A stretch of DNA of 64,000 bases, from NCBI GenBank assembly GCA_031292625.1, contig JARLGU010000006.1, positions 1-64,000 of the forward strand, written 5' to 3'. The position numbers and the translations under genes are program-made. Below are positions 1 through 64,000 of this stretch, piece by piece (within the stretch, counting starts at the first letter, position 1; each line of letters starts with the position of its first letter). Below the pieces are notes generated by a model. The model had not been told where the DNA came from. It saw only the letters and a program-made list of their open reading frames with translations, and did no database searches. The stretch comes from Capsulimonadaceae bacterium. Its GTDB lineage: Bacteria; Armatimonadota; Armatimonadia; Armatimonadales; Capsulimonadaceae.

Positions 1-567
1 CGCGCAACGTGGGCAGCGCCCGTTGTACACCTGGGATCTGAACATCGTATTGCCATTTACCAGAATGTCCCGCTGGCCAATCTGCTGTTCAAGGGCGACG
101 ACGACCTGAGCGCGAATGTCTCGCTTTCCCGGCTCGCTGAGGGTGTCCGTCTGAGCGTGGTTGCCCGTGACGATATTTTCTGCCAGAACGAGCCGTCCGG
201 CGCCGAGTGGCAGGGCGATTCGCTCCAGTTCGCGATCGCAACGCAGAACCACGCGAACTTCGAATGGACAGCCGCGCTCACCGCGAAAGGTGCGATCGCG
301 CATCTGGACATCGCGCCCGCCGGCACGAAGCTGGGCACCGCCGATTTCCCGCTCGTGATCCACCGCGACGAGGCAAGCAAGGAAACGATCTACGATTTGA
401 TCATCCCGAACATGTTACCAGACGGCTCGCAACTAGGAGACCGCTTCGCCATTACCCTGCTGGTCAACGACGACGATGGCGGCGGTCGCAAGGGATATGT
501 CGAGTGGACACCCGGTATCGGACGATCGAAGGACCCGACGGCGTACCAGCCGGTGGTGGTTCGGTAG
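1..567 (+). CDS. C-terminal part of a CBM9-like sugar-binding protein (5' end outside window)
   Basis: The frame is open from the first base of the window to a TAG at 565-567, so this is the last ~188 residues of a longer protein. The sequence has the layout of a family-9-like carbohydrate-binding or DOMON-type beta-sandwich: a run ending in LSVVARDD, then WQGDSLQFAI, and a closing VEWTPGIGRS block. The W-x-GDS-(I/L)Q-(F/I) motif is typical of such domains at the C-terminus of secreted glycan-active or uncharacterised surface proteins. No catalytic domain is visible because the N-terminal part is missing. The domain call rests on motif recognition and is moderate. Confidence 0.6.
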   Translation, partial: RATWAAPVVHLGSEHRIAIYQNVPLANLLFKGDDDLSANVSLSRLAEGVRLSVVARDDIFCQNEPSGAEWQGDSLQFAIATQNHANFEWTAALTAKGAIAHLDIAPAGTKLGTADFPLVIHRDEASKETIYDLIIPNMLPDGSQLGDRFAITLLVNDDDGGGRKGYVEWTPGIGRSKDPTAYQPVVVR

Positions 568-577
568 GTGCGAGCGA

Positions 578-607
578 AAGGGCGAGGCTTAGCCGGCCTC
601 GCCCCTT
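578..607 (+). terminator. hairpin downstream of the CBM9-like gene
   Basis: The arms AAGGGCGAGGC and GCCTCGCCCCTT form a strong GC stem with one bulged C, 10 bases after the stop codon. No T-tract follows, so it may terminate weakly or only protect the 3' end. The rest of 608-731 shows no gene. Confidence 0.5.
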
Positions 608-731
608 GCGATCGCCTCGGCTCGGAGATGCGCTCGTTGCCCCGCTGCGATTGTCCCTTCCCGCATTGCACCTGTCTATTTCTAATTGTGTGGTGATTAT
701 CCTGTGATTGGCGTACCCACTTGATATTGGC

Positions 732-783
732 GGGGCGGATGATGGGGATTGCCCCCGCAGCCTCCAAACCACAACCTGGCGCT
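732..783 (-). repeat. degenerate tRNA-His 3' fragment, copy 1
   Basis: About 52 bases match the left part of the intact tRNA-His at 6414-6491 (same orientation): GGGGCGGATGATGGGG and ACAACCTGGCGCT are kept, the T-loop and the base before the anticodon loop are altered, and one base is missing. This is the 3' strand of the acceptor stem, T arm and anticodon arm. It is not a functional tRNA. It is best read as a distal attachment-site remnant of an integration at the tRNA-His 3' end. Confidence 0.75.
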
Positions 784-864
784 AGCAGCAATGCGCTGTC
801 GGGGAGCGCTGCAAATCCCTCGAAATCCAGTCGCGGCCGCGATGTCGTCCAGGACGACGTCGCG

Positions 865-1575
865 CTAACGGCCTAGGCGATTGTCCGCGATCGGCTCGAC
901 TTGGCCTACGTACCGGGGCCGTCTCCACGGTAAATGAACATCGACTAACGCCGACATTGTGGCGCCGACTTCGCGGAGAGACAGCGCAGTGTGGCTTCGT
1001 CGCGACATATTGTCGGGAGCTACGAAGCCAACGGCGTCTATCCCCAGATGCCTTGCGAGGTAAATCGCTCTCGCGATGTGAAAATCTTGGGTGACGATTA
1101 CTGCACGACGAATTGCGAAGACATGCTTAGCACGATAACAGCTGTCAAAGGTCCGGAAACCGGCGTAGTCGCGAACGATAGCGACATCGGGAACGCCGGC
1201 GGCCATTGCGTATTTCTTCATCGCGGTCACTTCGTCGTAACGCTTTGAACTATTGTCGCCCGTCATCAAGAGCTTCGTTGCTTTGTGGGCCTGATAGAGG
1301 GCGATGGCGGCATCGACCCGAGCGCGCAATACGCTGGACAAGCATCCATTTGGATAGACCATCGCGCCAAGCACGATGGCGACTGGTTCCGCTGGAACGA
1401 GGGAAGCATCACGATAGATGAATCTCGCCGTAGAATGACGCACCCACGCGGACGATGCGGCCACCCCGAAGACAGCGGCGCTGAAGGCAATGACGACGAC
1501 AATTGTGACACGCCGACAACTGCACAGCTTTGATAAGGGATTGCAGGACGCGTCTGGTAGCTTCACTATACTCAA
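865..1575 (-). CDS. SanA/YdcF family (DUF218) membrane-anchored protein
   Basis: The protein has ~236 residues. A basic N-terminus and one membrane segment (about residues 20-42) are followed by a DUF218 domain that contains AIVLGAMVYPNG, LLMTGDNS, a YDE-containing segment, DYAGFRTFDSCYRAKHVF and TQDFHIARA. These match the SanA branch, which in enterobacteria affects envelope permeability and vancomycin sensitivity; the biochemical activity is unproven. The longer reading frame to 1725 would encode the tRNA-derived repeat at 1641-1693. I therefore place the start at a TTG (1573-1575) with AAGGAG nine bases upstream. The gene lies alone between tRNA-His remnants 1 and 2, so it may be island cargo. 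Confidence 0.7.
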   Translation of the reverse strand: MSIVKLPDASCNPLSKLCSCRRVTIVVVIAFSAAVFGVAASSAWVRHSTARFIYRDASLVPAEPVAIVLGAMVYPNGCLSSVLRARVDAAIALYQAHKATKLLMTGDNSSKRYDEVTAMKKYAMAAGVPDVAIVRDYAGFRTFDSCYRAKHVFAIRRAVIVTQDFHIARAIYLARHLGIDAVGFVAPDNMSRRSHTALSLREVGATMSALVDVHLPWRRPRYVGQVEPIADNRLGR

Positions 1576-1640
1576 TACTCGCGGCTCCTTGCGCAGGCTT
1601 CCGGCCCACGCGGATATCGTCTCCGCAAAAGAGGAAATAA

Positions 1641-1693
1641 GGCGGATGATCGGGCTCGCTCCCACGACATCCAGGGCCACAGCCTGGCGCTCT
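1641..1693 (-). repeat. degenerate tRNA-His 3' fragment, copy 2
   Basis: 53 bases match the intact tRNA-His (6417-6469) with five substitutions. The anticodon-loop GTG, the T-stem region and the acceptor 3' strand are retained, but the encoded CCA and the whole 5' half are gone. Same orientation as the intact gene. Together with copy 1 and the intact tRNA it divides 732-6491 into two segments, as expected after successive integrations at one tRNA 3' end. Confidence 0.85.
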
Positions 1694-1735
1694 CGATTGC
1701 GATAGGGTAGCACTCGGGGCGACAAATGCTAGCAC

Positions 1736-2536
1736 CTATTTGTGGCCTCCATGAGCGAGAAGGAACACGACGACTTCATGATGCCTATGCAGTTTTGCGA
1801 AGTCGAGTGGTGTGAAGTTCAAATTTGTATCGCGAGCGTTTATGTCGGCGCCAGATCCCGCCAGGTATTGAACCATAGCCAGATGTCCGTCTAAGGCAGC
1901 GTAGCACAGCGGCGTCTCTCCGAGTTTGTCCCTTGCATCAACGTTCGCTTTCCGAGCAATGCATTCCCGTGCGAGCTCGACATCTCCGCTTGCCGCAGCG
2001 CAATGAAGCGGGGTCTGGCCTGTATACTTGTTGGCGTGTAATGTGGCCCCATGCTCCAGTAGAACATGCACAATGTCGTTATGGCATTGCGAAATCGCAT
2101 CGTCAAGCGCAGAGTGCCCTTGCCCGTCCACGTGGTCGACGTTTGCGCCGTGTGCCAGAAGGGACTTCACGATCGAAAGATGCCCGCCGTCTACTGCCCA
2201 CTGCAATGGCGTTTGACCTTCCGCGTTCGCGACGTTAACGTCCGCTCCGTGGTCGATAAGGTACGCCACCATCTTAGTGCGACTTTCGCTCGCAGCAAAA
2301 TGCAGGGGCGTTGTACCGCCGCCAAAATTCATGCCCGAGATGTCCCAATCTCCGTGATTTCTTTCATTAACGCTATCTCCGTGGGCAAGCAAATACTGCA
2401 TCAAGGGAATCCATCCAATACCGGCGGCAAAGAAGATCGGCTTTTGAAAGCTATGGACCATGAGAGCAACTTGAAGAAATATCAATACTGATACGATCCC
2501 TAATGAGATTTTAAATATCGATTTGAAATTGTTCAT
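1736..2536 (-). CDS. membrane-anchored ankyrin-repeat protein
   Basis: The product is 266 residues from the ATG at 2534-2536, which has GGGAG seven bases upstream; the longer frame to 2668 has no such signal. Residues ~8-28 form one hydrophobic segment (N-terminal anchor or uncleaved signal). From ~35 to the end run about six to seven ankyrin repeats with the usual TPLHFAA, LIDHGADVN, GQTPLHCAA and GADINARD signatures. Ankyrin repeats bind protein partners; the partner is unknown. The gene is lower in GC than the flanking core genes and lies in the putative tRNA-His island. Confidence 0.85.
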   Translation of the reverse strand: MNNFKSIFKISLGIVSVLIFLQVALMVHSFQKPIFFAAGIGWIPLMQYLLAHGDSVNERNHGDWDISGMNFGGGTTPLHFAASESRTKMVAYLIDHGADVNVANAEGQTPLQWAVDGGHLSIVKSLLAHGANVDHVDGQGHSALDDAISQCHNDIVHVLLEHGATLHANKYTGQTPLHCAAASGDVELARECIARKANVDARDKLGETPLCYAALDGHLAMVQYLAGSGADINARDTNLNFTPLDFAKLHRHHEVVVFLLAHGGHK

Positions 2537-2972
2537 GGCGTACTCCCAGAGGGAGGGAACTTGTCCACGTTCGTAAAAATGAAAGGTGATCGATCCGCCA
2601 AATAGCGCCGAATCCCGATTTATGCAAAGCTGGGGAGAGAAGGGACGATTATACCTCAGTCGCCGCATTCAACACGCACTCTACTGACGCCCCGATCTTC
2701 TGCCCAAGGGCGGCCGGTCGCGGACCAAGGTTCCGAGGCCGGGGAGGCGCGTAACTTAGCACAGAGTGACAGCTCAGTATCTTTCTACCCAACAAGGTTG
2801 GGCTTTCTCGTTCCCGGCGTTCGCTTACACGTTGCATCGCTGCCCCCTTTCCGAAAAGGTCGTCGACCTTTGAGTGATCGATTGACGGGTCAGCGAAATC
2901 CATGCTCGATTAGCAATTGCCGGCCTAGCGATCAAGCAGGAAATTGTGCGGCCAAGGAGCAACCTGAGAGCG
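2537..2972. other. intergenic region between two divergent island genes
   Basis: 436 bases with no credible gene. It should hold the divergent promoters of the ankyrin gene and the membrane-protein gene. A small hairpin with arms CCCAAC (2788-2793) and GTTGGG (2797-2802) is the only structure I noticed; no clear -35/-10 pair was recognised. Confidence 0.5.
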
Positions 2973-5087
2973 ATGCGACATAAGATCACGAATATACTCA
3001 TGATTTTACGATATCTCCTAATTGCGGCGGCGATCGGAGCCAACGTAGTAATCCTCGTTTCACACGCCGTCCGAAACTATGAAGGGGCGTACTGGAGGAG
3101 TATGATTAGAGGTATCGCCGGCAATGACGAGGGGCCGACGAAAAGCGAATGCCTTGCAGCGATACGTCGCAATCCTGGCGATGTCGATATGCGAATTGCC
3201 GCAATCATGAACGAGTACCCAGCGCCCGATGACGACGACCAAGACTACGCGACGGCGCGCGAGGTAGCCACCCATCGGGTCAAAGCGCTCCGTGGGCTGA
3301 TCGCACGATTCGGTAACCGCGATGCTTTGCGAGGCGCGATCGTAGGCGCCGAGGTAGCAGGATGGCCCGAGATTTGTACTCACATCATTCTATCGGGCAA
3401 CGACGAACTCGATCGAGCACGCAGATCGAGCGGGATTTCCCTCCCGCCTTCGGCGGTTGGCGACTGCATAAACGATGCGAAGGCAGGTGAGGCTGTCGAT
3501 CCGGACAATGCCTTCTTTCCGGCCATGAAAGCTGTGGCGGAAGCGAGATGCGGCCATTACGATGCAATGCTTCATGACATCCACTTCGCGTCTACGTTGC
3601 CGAAGTGGGACACGTACGCGCGCAATGAAATTTTCGGACGGTGGCGCGCTATGGAAATGTCTGGGCAATCGCTTGATTTCTTGTCGAGGATCGGCGAGAT
3701 CGCCTCGGTCAGAAAACCCTATTACCTGCTTCTGAAAGACTGCGCTCGTGTGGCGATCGAAAAAGCGGTCCAACAGGAAAAGCGCGGAAATCCGCACGCC
3801 GGAATTGCAATCAGGCACGACGTGATTCTTTTTGGCGCGGTGATGCGAACCCAGGACCCAATTTTACTCGGCGACATCATTGGCGGTGAAATAGAGATCA
3901 CGGGAATGCGCCTACCGGCGGGCATCCAGGCCGTCCGAACTGGAAATCCAGACTTTGACGCTCGTTACGCTCAGATTGCGGCGGTTTACAGCTCATATCT
4001 GAAACACCTTGGGCTTTACGATGAGGGGCGCTGGTCGTTAGCAGAATCATCGCATGTTGTGGAGCAACGCAAATTGGGGCGCGATACGCTGTATAAGGAT
4101 CCATGCGACGAGGCATTTCTAAAGAGAGCCGGCAAACACTGGCTGGCATGCGCCTTATGCATGAATGCTATCATCTTGCTTTGGGTAACGATCCTCTCTG
4201 CCGAGATCGTGTCGGTCCGCCGGCCGCGAACAGGGCCTTTGTCGCGCGTTGCCCGCTGGGGGGCCGGTGCAGCTTCTTACGGGTTGCTGATAATATCAAT
4301 AAGTGCTCTCGTGCCAGGACAAGACGTGCGAACTGAGTACCGCAATCTAATGGCGATGACATTGGCCATTGTATGGTGCCTTGCAAGCAAACATTTTCGG
4401 GCGGCGATTGGCCGAAGTCGCCAACGAGCTATAAGTCTGATCGTTTCATTCGCGGCACTCTGTATCTCAGTTTTGATGTCGGCACACCATCACTTGGCGC
4501 AAAGGTTCGAGTTCTACCTTTACTGGTTGATGGCATATCTTCTGCTAAAGACGCTCCATTCGATCATCATGCGAACAAGGCCCACAATTGCTAGCTACCT
4601 AAGAGGCAGCGCGATCTTTGTTGGCACACTCGTTGGCGGTCTCGCTCTTGTGGGCGCCTCTATCGCAATCCAGCTTGGTCCGGCCAGTCATTACTATCTG
4701 TCCAGTTACTCTTTAGGCAACAAGGACGACACTATTGGACGCTTCATCTGTGCCGCATTGCTCGCAATCGTGTTTATCTCCGGCACAGCACTTGGCGTAG
4801 CGATTATTAAGCGACGGCCTTATTGGGCGGAACTCCTAAGATGGCAGCGACAGCTAGGGCCTGTTGTTGTCAGCGTCCTAATGCTTTGTTACGCGTGGGG
4901 TATCAAATCGACGGCCGCGCTAGACTGCCGCTTAAGCCGTGCACTCAGCGTCAGTGTCCAAAATGAGCTGCGCTACCGAGAAATTGCTTCAGGTCGAGTG
5001 GCGCCGGGGCTCTCTCCGATTACAGGCCCGGTTGCAGTCAACAGCGTTGGCGCCCAGCGCCCGGCTAACGTCAAACAACGTCCTTGA
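2973..5087 (+). CDS. large unknown multi-pass membrane protein
   Basis: About 704 residues with no family I recognise. Residues ~4-30 form a first membrane helix, ~31-385 a soluble Cys-containing and mostly helical region (PDDDDQDYATAREVA near the start), and ~386-650 about eight membrane segments; a short polar tail follows. The start is the ATG at 2973 (AAGGAG at 2954-2959); an in-frame GTG at 2946 is possible. The layout, a long extracytoplasmic domain followed by a polytopic domain, is compatible with a sensor, transporter or enzyme of the envelope, but nothing in the sequence decides this. Base composition is lower in GC than the acnA or hld genes, consistent with transfer as part of the tRNA-His island. 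Confidence 0.7.
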   Translation: MRHKITNILMILRYLLIAAAIGANVVILVSHAVRNYEGAYWRSMIRGIAGNDEGPTKSECLAAIRRNPGDVDMRIAAIMNEYPAPDDDDQDYATAREVATHRVKALRGLIARFGNRDALRGAIVGAEVAGWPEICTHIILSGNDELDRARRSSGISLPPSAVGDCINDAKAGEAVDPDNAFFPAMKAVAEARCGHYDAMLHDIHFASTLPKWDTYARNEIFGRWRAMEMSGQSLDFLSRIGEIASVRKPYYLLLKDCARVAIEKAVQQEKRGNPHAGIAIRHDVILFGAVMRTQDPILLGDIIGGEIEITGMRLPAGIQAVRTGNPDFDARYAQIAAVYSSYLKHLGLYDEGRWSLAESSHVVEQRKLGRDTLYKDPCDEAFLKRAGKHWLACALCMNAIILLWVTILSAEIVSVRRPRTGPLSRVARWGAGAASYGLLIISISALVPGQDVRTEYRNLMAMTLAIVWCLASKHFRAAIGRSRQRAISLIVSFAALCISVLMSAHHHLAQRFEFYLYWLMAYLLLKTLHSIIMRTRPTIASYLRGSAIFVGTLVGGLALVGASIAIQLGPASHYYLSSYSLGNKDDTIGRFICAALLAIVFISGTALGVAIIKRRPYWAELLRWQRQLGPVVVSVLMLCYAWGIKSTAALDCRLSRALSVSVQNELRYREIASGRVAPGLSPITGPVAVNSVGAQRPANVKQRP

Positions 5088-5156
5088 CGCTACGTCGCCA
5101 AGCCGTGTAGCTTATGTGCGCGCAGAATATTGTTCGTCAACGACCCAATCCCAGGC

Positions 5157-6273
5157 TCATTTAATGTGCTCCTTAACGAGGATAGCTGCTTGCCTGGGTT
5201 TGGCGGCGATGTTTTTCGCCCCTGCAATTCGCAAGAGGGCGATGACGGCGTTGCGACAGGCTGCCATGGCTTGCGGCGCGGATCTGGTTCTGACCTGGGA
5301 GCGGTCTTCGTCGAACGTCACATCGCGCACATAATGCAGTCTGTTTTCGATGGACCAGTGCCCCGCCAAATGCTTGCAGATCGCTTGAGTTTAAGCTCTC
5401 GCGCTGTCATGCTTGTGACAGCGTAGCTGGTTTCTTCGGTGGCTTTGTCTCCCCGCTGGACTCGCCGCATGATTTTGAAGACCTGTGCCAGCTTTGGCCA
5501 GTCGAGGAACGCGGGAACCGAGCTATTGCCTTCGATCCCGAGCGCGACCGCGATCGTGCGTTGCTCAATACGGCCATGAGCCTTTTCCGTAAATGTGGCT
5601 GATTTGATTCTCGCACCCCTGAGAGTGAACAAAAGCTCTATGTTCTGGTAAAGCGTGGGCTGATTATCCTTGACCTGAACGAAGTAGTGCCCCATTTTTC
5701 GACGACTTTCTTGCATACATCGCGCTGGCAGTAGAGGGCGTCGCCAGTAAAAATAACACCACGTAAGTCGAGACGATCGAGTAAATCACAGGCAGCAGTG
5801 AGTTCGCCTTCCTTATCGATAGCGCCGATTTGCGCAAGGGGTAAACCCAGTTGATGCGTAAACATGGCCACGAGATGGACACGAGGGAGCAGCTCGCCAT
5901 GGATACCGCGAGCTTCTCGCCATCGATAGAGCAGGACTTGCGCTTGCCCACAGGCAAGAATTGGCTCATCCAGGAGGACAGGGCAGACTCGAAGGCGACC
6001 AAATTAACGCCCTTAAGGACATTATGGATGCTGGCATGGCAGGGCGTCGAACGACGAAATCCGAGCAACGCACCGATCTCGTCGGCGTGCTCGCGTCCCC
6101 ACTGGGCCGATTGCAAACTTGCAGCGTGCTCCGCAGAGCATCGCGCAGACCCAAAGAGCCAGTAGCGAGGCCAATGGATGGACGGTGTTATACTGGCGAT
6201 GGTCTGGAGATCCGCGATAACGCGGCATAGAGTGGTTCAGGTGATGATTGGGCCATGCTTCCACGATCCCCAC
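5157..6273 (-). pseudogene. ISAs1-family transposase, multiply frame-shifted
   Basis: Consecutive pieces of one DDE transposase lie in different minus-strand frames. N-terminal HPLASLLALWVCAMLCGA (to ~6130) is followed by EIGALLGFRRSTPC and CSIDGEKL (6116-5930), then AIDKEGELTAACDLLDRLDLRG and TGDALYCQRD (5871-5720), VQVKDNQPTL (5716-5400) and C-terminal [16 protein letters not shown] (5369-5157). These match the H-repeat/ISAs1 order, including the IDG (D1), GDALYCQ (D2) and HW-x-IEN (E) motifs. At least four frame changes make it inactive. I could not define the terminal inverted repeats with confidence. It lies just inside the intact tRNA-His. Confidence 0.85.
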
Positions 6274-6413
6274 ATCTCCACCACATTAAACAGCCCTGAA
6301 CCCGATCCTATGAATCTGGACCAGCGAGAACATCATCGGACAGCAAAAGGTGTCGACCGGCAGGAAAGATATGACATTACACGCAAGAATGTAGTGTTTA
6401 AATAGCAAATGGA

Positions 6414-6491
6414 TGGGGCGGATGATGGGGCTCGAACCCACGACCTCCAGGGCCACAACCTGGCGCTCTAACCAACTGAGCTACAACCGCC
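6414..6491 (-). tRNA. tRNA-His (GTG anticodon)
   Basis: On the minus strand the 5' end is G(-1) at 6491, followed by GCGGTTG, TA, a D arm with AGCTCAGTTGGTTAGAGC, anticodon stem CCAGG, loop TTGTGGC (anticodon GTG), stem CCTGG, a T arm with GGTTCGAGC, and the 3' acceptor strand with C73 and an encoded CCA (6414-6416). G(-1) opposite C73 is the identity feature of tRNA-His. One T-T mismatch occurs at acceptor pair 5-68. Two 3' fragments of this gene lie to the left, at 732 and 1641. Confidence 0.95.
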
Positions 6492-6967
6492 GTATTCGCT
6501 GGCGCGCACCGCACGCCTTCCTGGCGAGGATGCCAAAGATAGGGCGCGCCCAGAACTGAACGCGGCAACGCCGCGTTTCAAACATGCGCACACGAATTAT
6601 ACCAGCAGCACGCCGATAATGGCAAGTCGGCAGAAACCCGAAAACCGCTTGACGACGCTAATTCGGGCGGCCTGGCTCGCACAACCGTGCATCGGGGCGA
6701 GCCTGACACAAAAAATCCTCCCGTGAGCACGGAGTGCGGCATGCCACGGGAGTTACATTGCCAGTATAATCCTGTGGAGGGCGCGCTACCATCCTCGGGA
6801 CGGCGGATTCTAGCCAACGGGCGAATCGGCGGAACCCGGGAAGGCAATATTGAGCAGTTGCACGACAAATCAGCGGAACATTGCCGATTGTTGGCGCGAA
6901 TCGTGTATATTAAGGCCAGTTGGCTAACGAACGACCCTCCACGAGCATTCTGTAGGCTGATCTCGAC
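6492..6967. other. intergenic region between tRNA-His and the TPR gene
   Basis: 476 bases without a supportable gene. Short frames on both strands are GC-driven. It must contain the tRNA-His promoter (minus strand) and the promoter of the TPR gene (plus strand), but I see no strong -35/-10 pair for either. Confidence 0.5.
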
Positions 6968-8860
6968 GTGACTACAACTACCAACCATTTCGAGCGCGGC
7001 AACGACTTCTATGCGAGTGGCGACTTTGACGCAGCCGTCGAAGCGTACCGCCTGGGGCTCGATGACGACAATCTGGACAAAGCGCTCATTCACAATAATC
7101 TCGGATTGGCTCTCTGTCAAACGGGCCGTTGCGAGGAAGGGCTCGCCCAATTCTTTGAAGCTCTTGCCCTCGTGCCCGATGACCCGGATCTCCTCAACAA
7201 TGTCGGTGAAGCTCTTGTGGAACTCGGGCGCTCCGGCGAGGCGATCTCGATACTGACGCGCGCGTCCCAAATGTGCCCCGACGACGCAGAAATTCACGCG
7301 GCGCTTGGCCGCGCCTACAGCCGCGAGGGCCATTACGCAGAAGCACTTGCGCAGTTTACGCGGGCCGTCGAGCTAGATCCAAGCGACATCGAATCCGCCG
7401 AGATCATCCGTCGCATGAATCTCCTAAGCGACCAGATGGCCACGATCGCCGGACCGGAGACGGATGCATGGTCCTTCGCCCCCCCACTCGAACCCTTGCG
7501 CGCAATAGGACAGGATGAGGGTCCTGCGACCGCGCCGGATCGTATTGCGGAGGATCTGAATACAGATGCCATCCTGGCCCAGCGACAAGCCGCCGAGCGG
7601 GCCGAGCGAGAGGCCGCTGAACGTGCTGCGCGAGAGGCCGCCGAACGAGCTGAGCGAGAGGCAGCTGAACGTGCTGCGCAAGAGGCCGCCGAACGGGCTG
7701 CGCAAGAGGCCGCCGAACGGGCTGAGCGAGAAGCCGCCGAACGAGCCGAGCGAGAAGCCGCCGAGCGGGCCCAGCGAGAGGCCGCCGAGCGGGCCGAGCG
7801 AGAAGCCGCAGAGCGGGCCGAGCGAGAAGCCGCAGAGCGGGCCGAGCGAGAAGCCGCCGAACGAGCCGGGCGAGAGGCCGCTGAACGTGCTGCGCGAGAA
7901 GCAGCCGAGCGGGCCGAGCGAGAAGCAGCCGAGCGGGCCGAGCGAGAAGCCGCAGAGCGGGCTGCGCAAGAGGCCGCAGAGCGGGCCGAGCGAGAAGCCG
8001 CAGAGCGTGCTGCGCAAGAGGCCGCAGAGCGTGCTGCGCAAGAGGCCGCAGAACGGGCCGAGCGAGAAGCCGCCGAACGAGCCGCGCGAGAGGCCGCTGA
8101 ACGTGCTGCGCGAGAGGCCGCAGAACGAGCCGCGCGAGAGGCAGCCGAGCGGGCCGAGCGAGAAGCCGCAGAGCGTGCTGCGCAAGAAGCAGCCGAACGT
8201 GAAGCCCTGGAAGCCGAGCAGATTGCCAAGCCGTCCGCGAAAATTGAGGCGATCACTGGGGATGTCGAAGAGCTAGGTGCGTCCCAATCGATCAACCCTA
8301 TAATGAGTGACGATTTGATCGAAATCGACCCCCAAGCCATAAACGTCGAGTCTGCCCCACCCTCCGAACAGGATAAAGTTGACATCATCCGTCCCTCCCA
8401 AATGCACCTCGTGCCAATCGATGCCAGAGTTGTCCCCGTTTGGGAGCCCGTAATCGAGATCGTAATCGAGCCGTCCCAGCAGGCGGCGCAAGTGTCGCGG
8501 CACAAACATCTCTTCCCGCGTTCCGTGCTCCGAGCGGTCGCAACACTCACAAGCAAGCGCACACAGGGATCTACTCACCATACGGTGCAGCTACTCTGGC
8601 GCGTTGCCGGACTCGTCGCGCTCTTTGTAGGCGTGCTTCTTCTGCTCCTGTATTTGACCGGCAGCCTCAACGAATACCTGCCCGAAGACATGCGCATGTC
8701 TAACGCTCAGCAAGCCGTGCGAGTGCAGATCGCCCGGAATGCGCCGGATCGAGGCGCCACAAGCCGCCGCACTTTTTCCGCCAATGGTTTCCCCTCCAAT
8801 TCTAACTACCCCGCCCAAAGCGAATCCGCCGAAATTCCTGGCAGGAACGGCCCCGTTTGA
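6968..8860 (+). CDS. TPR protein with long charged-helix repeat and C-terminal membrane anchor
   Basis: The product has 630 residues from a GTG start. Residues 1-155 are four or so TPR units (GNDFYASGDFDAAVEAY, NNLGLALCQTGR, ALGRAYSREGHYAEAL). Residues 209-416 consist of 26 successive 8-residue units of the type AERAEREA; a linker follows, then one membrane helix at ~541-566 and a ~65-residue tail. The 8-residue period with E and R at i,i+4 spacing fits a stable single alpha-helix or a long coiled coil acting as a spacer. The cytoplasmic TPR end could recruit partners to the membrane. No enzymatic motif is present. Repeat number is probably variable between strains. Confidence 0.8.
   Translation: MTTTTNHFERGNDFYASGDFDAAVEAYRLGLDDDNLDKALIHNNLGLALCQTGRCEEGLAQFFEALALVPDDPDLLNNVGEALVELGRSGEAISILTRASQMCPDDAEIHAALGRAYSREGHYAEALAQFTRAVELDPSDIESAEIIRRMNLLSDQMATIAGPETDAWSFAPPLEPLRAIGQDEGPATAPDRIAEDLNTDAILAQRQAAERAEREAAERAAREAAERAEREAAERAAQEAAERAAQEAAERAEREAAERAEREAAERAQREAAERAEREAAERAEREAAERAEREAAERAGREAAERAAREAAERAEREAAERAEREAAERAAQEAAERAEREAAERAAQEAAERAAQEAAERAEREAAERAAREAAERAAREAAERAAREAAERAEREAAERAAQEAAEREALEAEQIAKPSAKIEAITGDVEELGASQSINPIMSDDLIEIDPQAINVESAPPSEQDKVDIIRPSQMHLVPIDARVVPVWEPVIEIVIEPSQQAAQVSRHKHLFPRSVLRAVATLTSKRTQGSTHHTVQLLWRVAGLVALFVGVLLLLLYLTGSLNEYLPEDMRMSNAQQAVRVQIARNAPDRGATSRRTFSANGFPSNSNYPAQSESAEIPGRNGPV
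7592..8215 (+). repeat. in-frame 24-bp minisatellite, exactly 26 units
   Basis: 624 bases equal 26 units of 24 bp, each coding an 8-residue unit (AERAEREA, AERAAREA, AERAAQEA and single variants such as AERAQREA, AERAGREA and a final AEREALEA). Units differ mainly at residues 5 and 6 and at silent positions. Because each unit lacks stops in several frames, long spurious frames are open on both strands here. Confidence 0.95.
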
Positions 8861-8987
8861 TGTGGTGCAGCGGTATCATGATTGAGATGCCGGCTGTCAG
8901 GCGGAACAGGGTCGAGTGCAACGATCTGCGGATGCTGCCCCGATAAACTGGCGCAGCTTGAAGTCAGGACCGTCAGGAGAGAATCCT

Positions 8988-9653
8988 ATGGGCAGACAGT
9001 GGAGCGCAACGATCGTTTTTGCGGCGGTCCTATTGCCGATCACGCTGGCAACAGCGGGGGCGGGAACATTTACGAGCAGCCGCGCTGCCCTCGACGGGAC
9101 AGGATCTTCGTACGCCGAAACAACTCTCGGGGACTTTATCGCTGACGCCGAAAGAGATCAAACGGGCGCCGACGCCGCTGTCATCTCGGCCAGCGAAATA
9201 CGTCCCATTGCCATCGCGGCAGGCCAGGTCGACATCGATCGTCTTTCAGCGGCGCTTGCCTCGCCGAGCGACACGGGCAATACGATAGTCGTCCTCAAGC
9301 TCACGGGCGCCCAGATCCGGCGAGCATTCGAGCGGGCGTTGTCCAGAGCCCCAACCCCCTACGATGGCTTCCTCCAGGTATCCGCAATCCGGGTCGTGTA
9401 CGATTCGTCCAAAGCCAGCGGCAGCCGAATTACGGAGCTTGTCATTGCTGGACATAAAGCCCTTGCGGAGCAAGCCTATCTCATCGCGACATCGCGCCAC
9501 CTGGCCGACGGCGCCCTGGGCTATTTTGACATCTGGTCGCGAAGCGACATCGTGAAAGATACCGCCGTCCCGCTGACGCGCGCGGTCGCCGACTTCGCGG
9601 CCTCAAAGCAACCGCTCGATTACCACATTGAAAGTAGAATCTCCGGTCGATGA
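8988..9653 (+). CDS. secreted lone 5'-nucleotidase C-terminal domain protein
   Basis: The protein has 221 residues; the ATG at 8988 has AGGAGA five to six bases upstream. A signal peptide (FAAVLLPITLATAGAG) is followed by a domain matching the C-terminal, substrate-binding half of 5'-nucleotidase/UshA proteins: ETTLGDFIADAERDQTGADAAV near the start, LTGAQIRRAFERAL, YDGFLQVSAIRVVYD and ATSRHLADGALGYFD. The usual N-terminal metallophosphoesterase half is absent, so it should not hydrolyse nucleotides by itself. The next gene starts four bases before its stop, which suggests translational coupling with the M28 lipoprotein. Confidence 0.8.
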   Translation: MGRQWSATIVFAAVLLPITLATAGAGTFTSSRAALDGTGSSYAETTLGDFIADAERDQTGADAAVISASEIRPIAIAAGQVDIDRLSAALASPSDTGNTIVVLKLTGAQIRRAFERALSRAPTPYDGFLQVSAIRVVYDSSKASGSRITELVIAGHKALAEQAYLIATSRHLADGALGYFDIWSRSDIVKDTAVPLTRAVADFAASKQPLDYHIESRISGR

Positions 9654-10591
9654 CCCTCAGGAACATTCTCGCAATTCTGGCCATTGCAGCCTTAATCGGC
9701 GGCTGCCGGGCCGATGTCCCGGCCGTCTCGCAAGACCGGCCCGCGAATACATCCGCCACGCGGATCGCGTTCGATGACAACCGTGCATTCAGCGATCTGA
9801 CAGCCCAGTGCGCCTTCGGGCCTCGCGTCCCCGGGACGGCAGCTCATCAGAAGTGTGCTGCGTATATCGAAGACCAGCTTAAGACCGTCGTCGATCAAGT
9901 GCGAACCCAGGACTTTACATACCAGGATCCCCATAAGAAAATCTCGATTCCGATGACCAACATTTTCGGCGTCATCAATCCGGCCGCATCCCGCAAGATC
10001 ATGCTCTGCGCCCACTGGGACACGCGTCCCACCGCCGACCAGGATTTCGATCCTGCCAACCGCTCCAAACCGATCCCGGGAGCCGACGACGGCGCATCCG
10101 GCGTGGCCGTTCTCCTCGAACTCGCAAGAGCCTTGCACAATACGCATCCGTCAGCATGCGTCATCCTGGCCTTCTGGGACGGCGAAGATTGGGGACCCGG
10201 CGAAGATAACATGTACATTGGCGCTCGCTACTTCGCTATCCATCCTGGAGCGCTTCGCCCAACGGAATCCGTTTTGATCGACATGATCGGCCAGAAGGAT
10301 CTGACCATCCCCCTGGAGCGCACCTCTGACGACCGGTTTCCGGATCTATGCCGAAAAATATGGGCGATCGCGGCCCAGATGGGCTACGGCGCCAACTTCC
10401 CCCAACGCGTCGACTACCAGATCAGCGACGATCACATTCCGCTCATTGACGCCGGGATTCCCTCGATCGACCTGATCGATTTTAACTACGCCCCGTGGCA
10501 CACGCTCGGCGACACGCCCGACAAATGCTCGCCCACATCGCTCGGCATCGTCGGCCGCGTGCTCGGCGCATATGCCCTGAGCGGCTCGTAA
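9650..10591 (+). CDS. M28-family peptidase / glutaminyl-peptide cyclotransferase-like lipoprotein
   Basis: The protein has 313 residues and starts in an ATGA overlap with the preceding gene. A hydrophobic leader ends in LIGGC (Cys19), a probable lipobox. The catalytic metal-site pattern of M28 enzymes is visible: H122 in AHWDTRP, D147 in GADDGASG, E179 in WDGEDWG and H284 in APWHTLGD. The WDGEDWG and FNYAPWHTLGDT segments are most like bacterial and animal glutaminyl cyclases, which form N-terminal pyroglutamate. A peptidase activity cannot be excluded. It probably acts in the periplasm. Confidence 0.8.
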   Translation: MTLRNILAILAIAALIGGCRADVPAVSQDRPANTSATRIAFDDNRAFSDLTAQCAFGPRVPGTAAHQKCAAYIEDQLKTVVDQVRTQDFTYQDPHKKISIPMTNIFGVINPAASRKIMLCAHWDTRPTADQDFDPANRSKPIPGADDGASGVAVLLELARALHNTHPSACVILAFWDGEDWGPGEDNMYIGARYFAIHPGALRPTESVLIDMIGQKDLTIPLERTSDDRFPDLCRKIWAIAAQMGYGANFPQRVDYQISDDHIPLIDAGIPSIDLIDFNYAPWHTLGDTPDKCSPTSLGIVGRVLGAYALSGS

Positions 10592-10632
10592 GGCGCAATT
10601 TGGTTCCCGTGTACGCGGGGTAGATTAGCAAG

Positions 10633-10680
10633 AAATACGGCGCTGACGACAGTTTTCGACCATCGTCAGCGCCGTATTTT
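10633..10680. terminator. bidirectional terminator between the M28 gene and acnA
   Basis: A perfect 17-bp stem (10633-10649 with 10663-10679) is closed by a 13-base loop. It begins AAAT and ends ATTTT, so it carries U-rich tails in both directions and suits the two convergent genes. Confidence 0.9.
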
Positions 10681-10695
10681 CATGCAGGAGATGAA

Positions 10696-13437
10696 TTACT
10701 TACACAGGTTGCGCAAAACATACGGCAAAATACCGCCATTCAGGTAGTAAAGCACTTCCTGATCCGTATCGATGCGCACGACTGCCGTGAACTCGGTCAC
10801 CGCGCCATCATCCTTCTTCGCGCGCACCGTCAGTTTCCGGCCCTTCGCGAAGAAGGTCTCGATCCCTGGCGCGAGCCCCAGGATATCGAACGTCTCGTAC
10901 CCGGTCAGACCGAGTGACTGCGCCGTCTGCCCAGATTCGAACTGCAGGGGAAGGATCCCCATCCCAACCAGGTTCGAGCGGTGAATGCGCTCGTACGACT
11001 CGGCGATCACTGCGCTCACTCCAAGCAGCTTGGGCCCCTTCGCCGCCCAGTCGCGGCTCGAGCCGGAACCGTACTCCTTGCCCGCGAGAACGATCAACGG
11101 TGTCCCAGATGCCTGATAGCGCGCGGAAGCCTCATAAATCGACGTCACCTCGCCAGTCGGCAAGTACGTCGTGACGCCGCCTTCCGTACCCGGCGCAAGC
11201 TGGTTGCGCAAACGAATGTTGGCGAACGTCCCGCGCACCATCACCTCGTGGTTGCCGCGACGCGAACCGTAGGAGTTAAAGTCCTTCGGGTCGACGCCGT
11301 GCTCGATCAAGTACTTACCGGCGGGCGAATTCACCTTAATCGACCCGGCAGGTGAAATGTGGTCGGTGGTGATGCTGTTTCCTAGAACGGCCAGAACCCG
11401 CGCCCCCGTGATCTCGTTAACCGTCGATGGCGCTTCGGGCTTGAGGTCCTCGAAATAGGGCGCTTCTTTCACGTATGTCGAATCCTGCGCCCAGACGAAA
11501 CGCTCGCCCGTTGGAATTTTGAGGTTGCGCCAGTGCTCATCGCCTTCGTAGACGCCGCTATACGTCGCCCGGAACATCTCAGCCTTCACCGCCTCAGCCA
11601 CAGTCTGCTGAACAAGGCTGTTCGATGGCCAGATATCCTTCAGGAAAACCGGCTTGCCATCCGCCCCATCGCCTAACGGCTCCGTATAGAGGTCGATATC
11701 CATGCGGCCCGCAAGCGCATAGGCCACGACGAGCGGCGGCGACATTAGATAGTTCGCCTTTACCTCGGAATTGATGCGCCCCTCAAAGTTGCGATTGCCG
11801 GACAGAACCGAGCACACGACCAGGCCGTTCTTTTCGATCGTCTGTGTAATCTCGTCGGCAAGAGGCCCGGAGTTGCCGATACAAGTCGTGCATCCATAGC
11901 CCACGGTCTGAAAACCGAGCTGATCGAGATAGCTGGTCAACCCCGCCTTCTCGTAGTACTCGGTCACCACCTTCGAGCCCGGAGCAAGCGACGTCTTCAC
12001 CCATGGCTTCGCGCTTAGCCCCTTCTCCACCGCCGCCTTCGCAAGCAGCCCGGCTGCCAGCATGACCGACGGATTCGACGTATTCGTGCAGCTCGTAATC
12101 GCCGCGATCACAACGGAACCGTTCTTCAGTGCGGCCTCGGCCTGCCCGGCTGTCAGGGCGGCGCCCGCCGGACGAACGCCCTCCGCTACGTCGACCTGCG
12201 ACGCTGCGGCCAAAGGCGTTGCCTTAGCCTTCGGTGCGGCTGGCGGAAAGGCCGCAAGGGCCTCCTCAAACGATGCCTTCGCCTGCGTAAGCAGCACGCG
12301 ATCCTGCGGACGCTTGGGGCCGGCGACACTTGGCACAACATCCGCCAAGTTCAGCGAAAGCGTATCGGAGTAGTTGGCCTCGGGCGACGACGCATCGTGG
12401 AACAATCCCTGCGCCTTCGTATAGGCCTCGACAACCGCGATCTGCTCCTCGGAGCGTCCGGTAAGGCGCAGGTACGTGAGCGTCTGTTCGTCCACCGGGA
12501 ATATCCCGCATGTTGCTCCGTACTCGGGAGCCATGTTAGCGATCGTCGAACGGTCGGCGAGCGAAAGTCCTGCGAGACCGGGACCATAGAACTCGACGAA
12601 CTTGCCGACAACGCCCTTCGCACGCAGCATCTGCGTCACGGTGAGCACCAGGTCCGTCGCCGTAGAGCCCTCCGGCAGAGTGCCGTCCAAGCGGAAACCG
12701 ATCACCTGCGGAATGAGCATCGACAAAGGTTGCCCCAGCAGCGCCGCCTCGGCTTCAATCCCGCCGACGCCCCAACCGAGCACGCCCAAGCCGTTTACCA
12801 TCGTGGTATGCGAGTCGGTGCCAACGAGCGTGTCGGGATAAAGCTGCGGAAGAGCGCCCGCGCGCGGATTGGCGAAGACGACGCGCGCCAGAAACTCAAT
12901 ATTCACCTGGTGGACGATACCCGTATCAGGCGGAACGACCTTGAAGTTCTCGAACGCCGTCTGTCCCCAGCGAAGGAATGCGTAGCGCTCCAGGTTGCGT
13001 TCGAACTCGCGCTCGGAATTGATATTCAGCGCCATCCCGGTGCCGTAAGCGTCCACCTGGACCGAGTGATCGATCACAAGCTCCGCCGGCAAAAGCGGGT
13101 TGATCTTCGCCGGGTCCGCGCCAAGGCGCGCCATCGCATCGCGCATCGCCGCAAGATCGACCATCGCCGGAACTCCGGTAAAGTCCTGCATTAACACGCG
13201 AGCGGGCATGAACGCAATCTCGCGGTTCGGCGGGTTCTTCGGATCCCAGGTCACCAGCGCCTGGATGTCCTCAGCGGTGACGGCTTTGCCATCCTCGGTG
13301 CGCAATAGGTTTTCCAACAAGATCCTGAGCGAAAACGGAAGCCGGGAGACATCCGCGCCAGCAACGCCGGACAATTTATAGATCTCGTAATCCTGTCCAG
13401 CAACACTCAGGGTGGTGCGAGAACCGAAGCTGTTCAT
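10696..13437 (-). CDS. acnA: aconitate hydratase A
   Basis: The 913-residue enzyme interconverts citrate and isocitrate in the TCA cycle. Its length and motifs fit the AcnA/IRP1 class. The three [4Fe-4S] ligands are visible as SCTNTS (Cys near 448) and [14 protein letters not shown] (Cys near 514 and 517). [39 protein letters not shown] and [20 protein letters not shown] mark the substrate-binding domains 1-4. The ATG at 13437 has GAGGT seven bases upstream. It is a single gene that ends at the shared terminator and is divergent from lexA. Confidence 0.97.
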
Positions 13438-13642
13438 GATTTTGACCTCGATTGACGAATATTTTGGTTTGTCAACTATTATGAACGCACCCGCCCGAAA
13501 TAGCTATGTTTCGATCGGTGGTTTCGAGTGCATCGCAATACAAACAGCATCGGTCGCAAGTCCTTCCAGTTCGACAAGCAGCCGGGGACCTGCCCGCGCC
13601 CTGCTCGCCGCAAGCGCATCCTCCGCAAACAATTCATCAATT

Positions 13643-13672
13643 CTTGACAGTTCCTGCTAATGCGCTGTATAA
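13643..13672 (+). promoter_or_regulatory. consensus sigma-70 promoter of lexA
   Basis: A perfect TTGACA (13643-13648) and a perfect TATAAT (13667-13672) are separated by 18 bases, ~100 bases before the lexA start. The rest of the acnA-lexA gap (13438-13774) holds no gene. Confidence 0.9.
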
Positions 13673-13686
13673 TTACCGCAAGATTA

Positions 13687-13700
13687 CGAACATCCGTTGC
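13687..13700 (+). promoter_or_regulatory. candidate LexA (SOS) box
   Basis: CGAACATCCGTTGC differs at two positions from the Bacillus/Actinobacteria-type box CGAACRNRYGTTYC. It begins 15 bases after the -10 hexamer, so bound LexA would cover the transcription start, as expected for autoregulation. Confidence 0.7.
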
Positions 13701-13774
13701 CTTTGAGCAACGATAAGCCGAGGTAGACAGCGGGTAAAATCCGCTCGCCTGCCGGAATGCATGGAGAAGGACCT

Positions 13775-14404
13775 ATGGCTCGACCGATCTCACAGCGGCA
13801 GCAGGCTATTCTTGATTACATTGGAAGGCATATCGAGATCCACGGCTATCCGCCAACCGTCCGTGAAATCGGTGAAGCGGTCAATCTTTCATCGTCGAGC
13901 ACGGTACATGCGCACCTCAAGTCGCTCGAAGAGCGCGGGCTCATCCAGCGTGACGCAGTCTTGACGCGCGCAATCAAACTCAAGGAGACGCCGGAGATCT
14001 CGTTCACGACGCACCACGCTTCAGAGAGCGGCATACGCCGCGTTCCGATCGTCGGCACCGTCGCCGCCGGCAAGCCCCTTCTCGCGGTCGAGGATATCGA
14101 AGACTATTTTCCGCTTCCCGAGGATTTCATCAATGGCGAAGGCTTCATGCTGAAGGTGCGCGGCGATAGCATGGTCGACGACGGCATTCGAGACGGCGAT
14201 TTCGTCGTTGTGCGCCGCCAGCAGTCCGCCGACAATGGCGAAACCGTGGTTGCGATGATGGAAGGCGAGGCCACGTGCAAGCGGTTCTATCGCGAAAAGG
14301 ACACGGTCCGCCTGCAGCCCGCGAACGCCGCGATGGCCCCGATTTTCGTTCAATGTCCCGAGATTCTTGGCCGGGTGGTCGGAGTTGTCCGAAGAATGGC
14401 GTAA
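13775..14404 (+). CDS. lexA: LexA repressor / S24 autopeptidase
   Basis: The 209-residue repressor starts at the ATG at 13775, which has GAAGGA five bases upstream; an earlier in-frame ATG lacks that spacing. The winged-helix domain is residues 1-70 (PPTVREIGEAVNLSSSSTVHAHLKSLEERG in successive helices). The self-cleavage site Ala98-Gly99 lies in VGTVAAGKP, with catalytic Ser132 in RGDSM and Lys169 in ATCKRF. RecA-stimulated cleavage would derepress SOS genes. The promoter and candidate box just upstream suggest autoregulation. Confidence 0.97.
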   Translation: MARPISQRQQAILDYIGRHIEIHGYPPTVREIGEAVNLSSSSTVHAHLKSLEERGLIQRDAVLTRAIKLKETPEISFTTHHASESGIRRVPIVGTVAAGKPLLAVEDIEDYFPLPEDFINGEGFMLKVRGDSMVDDGIRDGDFVVVRRQQSADNGETVVAMMEGEATCKRFYREKDTVRLQPANAAMAPIFVQCPEILGRVVGVVRRMA

Positions 14405-14466
14405 CATTCTTCAATGCGCCGCACAATCAAGAAGGAGCCGCGCGTTACCGCCGAGAATAGTGCCTC

Positions 14467-14658
14467 ATGTCCATGTATGACTGTCCGATCTGCCAAAGCG
14501 TCATGGAGGAGACCGTCGTTTTTCACACCGTCTGCTGCGGTGCGCCGGTCACTGAGGATTCGTGCGACGTTTGCCCCGTGTGCGGTGAGGAAGATCCGCA
14601 ACTTGAGGACGAGGAAGTTCAACTCGTCTGTCTGAACTGCGGCCACGCGGAAGCATAG
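14467..14658 (+). CDS. small zinc-ribbon protein
   Basis: 63 residues with four paired-Cys elements: CPIC, CC, CPVCGE and CLNCGH. The spacing suggests two zinc knuckles in one compact unit, and the middle is acidic (EEDPQLEDEEVQ). It begins 62 bases after lexA on the same strand and could be co-transcribed. Function unknown; proteins of this kind often act as RNA- or protein-binding accessory factors. No strong ribosome-binding site is visible. Confidence 0.65.
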   Translation: MSMYDCPICQSVMEETVVFHTVCCGAPVTEDSCDVCPVCGEEDPQLEDEEVQLVCLNCGHAEA

Positions 14659-14689
14659 CACGGATTAGCACGCCCCTCTTCCTCCTAGA

Positions 14690-15985
14690 CTACCGGCGAG
14701 ATAGACTTGCCGCCGGTAATGGGCCAGCACGCCTTATCAGCGAAGCCGACAGTTTCGTAAGCTGAGTTCCCGGATAATAGTCCGCCAGAATGCTCGCGTA
14801 CGTCTCCGGATTGGCGCCGCTTGCGCGCGCGATCGCTCCTGCCTGGCACATGCCGAGGCCATGCCCCCACCCTTGTCCCGTAAACACAAGCGCCCTGTCG
14901 TCCCGGATCTTTACCGTAAACTTCGTGCTTCGCAAGTTGTCGACGCCGAGGATTTGCCGCAAGCGAATGCCCGTGATCGTCCGAGTGCCATCCCGTCCCG
15001 TCACCAACACCTGCAAAGCGCGACCAGACGCATCCGCCTTGGCGATTTCAACCTTGGTGATGTCACCGGTTGCATCCCCTGCATCCTGCCTGAGACGCGC
15101 GCCAAAATCGGCAGGCGATATCGCGAACGTCCAACCAGGCTTTGCGGCGCACGCCGCAGTCGCCACCGGGCGCAGGTACGGTTCGCTCGCCGGTCCCTCC
15201 GCCGTCATTCCGCCGCATTCCGTGCAGTACAGCGCGTCGATCACCGCGCCATTATAGATGAGCACCTCCCCGCGCGTCTGGTCCACGGCCTGCAGAACCG
15301 CGGGAGTCTCCGCGGAGCGCCCCATGTAGTTCTGGCATCTGTTGCTATCATCGATATCCGCGCCGTCCGCCCAGAGACGCCCCAGGTTCCGAACTGCGTA
15401 CGTTCGCGCCGCAACCGCCTGAGCCTTAAGCGCCTCGACAGGGGCGTCGCCGCCGATCTCCGGCTTGAGGACCCCGGCCAGGTAGTCCTCGATACCGATC
15501 ACGTTGACGATCCTGAGCGCTCCGCCCGAATTGACCGACACCTCCAAAACCCCTCGATAAGCAAGCCGCTTCGTTCCGGTGGCCGCTCCAATCTGGATTG
15601 AGCCGGCAGGGTCAGCCGGCGCGATACGCACCATCACGGGCAATACGTCCGCGTCGTCGGTCGAGTTCTGCCCGGCATACGCCGGGTCGACCACTTGCAA
15701 TCGTCCCGGTTCGCCGCCAGCGCCGCTTGCGGGCGACAGGGTTACGCAAAGGCTAGAGGAGGACGTCCCGCTCGCGACGAGGTTGCCTGCCTCGTCCTTT
15801 ACCGTGAACGGGCCGTCCGCGGAAACGTAGATCCGTTTAGCGCCAGAGAAAAAGCGAGCAAGAAGGACCCGGACGGCCGCTCGAACAGCCGGCGTCTGGG
15901 CGTCGACAGCCGGTTGAGCGGCACGGAGGGGCGCGCTAACGGCAAGTGTAATGAAGATCGAAATAAGGCTCGCAAGCAGGTTCAA
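14690..15985 (-). CDS. SpoIID/LytB-domain protein
   Basis: The product has 431 residues with a cleavable signal (ends near SAPLRAA). The SpoIID domain runs from ~150 to 420 with NVIGIEDYLAGVLKPEIG, EALKAQAVAARTYAVRN, ECGGMTAEG and the terminal GWGHGLGMCQAGAIARASG. SpoIID enzymes are peptidoglycan lytic transglycosylases that cut denuded glycan strands; outside sporulators, homologues act in cell separation. No sporulation genes are nearby. It converges with the zinc-ribbon gene. Confidence 0.88.
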   Translation of the reverse strand: MNLLASLISIFITLAVSAPLRAAQPAVDAQTPAVRAAVRVLLARFFSGAKRIYVSADGPFTVKDEAGNLVASGTSSSSLCVTLSPASGAGGEPGRLQVVDPAYAGQNSTDDADVLPVMVRIAPADPAGSIQIGAATGTKRLAYRGVLEVSVNSGGALRIVNVIGIEDYLAGVLKPEIGGDAPVEALKAQAVAARTYAVRNLGRLWADGADIDDSNRCQNYMGRSAETPAVLQAVDQTRGEVLIYNGAVIDALYCTECGGMTAEGPASEPYLRPVATAACAAKPGWTFAISPADFGARLRQDAGDATGDITKVEIAKADASGRALQVLVTGRDGTRTITGIRLRQILGVDNLRSTKFTVKIRDDRALVFTGQGWGHGLGMCQAGAIARASGANPETYASILADYYPGTQLTKLSASLIRRAGPLPAASLSRR

Positions 15986-16150
15986 GAGCGTGACCTGTCT
16001 AAAGATAAGGTGTCTGAAATCGCATAGCCATTATGCCCTGCGGTGCGCCTTTTGCACAAACATTTCTGGTTTTCGCGCCCCCCGCCGCGCGATACTGGCG
16101 GATCTGGATATAATCGTTACGGACTGGTCCAGCAAAGGAGAATCATTATC

Positions 16151-16534
16151 ATGTCGCAGGTCGTATACAAGGCTATTCATCCAATCGGCGAAAGCAACCC
16201 GCTCGACATGCCCGTGCGCAATATCGATACGGCCGGAGTTTGGTACGAGATGCGCTTGGAATTCCGGTCTATCGACCGCGACCAAAACCGGCGCACACTC
16301 CGAATGATGCGAGACGACGTCGTCCTTGAACTCGCTGAGAACGGCCGCGATCCGGAACAAGAGAGTTGCTATATCGAGGTAAGCGATGTTGAAGCGGCGC
16401 GAATTGAGCTCGACCAACACGAAACCAATCCAACCGAGATCCGCGACGAAAAATACGGCGACGCCAACTACCGCGTGTTCTTCATCCGGGATCCCGACGG
16501 TCTCTGTTATTGCATCGGTCAGAAGCAGCCATAA
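16151..16534 (+). CDS. VOC (glyoxalase/dioxygenase-fold) family protein
   Basis: 127 residues from the ATG at 16151, which has AAAGGAG ten bases upstream. Two beta-alpha-beta-beta-beta modules and the closing FFIRDPDGLCYCIGQ are typical of the vicinal-oxygen-chelate fold. The His and Glu metal ligands are not all obvious, so it may bind small molecules rather than catalyse. A TATAAT lies at 16109-16114 without a good -35. Stand-alone gene. Confidence 0.7.
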   Translation: MSQVVYKAIHPIGESNPLDMPVRNIDTAGVWYEMRLEFRSIDRDQNRRTLRMMRDDVVLELAENGRDPEQESCYIEVSDVEAARIELDQHETNPTEIRDEKYGDANYRVFFIRDPDGLCYCIGQKQP

Positions 16535-16722
16535 CAGTAAGCTTTACACCATTTCAAGGAGTACGCAGCCACAATTCATCATACGAGAAATTACAAGATT
16601 TACAACCAAACGACGCCGTAGATCGCGATAGTTTCCTTTCCTGCAACCGGGGGTACAAATTGCTCTTGAGGCAGGTTGTTCTGCTTCAGATTTGCATCCA
16701 GTCCAGGGGAAGGAAACACAAA

Positions 16723-17019
16723 ATGGCAAACAGTAACCGCGGATTTGCATCGATGGACGATGATAGGCAGCGGCAGATCGCTAGCAAAGGCGGCAAGGCG
16801 GCCCACCAATCCGGTCATGCGCACGAGTTCGATACCAACGAAGCCCGGGCAGCAGGCCGTAAGGGAGGGGAAACCGTCAGCCGCAACCGTGAGCATATGG
16901 CCCAAATCGGCCGCGAAGGCGGCAAGTCGCACGGAGCCGCGCGCTCAATCAACCACTTGCCGGAAGCTGCGCTTGAACAAAATGTCGGCATGGTGCGCCT
17001 GAGCCGTCCGCGAGGCTAG
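16723..17019 (+). CDS. stress-induced KGG-repeat protein
   Basis: 98 residues, hydrophilic and Gly/Lys-rich, with AAGGA nine bases before the ATG. It has the repeats GFASMDDDRQRQIASKGG, GRKGG and GREGGKSHG characteristic of the conidiation/stress-inducible KGG family (E. coli YciG-like). Such proteins accumulate under general stress or desiccation and are probably intrinsically disordered. Confidence 0.85.
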   Translation: MANSNRGFASMDDDRQRQIASKGGKAAHQSGHAHEFDTNEARAAGRKGGETVSRNREHMAQIGREGGKSHGAARSINHLPEAALEQNVGMVRLSRPRG

Positions 17020-17104
17020 CGGCAAGCGCCAACAGACCGCCCCGAAGGAGGCGCGGAGCAAACGGCGACGCACGCGCGAGCCGTTGCCCCGCGCTTCGGC
17101 GCGC

Positions 17105-18232
17105 TCACCCGACGTTTATTGCCGTCGAACGACGAGCTACGAGCGTTGCGGGCAATGTAACCATCCGCGCGGGCAACTCGGGCTGTTGCAGCCGCGACAA
17201 CATCAATTGAACCGCCGCTGAGCCTATCTGGCGGCACGGTTGGCGCATGGTTGTGAGGGGAACCGAAAGAAGCGTCGCGTATCGCACATCGTCAAACCCG
17301 GCCACGGCGATATCGTCAGGAATGCGAATGTCCATCGACGCTAGTGTTTGCATCAACAGCGCCGCCGTCCGGTCGTTCGAGCAGACGATCGCTTCCGGTC
17401 GCTCGGGCTCCAGCAGCGAGCGCGCGAATGCGGGATCCGCCGGATCGCCGAAGCGCGCCCACGAGCGCCCGCACTCGCCCCCGGCATTCAGGATCGCTTC
17501 GCGGAGACCCGCCATGCGTAAGTCGGTGGTCGAAGGGTAGCGGGGCAAGGCAACGAACCGGATATGACGGCGGCCTGATGCCAACAAGTGACGCCCGAGC
17601 TCATAGGACGCCTGGAAACTATCGATGCCAACCAGATCGTAAGGTCCGTGTTCCGGATAATCGGCGATTTCCCGGTCAAGCAAGACCACGCCGATTCCCG
17701 CAGCAGAGAGCGTCTCCGCGATACGCCGATTCACCGCCAAGCGATCATCAGCCAATTCAAGCGGCGCGAAAAAGACGCCGGCGACGCGGCGATCGACGCA
17801 ACGCCGCGCAAGCGCCTCCGCCTGCTCCACCGTAAATCCCGTGGAGTTCACGTCGTCGAGCGCCGTCTCGCCGCGAAAGACAACCAGCCCTTTCGCCTCG
17901 CACTGAGTCGTGATCTCCGCGCAGATCGGGTCCAAGATCTCTGTGTGCCCGAGGCCCGCCGCGATCAGGCCGACAACCGTCTGCGTACGAACCGCTCCGC
18001 CGCCGTCTAGCACCGAGGGATGGATATAAGTTCCCGAGCCGACGCGCCGTTCGACCAGCCCACGGTTCTGCAGCTCGATCATCGCTCGAACGACGGTCGG
18101 CCGCGACGCCGAGAACTTACGCGCCAATTCCATATCGCTCGGGAGCCGCCGCGAAGGGTCGAACTTGCGGTTGACGATCCCATCTTCCAGGTAGGCGGCT
18201 ATCACGCGGTACTGAACTTGCTTGCCGGCCAT
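17105..18232 (-). CDS. GntR-HTH / LacI-type sugar-binding hybrid transcriptional regulator
   Basis: The regulator has 375 residues. Residues 1-70 form a GntR winged helix (LPSDMELARKFSASRPTVVRAM, LVERRVGSGTYI) and residues ~80-375 form a periplasmic-binding-protein-like effector domain (VVLLDREI, CSNDRTAALLMQTL, IAVAGFDDVRYATLLSVPLTT). This is the AraR architecture; the effector is probably a mono- or disaccharide. It lies seven bases downstream of the SGNH-hydrolase gene on the same strand and presumably controls that operon or the nearby glycan genes. Confidence 0.88.
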   Translation of the reverse strand: MAGKQVQYRVIAAYLEDGIVNRKFDPSRRLPSDMELARKFSASRPTVVRAMIELQNRGLVERRVGSGTYIHPSVLDGGGAVRTQTVVGLIAAGLGHTEILDPICAEITTQCEAKGLVVFRGETALDDVNSTGFTVEQAEALARRCVDRRVAGVFFAPLELADDRLAVNRRIAETLSAAGIGVVLLDREIADYPEHGPYDLVGIDSFQASYELGRHLLASGRRHIRFVALPRYPSTTDLRMAGLREAILNAGGECGRSWARFGDPADPAFARSLLEPERPEAIVCSNDRTAALLMQTLASMDIRIPDDIAVAGFDDVRYATLLSVPLTTMRQPCRQIGSAAVQLMLSRLQQPELPARMVTLPATLVARRSTAINVG

Positions 18233-18239
18233 AATCAGC

Positions 18240-19508
18240 CTACTGCGCAGCGGCTAGCGCGAAGTGATGGAGCACGGGCTGCGCCGCGGCGCGCTGCTTG
18301 GCGACGAATGCCTCGTCAAGCTTATCGAGCGCGCTGACCACATCGCCCAGCGCCTTCTTCACGTTGGGATCAGTATCGCCTTGGTAAGGCGCGAGAATTG
18401 ACCGAAAGCGCGTCGCGTGAACGCCAACGTGGCTGGCCGTCAAGTCGCGCACGGTCAGGGCTTGCGCGAGCATCGGCGTCGCGTACGTCGCCAGGTTCAC
18501 GCCGGCCGCAAGGTCTTCCTTCGCAAATGTGCCAACGGCCTTGTCGTCGATGCGCAGTTCGTATTTGGCTGCGGTCAATCCCGTGACTTGCAGCGTTTCC
18601 TGGTCGATCGCATCGACAACATCCGAAGAGTTGAGCACGAGCGCCGTAAGCGGATCGTCGAAGTTGATCGGCAACGGCAGCGCCGCCTCCAGCTCATCCC
18701 AACTAACGGACTCGCCGCCCTTAAGCTTGCTTACGGTCGCGCCATCGGCACGAACAGCTGTCGCCGCACTCGCATCAATCGAGACCGCGCTGACAAGCGA
18801 CGGGAAGTTCCAGGATCGCACCAACGTCTCCGCCATAACCAGATGACCGGCAGGACTGGGATGGACACGGTCAGGAATGATCTTCTTGGCTAATTCAGGA
18901 TCGGTCGCCTTAGCCTTCTGAAGCATCGCGACGACGGCGCTGTTGAAATCGGCCGTATCGAGTCCCTGGCTCTGCGCAAGGCCATTTACGTATTCGCCGT
19001 ACTTGACGAGCACGGCATTGTAGCCGCCATCGAACTTGGGAGTCTGTGTAACGTCGTCGTATGGCGACGGCAGAATCAATGTCACCTTCGTAGACGGATC
19101 GGCCTTCTTGATTGAGTCAAGAATGTGCTGATAGCCCTTCTGGTAGGTGTTGAACAAAGCCTCATCAAGCGGCCTGTAGCCGCCATCGTTCATTCCAAGC
19201 ATAATGGTGACCCGCGTCGGCTTGAATGCAAGCACGTCCCGGCTAAGGCGCGTATCGATATTGCCGCCCCCGCCGCCAGTCACCCTGTCACCGCCCCAAC
19301 CGGCTGTCCACCAGTCGATCGTGAGCTTGGGAAAGCGCGTTAGCACAAAGGCCTCCGCGTAGTTAGAGTAAAGCTGCTGTGCGGTAATGCTATCGCCGTA
19401 GGTGACCACTCGGTCGCCGCTGTGCAAGGCGAACGGATCGGCGATCGCGCTCGCGCCGCAGAGGGCGAGAACGACGGTGAGAAGAGCGAGTAGGCGTGTG
19501 ACACGCAT
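18240..19508 (-). CDS. secreted SGNH/GDSL hydrolase
   Basis: 422 residues with a signal peptide (cleavage near ASAIA). The SGNH blocks are present: GDSIT with nucleophile Ser40, the Gly of AGWGGDRV, the Asn of MLGMND and the Asp/His pair in DRVHPSPAGH (~residues 210-220). Such enzymes are esterases, often deacetylating polysaccharides. A ~190-residue C-terminal extension of unknown role follows. ACGAGGT lies seven bases before the ATG. First gene of a two-gene operon with the GntR/LacI hybrid regulator. Confidence 0.85.
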   Translation of the reverse strand: MRVTRLLALLTVVLALCGASAIADPFALHSGDRVVTYGDSITAQQLYSNYAEAFVLTRFPKLTIDWWTAGWGGDRVTGGGGGNIDTRLSRDVLAFKPTRVTIMLGMNDGGYRPLDEALFNTYQKGYQHILDSIKKADPSTKVTLILPSPYDDVTQTPKFDGGYNAVLVKYGEYVNGLAQSQGLDTADFNSAVVAMLQKAKATDPELAKKIIPDRVHPSPAGHLVMAETLVRSWNFPSLVSAVSIDASAATAVRADGATVSKLKGGESVSWDELEAALPLPINFDDPLTALVLNSSDVVDAIDQETLQVTGLTAAKYELRIDDKAVGTFAKEDLAAGVNLATYATPMLAQALTVRDLTASHVGVHATRFRSILAPYQGDTDPNVKKALGDVVSALDKLDEAFVAKQRAAAQPVLHHFALAAAQ

Positions 19509-19597
19509 GGGGGATACCTCGTAGAGTTATATTGGGAAACGGCTCAGTCCGGCGTAGGAGACAACGGCCCTAGCGCCGAACTGCAACGCTGCGATAT

Positions 19598-20179
19598 TCA
19601 GATGCCCAGGAAGCCGGTTTCGATAATCTCGCACGCGACATGCATCAAAATCTGGTGGCACTCCTGGATGCGCATCGACGAAGGGCTGACACTCTTTACG
19701 ATGATCTCGTAATCCGCGAGCCCCTTCGAGCGGCCGCCGTCCTTGCCGGAAAATATTCCGGTAATCAGACCGCGCTCCTTGCCCGCCTTGATCGCGCGGA
19801 TCACCGTCTCCGAGTTGCCGCTCGACGTAAAGCCAACCAGCACGTCGCCTGGATTGCCCAGCGATGTCACCTGCCGCGCAAAAACCTCGTCGTAGCCGTA
19901 ATCGTTGCCGATGCACGTAAGCAGCGTGCCGTCGATCGAGAGACACATTCCCGGCAGCGATTGGCGCTCGCGATAAAAGCGGCCGGTCAGCTCCTCGGCA
20001 AAGTGCGCGGCCTCGGCCGATGATCCACCGTTGCCGCACGTCAGCAGCTTTCCGCCATTCCTGATCGAGTTCAATATCGCCTCGCTGAGGCCGGTAAGCG
20101 TCGCGGCGTGCGCGCTGAGTCCTTCGAGATCCTGCTGGAGCTGGCGAACGTGCTCCATGAGATCGACTTTCGTTGACAT
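19598..20179 (-). CDS. gmhA: sedoheptulose-7-phosphate isomerase
   Basis: The 193-residue SIS-fold enzyme converts sedoheptulose 7-phosphate to D-glycero-D-manno-heptose 7-phosphate, the first step of ADP-heptose synthesis for LPS. Diagnostic segments are LLTCGNGGSSAEAAHFAEEL, ERQSLPGMCLSIDGTLLTCIGND near the active site, FTSSGNSETV for phosphate binding and QECHQILMHVACEIIE. Last gene of the heptose operon, 62 bases after hldD with a strong hairpin in between. Confidence 0.95.
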   Translation of the reverse strand: MSTKVDLMEHVRQLQQDLEGLSAHAATLTGLSEAILNSIRNGGKLLTCGNGGSSAEAAHFAEELTGRFYRERQSLPGMCLSIDGTLLTCIGNDYGYDEVFARQVTSLGNPGDVLVGFTSSGNSETVIRAIKAGKERGLITGIFSGKDGGRSKGLADYEIIVKSVSPSSMRIQECHQILMHVACEIIETGFLGI

Positions 20180-20198
20180 CGAGATGGGTCTCCCTGAG

Positions 20199-20227
20199 AG
20201 CGCCGGCGCGCCAACGCGCCCGGCGCT
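20199..20227 (-). other. intercistronic hairpin between hldD and gmhA
   Basis: Arms AGCGCCGG and CCGGCGCT with an inner CGCG pair form a very stable GC hairpin with no T-tract. It may tune the relative level of gmhA or block 3' exonucleases. Confidence 0.6.
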
Positions 20228-20241
20228 TGCGGTATTGCTGC

Positions 20242-21207
20242 CTACTGCTTGAGCAGGTAGTTCTGAATGTAGTCCTTGACGCCGTCTTCTAGCTCGGTGA
20301 ACGGGGCATCATAGCCCGCCTTGCGCAGCTTGGCGGCTTCGGCCTGCGTGAAGTATTGATACTTGCCTTTGAGCTGCTCGGGCATGTCGATAAACCGGAT
20401 GTCGACCTGCTTGTCCAACGCGACGAACACGGCGGTTGCTAGCGCTTTCCACGTTCGCGCCTTGCCTGTTCCACAGTTGAACAACCCGCCGCAGCTCTTC
20501 TGAAACGCAAAGTGCAAACAAACATCGACAACATCCTTCACATAGATGAAGTCGCGCATCTGCTCGCCGTCGGCATAGTCCGGCTTGTCGCTCTTAAACA
20601 GCTCAATGTAGCCGCGCCCGAGCACCTGTCCGAACGACTTGTGCACCACCGATCGCATGTCGCCCTTGTGCTGCTCGTATGGCCCGTAGACGTTAAAGAA
20701 CTTGAGCCCGACGATCTCATCCAGCAGGCCGTTTCGCAGCGCCCACGTATCGAACATGTGCTTTGAGTAGCCATACATGTTCAACGGCCGCAACGCCGGC
20801 GTCTCGCTGTCCTCGTCGCTATAGCCCTGCGCGCCGTCGCCGTACGTCGCGGCGCTCGATGCGTACACAAAGCGCACGTCGCGGCATAAAGCCCACTCGG
20901 CGAGCGTTCGCGTGTACCGGTAGTTGTTTTCGAGCAGAAAGTCGGCGTCGCGCTCGGTCGTCGCGCTGCATGCGCCCATGTGGATGATCGCTTCCGCCTT
21001 GTTCAGCGACTTGCCCGTCAGAACGCTCAAGAAATCGTCGGGCTGCAAAAGATCCTCGTACTCCAGCCCGACGAGATTTTTCCACTTTTCGTCGGAGCCG
21101 AGACTGTCGACCAGGATCAGGTTCTTAAAACCCCGCCGATTCAGCTCCGCCGCAATGTTCCGGCCGATAAACCCAGCCGCGCCTGTAACAATGATTGGTT
21201 TCCTCAT
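20242..21207 (-). CDS. hldD: ADP-glyceromanno-heptose 6-epimerase
   Basis: The 321-residue extended SDR enzyme turns ADP-D-glycero- into ADP-L-glycero-beta-D-manno-heptose, the last step of the pathway. An N-terminal GAAGFIGRN (nucleotide binding), YASSAATYGDGAQGYSDE, MYGYSKHMFD with the catalytic Tyr/Lys, and FFNVYGPYEQHKGDMRSVV are typical of HldD. It starts inside the end of the adenylyltransferase gene (ATGA overlap), so translation is probably coupled. Confidence 0.96.
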   Translation of the reverse strand: MRKPIIVTGAAGFIGRNIAAELNRRGFKNLILVDSLGSDEKWKNLVGLEYEDLLQPDDFLSVLTGKSLNKAEAIIHMGACSATTERDADFLLENNYRYTRTLAEWALCRDVRFVYASSAATYGDGAQGYSDEDSETPALRPLNMYGYSKHMFDTWALRNGLLDEIVGLKFFNVYGPYEQHKGDMRSVVHKSFGQVLGRGYIELFKSDKPDYADGEQMRDFIYVKDVVDVCLHFAFQKSCGGLFNCGTGKARTWKALATAVFVALDKQVDIRFIDMPEQLKGKYQYFTQAEAAKLRKAGYDAPFTELEDGVKDYIQNYLLKQ

Positions 21208-21710
21208 GAATTGTCGTCGCTCTTTCCGTAAACTTCCAGGATCTTCTCTATTGTGCCCGTTGTCGACTTGCCGTCAACCATGTCCGCAAGAACGACCGTG
21301 CCGCCGTTCGCCTCGACGACCTCGCGGCCGCTGACGTAGTGCGCCCAGTCCTTGCCCTTGACGAGAACGTGCGGAATGATCTTGGCGATTAGCTCCTTGG
21401 GCTCGTTCTCGTCGAAAATGACCACATAATCGACGGCTCGGAGCGAGCCGAGAACGAATGCCCGATCTTCTTCACTGTTAATTGGCCTATTCTCGCCCTT
21501 ATTCCTCTTTACCGAGGCATCGCTGTTTAGTCCGACAACCAGCGCATCGCCCTGATTGCGCGCGAACGTCATATACGTGACATGGCCGCGATGCAAAATA
21601 TCGAAGCATCCATTGGTAAATACGAGCTTCTTCCCCTCCGCGTTAAGCCGGTCGCGCTCAGCGCGAACCTGCTCCGGAGTCAACAATTTCGGTTCAGCTA
21701 TAATGGACAT
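21204..21710 (-). CDS. D-glycero-beta-D-manno-heptose 1-phosphate adenylyltransferase
   Basis: 168 residues from the ATG at 21710 (GAGGAA nine bases upstream). The nucleotidyltransferase fold has NGCFDILHRGHVTYM with the HxGH site, GLNSDASVKR and the C-terminal STTGTIEKI. It corresponds to the C-terminal half of HldE or to stand-alone HldC/RfaE2 and makes ADP-heptose from heptose 1-phosphate. It follows the kinase-phosphatase gene by 175 bases and overlaps hldD by four. Confidence 0.93.
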   Translation of the reverse strand: MSIIAEPKLLTPEQVRAERDRLNAEGKKLVFTNGCFDILHRGHVTYMTFARNQGDALVVGLNSDASVKRNKGENRPINSEEDRAFVLGSLRAVDYVVIFDENEPKELIAKIIPHVLVKGKDWAHYVSGREVVEANGGTVVLADMVDGKSTTGTIEKILEVYGKSDDNS

Positions 21711-21789
21711 ATTTGTGTCTTCCTCATTTGATCGTAATGCATTTTCACCCAAACGACACGACTGCGCTTGGCTGATACTCCACCCTGCC

Positions 21790-21806
21790 CCCGCCCCTCG
21801 GGCGGG
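21790..21806 (-). other. hairpin between the heptose kinase fusion and the adenylyltransferase
   Basis: CCCGCCC and GGGCGGG form a perfect 7-bp stem with a 3-base loop in the 175-base gap. There is no T-tract, so it is probably not a terminator. Nothing else is recognised in the gap. Confidence 0.45.
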
Positions 21807-21885
21807 CTCGGGACCTTCGGCCTGGCTATGGAACCAGCTCCAGGTCCTCCCGCCATGGGACGAAGGGCCGCACGAAGCGGATCCC

Positions 21886-23820
21886 CTACACTAAAGCCGG
21901 CGTTCGCGAGCTCAATTCCAACACCGACAACAAGGCCGGCAACTGACCGAAGTCGGGCACGACCACATCGGCTCCAGCGCGGATCAGCCGCTTGCGCTTC
22001 GATGGGTTCAGTCCAAACCGGCGCACTTCGTCGCTCGCGATGCCGACCGCAATTCCTCCGCGCTTGCGAGTCTCGCGGATCTCGACAGGGCCGTCCCCAA
22101 ACGTCATCAACTCCGCGCCTGAGAGATTGTTTTCGCGGATGATCCGCTCAAGAACCATCTTCTTGGCCTCTACGTTGACATCGCCGACCGCCCCGTAGAT
22201 TCTGTCGCCAAACAGGTGCGCATACCCCATTGCCTTCGCCTCGACGATCACATCATCGACGTCGGTTCCGCTTGCGAGATAAAGCGTAACTCCCCGTGCG
22301 TGCAACTGGCGCAAGAGTTCATGCGCGTTCTTGATCTGAAAATCCTCGGGAGCAAGCTCCCCGCGATCGAGCTTGGCAACGCGCTCGCGCACCATCTCCA
22401 GGAGCTGATCGTTGTAGATGCGCTTGTAGCCGAAGTGGTCGAGGATCTGGTCTTCCGGGACGCAACCGAACCTTCTCACCAACTCGACGAGGCCCTGCAT
22501 CTGGACGAGCGTCTGTATCCCGGTGGTGCGGTCGATAAACTCACGACACTCATTCGTCACGCGCTCGTAAAGTTCCTCGCTGGCCGTCTGAAAAGCCGAG
22601 CCGAGAATGGCCTTGACCATCATCGGCTCCATGATCTTTTCCCACCCTTCGCGCAGCGTGGAAAGCGTGCCGTCGTGATCGAAGATCGCGTGCCGGATCG
22701 CCAGGTTCTCGGGCAACGGGTTGACGATCTCAACTTCCGTGCCGTCGACATACTTCGCGGCGCGAAGATCGGACGCGATCTCTGGGTGATAGATATAGTC
22801 GGGGTTCGGCCCTACTGCGAGTATCTCCTCCGGCGACGCCGTTCCCGTAACGTGCAGCTTTTTAATCACAACCGTCGACGCGATGTTTGCGACGCGAGCG
22901 GCAAGCGCTGGCGCCTCGGGCGAACGGTCTACCGCGAGAACCGACGCCAGCGCGGCAAGCGTGGTATCGCCAGCGCCCACAATATCAATCGGCGGCGGGA
23001 CGGCAATGCCGGGAATTTCAATGACATCGCGCCCGTCGGCAACCACAAGCCCCCGATCGCCGCGCGTAATGAATGCAGGTCGTCCGGTTCGTTTCTGCAA
23101 CCCTGCCGCCAGATCGCGAACACGCGACAATGAAAGCGTCGCTCCCTGGTCCGCCTCTCCGGTCAGCACGCGCGCGGCCTCGGCGGCGTTGATCTTTAGC
23201 GAAACGTGCTCGAAGTCGGACGCCATATCGCGGGTATCGACGATAATCGGCAAAGCGGGATGCTTGCGCGCGATCTCGTTGATTGCGGCGACCACGGGGC
23301 CGTTGCAAAGGGGACGAGCAATTTGCTGGTTCACGATAATCGCGTCATGCGTCTCGGCGGCCGCGCGCAATGCGGCAATGATGTGCGCCACCGTCGCTTC
23401 CGATGGCGTGTTGAACGCCCCGAAGTCCAGCCGGTTCTGCTCCTGGTCGTCGATACAAGGCTTCGAATAGACGCATGTCTGCCAGTCCGGCTGGTCCCGA
23501 TAGATTGCGCTCGTGTCGATCGATCGCTCTTCGAGGACCCGGCAAAGTTCCGCGCCGAAAACGTCGCGCCCAACCACGCCAATCGCCGTCACCTTTGCGA
23601 CGCCGAGGGCCGCGAAGTTCGCGGCGGCATTGCCGGCGCCGCCCGGCGTGTAGCGCTGAGAGCGAACCCGGCGGATCGGCAGCCCGGTTTCCACCGACTT
23701 CTCGTCTTCGCTGGGGTCGATAAACCAGTAGGCGTCGAGACAAAAATCGCCCACAATCGCGATCCGCGCCCCCTTGATTCGCTCAAGACAATCACCCAGC
23801 CAGTCGATTTCATTCGTCAT
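21886..23820 (-). CDS. heptose 7-phosphate kinase (PfkB) fused to a HAD phosphatase
   Basis: The fusion has 644 residues. Residues 1-345 form a PfkB-family kinase most like the HldE N-terminal domain (AIVGDFCLDAYWFID, TPGGAGNAAANFAALG, and GAGDTTLAA with the catalytic Asp near 282). Residues ~375-644 form a HAD hydrolase (FDHDGTLSTL with nucleophile Asp near 380, LYLASGTD, TFGDGPVEI). The ADP-heptose pathway needs a 1-kinase and then removal of the 7-phosphate. No gmhB is present, and the HAD half is not of GmhB type, so this fusion may supply both steps. GAGG lies seven bases before the ATG. First gene of the operon. Confidence 0.88.
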   Translation of the reverse strand: MTNEIDWLGDCLERIKGARIAIVGDFCLDAYWFIDPSEDEKSVETGLPIRRVRSQRYTPGGAGNAAANFAALGVAKVTAIGVVGRDVFGAELCRVLEERSIDTSAIYRDQPDWQTCVYSKPCIDDQEQNRLDFGAFNTPSEATVAHIIAALRAAAETHDAIIVNQQIARPLCNGPVVAAINEIARKHPALPIIVDTRDMASDFEHVSLKINAAEAARVLTGEADQGATLSLSRVRDLAAGLQKRTGRPAFITRGDRGLVVADGRDVIEIPGIAVPPPIDIVGAGDTTLAALASVLAVDRSPEAPALAARVANIASTVVIKKLHVTGTASPEEILAVGPNPDYIYHPEIASDLRAAKYVDGTEVEIVNPLPENLAIRHAIFDHDGTLSTLREGWEKIMEPMMVKAILGSAFQTASEELYERVTNECREFIDRTTGIQTLVQMQGLVELVRRFGCVPEDQILDHFGYKRIYNDQLLEMVRERVAKLDRGELAPEDFQIKNAHELLRQLHARGVTLYLASGTDVDDVIVEAKAMGYAHLFGDRIYGAVGDVNVEAKKMVLERIIRENNLSGAELMTFGDGPVEIRETRKRGGIAVGIASDEVRRFGLNPSKRKRLIRAGADVVVPDFGQLPALLSVLELSSRTPALV

Positions 23821-24144
23821 AATAGGTCCTCACAAATATATATACAACTTTGGCATCCACAAGCACGGATATTCGTCCATGGATCCCGTATCCAATCCAA
23901 TAATAGCACGATCCCGCGAACAAGACAAGCCAACCTGACAATAAAGTTGTATGTACAAATAGAAAATGAGTGGTGCCAAAATTGTTCCGCCGCGCGCGGC
24001 TCGCGCCAATTGCTCTGCCACGGAACGTGCAAGCAGGGCGCATTAGAGAGTCGATCGGTCGTTCGGCGGAGGTATATTCGGGATCTGCGGGTCCATAATA
24101 ATAGCGATCAAAGATCGATGATTTTGGTGGATTGTTGAGGCAAT
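23821..24144. promoter_or_regulatory. divergent control region with palindrome TTGTA-TG-TACAA
   Basis: 324 bases without a gene between the heptose operon (minus) and the transporter (plus). It is AT-rich. A palindrome at 23947-23958 resembles AraR/GntR-type operators. Near 23835-23850 the minus strand carries TATATAT runs suited to a -10 for the heptose operon. The promoter assignment is tentative. Confidence 0.4.
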
Positions 24145-25833
24145 ATGCACTGGCTAGTAGACCTACTCTTGCATCCAAGCGCGGCTCAGGCAAGCGCACA
24201 CACCCTGCTAATCCTGGCGCTTATCGTTTCGCTCGGCGTCATGTTCGGCTCGCTGAGAGTTGCCGGCATTAGCCTTGGCGTCGCCGGCGCCCTTTTTGTC
24301 GGCCTGTTTTTCGGGCATTTCGGCCTCTCTGGAGACCATGCGGTCCTCGAGTTTGCGCAGAGTCTCGGCCTCGTGCTTTTCGTGTACACGATCGGTATCC
24401 AGGTTGGTCCAGGCTTTATTGCGTCGCTTCGTTCGCAGGGCCTTAAGCTCAACCTGCTTACCGCGGCAATCGTTGTCTTCGGAGTGATCGGCACAATCCT
24501 GCTCGGCCGCTTTTGTCTCCCGCACAAGGAATTCTCCGCGATGGTCGGCGTCTTCTGCGGCGCAACCACCAGCACCCCGAGCCTGGCCGCAACCCGTCAA
24601 GCGGTCATGGCAATCGCCGCCCCGGGAGACCTTCACGCCCTGGATCAACCGGTCCTCGGCTATGCGGTCGCCTATCCGTTCGGCGTCATAGGCATTATTC
24701 TCTCGATGTTTATTATTCGGTGGGTCTTCCGGGTCAACTTAAAGAAGGAAGGCGAGCAACTCGCGAGCGAAACGAATGCGGGGGCGCCGGCGATCGAGAC
24801 GATCAATGTCGAGGTGACCAATCAGAACCTCGACGGCATGGCGCTCTCCGAAATTGTCTCCATGCAGCCAAACGATATTGTCGTCTCGCGGGTCATGAAG
24901 GAAGGCGAAACCCTGGTCGCGACCGAGCAAACAGTCGTTGCGCAAGGCGATGTTCTTCTCGCGGTTGGAGCTCCTGATGCGCTGGATACTTTCCGCCGCA
25001 TCGTCGGCAGCGAGAGTAAGCTGGACCTAAAGGATATCCCGTCGGATATCTCACCCCGGCAGATCTTAGTCTCGCGCAAGGAGATCGTCGGCAAAACGAT
25101 CCCCGATCTCAAACTCTCGAGCCGCTTTGGCGTAACAGCCTCCCGCGTCTCGCGCGGCGACATCGAGCTCACGGCAACCGACGCCGTCAAGCTTCAGTTT
25201 GGCGATGTCGTGACCGTTGTCGGAGAGGAAGACAAGCTCAACGCAGTCGCCAAGGAGTTCGGCGATTCGGTCAAGCAACGTGACAAGCCGATGATCGTCC
25301 CGATGTTCGTCGGCATCATCATCGGGGTCTTCGTCGGTTCGATCCCCGTTCAGCTGCCCGGATTTCCCGCGCCTGTCACCCTGGGCCTCGCGGGCGGACC
25401 GTTGATCACGGCGATCATACTCAGCCTGATCGGCAAAGTCGGACCGCTCGTCTGGTACATGCCGCGCAGCGCAAACTTGATGCTTCGCGAAATCGGGATC
25501 GTGTTGTTTCTCTCTTGCGTCGGACTGAACGCCGGCAGCGAGTTCATTCCAGCCCTCACAAGCGGCCACGGTTTCGTCTGGATGGGCTATGGAGCCCTGA
25601 TCACGGTCATCCCGCTGCTCGGAGTCGCGATATTCGCGCGGGCAGGCATGAAGATCAACTACATGCCCCTCTGCGGCCTGATGGCAGGCAGCATGACCGA
25701 CACCGCGGCGCTGACCTTCGCGCTCCAGGCAACCGGCTCCGAAGCGCCCTCGCTGGCCTACGCCACCGTCTACCCAATGGCCGTCCTTCTGCGCGTCCTC
25801 GCCGTGCAGGCGATGATCCTGTTCTTCCGGTAG
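24145..25833 (+). CDS. AspT/YidE-family transporter with two RCK_C domains
   Basis: 562 residues. Two polytopic halves (about residues 15-190 and 385-562) flank two TrkA-C/RCK_C regulatory domains (~205-290, ~295-380). The repeat signatures FCGATTSTPSL and AGSMTDTAALTFA mark the two AspT-AsT membrane domains. Characterised members exchange aspartate for alanine (AspT) or succinate; most YidE/YbjL proteins have no known substrate, and neither does this one. Single gene ending at a hairpin terminator. Confidence 0.88.
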   Translation: MHWLVDLLLHPSAAQASAHTLLILALIVSLGVMFGSLRVAGISLGVAGALFVGLFFGHFGLSGDHAVLEFAQSLGLVLFVYTIGIQVGPGFIASLRSQGLKLNLLTAAIVVFGVIGTILLGRFCLPHKEFSAMVGVFCGATTSTPSLAATRQAVMAIAAPGDLHALDQPVLGYAVAYPFGVIGIILSMFIIRWVFRVNLKKEGEQLASETNAGAPAIETINVEVTNQNLDGMALSEIVSMQPNDIVVSRVMKEGETLVATEQTVVAQGDVLLAVGAPDALDTFRRIVGSESKLDLKDIPSDISPRQILVSRKEIVGKTIPDLKLSSRFGVTASRVSRGDIELTATDAVKLQFGDVVTVVGEEDKLNAVAKEFGDSVKQRDKPMIVPMFVGIIIGVFVGSIPVQLPGFPAPVTLGLAGGPLITAIILSLIGKVGPLVWYMPRSANLMLREIGIVLFLSCVGLNAGSEFIPALTSGHGFVWMGYGALITVIPLLGVAIFARAGMKINYMPLCGLMAGSMTDTAALTFALQATGSEAPSLAYATVYPMAVLLRVLAVQAMILFFR

Positions 25834-25847
25834 CACAAACACGCGAA

Positions 25848-25900
25848 GGGCCGTGCGGCGAAGGGACAATGATCCCAACGTTCCGGGCGGCCCGTTTTTT
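25848..25900 (+). terminator. terminator after the AspT-like gene
   Basis: GGGCCG-tg-CGG pairs with CCG-gg-CGGCCC, with an inner GGGA/TCCC pair, followed by GTTTTTT. A long interrupted stem with a six-T tail. Confidence 0.8.
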
Positions 25901-25939
25901 GCGTTAGGCGCGCCTGGAAAGCCGTCGATTGCGAGTCAA

Positions 25940-26788
25940 TCAGGCACGGCCGCCAAATTTCGGGGCGACGTGCCAGGCGTTTATTAGCCCGCCGCCCTCG
26001 CTCGCCTTGCCGTCCTCCCCGCCGGCGCCTTCCGCGGCCTTCCCGCTATCCTGGATCACGATCTCCACTCGCCGGTTCTTGGCGCGGCTTTCCTGCGACG
26101 TGTTTGCGGCGATCGGGCGGCGGTCGGCGTACCCCACGCAACTCACCCGGTCAGGACTGAGCGCATCGGCCGAGACGAAGTAGCACAGGACATTGGCGGC
26201 GCGCATCGCGGACAGTTGCCAGTTCGACGCGAAATGAGCGTTGCTGATTGGCAAATCGTCTGTATGCCCCTCGATCCGGATGCTGTTCGGTTCCGATTGG
26301 ATGACTGTTGCGATCCGATCGAGGACCGGCTTGAGCCCGGCTTTGAGATCCGCCGAACCGCTGTCAAACGTATATTTGTCGGCAATCACCGTAACCACTA
26401 CGCCGCGCTCCTCGCGCCGCACCGAGACGTGATTTGCGAGATCGCCGCTCTCAAGCAACCGCCGCAGCGTCGCGAGCGCCTTATCCGTCTGATCGCTTCC
26501 AGAGCCTTTTGCACTGGCGGTGGAAGAACGCTTGGGCATGCTGGGCTGGATCTTCTCGTCCGGCGTTCCCACCCCCGTACCGTCGAGAATGGATGGCTTA
26601 TTCGGTGCGACATTTCCGAAGCCGTTCCGAACGGAGATGGCCAGACTGTTGAATTTGGCGGTGTTCGTGATGGACATCGCATACATCATGATGAAAAATG
26701 CGACGAGCAAGGTTATCATGTCTGAATAGGTCAAGAGCCATCGCTCCTCATTACCATGATCGCCGGAATGTATCCGTTTACGTGCCAT
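25940..26788 (-). CDS. MotB-like OmpA-domain stator protein, without MotA nearby
   Basis: 282 residues. The N-terminal RWLLTYSDMITLLVAFFIMM is the MotB plug and membrane helix with the proton-binding Asp23. A linker follows, then an OmpA/MotB peptidoglycan-binding domain (~125-250) with RIEGHTDDLPI, NWQLSAMRA and VGYADRRPIA. MotB normally pairs with MotA to drive flagella, but no motA or flagellar gene is in this window. It may work with a distant MotA or in an unrelated ion-driven complex. The gene lies downstream of marR on the same strand. Confidence 0.9.
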   Translation of the reverse strand: MARKRIHSGDHGNEERWLLTYSDMITLLVAFFIMMYAMSITNTAKFNSLAISVRNGFGNVAPNKPSILDGTGVGTPDEKIQPSMPKRSSTASAKGSGSDQTDKALATLRRLLESGDLANHVSVRREERGVVVTVIADKYTFDSGSADLKAGLKPVLDRIATVIQSEPNSIRIEGHTDDLPISNAHFASNWQLSAMRAANVLCYFVSADALSPDRVSCVGYADRRPIAANTSQESRAKNRRVEIVIQDSGKAAEGAGGEDGKASEGGGLINAWHVAPKFGGRA

Positions 26789-26818
26789 GAACGTTTCCTA
26801 TCATCAGCCTTGGGTTCA

Positions 26819-26840
26819 GATACTTAATGACTTAAGTATC
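26819..26840. promoter_or_regulatory. 22-bp palindrome between marR and the MotB-like gene
   Basis: GATACTTAA-TGAC-TTAAGTATC is a perfect inverted repeat with 9-base arms, 31 bases before the MotB-like start. There is no T-run, so an operator is more likely than a terminator. It shares the CTTAA/TTAAG core with the region in front of marR. Confidence 0.6.
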
Positions 26841-26887
26841 CGGGGCCAAGATCAGTCACCGCCATTGAGAGTTATTTTCTGGGATAC

Positions 26888-27424
26888 TCAGCGAGGGAGT
26901 TGCCTCGCAACGCTGTGCTTTGCTTTTATCAGAAGGCGCGTCAGCATTGCGATCTCCTCTTCGCTCACGTCCGACCACGCCTCGCTCATAAAGCGATAAT
27001 GCTCTGGGCCAACCCGATCGATAAGTTCGAGCCCTTCCGCAGTCAACTCGGCCAGCACGACCCGCCTATCGCTCTCCGGGCGAACGCGCCTAATGAGACC
27101 GGATCTCTCAAGACCATCAGCCAATTGCGTTATATTCGCGCCGGTTACAATCATATTCTTGCTAATGTCCGTCATGCTCATGTGGTGCTCAGGCGCTGCG
27201 CGAAGCAACAACAGCATGCCGATCTTCGCCAGAGATAGCCCGTACGCCGCCAGCCATTCATTGTTCCGGCCAAGCAGCAGGTTATCAACCTGGTTCAGCA
27301 GGATGTTCGCCTCAACAACCAGACGCTTGCCCGGATCCGCGGCGAAGCCAATCCGGTCGAACAGCTCTCGCACCCTTTCGTCCACAATAACCGAGCTTTC
27401 GCTATTCGGCGCCGATCGTGCCAC
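26888..27424 (-). CDS. MarR-family transcriptional regulator
   Basis: About 178 residues from a GTG at 27424 preceded by GGAGGG; an ATG at 27457 is in frame but lacks a good ribosome-binding site. The winged-helix core reads MTDISKNMIVTGANITQLADGLERSGLIRR, followed by the wing with PESDRRVVLAELTAEG (split here by motif). A dimerisation helix flanks it at each end. MarR proteins repress neighbouring genes until a phenolic or lipophilic ligand binds. The target could be itself and the MotB-like gene, given palindromes on both sides. Confidence 0.9.
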   Translation of the reverse strand: MARSAPNSESSVIVDERVRELFDRIGFAADPGKRLVVEANILLNQVDNLLLGRNNEWLAAYGLSLAKIGMLLLLRAAPEHHMSMTDISKNMIVTGANITQLADGLERSGLIRRVRPESDRRVVLAELTAEGLELIDRVGPEHYRFMSEAWSDVSEEEIAMLTRLLIKAKHSVARQLPR

Positions 27425-27493
27425 AAGGTTGCCCTCCAAACCGCGATGCGGTTCCATTCAATTTCATTATGGTTAATAGCTATACAATCAGTA

Positions 27494-27507
27494 CATTAAG
27501 TTTAATG
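27494..27507. promoter_or_regulatory. palindrome in the marR promoter region
   Basis: CATTAA-GT-TTAATG is a perfect inverted repeat 70-84 bases before the chosen marR start. On the minus strand it follows TTGCAT and precedes TGTATA by about one promoter spacer, so a repressor bound here would block RNA polymerase. Confidence 0.5.
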
Positions 27508-27597
27508 CAAGGTCGCATCTCTGTCAAGAATCATTCCGGCTTCATTCCGGCCTGAGCGCTCGACGTCTCGAAACCGCACCCAAAAATCCATGGCACA

Positions 27598-29133
27598 TCA
27601 GCGCTCCCCGAGCAACCTTCTTGCCGCGCCGCTCGCGCGGTGCTCCCGTGCCGCCGACACGCGATTTCCCGACGCGAGAGCGGCCCGCTCCGCGAAAAGA
27701 TGCCGCGCGGACGCCTCTAGCGCCCTGTCCATGAACGGGCCATCCCCGTCGCGGTCGAGCAGAACCAGGTCGTTCCTCACCGCATGGTCCGGGGCCAGAA
27801 CAGCAATTTCGTCGTCGCTCTCATCTGGATAGTTATAGCTGACGTAGGCGAGCTGAGCCTGCCAGTTATGCTCGACAGCCATCTTCTTGTCGCCAAGCCG
27901 ATAGGCTTCCGGCATGGATGCGGCCATCGCAATCGCGATGGCCGCGCAGACCAGCCATGACGCCGCGAAACGTACAGGACGGCGTGTTGTCTCGAAGTGC
28001 CCAGCGAACGCACCGGCCGCAAGCAACAGACCGATCCAGAACAGCATGTCCCCGGTAATGTATCGCGACGTATGCGCGGCCCGCATGCCGAGCGGCATGC
28101 GCCCGGCCATGATGACCGCGGCGCTGACGGCTGCGAAAACGCAAAGGAGCAGCGGCGCTCCCAGTCTTGCACGCAAATCGTCGCGATCTCTCCCCGAAAA
28201 CGAGAGCACGGCAATTGCGAACGCCGACAAGACAAATAGTCCCGCGATTGCAAACTGAGCGGGATCCGCCCCGTCTTCGCTCGCGAATGGCATGCCAATG
28301 AGAATTAGCCAAAATTGAAGCGACGGCAGATAGGAAAGCGCATGATCGCCTTCAATGTGAGCGGGATGCCATCCGATCAAGAACGCAATAGTGCTTGCCA
28401 GCCCGACGGCAGCCAGGCAGCAAGTCTGCTTCCCCGACCACTGCCGCGAAAAGAGCATCGCCGCAAGCGCCGCCGGCCAAAGGATCAGGCCGTTCGCCAA
28501 GCTGTACGATGCCGCGACAGTTGCCGCGCAGATCGCAATCAGCCCCTTGCGCGTTCCAGGCCATACGGCCAACCCGAACGCCGCGCCGGTCGCCGCCAGA
28601 AAGAGGACGCTCCACTGGATCTCAAATCCCCTGAGCCAGTTGAAGTACTGCAGAGGCGACCAGATGATAGCCGAACACGCGACAAACAAAAGAGGCCACG
28701 CGGTCCGCCCAGCGACCCGCCGCAGCGTCGCCCACAAGAGGCCGGCTGCCACAGCCATCAAACCGAAATTGATGTATTGCAGCGCAATCTCATCGAAATG
28801 GCGCACCCGCGTGACGACAGCGAAGACAAGCTTCGGGATCACCATGCGATGCTCATTGTGAAGCGCCCAAAGGTCGCCGAACACCGGAGGCGCGACCCTG
28901 TTATGCAGAATTTCCTGCGTCAGATCGAAATCGTCCAGGATCATCACGTTGAGCGCCAAGCGATGAAGCGACGCTAGCATGTGGACAGCAGGGTAAAGAG
29001 CCGCTGCTACGCACAACGCCGCAACTCCCATACGCGAACATCGTATCCACCGCGCGGCCCTCACAAGCAAGCACTTTACAACCAAACCAGCTCGATCCAT
29101 TATGTTTCCACTTATCTCCAGACGAATTCGCAT
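27598..29133 (-). CDS. polytopic membrane protein of unknown function
   Basis: About 500 residues (an internal ATG at 29100 is the alternative start). Roughly ten hydrophobic helices lie between residues 30 and 410, with a ~100-residue hydrophilic C-terminal part. A conserved-looking extracytoplasmic loop early in the protein (DDFDLTQEIL, LHNEHRMVIPK) with acidic residues resembles the first loop of GT-C-fold glycosyltransferases. This is only a resemblance; I recognise no family. The neighbourhood (MarR, pnp) gives no functional hint. Confidence 0.65.
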   Translation of the reverse strand: MRIRLEISGNIMDRAGLVVKCLLVRAARWIRCSRMGVAALCVAAALYPAVHMLASLHRLALNVMILDDFDLTQEILHNRVAPPVFGDLWALHNEHRMVIPKLVFAVVTRVRHFDEIALQYINFGLMAVAAGLLWATLRRVAGRTAWPLLFVACSAIIWSPLQYFNWLRGFEIQWSVLFLAATGAAFGLAVWPGTRKGLIAICAATVAASYSLANGLILWPAALAAMLFSRQWSGKQTCCLAAVGLASTIAFLIGWHPAHIEGDHALSYLPSLQFWLILIGMPFASEDGADPAQFAIAGLFVLSAFAIAVLSFSGRDRDDLRARLGAPLLLCVFAAVSAAVIMAGRMPLGMRAAHTSRYITGDMLFWIGLLLAAGAFAGHFETTRRPVRFAASWLVCAAIAIAMAASMPEAYRLGDKKMAVEHNWQAQLAYVSYNYPDESDDEIAVLAPDHAVRNDLVLLDRDGDGPFMDRALEASARHLFAERAALASGNRVSAAREHRASGAARRLLGER

Positions 29134-29287
29134 CTTCTCTTCGAGAAGCCATCAAGCATATACCATACCGGAGAACAGCGCCCGCCCCCAGCGATCCCGC
29201 GCTGCCATGTTCGAGAGCCTCCAAACCGGATCAGCGGGCCGCGGGCCACAGGCCGCCAACTCCCAAACATGAGCCTCCAGATACAGC

Positions 29288-29324
29288 AAAGCGCCCATAA
29301 GCAAGACTTGCTTACGGGCGCTTT
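29288..29324 (-). terminator. terminator after pnp
   Basis: AAAGCGCCC-A-TAAGCAAG pairs with CTTGCTTA-C-GGGCGCTTT, an 18-bp stem with one mismatch and a minimal loop. On the minus strand it ends in TTT just past the pnp stop. Confidence 0.8.
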
Positions 29325-29344
29325 GAATGCAATCGACGGCTCGC

Positions 29345-31690
29345 TTACCGCTTCGGGCGGAAGCGCGCGCGAGGAAGCTCATCGTCATCCTGAGCAACCG
29401 CCGCCGCCGGCTCTTCCGAGGCTTCGACGGGGCGCGGGCCGCGATCGCGATCACGCGGGCCACGGTCACGGTCTCGTCCGCCAAATCCGCCGCGTCCGCC
29501 ACGATCGCCGCGATCGCCGCCGCGGTCTCGTCCACCGCCGCTAGGGCGCGGGGGCCGGCCCGGTTCCGGGTTCGCGGGATCGAACGGCTGGTCCAAACCC
29601 TTCGCCGTCAGGTTGACGCGTCCCTGGCCGTCAATCTCGGTCACGCGGACCTTGATCTTATCGCCAAGCTTGACCACGTCCTCGGGCTTATTCACCCGCT
29701 CTTCGCTATCGCTGAGCTGCGAGACATGAACGAGGCCGTCCTTGCCAGGCAGGATCTCGACGAAAGCGCCGAACTGCAGGAAGCGAACGACGGTCCCCTC
29801 GAAGATATCGCCGGGCTTGAGGGTCCGGGTCAGATCTTCGACAGCCTTCTTCGCGGCTTCGCCCGCAGCGCCGTCAACCGCCGCGATAAACACGGTGCCA
29901 TCCTGCTGGATGTCGATCTTCGCGCCGGTCTCGGCGGTGATTTTCTTGATCGTCTTGCCGCCAGGGCCGATTACCGTTCCGATTTGCTCGGGATCGATCT
30001 GCATCGTGATGATGCGCGGGGCATACGCGGACAGGTTCTGGCGAGCCTCCGGCAAAATCTCATTGATCTTACCGATAATGTACAAGCGCGCCTCGCGAGC
30101 CTGTTCAAACGCCTGAACGAACACTTCGCGCGGGACGCCCTTGATCTTCGTGTCCAGCTGGAGCGCGGTGATGCCTTCCGTCGTACCGGCGACCTTGAAG
30201 TCCATGTCGCCGCTGAAGTCTTCCATGCCCTGGATGTCGGTGAGCACCGCATACTGGTGCGTTCCGTCTTCCTGCTTCGGTCCCTCGATCAGGCCCATCG
30301 CGATACCCGCGACCGGCGCCTTGATCGGCACGCCGGCATCGAGCAGCGCGAGCGTGCTTCCGCAGGTGGACGCCATCGATGTCGAGCCGTTGGACTCGAG
30401 CACTTCGGACGTCAGCAGCATGGTGTAAGGAAACTCCTCACGGGACGGCAGAACGGCTCGCAGGCCGCGCTCGGCAAGAGCGCCGTGCCCGATTTCGCGC
30501 CGCCCGGGGCCGCGCATCGGACGCGCTTCGCCAACCGAGTACGGCGGGAAGTTGTAGAAGTGCATGTAATGCTTCTGGCCGTCTTCTTCGAGCGTATCCA
30601 TTGTCTGCGCTTCGTCGCCCGAACCCAGGGTAAGCGTGGTGAGCACCTGAGTCTGACCGCGAGTGAACAGACCGGAACCGTGGACGCGGGGCAGAAGACC
30701 GGCTTCGCACGTGATCTTGCGGATGTCGCGAACGCCGCGTCCGTCGGGGCGCTTGCCTTCCGTCAGGATAAGGTCGCGGAGCTGTTCCTTGACAACCTTG
30801 TCCGCCGCTTCACGCACATCGCCGAGATTGTCGGGATATTCAGTCGTGAGTTGCGCAACGACATCGTCGATCAGCAGGGTAAGTCCAGCCTCGCGAGAGG
30901 CCTTGTCGGGATCTTGAAGACCCGAGCGAAGCGTCGCCGCGAACCGGCTGCGAACCGCTTGCAGGATCTCTTCGTCGGTGACATGAAGCTTCACTTCAAT
31001 CTTGGCGACGCCAACCTTGGCGGCAAGCTCTTCCTGAAGTTCGACAAGCTTCTTGACATTGTCCATCGCAAAGTCCATCGCGGCAAGCATTACGTCTTCG
31101 GTGACTTCGCTCGCGCCCGCTTCGACCATGCAGATGGCATCCTTGGTTCCCGCGACAATCAGGTCCAGCTTATTGTTGGCCTGCTGTTCGATGGAGGGGT
31201 TCAGGATAAAGCTGCCGTCCTCTTCGTTCAGCGCGACGCGTACAGCGCCGACCGGGCCGGCCCACGGGATGTTGGAGATGGTCAGGGCCGCCGACGCCGC
31301 CGTGAGAGCTAGGACATCGGGGGGAAACTCGGGCTGATAGGACAGCGGCATCGCAATGACTTGCGTCTCGTTGCGCATGCCCTTCGGGAAGAGAGGGCGG
31401 AGCGGGCGGTCAATCAGCCGGCTGACGAGCGTCGCTTTTTCGCCGGGACGTCCGCCGCGCTTGATAAAACCGCCGGGGATCTTGCCAACCGCGTATTTGC
31501 GCTCTTCGTAGTCGCAGGTAAGCGGGAAAAAGTCTAGGCCAGCCTTGGGCTCTTTTGCCATCGTGGCCGTCGCTAAAATGATGGTGTCGCCGTGCTGAAG
31601 CCAAACGCTTCCGCTCGCCTGCTTGGCCACCTTACCGGTGCTGATGTTCAGCGTTTGTCCGGCAAACTCAAATTCAACTGTTTGTTCCAT
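29345..31690 (-). CDS. pnp: polyribonucleotide nucleotidyltransferase (PNPase) with Arg/Gly-rich tail
   Basis: 781 residues, longer than the usual ~700. Two RNase PH domains are present (FFPLTCDYEERKYAVGKIPGG in the first; MRGPGRREIGHGALAER, MLLTSEVLESNGS and SGDMDFKVAGT in the second), followed by KH (IGTVIGPGGKTIKKI) and S1 domains (GDIFEGTVVRFLQFGAFVEI). The last ~65 residues are rich in RGG and DRG repeats, which commonly bind RNA or promote condensation. It degrades RNA 3' to 5' by phosphorolysis. It lies downstream of rpsO as in most bacteria, separated by a terminator that would allow partial read-through. Confidence 0.97.
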   Translation of the reverse strand: MEQTVEFEFAGQTLNISTGKVAKQASGSVWLQHGDTIILATATMAKEPKAGLDFFPLTCDYEERKYAVGKIPGGFIKRGGRPGEKATLVSRLIDRPLRPLFPKGMRNETQVIAMPLSYQPEFPPDVLALTAASAALTISNIPWAGPVGAVRVALNEEDGSFILNPSIEQQANNKLDLIVAGTKDAICMVEAGASEVTEDVMLAAMDFAMDNVKKLVELQEELAAKVGVAKIEVKLHVTDEEILQAVRSRFAATLRSGLQDPDKASREAGLTLLIDDVVAQLTTEYPDNLGDVREAADKVVKEQLRDLILTEGKRPDGRGVRDIRKITCEAGLLPRVHGSGLFTRGQTQVLTTLTLGSGDEAQTMDTLEEDGQKHYMHFYNFPPYSVGEARPMRGPGRREIGHGALAERGLRAVLPSREEFPYTMLLTSEVLESNGSTSMASTCGSTLALLDAGVPIKAPVAGIAMGLIEGPKQEDGTHQYAVLTDIQGMEDFSGDMDFKVAGTTEGITALQLDTKIKGVPREVFVQAFEQAREARLYIIGKINEILPEARQNLSAYAPRIITMQIDPEQIGTVIGPGGKTIKKITAETGAKIDIQQDGTVFIAAVDGAAGEAAKKAVEDLTRTLKPGDIFEGTVVRFLQFGAFVEILPGKDGLVHVSQLSDSEERVNKPEDVVKLGDKIKVRVTEIDGQGRVNLTAKGLDQPFDPANPEPGRPPRPSGGGRDRGGDRGDRGGRGGFGGRDRDRGPRDRDRGPRPVEASEEPAAAVAQDDDELPRARFRPKR

Positions 31691-31761
31691 GTGTGTTTTC
31701 GTATATTCTCCGAACGCAGTCAGACGGCGTCTCCGCCTAACTATTTGTACACTTGCGGGCT

Positions 31762-31802
31762 AAAAAAACGTAGCCTCCCGGCGGAACTCGATGCTGGGAG
31801 GC
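31762..31802 (-). terminator. rho-independent terminator between rpsO and pnp
   Basis: On the minus strand GCCTCCC pairs with GGGAGGC, with extra inner pairing, followed by TACG and seven Ts. It lies ~55 bases after rpsO and should attenuate transcription into pnp. Confidence 0.88.
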
Positions 31803-31856
31803 GTGCAATCAGAAACGTTGCCGCGCAGCCGCTTAAGTTGGCAGGCGGCGGCCATT

Positions 31857-32132
31857 TTAGATTCGGCTTCGGATGCCGAGCCGCGCAACGAGTTCGCGAT
31901 ATCGCGTAATATCCTTCGCGGCCAAGTAGTTTAGCAAACGACGGCGCTTGCCAACCATAAGAAGCAGTCCGCGACGGGAGTGGTTATCGTGCTTGTGCAC
32001 CTTAAGGTGCTCGGTGAGGGTATTGATCTTCGCGGTCAACAACGCAACCTGCACTTCCGGCGAACCCGTGTCGCCTTCGTGAGTCGCGTAGCCACCGATA
32101 ATACCGTCCTTCTGATCTTTGAGCAGGGTCAT
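31857..32132 (-). CDS. rpsO: 30S ribosomal protein S15
   Basis: 91 residues; the start is MTLLKDQKD at 32132 although the frame extends further. [37 protein letters not shown] and [11 protein letters not shown] are the universally conserved S15 segments that bind 16S rRNA helices 20-22. No obvious ribosome-binding site is seen before the ATG; S15 mRNAs are often translationally autoregulated through a structured leader, so the ~95-base leader could have that role. Confidence 0.97.
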
Positions 32133-32230
32133 ATTTATAACGACGGGCCGCGCGCAACTCCCGCTCAAAGGGAGATTGGCCCAGCACCGCGTCCTCCGTT
32201 TCTTTAGTGTCGCCAGATTTGGTTCGGCCT

Positions 32231-32260
32231 AGTATACTCGACGTCACCCTTGGAAGTCAA
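32231..32260 (-). promoter_or_regulatory. rpsO-pnp promoter
   Basis: On the minus strand TTGACT (32260-32255), an 18-base spacer and TATACT (32236-32231) lie about 100 bases before rpsO. Confidence 0.8.
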
Positions 32261-32340
32261 TGCCAAAATCGGTTCCACGGCGTCATGCTGTCTATGCGCG
32301 TACGCGCGCGATCTCGCGTAAGAAAGCGCCGCAAGATTCG

Positions 32341-32370
32341 TTGACACGCCGGATAGGTTTAGGGTATGAT
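32341..32370 (+). promoter_or_regulatory. tRNA-Glu promoter
   Basis: TTGACA (32341-32346), an 18-base spacer and TATGAT (32365-32370) end 11 bases before the tRNA 5' end, the normal distance for a short-leader tRNA transcript. Confidence 0.85.
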
Positions 32371-32381
32371 CTGACACGCTT

Positions 32382-32454
32382 GGCCCGGTAGTCTAGCGGT
32401 TATGACGCCTCCCTTTCAAGGAGGAGATCACGAGTTCAATTCTCGTCCGGGCTA
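32382..32454 (+). tRNA. tRNA-Glu (TTC anticodon)
   Basis: A 73-base cloverleaf. The acceptor GGCCCGG pairs with CCGGGCT (one G-T pair), the D arm contains GTCTAGCGGTTATGAC, the anticodon arm is CCTCC-CTTTCAA-GGAGG, and the T arm is ACGAG-TTCAATT-CTCGT. The discriminator base is A and the CCA is not encoded. Divergent from rpsO. Confidence 0.96.
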
Positions 32455-32769
32455 TATTTTAAATACTGCCCGTGCATAAGCAGTAACTTATGCACATTTT
32501 ATGGAGTATTTATTCCCTGCGAGCTGAAGCCTCTCTGCCCTTTTGACTGTTGAAAGGGCCAATAATGCAGAACTGGTCTCCTCCTTCCGGAAATTCTACG
32601 GCGAATATTCGAGCCATGGAAGTGCGCGTCGTCCTTGTGGACAACGCGCCAAAAGCGCTGGCTCATCGATGACCAGGCGCGCCCTCTTTCGCCAAGAACA
32701 TGCGGTATGCGCACATTCTTCAGCTAGATGGCTGCAGAGGAGTTGATGCCCGCGTCCCCCCTCTTGGAG

Positions 32770-33010
32770 CGTGTGTAAGAGATCGAACGGCTTTGCTAAG
32801 ACGGCTCCCCGGCCGCCGTGGCCGTTTTTGAAAAAGGGCCGTCACAGCCGGTTCACTGCTTCACTCTGTGCGCTGGGATAGGACGCTGGCGGCAAAAGGC
32901 CGTACGCGGGTTGACGAAGCATCGTAAACCACCGCAGTGAACGAGGCGCGTGCAAAAAAATGCCCCGGCGGCACGAGCCGTCCTGAATCTCTCTCGCAAT
33001 ACGCCAGTCT
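32770..33010 (+). repeat. long intergenic repeat, copy A (candidate structured RNA or mobile element)
   Basis: The outer blocks are nearly identical to the inverted copy B at 57738-57917. Block 1 (32770-32844) contains AAGACGGC, GCCGTGGCCGTTTTTGAAAA and GGGCCGTC. Block 2 (32940-33010) contains AACGAGGCGCG, CCCCGGCGGCACGAGCCGTC and CTGAATCT. The ~95 bases between are longer than in B and little conserved. Block 1 folds with GACGGC/GCCGTC outer pairing and block 2 with CGGC-tcgt-GCCG. No reading frame is shared by both copies. The remainder of 32455-33184 shows no gene. Confidence 0.75.
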
Positions 33011-33184
33011 ATTACAAACACTCTAGGCGATAAAACGTCCCGTATCGCGTCCCGACCAGGCACGTCCATACGCGGAGGATGAGATAATTGCCCACCGGCC
33101 GCAGAAGGGGGCCTTTGTCCTGACCAGTTTACGGTAACCACTCGCTTAACGCACGGAGAGCGTAAGCCCTGAATTTCATTTGGG

Positions 33185-34975
33185 CTACTCCCCCTCTTCG
33201 CCCCCGGTAAACTCATTGAACGGCGAAGATGCCCCCTCGATCCACTTGTTGCTGCGGCGAAACCACAGGTGCGTGTTCGATGGATCGAAAGCGAAGACGA
33301 TCCAGTTCGTTCCAACCGCACGCTCCTTGTAGTTGACGGGTACCGTATATTGCTGCTGAGTGGTGATCGGCACATTTATCATTTGATTGAATGGTACGAA
33401 CAGGTGCGTGACCGGATCTTGGACGGGTTGAGGGTTTGTCTGGTTCTGGTACTGATAGCCGGTGGGCACGGTTCTAAACCTGGTCTCCATTCGCGTTCGC
33501 GCGGCATCACGGCACTCGCGAGTTCCAATCGAGACCCAGGTCTTGCCCGTCTTCTGGTCCTCGTAGGTATAAAATTCCGGTGCGGTAGGGAGGGCAGTCG
33601 ATAGCTCGCTGACAGGCTCCGTCTGGCCTTGCAGCCCTATGGCGAGCTGAGCCCATTGTTTGCCGCCCCAATAGAAGGTGCGAGAAACATATTTGCCCGA
33701 TGTTGCGTCAAAACCTCCGATCAAGGCCATGAACTGCCCTTTGTCCACATTGTTTATCACGACTCGAAGCGCGGTCGGATCGATATCGCTGCGCCCCTGA
33801 ATCGAGTCTGACACAAGGAGTTCGTTCGTAACGCCGCCAAATGCAAGTTGGGTCACGACACCTGTTTGAGTGTAGTAGCTTTGCTTGCTGATATCGAAAT
33901 CGCTGTCGTAAATCATTCCCTGATCCGAATGTAGATCGCCTTTGTGAACGCATCGCACTCCGGGGTGATCTTTAACGAAAGCAAGTATTGCCGGCTTGAG
34001 TGCGAGATAGCAAAGAGAGGCCTGGCCATCCTGCGCCAAAAATGAGTCCTTGCTCTGTGCCGATTTTGCCAGCGCCGCAACCACGTTGTCACCGGCAACG
34101 AGCGTTAGCCCCAACAGGTCCGGGTCGTTGGCGCATCGTCTGACAAGATAATTGATCGCATCCCCGTTTCCAGCCTTTGCGAGCAGAGCCGCGGAAACAT
34201 CCTTGGCGAGGTTGTCAATCGGATCGTCTGGACTTACCGGAATGTTATAAACCTCTTTGGCTGCAGCCGCGATTCCAGAATTAAACTGGCCCCAATCCTC
34301 GAACGGAATGTTGTTCAGCTTGAACTGGTCTCGAACTTGATGCTGGGCATCGTCAATCCGGTCCTTAAACCACTTGCGCTCCGTTAAGTCCGAGATTTGG
34401 TCCGTGCTTTGATCGAGCGATAGCTGCGCGTAATACGTGAGAAATAGATCGAGCGCCGTACTTCGCAGTACCGTAGGATCTTGGTTCGAGTCTCTGCCCT
34501 GTAGCTTTGTCCTCACCACGGAGTAGGCAAGCATTCCTTTCGCCCGGACATCCTCCGGTCGATCCTCTATGCTCAGCCGAAATTGTGAGGCTGCGCCATC
34601 GTAATCCTTCGCAATTAACAGTTTGATGCCGGTTTGGTAGTGTTCGTCAGGGAAGATCGTGTTCCGATTTACGAACAACAAGACCGCGATGCTCAACAAG
34701 GCGACACCGAGAACCGCGAGTAAGATGACCCTCAAATTCACGTTGAGGCGCGACGCAGCTGCACCGTTAGCTTGATCGCTTTTCGATCTGCCAGGTTCGC
34801 CTTTGTTTCCAAACAAGCTGGAAACGCTCAAGCGCATACGCTCTGCCGGATGTTTGGACGCTGACGGCTGGGCGTTGGCAGGCGCCGCGGCCGCTGCTTC
34901 GACCTTGGCGCCGCAGCTCTCGCAAAATTGTGAGTCCGGCGCAAGTTGATTGCCGCACTTAACGCAGAAAGACAT
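33185..34975 (-). CDS. zinc-ribbon, single-pass membrane protein of unknown function
   Basis: 596 residues from the ATG at 34975 (AAGGATGG eight bases upstream). Residues ~3-24 form a zinc ribbon (CVKCGNQLAP, FCESCGAK), ~85-105 a membrane helix (VILLAVLGVALLSIAVLLFV), and the remainder a large extracytoplasmic part. The first section after the helix (YQTGIKLLIAKDYDGAASQF) looks TPR-like; the distal half is beta-rich and unrecognised. The ribbon should be cytosolic and the bulk periplasmic. Last gene of a three-gene operon, 183 bases after its neighbour. Confidence 0.7.
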   Translation of the reverse strand: MSFCVKCGNQLAPDSQFCESCGAKVEAAAAAPANAQPSASKHPAERMRLSVSSLFGNKGEPGRSKSDQANGAAASRLNVNLRVILLAVLGVALLSIAVLLFVNRNTIFPDEHYQTGIKLLIAKDYDGAASQFRLSIEDRPEDVRAKGMLAYSVVRTKLQGRDSNQDPTVLRSTALDLFLTYYAQLSLDQSTDQISDLTERKWFKDRIDDAQHQVRDQFKLNNIPFEDWGQFNSGIAAAAKEVYNIPVSPDDPIDNLAKDVSAALLAKAGNGDAINYLVRRCANDPDLLGLTLVAGDNVVAALAKSAQSKDSFLAQDGQASLCYLALKPAILAFVKDHPGVRCVHKGDLHSDQGMIYDSDFDISKQSYYTQTGVVTQLAFGGVTNELLVSDSIQGRSDIDPTALRVVINNVDKGQFMALIGGFDATSGKYVSRTFYWGGKQWAQLAIGLQGQTEPVSELSTALPTAPEFYTYEDQKTGKTWVSIGTRECRDAARTRMETRFRTVPTGYQYQNQTNPQPVQDPVTHLFVPFNQMINVPITTQQQYTVPVNYKERAVGTNWIVFAFDPSNTHLWFRRSNKWIEGASSPFNEFTGGEEGE

Positions 34976-35158
34976 TTTTCGATACCATCCTTTTATTAGC
35001 TTGGCGAACAAGCATCAATTTGAGACCGGCGCCTGAGCGCTGACATTCCCTGGATAACGCAGGTGTGCCTGATTATTTTTGTAAAGCGGACATCGTTTGC
35101 GTCGTGCTACTCGCTCCAACGATGGTCCCTGGCCACGGCCAGGCCACTTTCGGCGCGG

Positions 35159-37615
35159 CTACAAATGAAAGAGTCCCTTAAGAGCATTTCCTACGGACGC
35201 GCTTGGGGGTGTCGCCCCACTGGTATCTGTGTCGCCAGACGGCGCGGTCTCGGCGGTTGCCGCAGGAATCTCGACGTTCACCTCTGGAAAACGCAAACAG
35301 GCCCGAGCGGACACGAGGCCGGTCGTAGGATCGGGGATCCTCTTTACCATGTCGGCTGCCGGTTCGTCCTTGAAATCCTCACGCGAAACATTGATCTTTC
35401 GCTGAACGTGGCGCAGCTCACATGTACAACTGTCCTTTGTGACCGATCTCACGATGGCTGTATAATAGTCAGCCTTCGCGGGCCTCTCGTTGCTTGGCAG
35501 CGGCTCGTCAGCCACTCGAACCTCAAACTCGAAAGGTCTCGCGGATGTTGAGACCGCTACTCCTAAATCCGTACCGGCATTGAGCGTTACCGTGCCCTTA
35601 TCAAAATCTCGACCGATAACGCGCACGTCGAAGTTTGCCGATGAGTTAATCTTCTGGACCATTTTGTCGAACGCCGTTCGCGTCGCGATTGCGGGACAAC
35701 GGTCGATCGCGCGATGGATGCACTTGCGCAACTCTTCGACACCTGCAACGCCAAGGACGGCGCCAATCACTTTAGCGACGTTATTCTTCTGAGCCATCAG
35801 AACCGCGACGCCGATTGCCCCCAGGGCTGCATCAGCCATGTAATTAGCATTGGCGCTGCCGTCTACAAGTTCGTTCTGAGCAATGTATGTTTTGGTTGCC
35901 GTGTCGAACAGGCTGTAGGTGATTTTCGTGGAACAGGAATACGCCAGGGGGACAATGCCGGCAAGTTGAGTCTTATCGTCCGAGAACTGGCTTGCGTCGC
36001 AGTCAAGCACCAGATCCGCGTCGTTTCGATCATCGACGAGCTTAATTGACGGAAGTTGGGCTAGGAATTCTCTAAACGTCGCCATCGAGGTGAAGTTCGT
36101 GTGCGCGTTGCCGCGGAACGATGCAATATACAGCCGCGCAGGTCCACGCGGAACGAACGCCGTCGTCCCCTGCAAAAGCGTAGCCAATGGCCGCGCACAT
36201 TCGATCCAAACAACTTTCTCGGCCTGGTAGGCGACTAGCAATCCACCGTCAAGATAGCTGGACACGCGAACACCCGGAGTAACGTTCTCGCTCGAGCCGG
36301 CTTGGGCGGCGATATCGCCGGCATCTGGATCGCCAAGTTGGTTTGTAACATCAGCGGCGGGACTGCCGACATGGATCGCGCCAATTTGGCCAGCGGACGG
36401 GCTCGTAATTCGAATCCGCTCAGCGATTAGCTGCTGCCTTTTCCCGCTCTGAAAGGGAGTAGGCCGCATTTTAAACTCGACACCAGCGTCCTTATACTGC
36501 CACCACTGACTTTCGTCCGTAAGCGCGACTATCGTGCCCGGCCGGTTTCTTTTCGCGTTCAGGTCGCCAAACTTCCGCGAGATATCCTCGCTGCTGCTCA
36601 TGATGTCGACGCCGGCAGGCACTTTTAGACTATTGACGCTAACCAGCTTCAGAGGTGGAGATGTGACGGTGTTCGCGCCATACGGATCGATCGGGTACGT
36701 TTCGATGACGGCTTCCGTGTGACCTGCCGGCACATCGCGCGAGACACAGATTGGTACCGGGCCATCATCTAGCGTTGCCATTGAAAGGCGTAGGTCTACC
36801 TTGCCTGAATCGGTCACGGAGATTTTCTGATCGGGCAGAGATGCTGTCGTAATCGTTGCCCCCGCGGGCGCGGCGACAGTGAGGTCCGCCACCGTTCGCT
36901 CGACTGTTACGATCATGGGCTCGCCAGCCTGGTAAAATAGCGAACGAGAAGTCGATTTGGGGATCGCCGCCTTGGATGCAACTCGATATGGGGATTGTAG
37001 GGTCGCGACCTTTTTGCCGAGTGGCGCTCGCAAGTCAAGACGGGTTTGCTGATCGTCTATAACCTGCCATTCCGGTAAATCTGCCTGTGCCGGCGGTGAC
37101 TCGACCGTGATCTCCAAAGCCACTGGGAGCGGCCCTATTTTCTTTAAGGTGACCACGCCGTTCACGTCAGTGACCAGGCCGTTGATGACCTCGGGGTTTG
37201 CGGCGCCCTTGTCAACTTTCGCCACAAGGTGCAAACCCTGCACCGGACCGCCGTTGGGATTGCGGAGTTCGACCGCAATCGTTTGGTAGGTAAAGACTTT
37301 CGCTTGTGGGACGGGTTTATACGGAGCCTTTGCTTGCACAGATTTCGACGGCGTCGAATTTGCCGTAGGACCACCTGCGGAAGGTTTCCGCGCTTTCGCG
37401 ATATGCACGACCCGCCAATGATAGCTAGCATGACGGACCTTTCTCTCGGCCTGCGCGGTGACCACCTTGCTCGGAGGCCCTACAAGGTTTGCAACCGTAA
37501 ACGGGATGTCGATGCTGGCCGTTACGAGCGTGCCTGAAAAGACTAGTCCGGCCACGATAACAAGACCGGCGACTACGAGCGATTTGCTTGATACGCGGTC
37601 GATCTGCCGTTTCAT
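35159..37615 (-). CDS. large membrane-anchored extracytoplasmic protein of unknown function
   Basis: 818 residues with one N-terminal membrane helix (~13-33), then a Pro/Ala/Lys-rich linker to ~105. Beta-sandwich-like segments follow (FTYQTIAVELRNPNGGPVQG, DVNGVVTLKKIG, reminiscent of carboxypeptidase-regulatory or Ig-like modules). The distal part contains alternating hydrophobic stretches (GAIGVAVLMAQ) and a block with RVIGRDFDKGTVTLNAG, a phrase seen in CsgG/FlgT-like surface proteins; this likeness is weak. Its ATG follows the upstream stop by one base (TGACATG), so it is translationally coupled to the double-zinc-ribbon gene. Confidence 0.65.
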   Translation of the reverse strand: MKRQIDRVSSKSLVVAGLVIVAGLVFSGTLVTASIDIPFTVANLVGPPSKVVTAQAERKVRHASYHWRVVHIAKARKPSAGGPTANSTPSKSVQAKAPYKPVPQAKVFTYQTIAVELRNPNGGPVQGLHLVAKVDKGAANPEVINGLVTDVNGVVTLKKIGPLPVALEITVESPPAQADLPEWQVIDDQQTRLDLRAPLGKKVATLQSPYRVASKAAIPKSTSRSLFYQAGEPMIVTVERTVADLTVAAPAGATITTASLPDQKISVTDSGKVDLRLSMATLDDGPVPICVSRDVPAGHTEAVIETYPIDPYGANTVTSPPLKLVSVNSLKVPAGVDIMSSSEDISRKFGDLNAKRNRPGTIVALTDESQWWQYKDAGVEFKMRPTPFQSGKRQQLIAERIRITSPSAGQIGAIHVGSPAADVTNQLGDPDAGDIAAQAGSSENVTPGVRVSSYLDGGLLVAYQAEKVVWIECARPLATLLQGTTAFVPRGPARLYIASFRGNAHTNFTSMATFREFLAQLPSIKLVDDRNDADLVLDCDASQFSDDKTQLAGIVPLAYSCSTKITYSLFDTATKTYIAQNELVDGSANANYMADAALGAIGVAVLMAQKNNVAKVIGAVLGVAGVEELRKCIHRAIDRCPAIATRTAFDKMVQKINSSANFDVRVIGRDFDKGTVTLNAGTDLGVAVSTSARPFEFEVRVADEPLPSNERPAKADYYTAIVRSVTKDSCTCELRHVQRKINVSREDFKDEPAADMVKRIPDPTTGLVSARACLRFPEVNVEIPAATAETAPSGDTDTSGATPPSASVGNALKGLFHL

Positions 37616-37616
37616 G

Positions 37617-38876
37617 TCAGTGCTTCTCCATGCCGTGGTGAATCAAGGCGCCTAATGGCGCCCAATCTGTGCAATTGGGAAATAGCTTTGTTCCCGTTTC
37701 AAGCTGTTTCTTGGCCTCTTGAAAGTTGCCCATGTAATAGAGCGATCTCACCCTTTCAACCTGCGCGGCTTGCGTAATATGCCACACCGAGCAAGCACTT
37801 ACAGCGTCGTGGTACGCATCCTGACACTTGTGTATGACCTCGGACGCATTCTGTCTGGCTTGGCTAGCTGAGAGCTGCCCCTTGGCTTGCTGATCAGATA
37901 ACGATTGAAGCTCGGCAACGACTGCGTCATTGCTCTCCTTAGCGGCCTCTACGAGTTGATTAGCTTCGAGTTCCTTAGGATCCGGGCTTGCTGGCTTGGC
38001 CTGCGAAACCGGTGCGGCCGCAACCGGTTTCGGGCCCGATGATGTCGCTGTTGCGCTCATTGCGCCTGCACCGACTGGCTGAGCGGACAGACTAATAGCG
38101 CCGTCACGGTCGTTTGTTTTGTTGTGATGCAGACGAAGCGCGAAGAATCCAACCACGATCACGACAACTGCCGCGACCACCACAATCGAGATTAGGCTCA
38201 CGTCTGGTCGAGGCGCTTTCGGAACAGTGGATGACTTTGGAGGCGCAGTTTCGGTTAGGGCCTCGTTCGACATGACGGATGCGGGTGTACTCGCCGGCGC
38301 GACAACCGTCGCCCCCTGTTCACGAGCAGTAGTTTGAGGAACAATTGTAGGCGGCGCAATCGAAGATTTAGGATCGGCCGGCATGACACCTGAATTACGA
38401 TCCGGACATCTTTCAGGTTGATCGGAATCTGCACTTCTTTCTGCAGGAGCAACCGGGGACAGGCTGTTAGCTTTGGGCGGCGCGGCCATTAGAATGGGCG
38501 CTGAGTTTGTTGCAGGTTCTTCGTTGGATGAACCGCTGTCTACAATCGATTCCTGCGTCGTGGGATCCGGCCTAACCACGTCGACAATGGCAACTAGACG
38601 AGCACCATCTTTCCGGCAGAACTCGATCGCCATGTTGTCGACAGTGACGCCGCATGTGGGACACTTCTTGCCTTGCGGCGCGCTCGGTGCAACAGGCGAG
38701 GCCACGGCAGTCGGACGGGGGGAGTTGGCTGCGGCCGCAGGAAGCCCAGCTGGCGTAGCGTTGGTAGTCCCAGGAGGCTCCGTCTCAACCAATTCAATGA
38801 GAAGTGTGCCGTCCTTCCGGCAGTATTTGATTGCGGGTTCATTCGTAACCTGGCCGCATTGTGGACAATGTTTCAA
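37617..38876 (-). CDS. double-zinc-ribbon, single-pass membrane protein of unknown function
   Basis: 419 residues. Two similar N-terminal zinc ribbons are present, CPQCG..YCRKDG at residues ~4-24 and CPTCG..FCRKDG at ~72-92, each with a C-x2-C-x(n)-C-R-K-D-G layout in which the fourth ligand is not a Cys. A long Pro/Ala/Ser linker leads to a membrane helix near 228-250 and an extracytoplasmic helical domain (~300-419) with TPR-like VERVRSLYYMGNFQEAKKQL. First gene of the operon with the next two genes; lower GC than the flanking ribosomal genes. Confidence 0.7.
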   Translation of the reverse strand: MKHCPQCGQVTNEPAIKYCRKDGTLLIELVETEPPGTTNATPAGLPAAAANSPRPTAVASPVAPSAPQGKKCPTCGVTVDNMAIEFCRKDGARLVAIVDVVRPDPTTQESIVDSGSSNEEPATNSAPILMAAPPKANSLSPVAPAERSADSDQPERCPDRNSGVMPADPKSSIAPPTIVPQTTAREQGATVVAPASTPASVMSNEALTETAPPKSSTVPKAPRPDVSLISIVVVAAVVVIVVGFFALRLHHNKTNDRDGAISLSAQPVGAGAMSATATSSGPKPVAAAPVSQAKPASPDPKELEANQLVEAAKESNDAVVAELQSLSDQQAKGQLSASQARQNASEVIHKCQDAYHDAVSACSVWHITQAAQVERVRSLYYMGNFQEAKKQLETGTKLFPNCTDWAPLGALIHHGMEKH

Positions 38877-39540
38877 TGTATGAGATCCTATCGCGTTATT
38901 GATCTTTGTGCGTCATGAATCGCGGTAATTGTCGAAGAGCAAGTCCAGCGCCAACGAAGCGAAGTTTTCCCAATCCAGCGTTAGTGACTAGCGCTGTGCG
39001 TCGATCGCAAACATTGACGCCCCTATATTGTGTTTGGTCCCCATGCGCGCCGTCACCATGCTCCCTTACGCTGGGCCGAGTATTGTCGCCAGAAACGCCG
39101 TCGATCATGTCTTTGGCAATCGCCAAAATAGAACGTTCTGCTAAGAATCGGGGTGATTTGAACCGTCAGTTGATATTATGTCCGAACGGTTGAGTAGCGT
39201 GTGCTGCCTATCCGGGGGGTCTTTACCTACCTATTTGGGTAGTTATCGCATTGGCGGCAGGTACGACAACAGATCTTAAAATCCACTTGATTGCAGGATG
39301 TTACGCTTTCGCAGGTGATGCGGTTGATAAACTAGCAACAGGTGAACGGCCATGTTCACTGCGCCCAATTCGCGCACCGGTTTTCACGGGCGCATCGCCG
39401 CAATTAGGCGGTCTCCACGGCGAAAAGTGTTCTCTTTGCCATAATCTCAGGGCTCACCCACGCGCGACGGAAGGAAAGACGGGCAACGATCATGTATTTA
39501 ACCGATTGTACGCAATCAAGCCTCAACGGAGAACACCACG
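38877..39540. other. long intergenic region without a recognised gene
   Basis: 664 bases. I see several small hairpins (CTACC-GGTAG at ~39229-39244; GTGAAC-ggccat-GTTCAC at ~39341-39358) but no coding signal, tRNA or known riboswitch core. It contains the promoter of the zinc-ribbon operon (minus) and the upstream region of the secreted ankyrin gene (plus). Confidence 0.45.
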
Positions 39541-41109
39541 ATGAACGCCATTAATAGGCATTCCCTCTTGTCAGCGGCAATTCTAGTATTTCTATGGACA
39601 GCAGCTACTGCAGGCCCTCCTGCCCCTCCCAAGCACAAGTTCCCTGGCTCGCGCGTGCCCGCCAGAGCGAAGGTGGCCGGAGAGACCCTGTTGGAGGCTG
39701 CGGCGAGCGGCAACGTCGACCGCGTCAAGGCCCTAATCGGTTCGCGCGCCGATGTCAACGCCAAGGATAACCAGGGCCGCACAGCTCTCATGCTTGCGAT
39801 CAATCCGGACTGCGTCAAAGCCATTCTTGGCGCACACGCGGATATCAACGCCAAGGACAACCAGGGCCGCACGGCCCTCATGGTCTCCAACAACGCCGAC
39901 TGCGTCAAAGCCTTGATCGGGGCCCACGAAGACCTGAGCGCACGCGATAAGAGCGGATGCACCGCCCTCATACACGCCGCCCAACACAAAAACGTCAATT
40001 GCGTCAAGGCTCTCTGCGACGCGGGCGCTGAAGTCAACGCCACAAGCAACGATGGCCGAACCGCCCTCATCGAAGCCGCCCGGGCCGGAGACGTAGACTG
40101 CGCCAGAGCGTTGATCGGCGCCGGAGCGGACGTCAACGCCAAAGACAAAAGCGGCGACACGCCGCTCCTGCTCATTACAGCCCGCGGCAACATCGATAGC
40201 GTTAAGGCCCTCTGCGATCAAGGCGCCAACGTTAACGTCAAAAGCAACTACGGCCAAACGCCCCTCCGGATAGCAATCCTGCACGGCAACGTCAATTGCG
40301 TCAAAGCCCTCTGCGACGCTGGAGCCAATGTTAATGCGAAGGGCTACGCGGGTCGAACTCCGCTGATGGACGCGGCAAGCGACGGCAACGTCAACTGTGT
40401 CAAAATCCTCGTCTCCGCCGGCGCGGACATCAACGCCAAAGACGCCAATGGCTTCTTCCCGCTAAGATTGGCCGTTCTACACGGCAACGTAAGCTGCGTC
40501 AAAACCCTCTGCGACTCGGGCGCAAACGTCAACGTGCGAACAAGCGGCAACCAGAGCGTTCTCATGGAAGCCGCCAAAACCGGCAATGTGGATTGCGTCA
40601 AAACCCTCGCAAGCGCATCCGCCGACCTGAACGCGAAGGATTGGAACGGCAACACCGCCCTGATGGATGCGACCATGGCCGGGAACGTCCCCTGCGTCAA
40701 GGCGCTTTGCGACGCGGGCGCGGATGCCAACGTAAAGAGAAACGACGGACGGACCGCGCTGATGCTCGCCGACAACATGTTCTGCGCGAAGACGTTAATC
40801 GCGGCGCGCGCCGACGTCCGAGCCGCAACCAATGCCGGCATTACCGCGCTGTGGCTCGCGACCGTCCACGCTAACGTCAACTGCGTCAAGCTCCTGTGCG
40901 ACGCCGGAGCGGATGTGAACGCACGGACGACCGGTGGAAAAACGGCGCTCATGACGGCTGCGCACGCCGGCTACCTCGACTGTGTCAAGGTCTTGCTCGC
41001 CGCGCGCGCGGACGTTAACGCCAAGGACAACGACGGGGTGACCGCGCTGAAGCTGGCTGCATCCAACGAAATCGCGGCCGATTTGAGGAGAGCCGGCGCG
41101 ATTCAATAG
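39541..41109 (+). CDS. secreted ankyrin-repeat protein
   Basis: 522 residues with a signal peptide ending near TAATAGPPA, so the repeats act outside the cytoplasm. About fourteen to fifteen ankyrin repeats follow, many carrying VNCVKALCDAGANVN, so most have two Cys at fixed positions, unlike the usual ankyrin consensus. Some units are short (only VSNNADCVKALIGAHEDLS), giving irregular spacing. CGGAGA lies ten bases before the ATG and a terminator follows. Ligand unknown. Confidence 0.88.
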   Translation: MNAINRHSLLSAAILVFLWTAATAGPPAPPKHKFPGSRVPARAKVAGETLLEAAASGNVDRVKALIGSRADVNAKDNQGRTALMLAINPDCVKAILGAHADINAKDNQGRTALMVSNNADCVKALIGAHEDLSARDKSGCTALIHAAQHKNVNCVKALCDAGAEVNATSNDGRTALIEAARAGDVDCARALIGAGADVNAKDKSGDTPLLLITARGNIDSVKALCDQGANVNVKSNYGQTPLRIAILHGNVNCVKALCDAGANVNAKGYAGRTPLMDAASDGNVNCVKILVSAGADINAKDANGFFPLRLAVLHGNVSCVKTLCDSGANVNVRTSGNQSVLMEAAKTGNVDCVKTLASASADLNAKDWNGNTALMDATMAGNVPCVKALCDAGADANVKRNDGRTALMLADNMFCAKTLIAARADVRAATNAGITALWLATVHANVNCVKLLCDAGADVNARTTGGKTALMTAAHAGYLDCVKVLLAARADVNAKDNDGVTALKLAASNEIAADLRRAGAIQ

Positions 41110-41165
41110 GCGGCTCGCGCAATATGGCTTACGCGGTCGCTTCCTGAACCTAATACAAGCAAATT

Positions 41166-41194
41166 AGTCCAGTGGTCCTACCACTGGACTTTTT
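41166..41194 (+). terminator. terminator after the secreted ankyrin gene
   Basis: A perfect 10-bp stem (AGTCCAGTGG with CCACTGGACT) with a 5-base loop, followed by TTTT. Confidence 0.9.
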
Positions 41195-41232
41195 CATGCA
41201 GGATATCTTCGCGCGCCGTCGAACGACCTATC

Positions 41233-42129
41233 ATGCCGCTTGCCGTATTTCCGAAATGCTTTCTGAGCCAGCTCTGCGACGACAAAACCATGACGGTCCG
41301 GGAATGGATCGACATGGCCGCGACACTCGATATCGACGGGCTCGAGTTCTACTGGGGATTTACCCCGCGAAGCGACGACGAGGCTCGCGAGGCGCGAAGG
41401 TACGCGGAAGCGAAGAACCTGCCCATCTCAATGATGTGCTACTCGCCGGATTTCATCCAGAGCGATCCGGCTCGCTACCGCGAAGAAATCGAACAAGAAA
41501 AGCGAGCCATTGAGATTAGCGCGATCCTTGGCTGCCGCTATTGCCGCGTGCTCAGCGGGCAGCGAAAGCCGGACATCGGCCGGGACAAAGGCGTCGCGCT
41601 CGCCGCCGATGCAATCGCGGAGTTGATCCCACACGCGGAACGGCATGGAATCACGCTTGTTCTCGAAAACCATTACAAAGATGGCGCATGGATATTCCCG
41701 GAGTTCGCACAGAAAATGGACATCTTCCTGCAGCTTCTGAGCGCCATCCCCGAGTCGCCCTTCTTTGGCGTCAACTACGATCCATCGAACACCCTCATTG
41801 CAGGCGAGGACCCGATTGCCATGCTGCACGCGGTCAAGCACCGGGTCGTCACCATGCACGCGAGCGACCGCTATCTGGAAGGCGGTACGCTGGACGACCT
41901 GAGCCGGCTGGAAGCTCACCCGCGGACCGGCTACGCATCCATATTGAAGCACGGCGTCATCGGCCAGGGGCTCAATGATTACGACGCCATATTTTCGATT
42001 CTCGCGAAAGCCGGGTTCGACGGATGGATCAGTATCGAAGACGGCCAGGACCCGGACTGCGGCATGGAGCATCTGCGGCTGTCGGCCGAGTTTCTGCGGG
42101 CGAAAATGAAGGAGCACGGGTTGCGTTGA
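41233..42129 (+). CDS. sugar-phosphate isomerase/epimerase (UlaE-like TIM barrel)
   Basis: 298 residues with the xylose-isomerase-like (AP endonuclease 2) fold: ILGCRYCRVLSGQ, ITLVLENHYKDGAW with a metal-ligand Glu, FFGVNYDPSNTLIAGEDP, VVTMHASDRYLEGG and GWISIEDGQD with a terminal Glu. The four acidic/His metal positions are present. The neighbour encodes an UlaD/HPS-family enzyme, and UlaE (L-xylulose-5-phosphate 3-epimerase) next to UlaD is a known pairing. A 3-epimerase of a pentulose phosphate is thus a reasonable but unproven assignment. Confidence 0.75.
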   Translation: MPLAVFPKCFLSQLCDDKTMTVREWIDMAATLDIDGLEFYWGFTPRSDDEAREARRYAEAKNLPISMMCYSPDFIQSDPARYREEIEQEKRAIEISAILGCRYCRVLSGQRKPDIGRDKGVALAADAIAELIPHAERHGITLVLENHYKDGAWIFPEFAQKMDIFLQLLSAIPESPFFGVNYDPSNTLIAGEDPIAMLHAVKHRVVTMHASDRYLEGGTLDDLSRLEAHPRTGYASILKHGVIGQGLNDYDAIFSILAKAGFDGWISIEDGQDPDCGMEHLRLSAEFLRAKMKEHGLR

Positions 42130-42258
42130 TGCTCAGCTGTCGACGAGGAAGGATTTAGGAACCCTTCGGTTATGAGATTTATCGCTTCCACAAAGCGCAC
42201 AGGGATCGATTAAAGGGCAGTTAATAACCAGAGCGAAGCGACCCTATGCAGAGGCGCT

Positions 42259-42282
42259 GGCCCCTCCCCGGCACGAGGGGCC
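42259..42282 (+). other. hairpin in the leader of the HPS/KGPDC gene
   Basis: GGCCCCT pairs with AGGGGCC over a 10-base loop, 15 bases before the ATG at 42298. No other ribosome-binding site is visible, and the 3' arm holds the only purine-rich stretch, so the hairpin could influence initiation. Confidence 0.4.
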
Positions 42283-42297
42283 GCCGTAAGTTCAACC

Positions 42298-43002
42298 ATG
42301 AAAACCATCGTACAGATTTCACTCGACATCACGAACATCCCCGAAGCGCTAGAAACCGCCGGAATGGCCCTGCGCGCGGGAGTCGACTGGCTAGAGGCAG
42401 GGACGCCGCTGATTATCGCGGAGGGAATGAATGGCATCCGCGCGCTGCGCGAGCGCTTCCCGGAGACGCCAATCGTCGCCGACCTCAAAACCATGGACGG
42501 CGGCTGGCTCGAAGCGCGGCTTATGGCCGAGGCGGGCGCAACTCATGTGGTCGTGATGGAGCGCGCGCACGAGCACACGATCCGCGAGGTGGTCAAGGCC
42601 GGTCGCGACTTCGGAATCGGCGTCATGGGCGACAACCTTGGCGCCCCGGATATGGTCGCGGCCGCAAAGCGCCTTGAACACCTGGGCTGCGGCTACGTCA
42701 TACACCACATCGGCTACGATGAGCGTCGCGGCATCGCGGCCGCCGGACGGACGGCCCCCAGCCCACTGGACCAGCTCGCCGAGATCGTCGCGGCTGTTAA
42801 CGTGCCCGTTCAGGCGGTCGGCGGCCTATCGATCGAGCAGGCGATGCTTACGCCAGAATATGGCGCGCCGCTGGTTGTTTTAGGCGCGCCGCTGACGATT
42901 GACGCCGACGCTTTCAAGACTGCCGCCGGAGACGTCGAAGGCAAGTTGCGTCTCATCTGCGAAAAGGTGCACTCCTACGGCGACGTCGGCTCAAAAGGCT
43001 AG
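42298..43002 (+). CDS. 3-hexulose-6-phosphate synthase / 3-keto-L-gulonate-6-phosphate decarboxylase family protein
   Basis: The 234-residue protein is a member of the OMP-decarboxylase superfamily. IVADLKTMDGG (Asp62, Lys64, Asp67) is the DxKxxD active-site signature. ATHVVVMERAHE, GVMGDNLGAPD, YVIHHIGYDER and PVQAVGGLSIEQA follow the barrel strands. The family contains both UlaD/SgbH decarboxylases and formaldehyde-fixing HPS. The adjacent UlaE-like gene favours a decarboxylase in uronate or gulonate use; no HPS isomerase partner lies beside it. Confidence 0.8.
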   Translation: MKTIVQISLDITNIPEALETAGMALRAGVDWLEAGTPLIIAEGMNGIRALRERFPETPIVADLKTMDGGWLEARLMAEAGATHVVVMERAHEHTIREVVKAGRDFGIGVMGDNLGAPDMVAAAKRLEHLGCGYVIHHIGYDERRGIAAAGRTAPSPLDQLAEIVAAVNVPVQAVGGLSIEQAMLTPEYGAPLVVLGAPLTIDADAFKTAAGDVEGKLRLICEKVHSYGDVGSKG

Positions 43003-43064
43003 ACGCCGCGTCCACGAGATTTACAGCAATCTGACCGACGCAGGTCAAGAGGAGACATTGAACG

Positions 43065-45428
43065 ATGATCCCACAATGCATGGACCAGCTCCCTACAATC
43101 GCCCTCGCCACGATCGTGGCCCTTATCGCACTCGCCGTTCAACCGGCAGAAGCTACGCCAACCACGCTGAGCCACGAGGGCGGCGCGTGGACATTGCAGA
43201 ACAACAAGCTCAAAGTCGATATCGACTGCAACCATGGATGGGTCAGCGTCCTGGACCGGGCGAGCGGACACGTATGGCAGCAGCCTGCTGCGCTCGCCGG
43301 CATATCCGGCAGCATTGCCCCGGCAGCGTCGCCGGAGGACAAGTTTCGCAATGTTGAGAAGGTTCCCGCGTCCAAAGGATCAGGCGTGCAGTTTGAGGCC
43401 AACCTCGGCCCTGGACATTCGACGCCGCCGGTTCAGGTTTCGATAACCCTTGAGGCGGGTTCGACCGATCTGGTCGTCGTAACCGATGTCGCCGCCCGCG
43501 ACCAGAAAGTCTCCAGCGTGAACGGCCTCGAGTCGTTCGTGCTCGACTCGGCGAACGGCGTCCTCGCTGTCGCCGATTACTGCGACGGGCACCTTTATCC
43601 GCTCGATGCCAAGCCGTTCCCAATTCGCTCGTCGGACGGCGGGCGGCTCGATATGCCGTGGATCGGCCTTTGCGACCTCGACAAGGGTTATGGCTACTCT
43701 TTGACCCTCGACACCAGCGACGACGCGACCATTAACTACAATGACTGCACGGTCGCGGCGCGAACCCTCATTTGCCCGCAGGTTGTGTGGAAGCCCTGCA
43801 TGGGAACGTTCAATTACCCGCGTCGCGTGATCTACCATTTCGCTCCGGCAGGCGGCTATGTCGTACTCGCCCACGCTTATCGCGATTACGCGACGAAGCT
43901 TGGCCTGATCGTGCCGTTCACCGAGAAAATCAAGCGGAACCCCAACATTGCGCGCCTGTTCGGCGCTCCGGATGTCTGGGGCAACGCAACGCTCAAATTC
44001 GCGCGACAAGCAAAACTGGCGGGCGTCGACAAAATGCTGATCCACGGGCAAACCAATGCGGCGGACATGCAGACGATTGACGACATCGGCTACCTCACCA
44101 GCGAATACGACAATTATGACGACATCCAGCCGATCGACGACGCGCACAAACTCGACTCGAATCACGACCTCATTCCGGATCACGTCGTCCTCAAAGCCGA
44201 CGGCACACGGATGACGGCGTGGCTGACATGGGACAAGAAGATTCAGTACATGAAGCGTTGTCCCAGTTTTTGGGTCGCGTCGGCGCAGGCCGTCGTGCCG
44301 GACGTTCTCAAGGCGCACCCGTTCCTGGGCCGCTTCATCGATGTCGCCACGGCCGAAGCGCTCTACGAGTGCTACGATCCGGCCCATCCGCTTACCCGGG
44401 CCCAGAAGCGCCAATGCGGCGTCGACCTAAGCGCTTACATGAGCTCCCAACACCTCGTAGTCGGCGGTGAGCACGGCATCTGGTGGGCGCCCATGCACGA
44501 GGATTATATCGAGGGAATGATGAGCGGCGGCCACACATCCTGGCCGGCCGGATATCTTATTCGTCCGAAGACCAAGGACGAGCCTTTCACCTGGCCGTCC
44601 GGTCAAAAACTTTCCGGCTGGGACTCATATGAGCAACTGGGGATCGGCCACAAATGGCGCGCCCCGCTCTGGGAGCTCGTTTTCCACGACTGCGTCGTAT
44701 CGACGTGGTATTGGGGCGATTCGAGCGACTACCTGTTAACTGCCGCGCCTGAGATCACGCCGAAAAAGGATGCATACAACGTCCTATACGGCACAATCCC
44801 ACTCATGTGGGCCAACAAGGAAGGTTCGTGGACGACCGCGCGAGACGTCTTCCTGCGAACGTATCGCAATACATGCAAGATGCACCAGGCGGTCGCCCTT
44901 TCCGCGCTGGTCGATCACCAATTCTTGACGGCGGATCACGATGTACAGAGCACGCGGTTCGCCGACGGCACGCGTACAATTGTCAACTTCGGCGAAACGC
45001 CATACAGGGCGACGCTTGACGGCCTGACCTATTTGCTTCCGCAAAACGGCTGGGTAGCCATCGGTCCCAAAATCCGCCAGTCGCTCGCGCTGGAGGACGG
45101 CAAGCCCGTCACGACGATCGAAGCCCCAGGATACCGATTCAACGACCACGGCGGTTTCGAGACAACGTTGCGCCAGGAAGGCACGGATCGAGTCATCGTC
45201 AACCAGGGACCGGCGGCTACGCCCGTGCGGGTCGATCTGAACGCGATCCAGCCCAATTGGGACGCGAAGACGACGCTGGGCTACCTGCTCGACGAAAACG
45301 GGCAGCGCACATCGCCGGTCACGCTTGGACCGGTCCGGCACGGTACGCTCGTGCTGCCCGCCGCCGCCGAGACGCAAGTTTACGAGATCGTCTGCCGCAG
45401 CGGCGGAGCGACGCCGTTCCTGCCGTAG
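43065..45428 (+). CDS. secreted putative glycoside hydrolase
   Basis: 787 residues with a signal peptide (ALIALAVQPAEA). Residues ~35-280 are a beta-rich N-terminal region that resembles galactose-mutarotase-like supersandwich domains. Residues ~290-600 look like a TIM barrel with acidic loop residues (DKMLIHGQTNAAD, DIQPIDDAHKLDSNHDLIPDH in pieces, RFIDVATAEALYECYD, VGGEHGIWWAPMHEDYIEG). The C-terminal part is beta-rich. The layout resembles GH101/GH129-type alpha-glycosidases, but I cannot assign a family. GAGGAG precedes the ATG. It sits between sugar-metabolism genes. Confidence 0.6.
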   Translation: MIPQCMDQLPTIALATIVALIALAVQPAEATPTTLSHEGGAWTLQNNKLKVDIDCNHGWVSVLDRASGHVWQQPAALAGISGSIAPAASPEDKFRNVEKVPASKGSGVQFEANLGPGHSTPPVQVSITLEAGSTDLVVVTDVAARDQKVSSVNGLESFVLDSANGVLAVADYCDGHLYPLDAKPFPIRSSDGGRLDMPWIGLCDLDKGYGYSLTLDTSDDATINYNDCTVAARTLICPQVVWKPCMGTFNYPRRVIYHFAPAGGYVVLAHAYRDYATKLGLIVPFTEKIKRNPNIARLFGAPDVWGNATLKFARQAKLAGVDKMLIHGQTNAADMQTIDDIGYLTSEYDNYDDIQPIDDAHKLDSNHDLIPDHVVLKADGTRMTAWLTWDKKIQYMKRCPSFWVASAQAVVPDVLKAHPFLGRFIDVATAEALYECYDPAHPLTRAQKRQCGVDLSAYMSSQHLVVGGEHGIWWAPMHEDYIEGMMSGGHTSWPAGYLIRPKTKDEPFTWPSGQKLSGWDSYEQLGIGHKWRAPLWELVFHDCVVSTWYWGDSSDYLLTAAPEITPKKDAYNVLYGTIPLMWANKEGSWTTARDVFLRTYRNTCKMHQAVALSALVDHQFLTADHDVQSTRFADGTRTIVNFGETPYRATLDGLTYLLPQNGWVAIGPKIRQSLALEDGKPVTTIEAPGYRFNDHGGFETTLRQEGTDRVIVNQGPAATPVRVDLNAIQPNWDAKTTLGYLLDENGQRTSPVTLGPVRHGTLVLPAAAETQVYEIVCRSGGATPFLP

Positions 45429-45491
45429 CGTTTGAAGCGTTCCGGCAATAAACCCGAAGTGTTCGTTACGGAGTTTGAAAGGACCAACCGT

Positions 45492-46544
45492 ATGTCGAGA
45501 ACGATGACCGCACTTGTCAATTTTGCGGCCGCGCCGTACAGCGTCGACCTGCGCGAAGCCCCGATCCCGTCGATCGGAGAGGACGATGTCCTGCTGCGCG
45601 TCGCGGCAGTCGGCGTCTGTGGAAGCGACCTGCACCAATACCATGGCTCGCAAAGCTGGAAGGTGAATTACCCGGTCATTCTCGGCCACGAGTTCGCCGG
45701 AACCGTGGTTGAAACCGGCGCGCGCGCAACGGCGTTCCACCCGGGCGACCGGGTCGTCAGCGAGACGGCCGCCGTGATCAATCCCGCGTCGCCGTTCGTC
45801 CGCAGCGGCGCATACAACCTCGATCCCGCGCGCCTCGGATTCGGTTACGGCGTCGACGGCGCGATGACCGAGTACGTCCGCGTTCCCGAACGCTGTCTCC
45901 ACCGCCTCCCCGATAGCCTGGCGTTCGAGACGGCGTCGCTCACCGAACCTTGCTGCGTGGCCTACAACGCGACCTGCGTGCAGAGTCCCATTCACCCCGG
46001 AGCGTCCGTCGCGGTCATCGGTCCCGGCCCAATCGGCCTGCTCTGCGCCATGATGGCGCATCTCGCAGGCGCAAGCCCGCTCATCGTGATCGGCATGCCG
46101 CAGGATGCAAAACGCCTTGCCGTGGCCCGCGCGATCGGCGCGACGCGAACGTTCGACGTCAGCGGCGACGAGTTGCTCGAAGCCGTTCGAGCAACCGGCG
46201 ACGGCTACGGCGTCGATGTCGTCATCGATGCCGCCGGCGTCAGTGCGGCCCTGCAAACGGCGCTCGCGATCGTACGCCCCGCTGGACACATTACCAAGGT
46301 TGGCTGGGGGCCCAAACCGTTGGGCTTTAATATGGATCCGCTCGTTCAAAAGGCCGTGACGCTTCAGGGCAGTTTTAGCCACAACTGGCCGATGTGGGAG
46401 CGCGTCATCGGTATGCTCGCAAGCGGGCAACTCGATCTTACCCCGGTGCTCAGCGCCGTACGCCCGCTCGACAAATGGGAAGAATGCTTCGCGGGCATGC
46501 AATCGGGAGAAATGGTAAAGGCGGTTCTTACTCCGGCCGCATGA
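45492..46544 (+). CDS. zinc-type (MDR) polyol/sugar-acid dehydrogenase
   Basis: 350 residues from the ATG at 45492 (AAAGGA eight bases upstream). Catalytic zinc ligands are Cys43 (GVCGSDLHQYHG) and His66-Glu67 (GHEFAGTVVETG), and the NAD(P) fold starts at VIGPGPIGLLCAM. The four-Cys structural zinc lobe usual after RVVSE is missing; that stretch reads AAVINPASPFVRSGAYNLD. Closest in type to sorbitol, L-idonate or galactitol-1-phosphate dehydrogenases. It probably oxidises a sugar alcohol or hexonate released by the neighbouring hydrolases. Confidence 0.8.
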   Translation: MSRTMTALVNFAAAPYSVDLREAPIPSIGEDDVLLRVAAVGVCGSDLHQYHGSQSWKVNYPVILGHEFAGTVVETGARATAFHPGDRVVSETAAVINPASPFVRSGAYNLDPARLGFGYGVDGAMTEYVRVPERCLHRLPDSLAFETASLTEPCCVAYNATCVQSPIHPGASVAVIGPGPIGLLCAMMAHLAGASPLIVIGMPQDAKRLAVARAIGATRTFDVSGDELLEAVRATGDGYGVDVVIDAAGVSAALQTALAIVRPAGHITKVGWGPKPLGFNMDPLVQKAVTLQGSFSHNWPMWERVIGMLASGQLDLTPVLSAVRPLDKWEECFAGMQSGEMVKAVLTPAA

Positions 46545-46701
46545 GCGCAATACGCCTCGACAAGCCAGCTTATACCGACCGGGCAATCTAACGGCGAAGC
46601 CCCAATTGGTGCAGCGTTACGCTGCCGCAGTCCGGGCAGGACGCCTCCGCGACAAGAGGCCTTCAAAATCCATTCGCCAACACGAAAGGCTGCAGGATAA
46701 A

Positions 46702-47493
46702 GTGCAAAACACTACACAACAACTCTCCGGCAAAATCGCCATCGTGACGGGCGCCGCAAGCGGCGTTGGAGCGGGGATCGCACGACGGTTCGCGGCGGAG
46801 GGCGCGCGCGTGATGCTGCACGACGTCGACGCGGCGGTCCGTGAAACGGCAGCCGCAATCCGCGACGCGGGCGGCGATGCCGATGCGGTCGTCTCCGACC
46901 TGGCGGACCCACGCGTGCCCGCCGAACTCATCGACGCAGTCGCAAAACGCTACGGCGCAATCCATATTCTCGTGAACAATGCCGCCTTGATCGTTCGCGC
47001 GGATGCCGAGACCACCGACGTCGCAACGTGGGACCGAGTGATGGCGGTTAACGTCCGCGCGCCGTTCCTGCTGTTCAAGGCCGCTCTGCCGTACCTGAGA
47101 GCGAACGGAGGCGGCGCGGTGCTGAATATCGGCTCGATGAACGCCTACTGCGGACAGCCGAACATGATGCCCTACTGCGTCAGCAAGGGCGCGCTCATGA
47201 CCCTCACGCGCAACCTCGCCGACGGTCACGGCCGCGACAACATCCGCGTCAATCAGCTCAACCTGGGCTGGACGATTACCGAGAACGAGCACCGGTACAA
47301 ACTCGCTGAAGGCAAGCCCGAGGACTGGGCCGAGCACCTGCCCGCCGAACACGCCCCTCTCGGCCGCCTGATGACGCCAGCCGAAGTGGCTCACTTCGCC
47401 CTGAGTTTCGTGGTCGATTCCGCCTGCATGGTCAGCGGCTCCGTAACCGACCTCACCCAGCACCCGATCATCGGCCGCAACCCGGTGAAGTAG
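46702..47493 (+). CDS. short-chain dehydrogenase/reductase
   Basis: 263 residues from a GTG at 46702 with AGGA five bases before; the frame extends 32 codons upstream without a better start. The classical SDR set is present: TGAASGVGAG (NAD-binding), VNNAA, Ser145, Tyr158 and Lys162 (YCVSK). It follows the zinc-type dehydrogenase and is likely in the same sugar-oxidation pathway, for example gluconate or fuconate-type oxidoreduction; substrate not readable. Confidence 0.85.
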   Translation: MQNTTQQLSGKIAIVTGAASGVGAGIARRFAAEGARVMLHDVDAAVRETAAAIRDAGGDADAVVSDLADPRVPAELIDAVAKRYGAIHILVNNAALIVRADAETTDVATWDRVMAVNVRAPFLLFKAALPYLRANGGGAVLNIGSMNAYCGQPNMMPYCVSKGALMTLTRNLADGHGRDNIRVNQLNLGWTITENEHRYKLAEGKPEDWAEHLPAEHAPLGRLMTPAEVAHFALSFVVDSACMVSGSVTDLTQHPIIGRNPVK

Positions 47494-47520
47494 CGGCAGG
47501 CAGACAGGTATTTTGAATAC

Positions 47521-47922
47521 ATGAGCGTTTCAATTCACGATAACCACCTTCTATCCTATTGCGTTTTTGCCGAGAAGCGACAGATCGTTTTCCACACGGA
47601 GTATCGGGATGCGCCAGAACCCGAGCATACCGATGTGCTCTTCGATGGTGTAGAAGCCTATTGCTTCAACCACGACAACTTCGACAACATTCTCTTTGAT
47701 ATCAGCGAAGTACATGTCGAAACCATCATCACCGAGGATCGCGCATTGTTTGAGCAGGGCAAGCCGTTCGGCTGGCCAGGCCCGTGGCGCCGTTCCGGCG
47801 AAGACATTTTGCACTACTTCATCGAACGAGAGGTCAGGGGATTCCAGGTAACGTCATCGTCAGGCATGTCTGGCTGGGTGCTGGCAAAGTCTGTCGCCTT
47901 CGTGAGTCTGCCTGCCCCGTAG
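47521..47922 (+). CDS. small protein of unknown function
   Basis: 133 residues, acidic, with no signal or membrane segment. Segments such as FHTEYRDAPEPEHTDVLFDGVEAY in pieces, and FEQGKPFGWPGPW, suggest a compact alpha/beta cytosolic protein of the kind often found as stand-alone hypotheticals or immunity-like proteins. No toxin gene is adjacent. Codon use looks coding and the start is preceded by an AT-rich spacer. Confidence 0.55.
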   Translation: MSVSIHDNHLLSYCVFAEKRQIVFHTEYRDAPEPEHTDVLFDGVEAYCFNHDNFDNILFDISEVHVETIITEDRALFEQGKPFGWPGPWRRSGEDILHYFIEREVRGFQVTSSSGMSGWVLAKSVAFVSLPAP

Positions 47923-48023
47923 TGCTCCAATGTCGTCCCAATATCACCCGTCTCGCTCCTTACCCGCCCTTCGCGCAGGAGAACGCATGCCGCGCGCGGA
48001 ACAATCGTTCGAGGTCACATCGT

Positions 48024-50189
48024 ATGCTCAACCATTTAGATTTCCTCCGCATTCTCCCCTATCTCGCCGCCAGCGCTGCCCTGATTGTCGCAACGGCCCA
48101 TCCTGCAAACGCCGCGGAACATGCGCCCGACGATGTGGATACGATTGCGGGACGAATCGTCGCTTCACTGCTCCCCGCCGACGCCAAAGGCCGCACGGCG
48201 GCCGTGCGCTCGGGGAACAGCGCTGCAGCGACCCTTGGACCAGACGGCACGTGGCCAGACGTCGACTATGCGGACGCATCGCGTTCGATCTGGAAGGCCG
48301 CCGAGCATCTCTCTCGCCTCGAAGCAATGGCCAAAGCCTGTGCGGTCTCAAAGGACGACCCGGCATCCGCCGGTCTCCACGCGAAAACCCTTCTGGCGCT
48401 TTCGTGGTGGCTCGACCACGACCTCCAAAATCCGAACTGGTGGTGGAACGTCATCGGGACGCCCATGGCGATCGGACACGCGATGCTCCTGATGCAGGGC
48501 GAGACAACACCCGCGCAAATGGACGGCGCGCTCAAGATCCTCCGGCGCAGCGAACTCTCGATGACCGGAGCAAATCTATCATGGGTCGCGACGAACACGA
48601 TTATGCGCGGGTGCCTCGAACATGACCCGGACACAATCGGACGCGCCTTTACACGCCTTTATCAGGAAATCAAAATCGCCGGTCCCGGCGAGGAGGGAAT
48701 CCAAGCCGACTACAGTTTTCATCAGCATGGCGTCCAGCTCTACTCCGGAGGTTACGGACGCGGCTTCGAGTCCGACTGCGTCCACGACGCCCTTTTCGCC
48801 TGGGGCACGCGTTTTCAGATCCCCGCCGACCGCCTCGCCATTTTGACAAACTATCAACTCGACGGCCAGCAGTGGATGATGCGCGGCGCGCGCTTCGACT
48901 ACAGTGCGTGCGGCCGCGAAATCACGCGACCGGGCCGGGCCGAGCCGGAATACGGATCGAAAGCCCCGGGCGCTCCATTATCCAACGGCGTCCTTGGCCT
49001 TGCGTCCGTGGATGCGCCGCGCAAGGATGAACTGACCGCCTACGCACAGAGGCGCGCCTGCCTGTCCACGGCGCCGCAACTGAGCGGCACGCGCGCCTAC
49101 TGGCTGTCCGATTACGTCGCGCATCAGCGTCCAGGTTACTTCGCCAGCGTCAAAATGTGCTCCACGCGCATCCAGAACGGCGAGATCGTCAACGGCGAGG
49201 GGCTCGAGTCGCGCTACCTAAGTTACGGAGCGACGTTCATCTACCGGACTGGCAACGAGTACCTTAACGTCTTTCCTGTCTGGGATTGGCGGCGCATTCC
49301 GGGCACGACCATCGAACAGGATGATTCTCCTCTCGGGCACGATGTGAACGTCCACGGCAAAACGACCTTCGCCGGCGGTGCAAGCGACGGCAGCTTCGGC
49401 GTCGCGGCGATGGATCTGAACGTCGGGCACGTTACGGGACGCAAGGCATGGTTCTTTCTGGATGAAGGTTTCATCGCCCTTGGCGCCGGTCTGACGTGCA
49501 CAGGCCAAAGCTCTCTCGTAACGACCGTCAACCAGTGCTTGCTGCACGGCGACGTCCTCACCGATGCGAGCGCGACTCCCCTCGCGGCGGGCGATCATCC
49601 GCTCGCAAACTGCCGCTGGGTGCTGCACGATGGGATCGGATACATCTTTCCCGCGACGGGAACCGTGACCGAATCGAACGGATCGCTAAGCGGCAAATGG
49701 TCGACAATCGGAACCGGCTCTAAGAAGAGCCTTGCCGCGGACATCTTCAGCCTCTCGATCGACCATGGATCGCTGGCTACGGACGCATCCTACGCCTACG
49801 GCGTCCTGCCGGGTTGGACGCCATCGCAACTGGATGAAACGCTCAGGACAATCCAGGTCGTCGCGAATACGAAGGACGTACAGGCGGTCTTCCACGACAA
49901 AGCCAATATCCTGGAAGCCGCCTTCTGGACACCCGGCAGCGTCGCCGTATCCGGCAAACAGATTAGCGTAGATCACGCGTGCCTGCTCATCGTCCGCCGC
50001 GTAAACGACAACGTATTGCTAACCGTCGCCAGCCCGGAGCACTACGCCGGTCCCGTAAACGTGACTCTTCCCTGGAACCTTCGCGGCGCGAACGCAACCG
50101 CAAGCGCCCGTAATACCATCGTTCGCGTCGACCTGCCGGGCGGCCTGTACGCCGGGCAATCAGTCACGGCAACGCTTAATCGACAGTAG
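48024..50189 (+). CDS. polysaccharide lyase family 8 (hyaluronate/chondroitin/xanthan lyase type)
   Basis: 721 residues with a signal peptide (cleavage near HPANA). The (alpha/alpha) toroid carries the PL8 aromatic patch NPNWWWNVIGTP and the catalytic set: Asn184 in TGANLSW, His235 and Tyr244 in YSFHQHGVQLYSGGYG. Beta-sandwich domains follow to the end. PL8 enzymes cleave at uronic-acid residues by beta-elimination, leaving an unsaturated uronosyl end. GAGG precedes the ATG. Product use would fit the UlaD/UlaE-like and dehydrogenase genes nearby. Confidence 0.87.
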   Translation: MLNHLDFLRILPYLAASAALIVATAHPANAAEHAPDDVDTIAGRIVASLLPADAKGRTAAVRSGNSAAATLGPDGTWPDVDYADASRSIWKAAEHLSRLEAMAKACAVSKDDPASAGLHAKTLLALSWWLDHDLQNPNWWWNVIGTPMAIGHAMLLMQGETTPAQMDGALKILRRSELSMTGANLSWVATNTIMRGCLEHDPDTIGRAFTRLYQEIKIAGPGEEGIQADYSFHQHGVQLYSGGYGRGFESDCVHDALFAWGTRFQIPADRLAILTNYQLDGQQWMMRGARFDYSACGREITRPGRAEPEYGSKAPGAPLSNGVLGLASVDAPRKDELTAYAQRRACLSTAPQLSGTRAYWLSDYVAHQRPGYFASVKMCSTRIQNGEIVNGEGLESRYLSYGATFIYRTGNEYLNVFPVWDWRRIPGTTIEQDDSPLGHDVNVHGKTTFAGGASDGSFGVAAMDLNVGHVTGRKAWFFLDEGFIALGAGLTCTGQSSLVTTVNQCLLHGDVLTDASATPLAAGDHPLANCRWVLHDGIGYIFPATGTVTESNGSLSGKWSTIGTGSKKSLAADIFSLSIDHGSLATDASYAYGVLPGWTPSQLDETLRTIQVVANTKDVQAVFHDKANILEAAFWTPGSVAVSGKQISVDHACLLIVRRVNDNVLLTVASPEHYAGPVNVTLPWNLRGANATASARNTIVRVDLPGGLYAGQSVTATLNRQ

Positions 50190-50200
50190 GTTGTTTCCTT

Positions 50201-51376
50201 CTAGCCGCCCAGCTCGATGCAGCGCGTACGATAATGCCGGTAGTTGTCCAACGAAACCTCCTCCGGCACGCCGTGGTCGCACGTCGGATAGTATCCGCCG
50301 CGCTCGCGCATTGCCGGGATGATCCGCTCGACCATCCGGTCGATCTCATGCTTTCCCTGGGCAAGGACCCGCTTGTCGATCCCGCCGGAGATCGCAAGGA
50401 ATGGATAGTCGCGACCGATCGCAACCACATCGCAGCCGGACGCCACTTCAAAAGGCGACATGACATCCATGCGCACCGCTTCGCGAAAGAGCGGGATTGC
50501 TTCGACGGCGTAGCCATCCGAATCGACCTGCACGTAAAGGTGACGCGATTGGTCCAGTTGCCGCCGGCGGATGTTTGCAAGTAGCTGCTGGTAATACGGA
50601 AACAAGAACTCCTTGATGGTCGCGGGAGACCACAGCAAGCCGTGGTTGTAGCAGATGTCCTCCGCCAGGAACACCATGTCGAACGTGACGTGTTCCTGAT
50701 GCCTCGCCGTAACCGCATCAGCCAGCTCGAACCACGTCTTCATGCAAGCATGGATAAGCTCCGGTTGATCGTGGAACGCGTACATGATCTCCTCTGGACC
50801 GAAAAGGCTGCGCAGATACATACAGCCGGCTCCGATTCTCTGGACGATAACCTTTCCTTCTCCCGCGGCGGCGCGCGCGCTTGCCATCTTCTCATCGAAT
50901 CCGTTCCAGCGTTCCGGAGTATCGGCGCGCATGCGCCACGCGCACTTCTCTTCCCACGTCGCCATATCCTTAACCGGATGGTCCAGGAACGTCGGCATAA
51001 AACCCGTACGACGGCCGGTGAATACGAGCAGGCTGCGTCCCTGCGGATCCTGGATCACCTCGTGTTCGCCCCGCGTTTCAAGCACGATCTTATCGAACGT
51101 CGGGCAAAACGCCGCCTCGCACCAACCAAGATCGCCGATATCGTAATCGCCCGGCGGATCGTAACCGAAAACCTCGGCTAGGTTATCGCCGCGCTCCAGG
51201 CCCTCGCCATACCAGCGTTCCAGGCAAAAGTAGCCGAACTCGCGGTGGACAATCGGCGCTCCCGGCGTGATTGCATAGATGTCCCTGAGCTTTCGGGCAG
51301 GCGCTATCATCTGCTCGCGGGGAAGAAGGGTATGTATGCCATCGTTTCCGATGGCCGTCTGAGTTATGGTTGTCAT
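50201..51376 (-). CDS. uroporphyrinogen-decarboxylase-family protein (methyltransferase-like branch)
   Basis: 391 residues; ATG at 51376 with GAGGT five bases before. UroD-fold segments include FLAEDICYNHGLLWSP, LYVQVDSDGY, MSPFEVASGCD and AISGGIDKRVLAQGK. The sequence differs from true HemE and belongs to the broad UroD superfamily that also contains corrinoid-dependent methyltransferases; many such genes sit in glycan loci of Armatimonadota and Planctomycetes with unknown role. Divergent from the AraC regulator, convergent with the lyase. Confidence 0.8.
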   Translation of the reverse strand: MTTITQTAIGNDGIHTLLPREQMIAPARKLRDIYAITPGAPIVHREFGYFCLERWYGEGLERGDNLAEVFGYDPPGDYDIGDLGWCEAAFCPTFDKIVLETRGEHEVIQDPQGRSLLVFTGRRTGFMPTFLDHPVKDMATWEEKCAWRMRADTPERWNGFDEKMASARAAAGEGKVIVQRIGAGCMYLRSLFGPEEIMYAFHDQPELIHACMKTWFELADAVTARHQEHVTFDMVFLAEDICYNHGLLWSPATIKEFLFPYYQQLLANIRRRQLDQSRHLYVQVDSDGYAVEAIPLFREAVRMDVMSPFEVASGCDVVAIGRDYPFLAISGGIDKRVLAQGKHEIDRMVERIIPAMRERGGYYPTCDHGVPEEVSLDNYRHYRTRCIELGG

Positions 51377-51511
51377 GGGACCTCGCAAAATTGTTGCGCG
51401 GATTAGCACGAACCGTCCGCGGCTACATGCATTATACGGAGTACAATTTGATCGTGCCATGCACGAACCGGAGACATTACATGCTAAAATCGGCACACCT
51501 GGAAGGTTGGA

Positions 51512-52333
51512 TTGATCGTGATAACCCGATACTCGTTTGCTGCGGATGATCAAAGCGATTTGCGCCACATCACATACGTCGACGGCGACACCGAATACGA
51601 CTATCGTCTACGCCGCGCCACGGACCCGAATCTGGTCGCGATCCGGACGCTCTCCGGCGAAGGCGCGTTGGACGTCGATGGCGCGGGCTTAAGAATCGTC
51701 ACAGGCGGTTCCGTCCTGATCACCGAACTCAATCGTATCCGGTACTACGGAACATACGAACGGTCCTGGCGCTTCTACTGGTTCCTGTTTTCACGGGGAT
51801 GCGTGGTTGGATTGCCATGGGACGAGGTTATTCCGGTAACGGATACATCCTGGGAGCAAGGCGTCCTGGAACACGTTTTTGCGCAGCTAGCGCTTCCGGG
51901 CCGCGACGCGCAGGCATCCGCCATCGCGTTCTTTCGCGCACTCCTTTGCCACTGGACCGCCGCGCACGCGGCCAGCGGCCGCCGCCCTCATTCGGCAAGC
52001 GAATTGGTGCGACGCGCCGTCGAACGCTTCAGCAGTTCGGGCGCGGAGCCGCTCTCCATGGAGTCTCTTGCCGCCGAGCTCGGGATCGGCCCGCGACGAT
52101 TGCGTCAGGCCTTTCTGCAGGAAGCCGGACGCTCGCCGAAAAGCTACTACACGACGATGCGGATGCGCCAGGCGGCGCAGGCGCTCAGAATGGGACGCGG
52201 CAACGTAAGCGAAATTGCCGAGCAGTTCGGCTACGCCAGCCCCTTCCACTTCAGCCGAGCGTTCAAAGCCGAGTTCGGCTGCAGTCCATCTCGCTACTTG
52301 GAAGGTTCAACCGGCGGGGAGCGCGCAAGCTGA
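51512..52333 (+). CDS. AraC-family transcriptional regulator
   Basis: About 273 residues starting at TTG 51512 (GGAAGG five bases upstream) or GTG 51518. An N-terminal cupin-like effector region runs to ~150. The C-terminal double helix-turn-helix holds MESLAAELGIGPRRLRQAF and VSEIAEQFGYASPFHFSRAFKAEFGCSPSRY. It is divergently placed from the UroD-family gene with a 135-base gap and probably regulates it and the lyase region in response to a sugar. Confidence 0.88.
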   Translation: MIVITRYSFAADDQSDLRHITYVDGDTEYDYRLRRATDPNLVAIRTLSGEGALDVDGAGLRIVTGGSVLITELNRIRYYGTYERSWRFYWFLFSRGCVVGLPWDEVIPVTDTSWEQGVLEHVFAQLALPGRDAQASAIAFFRALLCHWTAAHAASGRRPHSASELVRRAVERFSSSGAEPLSMESLAAELGIGPRRLRQAFLQEAGRSPKSYYTTMRMRQAAQALRMGRGNVSEIAEQFGYASPFHFSRAFKAEFGCSPSRYLEGSTGGERAS

Positions 52334-52341
52334 CCTTGCAA

Positions 52342-53595
52342 CTAGCTGCCGTACCAGATGGCGAGCGACCGGAGGACGTTGCGGTCGCCCAGATAGCGCG
52401 CAAGCGCGCGCTCGCTGCCGGTATTCATCAGCGGAGTCTGCCCTCGCTGGTGGTCGACCACCATGAGAGCGCGCTCGATGTTGGCCGGGCTCAATGTCGA
52501 TGCGCCTTCCGACCCGGCAAAGGCTCGGGCAAACCAAAGAAGCAGCGGATAGGTTAAGAGAAGCGCATTGAGCCCATCGAGATAACCGTCGCCGTAGTAG
52601 CCGGCGCCGAAAAATCCCATGCTGATCAGGTGCGTATGCAGGTACCGCTCGATCGTGAGCGATGTATCGCCCGAAGGCTCATAACGGAACGCTTCGATGT
52701 CGCGAAACGAAACATCAGGGAACCCCTCGTACAACCGCGGAACCATCCCGCGCCCGCCGAGCAGGTTCATCGACGCGCCGAAGCGACCCACCAGGCTCGC
52801 CTTCTCCCCCACCCGATCTATGCGCCCGTGGACGCCGAGGACGTGGCGAAAGACCAGCGCCTCCATCGGAAGCGGTGTGCGGCGGACGATCGGATCCTCC
52901 ACCGCCGCCATCTGAACCGTGGACTCCAGCGCACGAACAAAGTCGTCGAAATCGCCGTCCGCGACCTTTGCGATTCGGCGGTCGCGCAGCAGCGACGTGA
53001 GATTGATGCATGCTGCGAGTCGCTTGGTTATCGGCAGAGATATATCGAGCAGGAGGCGTTCATAGCTCTCCGTGATCAACACGAGCGCACGCCACGAAAG
53101 CGACGTTGCGCCAAAGAGCGTTGGCGCGGGAAGCTCCGCCGCCTGGTCAGGCGTCAGCAGCTTGAGGAGGCTTAGCAGCTCGCGGCGATGACCGTCCACG
53201 GGCTGGCCATCGTTTCCGGCTGTGGCAGGGCAATCGTAACGCACGTCGACGCGAACCTGGCGGCCAGCGGGAATGAGGCGAAACGGATAGAGGCGACAGG
53301 CGGTAGGTTTGGCGGCAATTCCGTACCGGGCATGGATCCGGCATAAGCCATCGTCTTGAAGGAACGCGCACGCCCCATTGGCGCGATGGGCGATCACGAA
53401 CTCGTCGCCATGCTTGGTGAACAGCTTCGCGCCGCCTAAGTCCAATTCCTCGTCCGTCCACTTCTGCGCGACAATACGATCGCGGTCGGCCTTGGAGATG
53501 GTAATCGCAAAGCGCCCCTTGCAGCAGACGCCGCATCCCGTACAGTCGTAGCGCTGAAAGCTTCCGGTCGTGATGAGTTTGAGTGGAATACTCAC
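52342..53595 (-). CDS. YkgJ-type cysteine-cluster protein (FliB-like)
   Basis: 417 residues from a GTG at 53595. The N-terminal cluster has CTGCGVCCKGRF, then CAFLQDDGLCRIH and TACRLYPF, a pattern of eight or so Cys that binds zinc or an Fe-S cluster. The C-terminal ~270 residues are helical. The family includes the flagellin lysine methylase FliB and many uncharacterised members. No ribosome-binding site precedes the GTG directly; a five-codon minigene with its own site overlaps it. Confidence 0.72.
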   Translation of the reverse strand: MSIPLKLITTGSFQRYDCTGCGVCCKGRFAITISKADRDRIVAQKWTDEELDLGGAKLFTKHGDEFVIAHRANGACAFLQDDGLCRIHARYGIAAKPTACRLYPFRLIPAGRQVRVDVRYDCPATAGNDGQPVDGHRRELLSLLKLLTPDQAAELPAPTLFGATSLSWRALVLITESYERLLLDISLPITKRLAACINLTSLLRDRRIAKVADGDFDDFVRALESTVQMAAVEDPIVRRTPLPMEALVFRHVLGVHGRIDRVGEKASLVGRFGASMNLLGGRGMVPRLYEGFPDVSFRDIEAFRYEPSGDTSLTIERYLHTHLISMGFFGAGYYGDGYLDGLNALLLTYPLLLWFARAFAGSEGASTLSPANIERALMVVDHQRGQTPLMNTGSERALARYLGDRNVLRSLAIWYGS

Positions 53596-53609
53596 CCGCT
53601 GCGTCTCAT
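53592..53609 (-). promoter_or_regulatory. five-codon leader minigene overlapping the YkgJ start
   Basis: On the minus strand AAGGAG (53621-53616) precedes ATG AGA CGC AGC GGG TGA, whose stop overlaps the GTG of the next gene (GTGA). Ribosomes would be delivered by the minigene and re-initiate at the GTG; an ATG at 53615 is in the same frame. Confidence 0.5.
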
Positions 53610-53621
53610 GTTCATCTCCTT

Positions 53622-54095
53622 GTGTACATATTGATCGCGAGTCGATGCAGGCTCATATTATAGTCCATATCGCGGACAATTTCCGAGCCAAGTTGTGCGC
53701 GCCCCCCCGGTGATCGCATCTATAACGGTTAACAGCGGCGCGCGTCCGGACCTGAAAGGGCCGACCTGCGTTGAGAAAGCCCGTGAACGGGCCTCATCGG
53801 TAGACGGCCAGAATTTTCGTGGGCCGGCAGTCCCATTGATGGGGATTGAAATCTCAGGACGGTCGTTCACGGCTGGAAACCGCGCCAATATCGGTGACAG
53901 TCGTTGATATGAATAGAGGCGATTGCCCCGGTGCCCCCTGGCATGCGCCGGTCATCGAAATCGATAGCGTCATCGAACAGGGCGCTTTAAGCCGCTTCGG
54001 CTACGAACTTAACGAAATCGCCATCCAAGACCTTGACGCTTCTTCTCCTCGCCGTTACAATGACGATACGTACAGGCTATCCCGAGGAACCGCTG
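53622..54095. other. intergenic region before the esterase-like gene
   Basis: About 470 bases. A short plus frame (53846-54187) overlaps the next gene and shows no recognisable domain. TGTGTACATA at 53621-53630 and CATATTATAGTCC near 53655 could be promoter parts for the YkgJ gene on the minus strand. Otherwise I see nothing. Confidence 0.4.
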
Positions 54096-55118
54096 ATGAA
54101 TCGCTGCTGCGAACATACGCTCAGTGCCTTTTGCGCGGGGGTTATCGTTATGTCGATTGTGTCCACTGTCCCTGGCAGGACGGATGAGTTGCTGAGAATC
54201 GGTCCCGCGCACGTTGACGAGACGCGGATCATCCATTACCAGCTGCAGTCGTGCTTCCAACGCCGTGCAAATGCGGACGGCACGCCCGCATTTACGGACC
54301 TGCGCATTATCGAGCCCAGTTGCGGAATCGATGCCGCAACGCGCTTTCTTTACGTTCTGCCCGTCCAGCCAGGCACGCCGCTTTCGATGGGCAGCCGATG
54401 GACGATGGCGTACGGTGATGGAATCGCGGCGATGCGGGCGCTGGATGTCGCCAATATCTACAACGTGCTCGTCGTCGAACCCGGCTTTAACGCCGTCGAT
54501 TTCACGTCAAACGACCCCGCGAGCGGTCCGGCTCCATGGTACGGCGACAGCCCGTCCAATCCGCAAATCCGGCAGGAAAGCTATATCGTGAGAGACATCG
54601 TTCCCACTGTGGACGCAATGTACCCGTCCGCCAGCCGCGTGCGGATGCTGATCGGCTACAGCAAGTCCGGCTGGGGCGCGATCAACCTACTCCTTCGCCA
54701 TCCGGACCTGTTCGCATCCGCGGCAGCCTGGGATGCGCCGCTCATGATGCGCGAGATTTCGCCGTGTCATTACGCCAACGAAGACATCGTCTACGGTCGC
54801 GACAACGCCTATTTCGACAGGGTATACCGCCTCGACGCGCATATCGCGTCAGCGAGCGCCCTGAAGGCCGCGCGCCGGATCTGGATCGGCATCAACGCCG
54901 CGCCGCCGCTGCAACCGTCGACGCGCCCGTACGCTGGCAACTTCCCTCAGCAAGGCGTGGATTTCACGAAGGTTCTCGACGCATCCAACATCCCGTATAC
55001 GCTCCACTGGCCGACGCGCCAAGTCCGTCACTCATGGAGCCCGACAACAGTCGACGGCAAGGAGATCTACTGGGAAACGGGCGCGCTTGAGTTTCTGCTA
55101 GGAGATCAAAGGCCGTGA
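54096..55118 (+). CDS. secreted alpha/beta-hydrolase (esterase-like)
   Basis: 340 residues from the ATG at 54096 (GAGGAA six bases before). An N-terminal hydrophobic leader is followed by an esterase fold: oxyanion-side segment VVEPGFNAVDF, nucleophile elbow IGYSKSGWGA (Ser near 189) and a terminal RHSW (His near 311). The GYSKSG elbow is like that of PHB-depolymerase/feruloyl-esterase-type proteins. It probably removes acyl groups from polysaccharide before glycosidase action; it precedes the alpha-glucuronidase-like gene on the same strand. Confidence 0.75.
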   Translation: MNRCCEHTLSAFCAGVIVMSIVSTVPGRTDELLRIGPAHVDETRIIHYQLQSCFQRRANADGTPAFTDLRIIEPSCGIDAATRFLYVLPVQPGTPLSMGSRWTMAYGDGIAAMRALDVANIYNVLVVEPGFNAVDFTSNDPASGPAPWYGDSPSNPQIRQESYIVRDIVPTVDAMYPSASRVRMLIGYSKSGWGAINLLLRHPDLFASAAAWDAPLMMREISPCHYANEDIVYGRDNAYFDRVYRLDAHIASASALKAARRIWIGINAAPPLQPSTRPYAGNFPQQGVDFTKVLDASNIPYTLHWPTRQVRHSWSPTTVDGKEIYWETGALEFLLGDQRP

Positions 55119-55233
55119 CAACCTCGCGGAGCGGGCGATGGAAGGCCTCTCAGCTTGGCAGGCGAGTCTGGAATTTACCGCCGCAATCGTCGCAAAAAGG
55201 CTTCCTCATCTCGATCCATCTGTGCTAAACTGT

Positions 55234-55253
55234 TGGTATACCATTTGTATACA
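55234..55253 (+). promoter_or_regulatory. two adjacent palindromes upstream of the glycosidase gene
   Basis: TGGTATACCA (55234-55243) and TGTATACA (55246-55253) have centres 11 bases apart, one helical turn, and end 16 bases before the ATG at 55270. They look like tandem operator half-sites for a dimeric sugar regulator and may overlap the -10 region. Confidence 0.5.
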
Positions 55254-55269
55254 TAGGTTGGTGAACACA

Positions 55270-57606
55270 ATGTATTCGATCGTCGATCTGACCAGAGCGC
55301 GCATCGTCGCGTCCCCCCAACTCACGCCTGTTGAAACTCAGGCTATTACGATGCTCGTGGAGGAAGTCGAGCGCCGAACCGGGCTCACGTGGCAAGTATC
55401 GCCCGGCGACGGCGAAGGTCCCGCCATAAGCATCCGGCGCGCGTCCGGCAACGGTCCCGCCGACGGATTCCGGCTCACCACCTCGCCCTTAGGCGTCGAG
55501 ATCCTGGGCAACGACGAACGCGGAACGCTGTTTGGCGTAGGACGATTGATCCGTGAGCTTCGCTGGGCACGTTGGAGCGCCGGAGTTCCGGACGGATTGG
55601 AGATCGAAACGAGTCCGGCCTATCCTCTGCGCGGTCACCAAGTCGGCTACCGGCCCAAGGTAAACACCTACGATGGATGGACGCCGGCGATCTTCGAGCA
55701 ATATGTACGAGACCTGATTTTGTTCGGCTGCAACGCGATCGAACTGATGCCGCCGCGCACCGATGATGAAGACGATTCGCCGCATTTCCATCTCCCAAAG
55801 CTGCAGATGATGGTCGAAATGGCCCGGATCGTCGTTAAGTACGGCCTTGACCTATGGGTATGGTATCCGGCGCTCGATGGCAATTATGCGGACCCGGCGG
55901 TTGCCGAACGCGCTCTCGCGGAGTGGGAGAACGTCTTGCGCCGCTTGCCTCCGATCGCCGCGCTGCACATTCCCGGCGGCGATCCCGGCCACACGGAACC
56001 AAAGGTTCTGTTCGCGTTCCTGGCGCAAGCCGCCGCCGTCCTGCGACGCCATCACGCTTACGCGCAGATATGGCTCGCGCCGCAGTGCTTCGACGCCGCA
56101 TGGCACGATCAGTTTATTTCGCTCATCGAAGGCGACGTCCCGTGGCTGCACGGCATCGTCTATGGCCCCTGGACCCGCGTGTCGCTGCCCGATCTTCGAT
56201 CACAGGTTCCGGCACGTTATCCGGTCCGCTACTATCCCGACGTGACGCACTCGACGCACAGCGAGTTCACGGCGCCGCAATGGGATGTCGCGTTCGCAGT
56301 AACGCAGGGGCGGGAGATCATCAATCCGCAACCTGTCGCGACGCGCAAGATTTTCGAGGCCTCGGCCGCATCCACGATCGGATTCGTCACCTACTCGGAA
56401 GGCGTTCATGACGATCTTAACAAGGCAGTGTGGAGCGGCGTTTCGTGGGATCCAGACGTAAGTACCGTCCAGATTGTACGCGAATATGTCCGCTGCTACA
56501 TCTCGTCCAAACTCGAAGAGCCGCTCGCGCAGGCGATTTTCGCTCTTGAGGAGAACTGGCGCGCCCCGCTGATTGCAAGCAGCAACCCTGGCGCGACGCT
56601 TCGACGAATCCAGGCGATCGAGAGGGACGCGGCGCCGCAAATGCGGCTCAACTGGCGGTTCCAGCAAATTCTCTACAGGGGATACTATGACGCCTACGTT
56701 CACCAACGGCTAATCGCCGAAACCGCTCAGGAGCAGCAGGCGATCGGTCACCTCCGGCAGGCGCAGCGTACCGGAACGGCCATTGCCATGACGCAGGCGC
56801 GCGCCGCGCTCGATCTAGCGATCACGCAGCCGCCGGCGCAGGATCTGCGCGCGCGCGTGTTCGAGCTCGCCGAGGCGCTCTACCAGAGCATCCGGATGCA
56901 ACTCAGCGTCGACCGGTACGCGGCCATCGCCGTCAGCCGCGGCGCGACGCTGGATACGGTCGATAGCCCGCTCAACAACCGCGTTTGGTTGGGCCGTCAG
57001 ATCGATTCGATTCAGGCGCTTCCCACCGAATCCGAGCGTCTAGCCGCAATCGATGCCGTGCTCGGCCGGTCCGATCCGGGCCCCGCCGGGTTCTACGACG
57101 ACCTGGGCAACCCGTTCGCACAGCCACATCTCGTACTCCAGGGGCCTGGATTTGACGAAGACCCTGGCGCATACCGGTCCGTGCGCTACGGCTACACGTG
57201 CTTCTCGGGCGGTTTTGTCGGACGCACGACACGTGACGCAATCGATCCTGACGGCGCGGCCTCGTTCCTGACGACGCCCGCTGCCTGGTGGACGTGGGCG
57301 GAGACGCGCTACGAAACGCCGCTAACGATGTATTACGACCGCGTCGATCCTACAGCCAACTACCTGCTGCGCGTCGTCATCGCCGTCGAGCGCACCGGTC
57401 GGCCGTTCCGTCTGATCGCGAACGACGAGATCGAAATCCACCCCTGGATAAGCCGGCCTCGTCAGATCCAGCGCCTAGAGTTCGAGATCCCCAAAGCCGC
57501 CGTGGCATCGGGTACGCTCACGCTTCGCTGGTACCTCCAACCAGGCGGCGGCAGCTTCGATTCTAGCATGGCGATCTCGGAGGTGCTTCTCATCCGCAAG
57601 GAGTAA
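55270..57606 (+). CDS. putative glycoside hydrolase with GH20b-like N-terminal domain (alpha-glucuronidase-like)
   Basis: 778 residues from the ATG at 55270. Residues 1-~115 match the small alpha/beta domain found before GH20, GH67 and GH115 barrels (GVEILGNDERGTLFGVGRLIREL). A TIM barrel follows from ~118 (LRGHQVGYRPKVNTYDG, NAIELMPPRTDDEDDSPHF, LDLWVWYPALDGNY, LHIPGGDPGHTEPKV, YAQIWLAPQCFD). A helical domain and a C-terminal beta domain close it. No signal peptide, so it would act on imported oligosaccharides. Catalytic acids are not certain. Family membership is tentative; the context with PL8 and an esterase supports uronic-acid release. Confidence 0.65.
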   Translation: MYSIVDLTRARIVASPQLTPVETQAITMLVEEVERRTGLTWQVSPGDGEGPAISIRRASGNGPADGFRLTTSPLGVEILGNDERGTLFGVGRLIRELRWARWSAGVPDGLEIETSPAYPLRGHQVGYRPKVNTYDGWTPAIFEQYVRDLILFGCNAIELMPPRTDDEDDSPHFHLPKLQMMVEMARIVVKYGLDLWVWYPALDGNYADPAVAERALAEWENVLRRLPPIAALHIPGGDPGHTEPKVLFAFLAQAAAVLRRHHAYAQIWLAPQCFDAAWHDQFISLIEGDVPWLHGIVYGPWTRVSLPDLRSQVPARYPVRYYPDVTHSTHSEFTAPQWDVAFAVTQGREIINPQPVATRKIFEASAASTIGFVTYSEGVHDDLNKAVWSGVSWDPDVSTVQIVREYVRCYISSKLEEPLAQAIFALEENWRAPLIASSNPGATLRRIQAIERDAAPQMRLNWRFQQILYRGYYDAYVHQRLIAETAQEQQAIGHLRQAQRTGTAIAMTQARAALDLAITQPPAQDLRARVFELAEALYQSIRMQLSVDRYAAIAVSRGATLDTVDSPLNNRVWLGRQIDSIQALPTESERLAAIDAVLGRSDPGPAGFYDDLGNPFAQPHLVLQGPGFDEDPGAYRSVRYGYTCFSGGFVGRTTRDAIDPDGAASFLTTPAAWWTWAETRYETPLTMYYDRVDPTANYLLRVVIAVERTGRPFRLIANDEIEIHPWISRPRQIQRLEFEIPKAAVASGTLTLRWYLQPGGGSFDSSMAISEVLLIRKE

Positions 57607-57737
57607 GGCAGACGATAACCTTCGCTCTGCCACGGATACGAGAGTCTCACGTACAGCCCCACCCGTGCGATCTTAGCTCCTCAAAGGAGGGATAATCTCT
57701 ACGCATGACCAATTTGTAAGGCTAAACAAGGTGCGTC

Positions 57738-57917
57738 ATTAATCGGCGTTGCGTGAAAGATTCAGGACGGCTCGTGCCGCCGGGACGATTTTTTGCCCGC
57801 GCCTCGTTCTCGGCGTCGATCGTTAAGCCGTGAAAGCGCTATGACGGCCCTTTTTCAAAAACGGCCACGGCTGCCGGGAAGCCGTCTTACAAGGCCTTTC
57901 GATTCTTTACACACTGT
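57738..57917 (-). repeat. long intergenic repeat, copy B (inverted relative to copy A)
   Basis: 57738-57808 and 57842-57917 match copy A (33010-32940 and 32844-32770) in reverse orientation with roughly 80-90% identity. The middle is ~33 bases here against ~95 in A. Read on the plus strand it contains GATTCAGGACGGCTCGTGCC, a T-rich run, then GACGGCCC, TTTTTCAAAAACGGCCACGG and AAGCCGTC, and ends 45 bases before the AraC-family start. It fills most of the 57607-57962 gap; the first ~130 bases show only a CTCC-GGAG hairpin. Confidence 0.75.
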
Positions 57918-57962
57918 CTTAGCGATTCCGGACCGCATCGAGTCGCCTTTGCTACGAAACCA

Positions 57963-59171
57963 ATGCAATCATCATCCGGCAAATCAGGGCTAGAAAGCTT
58001 GTTCTGGAACGGGATGTTCTGGAATACGCTTATCTACCCGGAGCTCTCGCTCGAAGCTCCCGGCGTATCGAGCCTGCTCGATCTGCGCGCCGAGGACGAC
58101 GAATGTCCCGAGTTTGTCGCCTGCCTCTGCCTCGACGGCTACGCCGATTTGCCCGTGGACCGCAAGCCGGATATCATCGCCAACACCGCCGATGCGATCG
58201 TAAGCGCCCTGCCAGAAACCTATTGTAAGCGACTGGGCTTCACGCACACCAATGCGTTCTATTTCTGCGGCTCGTCGGAAAGCATCCCGAGCGCCAAATT
58301 GATTGAAACGCTGGATGCGACGCGGTGCGCGGTTGCCTCCTCGTCAGGCCTCGGAGCAACCCTGGGCATCGCGTTCGTCCGTGAGCGCACGACGGCCGGA
58401 TTTCAGCACGCCGCGCAGTTTGCCGTCGTCGCGCAGCGCCGGAAGATCCAGCTTGGCGCGGGCGCAACTTACGTCTACGAAAAGTCCTTTCTTTCCACCA
58501 CGTTTTCGCTCTCGATCCACTGGCGTCTCAGCCAGCAGCTCAACGGTCTCGTCAGAGCCTCCGATCCTGCTCAGGTAAACAGGGTTCTCGCGCAGGTGTC
58601 GGCGGTTCTGTTCGGCGAAAACTATCTGCCACTCAACAGCTTGCGCCCCATCCTCCAGAGTTACGTAATCCTCATGGCGCAGTCCGCCAGAGACGCGGGC
58701 GCGGGCGATGACGAGATCACGGCGGAAACACAGGAATACGTCAACCGAATCGCGGTGACGTATGACTACACGGATCTGAAGGGCATCCTGGAGGAAGTCG
58801 CCCACTCCTTCACGCAGCATGTACGCAACCGGTTTCATTGCGCATCAAGCCGCATGACAAGCCGCGCCGACGAAATCATACGCGCATCCCTCGCCGATCC
58901 CGATCTCGCGCTTCATGCAATCGCGAGAACCATGGACGTCAACGCCTCATACCTCAGCCGCCGCTTCAAACAAGAGAAGGGCATCGGCCTGAGCAGCTAC
59001 ATTAGCGTCCAGCGAGTCGATTGGGCCAAACGCCTCCTGCTCGATCGGAAGCTGAGCATCACGCAGATCTCCCACGATGTCGGCTTCGGCTCGACACAAA
59101 ACTTCGGACGCGTTTTTCGATCGATCGAAGGCTGCAGTCCGTCGGAATATCGCGCAAAACTTCCCCGGTAA
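57963..59171 (+). CDS. AraC-family transcriptional regulator with long N-terminal domain
   Basis: 402 residues. The first ~290 residues are an unrecognised sensor region with several Cys (ACLCLDGY, YFCGSSESIPS). The C-terminal double helix-turn-helix includes LHAIARTMDVNASYLSRRFK and ITQISHDVGFGSTQNFGRVF. It lies directly downstream of repeat copy B and upstream of the two Fe-S reductase-like genes, and may control them. No clear ribosome-binding site precedes the ATG. Confidence 0.85.
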   Translation: MQSSSGKSGLESLFWNGMFWNTLIYPELSLEAPGVSSLLDLRAEDDECPEFVACLCLDGYADLPVDRKPDIIANTADAIVSALPETYCKRLGFTHTNAFYFCGSSESIPSAKLIETLDATRCAVASSSGLGATLGIAFVRERTTAGFQHAAQFAVVAQRRKIQLGAGATYVYEKSFLSTTFSLSIHWRLSQQLNGLVRASDPAQVNRVLAQVSAVLFGENYLPLNSLRPILQSYVILMAQSARDAGAGDDEITAETQEYVNRIAVTYDYTDLKGILEEVAHSFTQHVRNRFHCASSRMTSRADEIIRASLADPDLALHAIARTMDVNASYLSRRFKQEKGIGLSSYISVQRVDWAKRLLLDRKLSITQISHDVGFGSTQNFGRVFRSIEGCSPSEYRAKLPR

Positions 59172-59280
59172 AAACCTGTTCGCTAATAGTAAATTGCCGT
59201 GTTGTGGATCTTCCCGCTCGCCTGTATCATCGAAGCAGACTTCAGCCACGCCTATATGGCTTGGGTCGCAGGAGATTAAT

Positions 59281-60132
59281 ATGGACGATCTGACACAACA
59301 ATTCCGGGCGCACGCCCGTGAAAAGGGCGCTGACCTTATTGGCATCGCGCCAATCGAGCGATTCGATGAACTCGCGGCGGACAAACATCCCGCGGCGATC
59401 TTCCCGGAAACAAGATCCGTCATCGTGATCGGCAAGCGCGTCGTACGCGGCGCGATCCGGGGCGTCGAAGAAGGCACCAGTTTCGACATCTACGATATGT
59501 ATGGTCGAAATTGGCTCAGCAACCGCAACCTCGCGATGACCACGTTCAAGGCCGGCGAGTTTCTTGAGGACAACGGCTGGGAAGCCGTCCCCCTGCCGAA
59601 TATCCCGCCGCAAACGCCGCCGATGGGCGTCCCCGTGCGCGAAGGACAGCCCGCCCCGAACGTCATGCTGGATATGGACGATGCCGCGATCCGCGCGGGG
59701 CTCGGCGAGATCGGCTACTGCGGCCTGTTCCTCTCTCCGCAATTCGGACCGCGCCAGCGCTTCCAGATGATTCTGACCGATGCCGTACTGACCCCTGATC
59801 CTATTCTCAGCCAGCCCGTCTGCCCAACCTGCCGCGAGCACGCCGCGTTCTGCATCCTCGGCGCAATCGATCCGTCCGCCGAACGAACCGTGACGGTCTG
59901 CGGCAAGGATATGGGGGTTGCTGGAATCGATCACGCGAAATGCAAGTCGTGCAAGAACGGCGCATCGCCCAACGCAATGCATCCCTCGGGCCACGCGGAC
60001 CGCATGGCAGCAGTGTGCACGCGAAGCTGCATCGCCTATCTGGAAGAAAGCAACGCCATCGAAAACACCTTCCAAAACCCCTTCCGCAAGCGTGCGCCCT
60101 GGGGCATTATCCAGGAACAAAAGGTTCTATAG
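59281..60132 (+). CDS. QueG/reductive-dehalogenase-like Fe-S protein, first of a tandem pair
   Basis: 283 residues; ATG at 59281 with AGGAGA before it. The sequence follows the catalytic fold of epoxyqueuosine reductase and reductive dehalogenases (ADLIGIAPIERFDE, SVIVIGKRVVRG, GLGEIGYCGLFLSPQFGPRQRF). Its cluster region is unusual: CPTCREHAAFC, CGKD, CKSCKNG and CTRSC rather than the canonical ferredoxin motif, so it may bind only part of the normal 2x[4Fe-4S] set. Twelve bases separate it from its paralogue. Confidence 0.75.
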   Translation: MDDLTQQFRAHAREKGADLIGIAPIERFDELAADKHPAAIFPETRSVIVIGKRVVRGAIRGVEEGTSFDIYDMYGRNWLSNRNLAMTTFKAGEFLEDNGWEAVPLPNIPPQTPPMGVPVREGQPAPNVMLDMDDAAIRAGLGEIGYCGLFLSPQFGPRQRFQMILTDAVLTPDPILSQPVCPTCREHAAFCILGAIDPSAERTVTVCGKDMGVAGIDHAKCKSCKNGASPNAMHPSGHADRMAAVCTRSCIAYLEESNAIENTFQNPFRKRAPWGIIQEQKVL

Positions 60133-60144
60133 GGGACACGATCA

Positions 60145-61212
60145 ATGGCAATTACCAAACAACAGCTCAGGGAGTTTGCCGGGAAGAGCGGTCTGGATCT
60201 CTTCGGCGTCGCAAACATCGAGCGATTTTCCGGCGCGCCGCCGCGAATGCACCCGGCGTCAATTCTCCCGGAGGCGCGCTCGGTGATCGTCGTCGGCAAA
60301 CGCATCATGCGCGGCGGATGGCGGGGCATCGAGGAAGGCACCTACTGGCCCAATTACACCTATTTCGACTACCACGGCTTGCTCAATAGCTTTTTCATCC
60401 AGGCCCCGCTCTACGACCTCGCCTGTCTCATCGAAGATCATGGCTGGGAGGCCGTTCCGTACTACTCAGGCGTCCCGGAAGCGCAGCCGGACTGCCCGCC
60501 CGTGCGAGAGGGCGCTGTCGCGCCCAACGTACATCTGGCGATCCGCATCGCCGGCGTCGCGGCAGGCATTGGCGAAATCGGCTGGTCCAAGGTGTTCCTC
60601 ACCAAAAAGTTCGGTCCAAGGCAGCGTCTGCACGCCATTATCACCGATATGCCGATTGAGCCGGATCCGCTTATCGAACCCGGCACGATCTGCGACCGGT
60701 GCATGCACTGCGTCTCCGGTTGCCCGGGCGCAATCCCGCACCAGAAGAACGCGAAGACGATCAAAATTCAGATCGAGGACAAGACCTACGAATGGGCGGA
60801 TGTCGACATGGGCAAGTGCACGCTGATGTATCACGGCGGCGATCCGCGCGTCTCGCCATTTATTCACAAAGACTTCCCCGGCTGGTGCTTCGATGTCACG
60901 AAGCAAAACCTCTCCGAAGAAGCCGCCTACAAGCTGGCGTGGACGCTTTCGCTCGGCCATTGGCGATCCACCCCGGAATTCCCGAGCGGCCGGATTATCG
61001 AAGGCCATTCGTACCTTGCGCAATGGGGGATGGGAGAAAAAGAGGGCGGCAGCTTTGGCGTCGAAGGTTCACGCGGCTGTATGCGCAGTTGCTTCAACCA
61101 TCTTGAGAAACGCGGCAGGATCGAGCAGACGTTCAAAGGCGGGGACTTCATCAAGCGTCCTCGTTGGATACTGCCGTGCGAGGTTCCAAAGGAACCGGCC
61201 GGTAAACCGTAG
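60145..61212 (+). CDS. QueG/reductive-dehalogenase-like Fe-S protein, second of a tandem pair
   Basis: 355 residues and a paralogue of the preceding protein (shared SVIVVGKRIMRG, EDHGWEAVPYY, GIGEIGWSKVFLTKKFGPRQR). It keeps a canonical [4Fe-4S] motif, CDRCMHCVSGCPGAIP, plus later Cys (RGCMRSCF) that may serve a second cluster. No Tat signal is seen, unlike respiratory dehalogenases, so it is probably cytosolic. Homologues use cobalamin to reduce epoxide or halide bonds; the substrate here is unknown. The location among glycan genes suggests an unusual sugar modification. A terminator follows. Confidence 0.78.
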   Translation: MAITKQQLREFAGKSGLDLFGVANIERFSGAPPRMHPASILPEARSVIVVGKRIMRGGWRGIEEGTYWPNYTYFDYHGLLNSFFIQAPLYDLACLIEDHGWEAVPYYSGVPEAQPDCPPVREGAVAPNVHLAIRIAGVAAGIGEIGWSKVFLTKKFGPRQRLHAIITDMPIEPDPLIEPGTICDRCMHCVSGCPGAIPHQKNAKTIKIQIEDKTYEWADVDMGKCTLMYHGGDPRVSPFIHKDFPGWCFDVTKQNLSEEAAYKLAWTLSLGHWRSTPEFPSGRIIEGHSYLAQWGMGEKEGGSFGVEGSRGCMRSCFNHLEKRGRIEQTFKGGDFIKRPRWILPCEVPKEPAGKP

Positions 61213-61234
61213 AGGGCAAACGATTCGCCTTCTC

Positions 61235-61265
61235 GGGCTCCTTCCATCTCGGAAGGAGCCCGTTT
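61235..61265 (+). terminator. terminator after the Fe-S pair
   Basis: A perfect 11-bp stem GGGCTCCTTCC / GGAAGGAGCCC with a 5-base loop, followed by GTTT. Confidence 0.85.
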
Positions 61266-61336
61266 CCGTGCGGAATGGTTTGTTTCAACTGAGCCGCTTC
61301 GGGAGGATGCTGAATCTTCAAGGCAGAAGGACCGCC

Positions 61337-62230
61337 CTATTCCTTGCCCGGCCACGCCCATCCGCGCAGGTCGTCGCTCCAAGCAACGCCAATACTGGCA
61401 TAGTTGTCGAACATCGATTCTTCGTTTTCCGGGCCGCTGCCGTGGAAGAACATGACGAACTTCCCAACATCCGGGTCCTTGCGCAGATCGAGCACGAATC
61501 CCGCCGTGATGCGTCCCCGCGCCCATTCCCATCCGGGAGCGCCAAGCATCAAGGTCTCGTCGGGGCGCCAAATTGTTAAGTCCGTCGAGCGACTGACGCC
61601 TATTCCATTCTCCGGCGAATGGAACAGCACGTAGTCGTCGCCATCGATCACGACGCATGCGTTCTCGCCAGCGCCATGGCTGCCGAAAAACGTCCAGTTC
61701 TCAAGGTCCCGCGACCAGGACATGCTAACGCCGTTCTGCTTGAAGAAGCACCACCACTTGCCGGGTTCGTCCTTGTCTTCGAGCAGGTACGGATCTATCA
61801 TGCGCCCCATCTCCGCCTGCGGGACGTTCGGCCCCTTCACGCGCAGCAATTCGGGCGCTGACCACGTCGTCAGATCGCGGCTCCGCATTTTCCACACGCG
61901 TGCATCCTCATTGCCATACTTCTCGCCGTTCGGACGCGGGTATGTTTGCAAGCTGAGCACCCACTCGCCGCCGTAGCGAACAACATTGCCCGGCGAGCTG
62001 AAGTTCGCGCGGCGATCCGCCGGAGTAAGCCGCACCGGCTCCGTCCAATCGATCAGATCGGCGCTCGTCGAGGTCGCGGTGTAAAGATACGGCGCATCTC
62101 CGGGCGCAGCCTCGACAAGGGTAAAGAATAGATGGAACCGACCGTCATGATAAATCGCGGCGGGGTCACGGTACGCGGTCGTCGCGCTGCCGTGAAAGAG
62201 GATCGGCGATGTGAGGTTCTTAAACTGCAT
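61337..62230 (-). CDS. GH43/GH32-like five-bladed beta-propeller glycosidase-like protein
   Basis: 297 residues without a signal peptide. The first blade has the catalytic-type AYRDPAAIYHDGRFHLFFT; later blades repeat the S-x-DL-x-x-W pattern (STSADLIDWTEP, RSRDLTTWSAP, WSRDLENWTFFG, RSTDLTIWRPD, WSDDLRGWAWPG). MIDPYLLEDKDEPGKWWCFF may contribute the second acid and VIDGDDYVLFHS a third blade. It may cleave arabinosyl, xylosyl or fructosyl units or act as a phosphorylase-like GH130 relative. Convergent with the Fe-S pair. Confidence 0.75.
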   Translation of the reverse strand: MQFKNLTSPILFHGSATTAYRDPAAIYHDGRFHLFFTLVEAAPGDAPYLYTATSTSADLIDWTEPVRLTPADRRANFSSPGNVVRYGGEWVLSLQTYPRPNGEKYGNEDARVWKMRSRDLTTWSAPELLRVKGPNVPQAEMGRMIDPYLLEDKDEPGKWWCFFKQNGVSMSWSRDLENWTFFGSHGAGENACVVIDGDDYVLFHSPENGIGVSRSTDLTIWRPDETLMLGAPGWEWARGRITAGFVLDLRKDPDVGKFVMFFHGSGPENEESMFDNYASIGVAWSDDLRGWAWPGKE

Positions 62231-62356
62231 GAACCGGATTTTACCACGACGCCCAAGGCTGCCAGTCGATGAGATGTCTCGCCGGCTTCAAAATGCAGGA
62301 AATACGCAACGGCTCCAAGACAAATCAATGATCCCCCAGGCGTTCCACCGGTCGCG

Positions 62357-63358
62357 TTACGGCGGACCGCCGCCGCCAGGCCCGCCATCAGGACCACCGC
62401 CGCCAGAGCCGCCGCCATCCCCCGGGCCCATGCCAGGCATCGGCCCGCCTCCATCATCCGGAGGCCCATCGTCGCCGTCGCCGGAGTCGCCGCCAGCTCC
62501 CGACGCGCTCGATGCGAGTCGTCCGGAACCCGAGCCCCCACTGCTTCGCCCGTCCGATCCGGCGGTCTGAGTTCCCGTCGAAGATGGCGAGACTTCGGCA
62601 TACGACTCGGATAGCGCAAACAGGGAGTCGTTCAGGTCTTCGGCGCTAACGGATAGCACCCGAAAGCGCGTCACAATCGTCACTTTCCGATTGGACAGCG
62701 CGCTCACGTGATCCGTCATGCTAATCTTGCTGATCAACGGAAACTGGCCAAGCGCAATAAGTTTGTCGGCGAGGGGTTCCTGCAGCGCCGAACCAGCGCC
62801 TATGAGCTCCGCGAACACGCGGAGCACCGGCTTGCTGAGCGTCGGCAACGCCAGGTTCGGGCTCGTCCAGAGCTCCCCGCTCGCGATCGCCTCCAGCCCT
62901 GTTCCGTCGTTCGTCGAAGAGTCGGCGGAACTGCACGCGAGGCTGTAGGAATGCGTCTCAAACCCCGCTGCGCTTCGAACGAAAGGAATATCTGACGGTT
63001 GAAGGGCAAGGACCACGGACGTCGTGGAGAGCCGTTTGCGCTTCGGGCTGTCCACGATTTCGCGCGCATAAAAAGTGTGACGATTCGGGTCGACAACATA
63101 GGCGTGATTGCGCGTCCCGTTCAGCAAAATGCTCGCACCAGAAGGCAGATCGATTCTTGCACGATCCCCCTTGAACCAGAGCGTAAATTCGCGAGACTCC
63201 GAAGCCTTTTTCGCGACGTTCCCGTACTCCATGCTGACGCGCGCAGTCACCTTGAGATCGGCCTGCGCGGGCGGGAGCGCCAGCGTCATTTGGACGACCA
63301 GCAGCGCGGCTGCCAGTCCTATTTCTCCGCGAACCTCGGTGCGACTTAAGAATCTCAT
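62357..63358 (-). CDS. secreted LolA-like/DUF4412-type protein with Gly/Pro-rich tail
   Basis: 333 residues with a signal peptide (ending near LPPAQA). Residues ~35-245 form a beta-rich domain (EFTLWFKGDRARIDLPSG, NHAYVVDPNRHTFYARE) like outer-membrane lipoprotein-sorting folds that grip lipids. The last ~70 residues are a low-complexity tail of Ser, Gly, Asp and Pro ending in GGPDGGPGGGGPP. The tail is likely disordered and could attach or space the protein at the envelope. Confidence 0.7.
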   Translation of the reverse strand: MRFLSRTEVRGEIGLAAALLVVQMTLALPPAQADLKVTARVSMEYGNVAKKASESREFTLWFKGDRARIDLPSGASILLNGTRNHAYVVDPNRHTFYAREIVDSPKRKRLSTTSVVLALQPSDIPFVRSAAGFETHSYSLACSSADSSTNDGTGLEAIASGELWTSPNLALPTLSKPVLRVFAELIGAGSALQEPLADKLIALGQFPLISKISMTDHVSALSNRKVTIVTRFRVLSVSAEDLNDSLFALSESYAEVSPSSTGTQTAGSDGRSSGGSGSGRLASSASGAGGDSGDGDDGPPDDGGGPMPGMGPGDGGGSGGGGPDGGPGGGGPP

Positions 63359-63429
63359 TGCCCTATCCAGTCTCGTCTCGATCCTTTCCGCTCTCGGAGC
63401 GCAATACGTGCAGCACGTCCCAACCGCTC

Positions 63430-63948
63430 CTAAAGCGTCCCGAATGTTCCTGTCCCGGTCACGGCATCAAGGTCGTAGCATTTCGGCGAGTGCGCCGGTG
63501 GCCCATACGAACCAACACTCTGGGCGGTCATATGCCGCACTGCAACATTCCCATTTGAGCGCTGCACAAACCGCGTCACGGCGTCAATCAGTACAAAGAT
63601 TTCGATTGGCGTCAGACTGTTGATCTTCCCCACGAACTCTCCCGGCGCGACGTTCCACTCGCGGCAGTATTGCACCGCTCGTTGGCGCGCGGTCATATAG
63701 AAGCGGAGGAGGTAGTCGGCGTCGTTGTATAGATCCGAAGCGATGGAGATCAGGCAGGCGCACTCATCTCCCGAGAACTTCTGCTTAAGCTCGCAGAGGA
63801 TCAGAGAGCGCATTATCATCTGCCCCCGCGTCCCTCGACGCGCCATGACGTCCCCATCGTTGCATAGCAGAGAAGCCTCGATCTCGCCGCTACCCGGATT
63901 GACCGGCTGTCCCCACTCCACGTAAGATGTTTTCACTGCTGGTCTCAT
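63430..63948 (-). CDS. protein of unknown function
   Basis: 172 residues, cytosolic, with GAGGAAA eight bases before the ATG. A central helical segment (GQMIMRSLILCELKQKF, DLYNDADYLLRFYMTARQRA) and SLTPIEIFVLIDAVTRFV suggest a compact helical protein. No family is recognised. Last 52 bases of the window hold no visible gene start. Confidence 0.55.
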   Translation of the reverse strand: MRPAVKTSYVEWGQPVNPGSGEIEASLLCNDGDVMARRGTRGQMIMRSLILCELKQKFSGDECACLISIASDLYNDADYLLRFYMTARQRAVQYCREWNVAPGEFVGKINSLTPIEIFVLIDAVTRFVQRSNGNVAVRHMTAQSVGSYGPPAHSPKCYDLDAVTGTGTFGTL

Positions 63949-64000
63949 TAATGTTTCCTCTTCGAGCAGGTGCGAACCACGGCCCGTTGCCAGCGTCGAC

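Follow-up and report, generated by a model that had tools for sequence, protein, structure and literature searches.

A modular family of miniature inverted-repeat elements with terminator-like arms, dispersed between the genes of a Capsulimonadaceae bacterium

The window, that is, the whole 64,000-nucleotide stretch of DNA analysed here, comprises positions 1-64000 of contig C12 in an incomplete genome assembly (5.77 Mb, 65 contigs) of a Capsulimonadaceae bacterium, and holds two copies of one repeat family. Copy 1 (32764-33026, plus strand) lies between a tRNA gene (32382-32454, plus strand) and a minus-strand gene ending at 33185. Copy 2 (57725-57920, minus strand) has on one side a plus-strand gene ending at 57606 and on the other a gene starting at 57963, assigned to the AraC-type regulators by reading its translation and not by a family search. 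An Rfam search of the window returned two tRNAs only and no match for the element, and no promoter-like site is seen in or beside either copy. Elsewhere in the window, the pnp protein has its best matches, at 71-80% identity, in metagenome-assembled Armatimonadetes; a broken transposase remnant made of overlapping short ORFs, ISAs1-type by eye, occupies 5157-6273 on the minus strand, with a weak PF01609 match at 5695-5883 below the cut-off; and 7575-8231 is a long repetitive stretch, Ala/Glu/Arg-rich by eye (AERAEREAAER-type) and possibly encoding a coiled-coil protein. The features of the two copies and their surroundings are as follows.

32764 to 33026, plus strand: copy 1, a complete single-unit L-U-R element including the flanking triplets TTG and TAG (nhmmer with the L, U and R models)
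32767 to 32779, plus strand: left terminal inverted repeat of copy 1, GAGCGTGTGTAAG (from the listing of terminal inverted repeats of complete copies)
32810 to 32829, plus strand: L-arm hairpin CGGCC-GCCGT-GGCCG, then TTTTT, terminator-like, reading into the element
32880 to 32956, plus strand: internal unit U, one copy, with a 93-bp period when tandem (nhmmer)
32954 to 32974, minus strand: R-arm hairpin GTGCCGCCGGGGCAT, then a minus-strand T run, terminator-like, reading inward from the right
33011 to 33023, minus strand: right terminal inverted repeat of copy 1, ATTACAAACACTC on the plus strand (same listing)
33084 to 33168, plus strand: decayed right part of a second element, MITE-B, beside copy 1 (79% identity to MITE-B consensus positions 123-207)
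57725 to 57920, minus strand: copy 2, an L-R element without most of U, its L end facing the AraC-type gene at 57963

The original prediction, made from the letters of the window, described two inverted copies, and both are present. The two high-identity blocks that it saw are evident from the core words GGCGGCACGAGCCGTCCTGA and GGCCGTTTTTGAAAAAGGGCCGTC, each occurring exactly twice in the window with no mismatches, against at most 0.01 expected; the stems it named (GACGGC/GCCGTC and CGGC/GCCG) are present, and the unequal middles are explained by the copy at 57.7 kb being without most of a 93-bp unit. Likewise, the AraC-type gene said to follow one copy starts 42 bases beyond copy 2, and the element, held to be non-coding, has no ORF or coding signal. 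Both shared blocks continue outward into terminal inverted repeats (TIRs). The earlier observation is thus real and greatly understated.

The element is built as L-U(n)-R; its two arms, L and R, form long imperfect inverted repeats with TNA followed by GAGYGTGTGTAA at their ends. The L arm GACGGCTCCCCGGCCGCCGTGGCCGTTTTTG resembles R in reverse complement, GACGGCTCGTGCCGCCGGGGCATTTTTTT, which makes the whole element a long imperfect palindrome with U at its centre. Parsing with three nucleotide HMMs built for L (132), U (93) and R (73) yielded 129 elements, 69 of them L-U-R and the others mostly with 2-4 units or partial. U, a 93-bp unit, is single in most copies and present up to six times (C25:1402-2118 holds six units), with a unit-to-unit spacing of exactly 93 bases in 54 of 56 pairs. 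Element length is about 190-720 bp, and some elements are fused head to tail. The units would grow or shrink in number through recombination or replication slippage. A number of contigs start within unit arrays, and assembly has therefore probably lost longer ones; contigs also end inside arrays, such that short-read assemblies of this group lose sequence there. The pattern L-R is found in only one of the 129 scored elements, copy 2 of the window, which is an internal-deletion derivative and an unusual form.

The prediction had proposed a search of the genome for further copies. A right-end 22-mer, allowed up to 3 mismatches across the whole genome, gives 104 forward and 76 reverse matches (180 together) and none when read backwards as a control, and blast with copy 1 gives at least 53 matches across the genome. 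The stretches sampled for detailed study (1.62 Mb, later about 1.80 Mb) were partly picked for holding copies, and densities were taken from four long contigs only; these carry 53 elements in 1.21 Mb, or 43.7 per Mb, from which a genome-wide total of about 250 copies is extrapolated. Homologues are thus plentiful in the element's own genome, and none is found outside it: a pattern search of 291 Armatimonadota genomes (its own and 290 others) returned the family in its own genome only, and a DNA search in 40 relatives did not find it. Matches with 2-3 mismatches in other Armatimonadota genomes get weak scores from the R model and none from the L model. Outside Armatimonadota the search covered plasmid, phage and viral collections, and no copies were found in the plasmid, phage and IMG/VR sets. 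At the starts of contigs C48 and C47 (L232, L234), element copies lie just past an apparent 5S rRNA gene and its terminator; the 5S gene was read from sequence, and these contig starts are probably two rRNA operons.

We find that the family is a non-autonomous transposable element, a miniature inverted-repeat transposable element (MITE), modular like the pneumococcal BOX. Complete copies carry the TIRs GAGCGTGTGTAA on the left and GAGTGTGTGTAA from the right, adjoining TNA, and the TIR motif has 101 matches genome-wide as compared with 5 for a reversed control. A check of the element edges for target-site duplications, also suggested by the prediction, reveals a 3-bp TNA duplication across the family, in which the middle base N agrees in 14 of the 17 automatically scored copies against 26% expected (P = 2e-6); in copy 1 it is degenerate (TTG / TAG). 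In one empty/filled pair, the flanks of C24:6676-7122 match an uninterrupted sequence at C20:306244-306345, and the element is bordered by TAA at either end; TAC stands at the empty site, so the match is a diverged paralogue. Copies are also nested in MITE-B at its TAAGAG (CTTTGTAAGAG) site, at L008 and on C21 (C21b:13667-14015). The family therefore shows TIRs, a target duplication, no transposase gene, short length and many copies, as MITEs do. The prediction had left a choice between an undescribed structured RNA family and a small non-autonomous mobile element; the latter is borne out by the TIRs, the TNA duplication, the paralogous empty site, the insertion in another MITE and the approximately 250 dispersed copies.

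A transposase supplied in trans and acting on the TIRs would have moved the copies. When the genome-wide TIR matches of the incomplete 65-contig assembly were read by eye for an autonomous partner, no two lay inverted at a distance of 0.8-3 kb, and none of the five transposase loci examined matches the element's TIRs. A 3-bp TNA duplication is known for some IS5 groups and alone is only suggestive; neither a transposase in cis nor common TIRs, either of which would mark an IS5-type derivative, was found, the PF01609 loci of the genome being without the element's TIRs. Autonomous partners of MITEs are often lost, and the source element of the transposase may likewise have been lost or may not have been assembled.

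MITE-B, the second MITE family of the genome, is about 210 bp long with the TIR TAGGACTTTCGCTT, and was seen at L008, L054, C24:12859 and C46:75774 besides the remnant at 33084-33168 of the window. Its TIR is common to an insertion sequence at C41:1-1118 that has a PF01609 transposase, so MITE-B has a partner in the genome. Like the element studied here, it carries inward GGCC-N-GGCC-ATTTTT hairpins at both ends (read from sequence); unlike it, it has the TIR given above and no tandem unit. L054 is a chimera of the two, produced by recombination. Among the repeats of this genome there are also two CRISPR-looking arrays, C55:254-2881 of the fetched stretch (L221) and C34:30839-32170, with repeats GCTTTAATCGCACCTTTGAGGAATTGAAAC and GTTTCAATCCTCTCCGCTCCCG.AGGAGCGGAGCAAC.

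The arms of the element have the sequence of an intrinsic terminator, a GC-rich hairpin and then a T run. A fixed-rule scan detects this combination reading inward in 64 of 82 L arms and 43 of 71 R arms, and in the opposite direction in 5 of 82 and 1 of 71, respectively; mononucleotide shuffles give 3-8%. The short copy of the window passes the scan only via an alternative L-arm fold. By the orientation of the arms, a polymerase entering from either flank would meet a terminator-like signal, and the arms may act as terminators for both directions of transcription. Across an alignment of 62 single-unit copies, covariation is strongest between the columns that form the outer stem pairs of the L hairpin, 47-61 and 48-60 (first pair: CG 47, TA 10, AT 1, GC 1; second pair: GC 49, TA 10), and compensatory cells number 22 against 4 in shuffles, a count reached by none of 300 shuffles. 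Most of these changes belong to one haplotype, found in 10 of 62 copies, whose sequence is close to the R hairpin read in reverse complement; a single event, or conversion of one arm by the other, could have produced them. The other helices tested show nothing comparable, and the unit shows no such signal. A pseudoknot within the unit (ACGATG/CATCGT with GGCGG/CCGCC) was rejected, its pairing being no better than in shuffles.

Where do the copies lie with respect to genes? Genes were called with a simple coding-potential finder written for the purpose, which missed the short rpsO and is blind to RNA genes, and whose starts are approximate and stops exact for called genes. By these calls coding sequence makes up 83% of the DNA, yet 91 of 93 elements are intergenic. 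Expectations for context were drawn from the same sampled stretches as the copies: of the 79 elements with both neighbours, 19 occupy a convergent gap, where 12.6% would be expected (P = 0.004), and 10 a divergent one, and the median distance is 60 to a neighbouring gene's 3' end and 150 to a 5' end. A gene's stop codon stands at the junction in 13 of 47 complete copies, as compared with 6-9% of eligible TNA-type stop-plus-intergenic sites; because the TIR itself can supply a stop, some of these genes may be truncated. Relative to co-directional neighbours orientation is random (27 versus 23). Behind genes, copies would be tolerated and in some cases perhaps of use, and elsewhere most would have been purged; purging would by itself also yield the bias toward convergent gaps and 3' ends. 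Best supported is the view of a MITE family spread by trans-mobilisation and surviving where its putative terminators are harmless. Taken jointly, a TIR-armed MITE with 93-bp units and a TNA duplication, moved in trans, with inward terminator-like arms and tolerated between genes, is in our judgement very probably the right explanation. We propose, from the sequence of the arms, that the host tolerates the element as a portable terminator working in both directions, and perhaps makes use of it.

A further question is, do copies persist because neighbouring genes use them? A domesticated set of double terminators or insulators, kept by selection, would agree with the inward signals in most arms, with the enrichment in convergent gaps and at gene stop codons, and with the copies adjoining the 5S gene, as read from sequence, at the starts of two contigs. 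Yet the same bias would follow from the purging of harmful insertions, some junction stop codons may stem from truncation of genes by insertion, and orientation relative to co-directional genes is random; we regard domestication as possible and rather unlikely. A stronger version, in which insertions prefer TNA at stop codons and are kept genome-wide as working two-way terminators of many genes, appears to us doubtful; if true, a transposon has rebuilt much of one bacterium's termination landscape.

That the copies are transcribed members of a structured non-coding RNA family, functioning through a fold with a variable number of 93-nt domains, is a very improbable reading. Copy 1 indeed folds better than its dinucleotide shuffles (z -3.1), the L-arm stem has compensatory changes, and units are nearly always spaced by 93. 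However, RNAalifold finds no consensus fold for 158 units, candidate unit helices pair no more than shuffles do, and the fold of copy 2 hardly beats chance (z -1.3); single-strand folding is, moreover, what long inverted repeats give anyway. The lack of an Rfam match, of a promoter-like site at the window copies and of the family in the relatives searched stands against it as well, as do the TIRs and target duplications. Thus, of the covariation suggested as a check of the shared blocks, there remain compensatory changes in the L-arm hairpin by its T run, mainly in one linked haplotype, and the undescribed RNA family of the original prediction is not upheld. We consider it next to impossible that the unit is a protein-coding minisatellite, 93 being a multiple of three and tandem units then encoding a 31-residue repeat: few new nonsense changes arise in two of the minus-strand frames and one of the plus-strand frames, and one plus frame has a small synonymous excess, but the consensus unit contains a stop in that plus frame, codon-position variation does not reach significance among 62 single-unit copies (p = 0.29) and most copies have one unit only, on which grounds a coding unit was rejected.

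The MITE reading thus makes this a new family of a well-known kind of mobile element, and among the papers searched none pairs miniature inverted-repeat transposable elements with Armatimonadetes. Its features are covered one at a time by BOX, SPRITE and BrickBuilt (PMC3049150; PMC4596501; review PMC10969869). BOX of Streptococcus pneumoniae shares the A-B(n)-C build with a variable middle module (here L-U(n)-R, n = 1 to 6), TIRs, a target duplication, more than 100 copies, over-representation between convergent genes and a stable predicted fold (PMC3049150); its authors note that the convergent-gap bias can be read as a sign that the elements are mobile and parasitic (PMC3049150). The element, compared by build, differs in its 93-bp unit, terminator-like arms on both sides, TNA duplication and phylum. 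BrickBuilt, a MITE of Porphyromonas gingivalis, also has a leader and a tail around a tandem repeat, is always intergenic and is reported by its authors to have IS5-like TIRs (PMC4596501). Its unit is 23 nt long, it has 19 copies and it has been shown to carry promoters (PMC4596501), whereas the element described here has a 93-bp unit, about 250 copies and a consistent 3-bp duplication, with no promoters seen at the window copies. SPRITE of S. pneumoniae is a dispersed, terminator-resembling repeat near the 3' ends of convergent genes (PMC3049150); it is a single stem with a U-rich tract, whereas the element combines TIRs and a tandem unit with two inward hairpins, one at each end. As similar inward hairpins also occur in MITE-B, a family of this genome that differs in its TIRs, it becomes testable whether terminators protect mobile elements or excuse them. 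The build of BOX, arms and a countable middle module, is thus repeated in a distant phylum and joined to terminator-like arms of a sort otherwise known from SPRITE.
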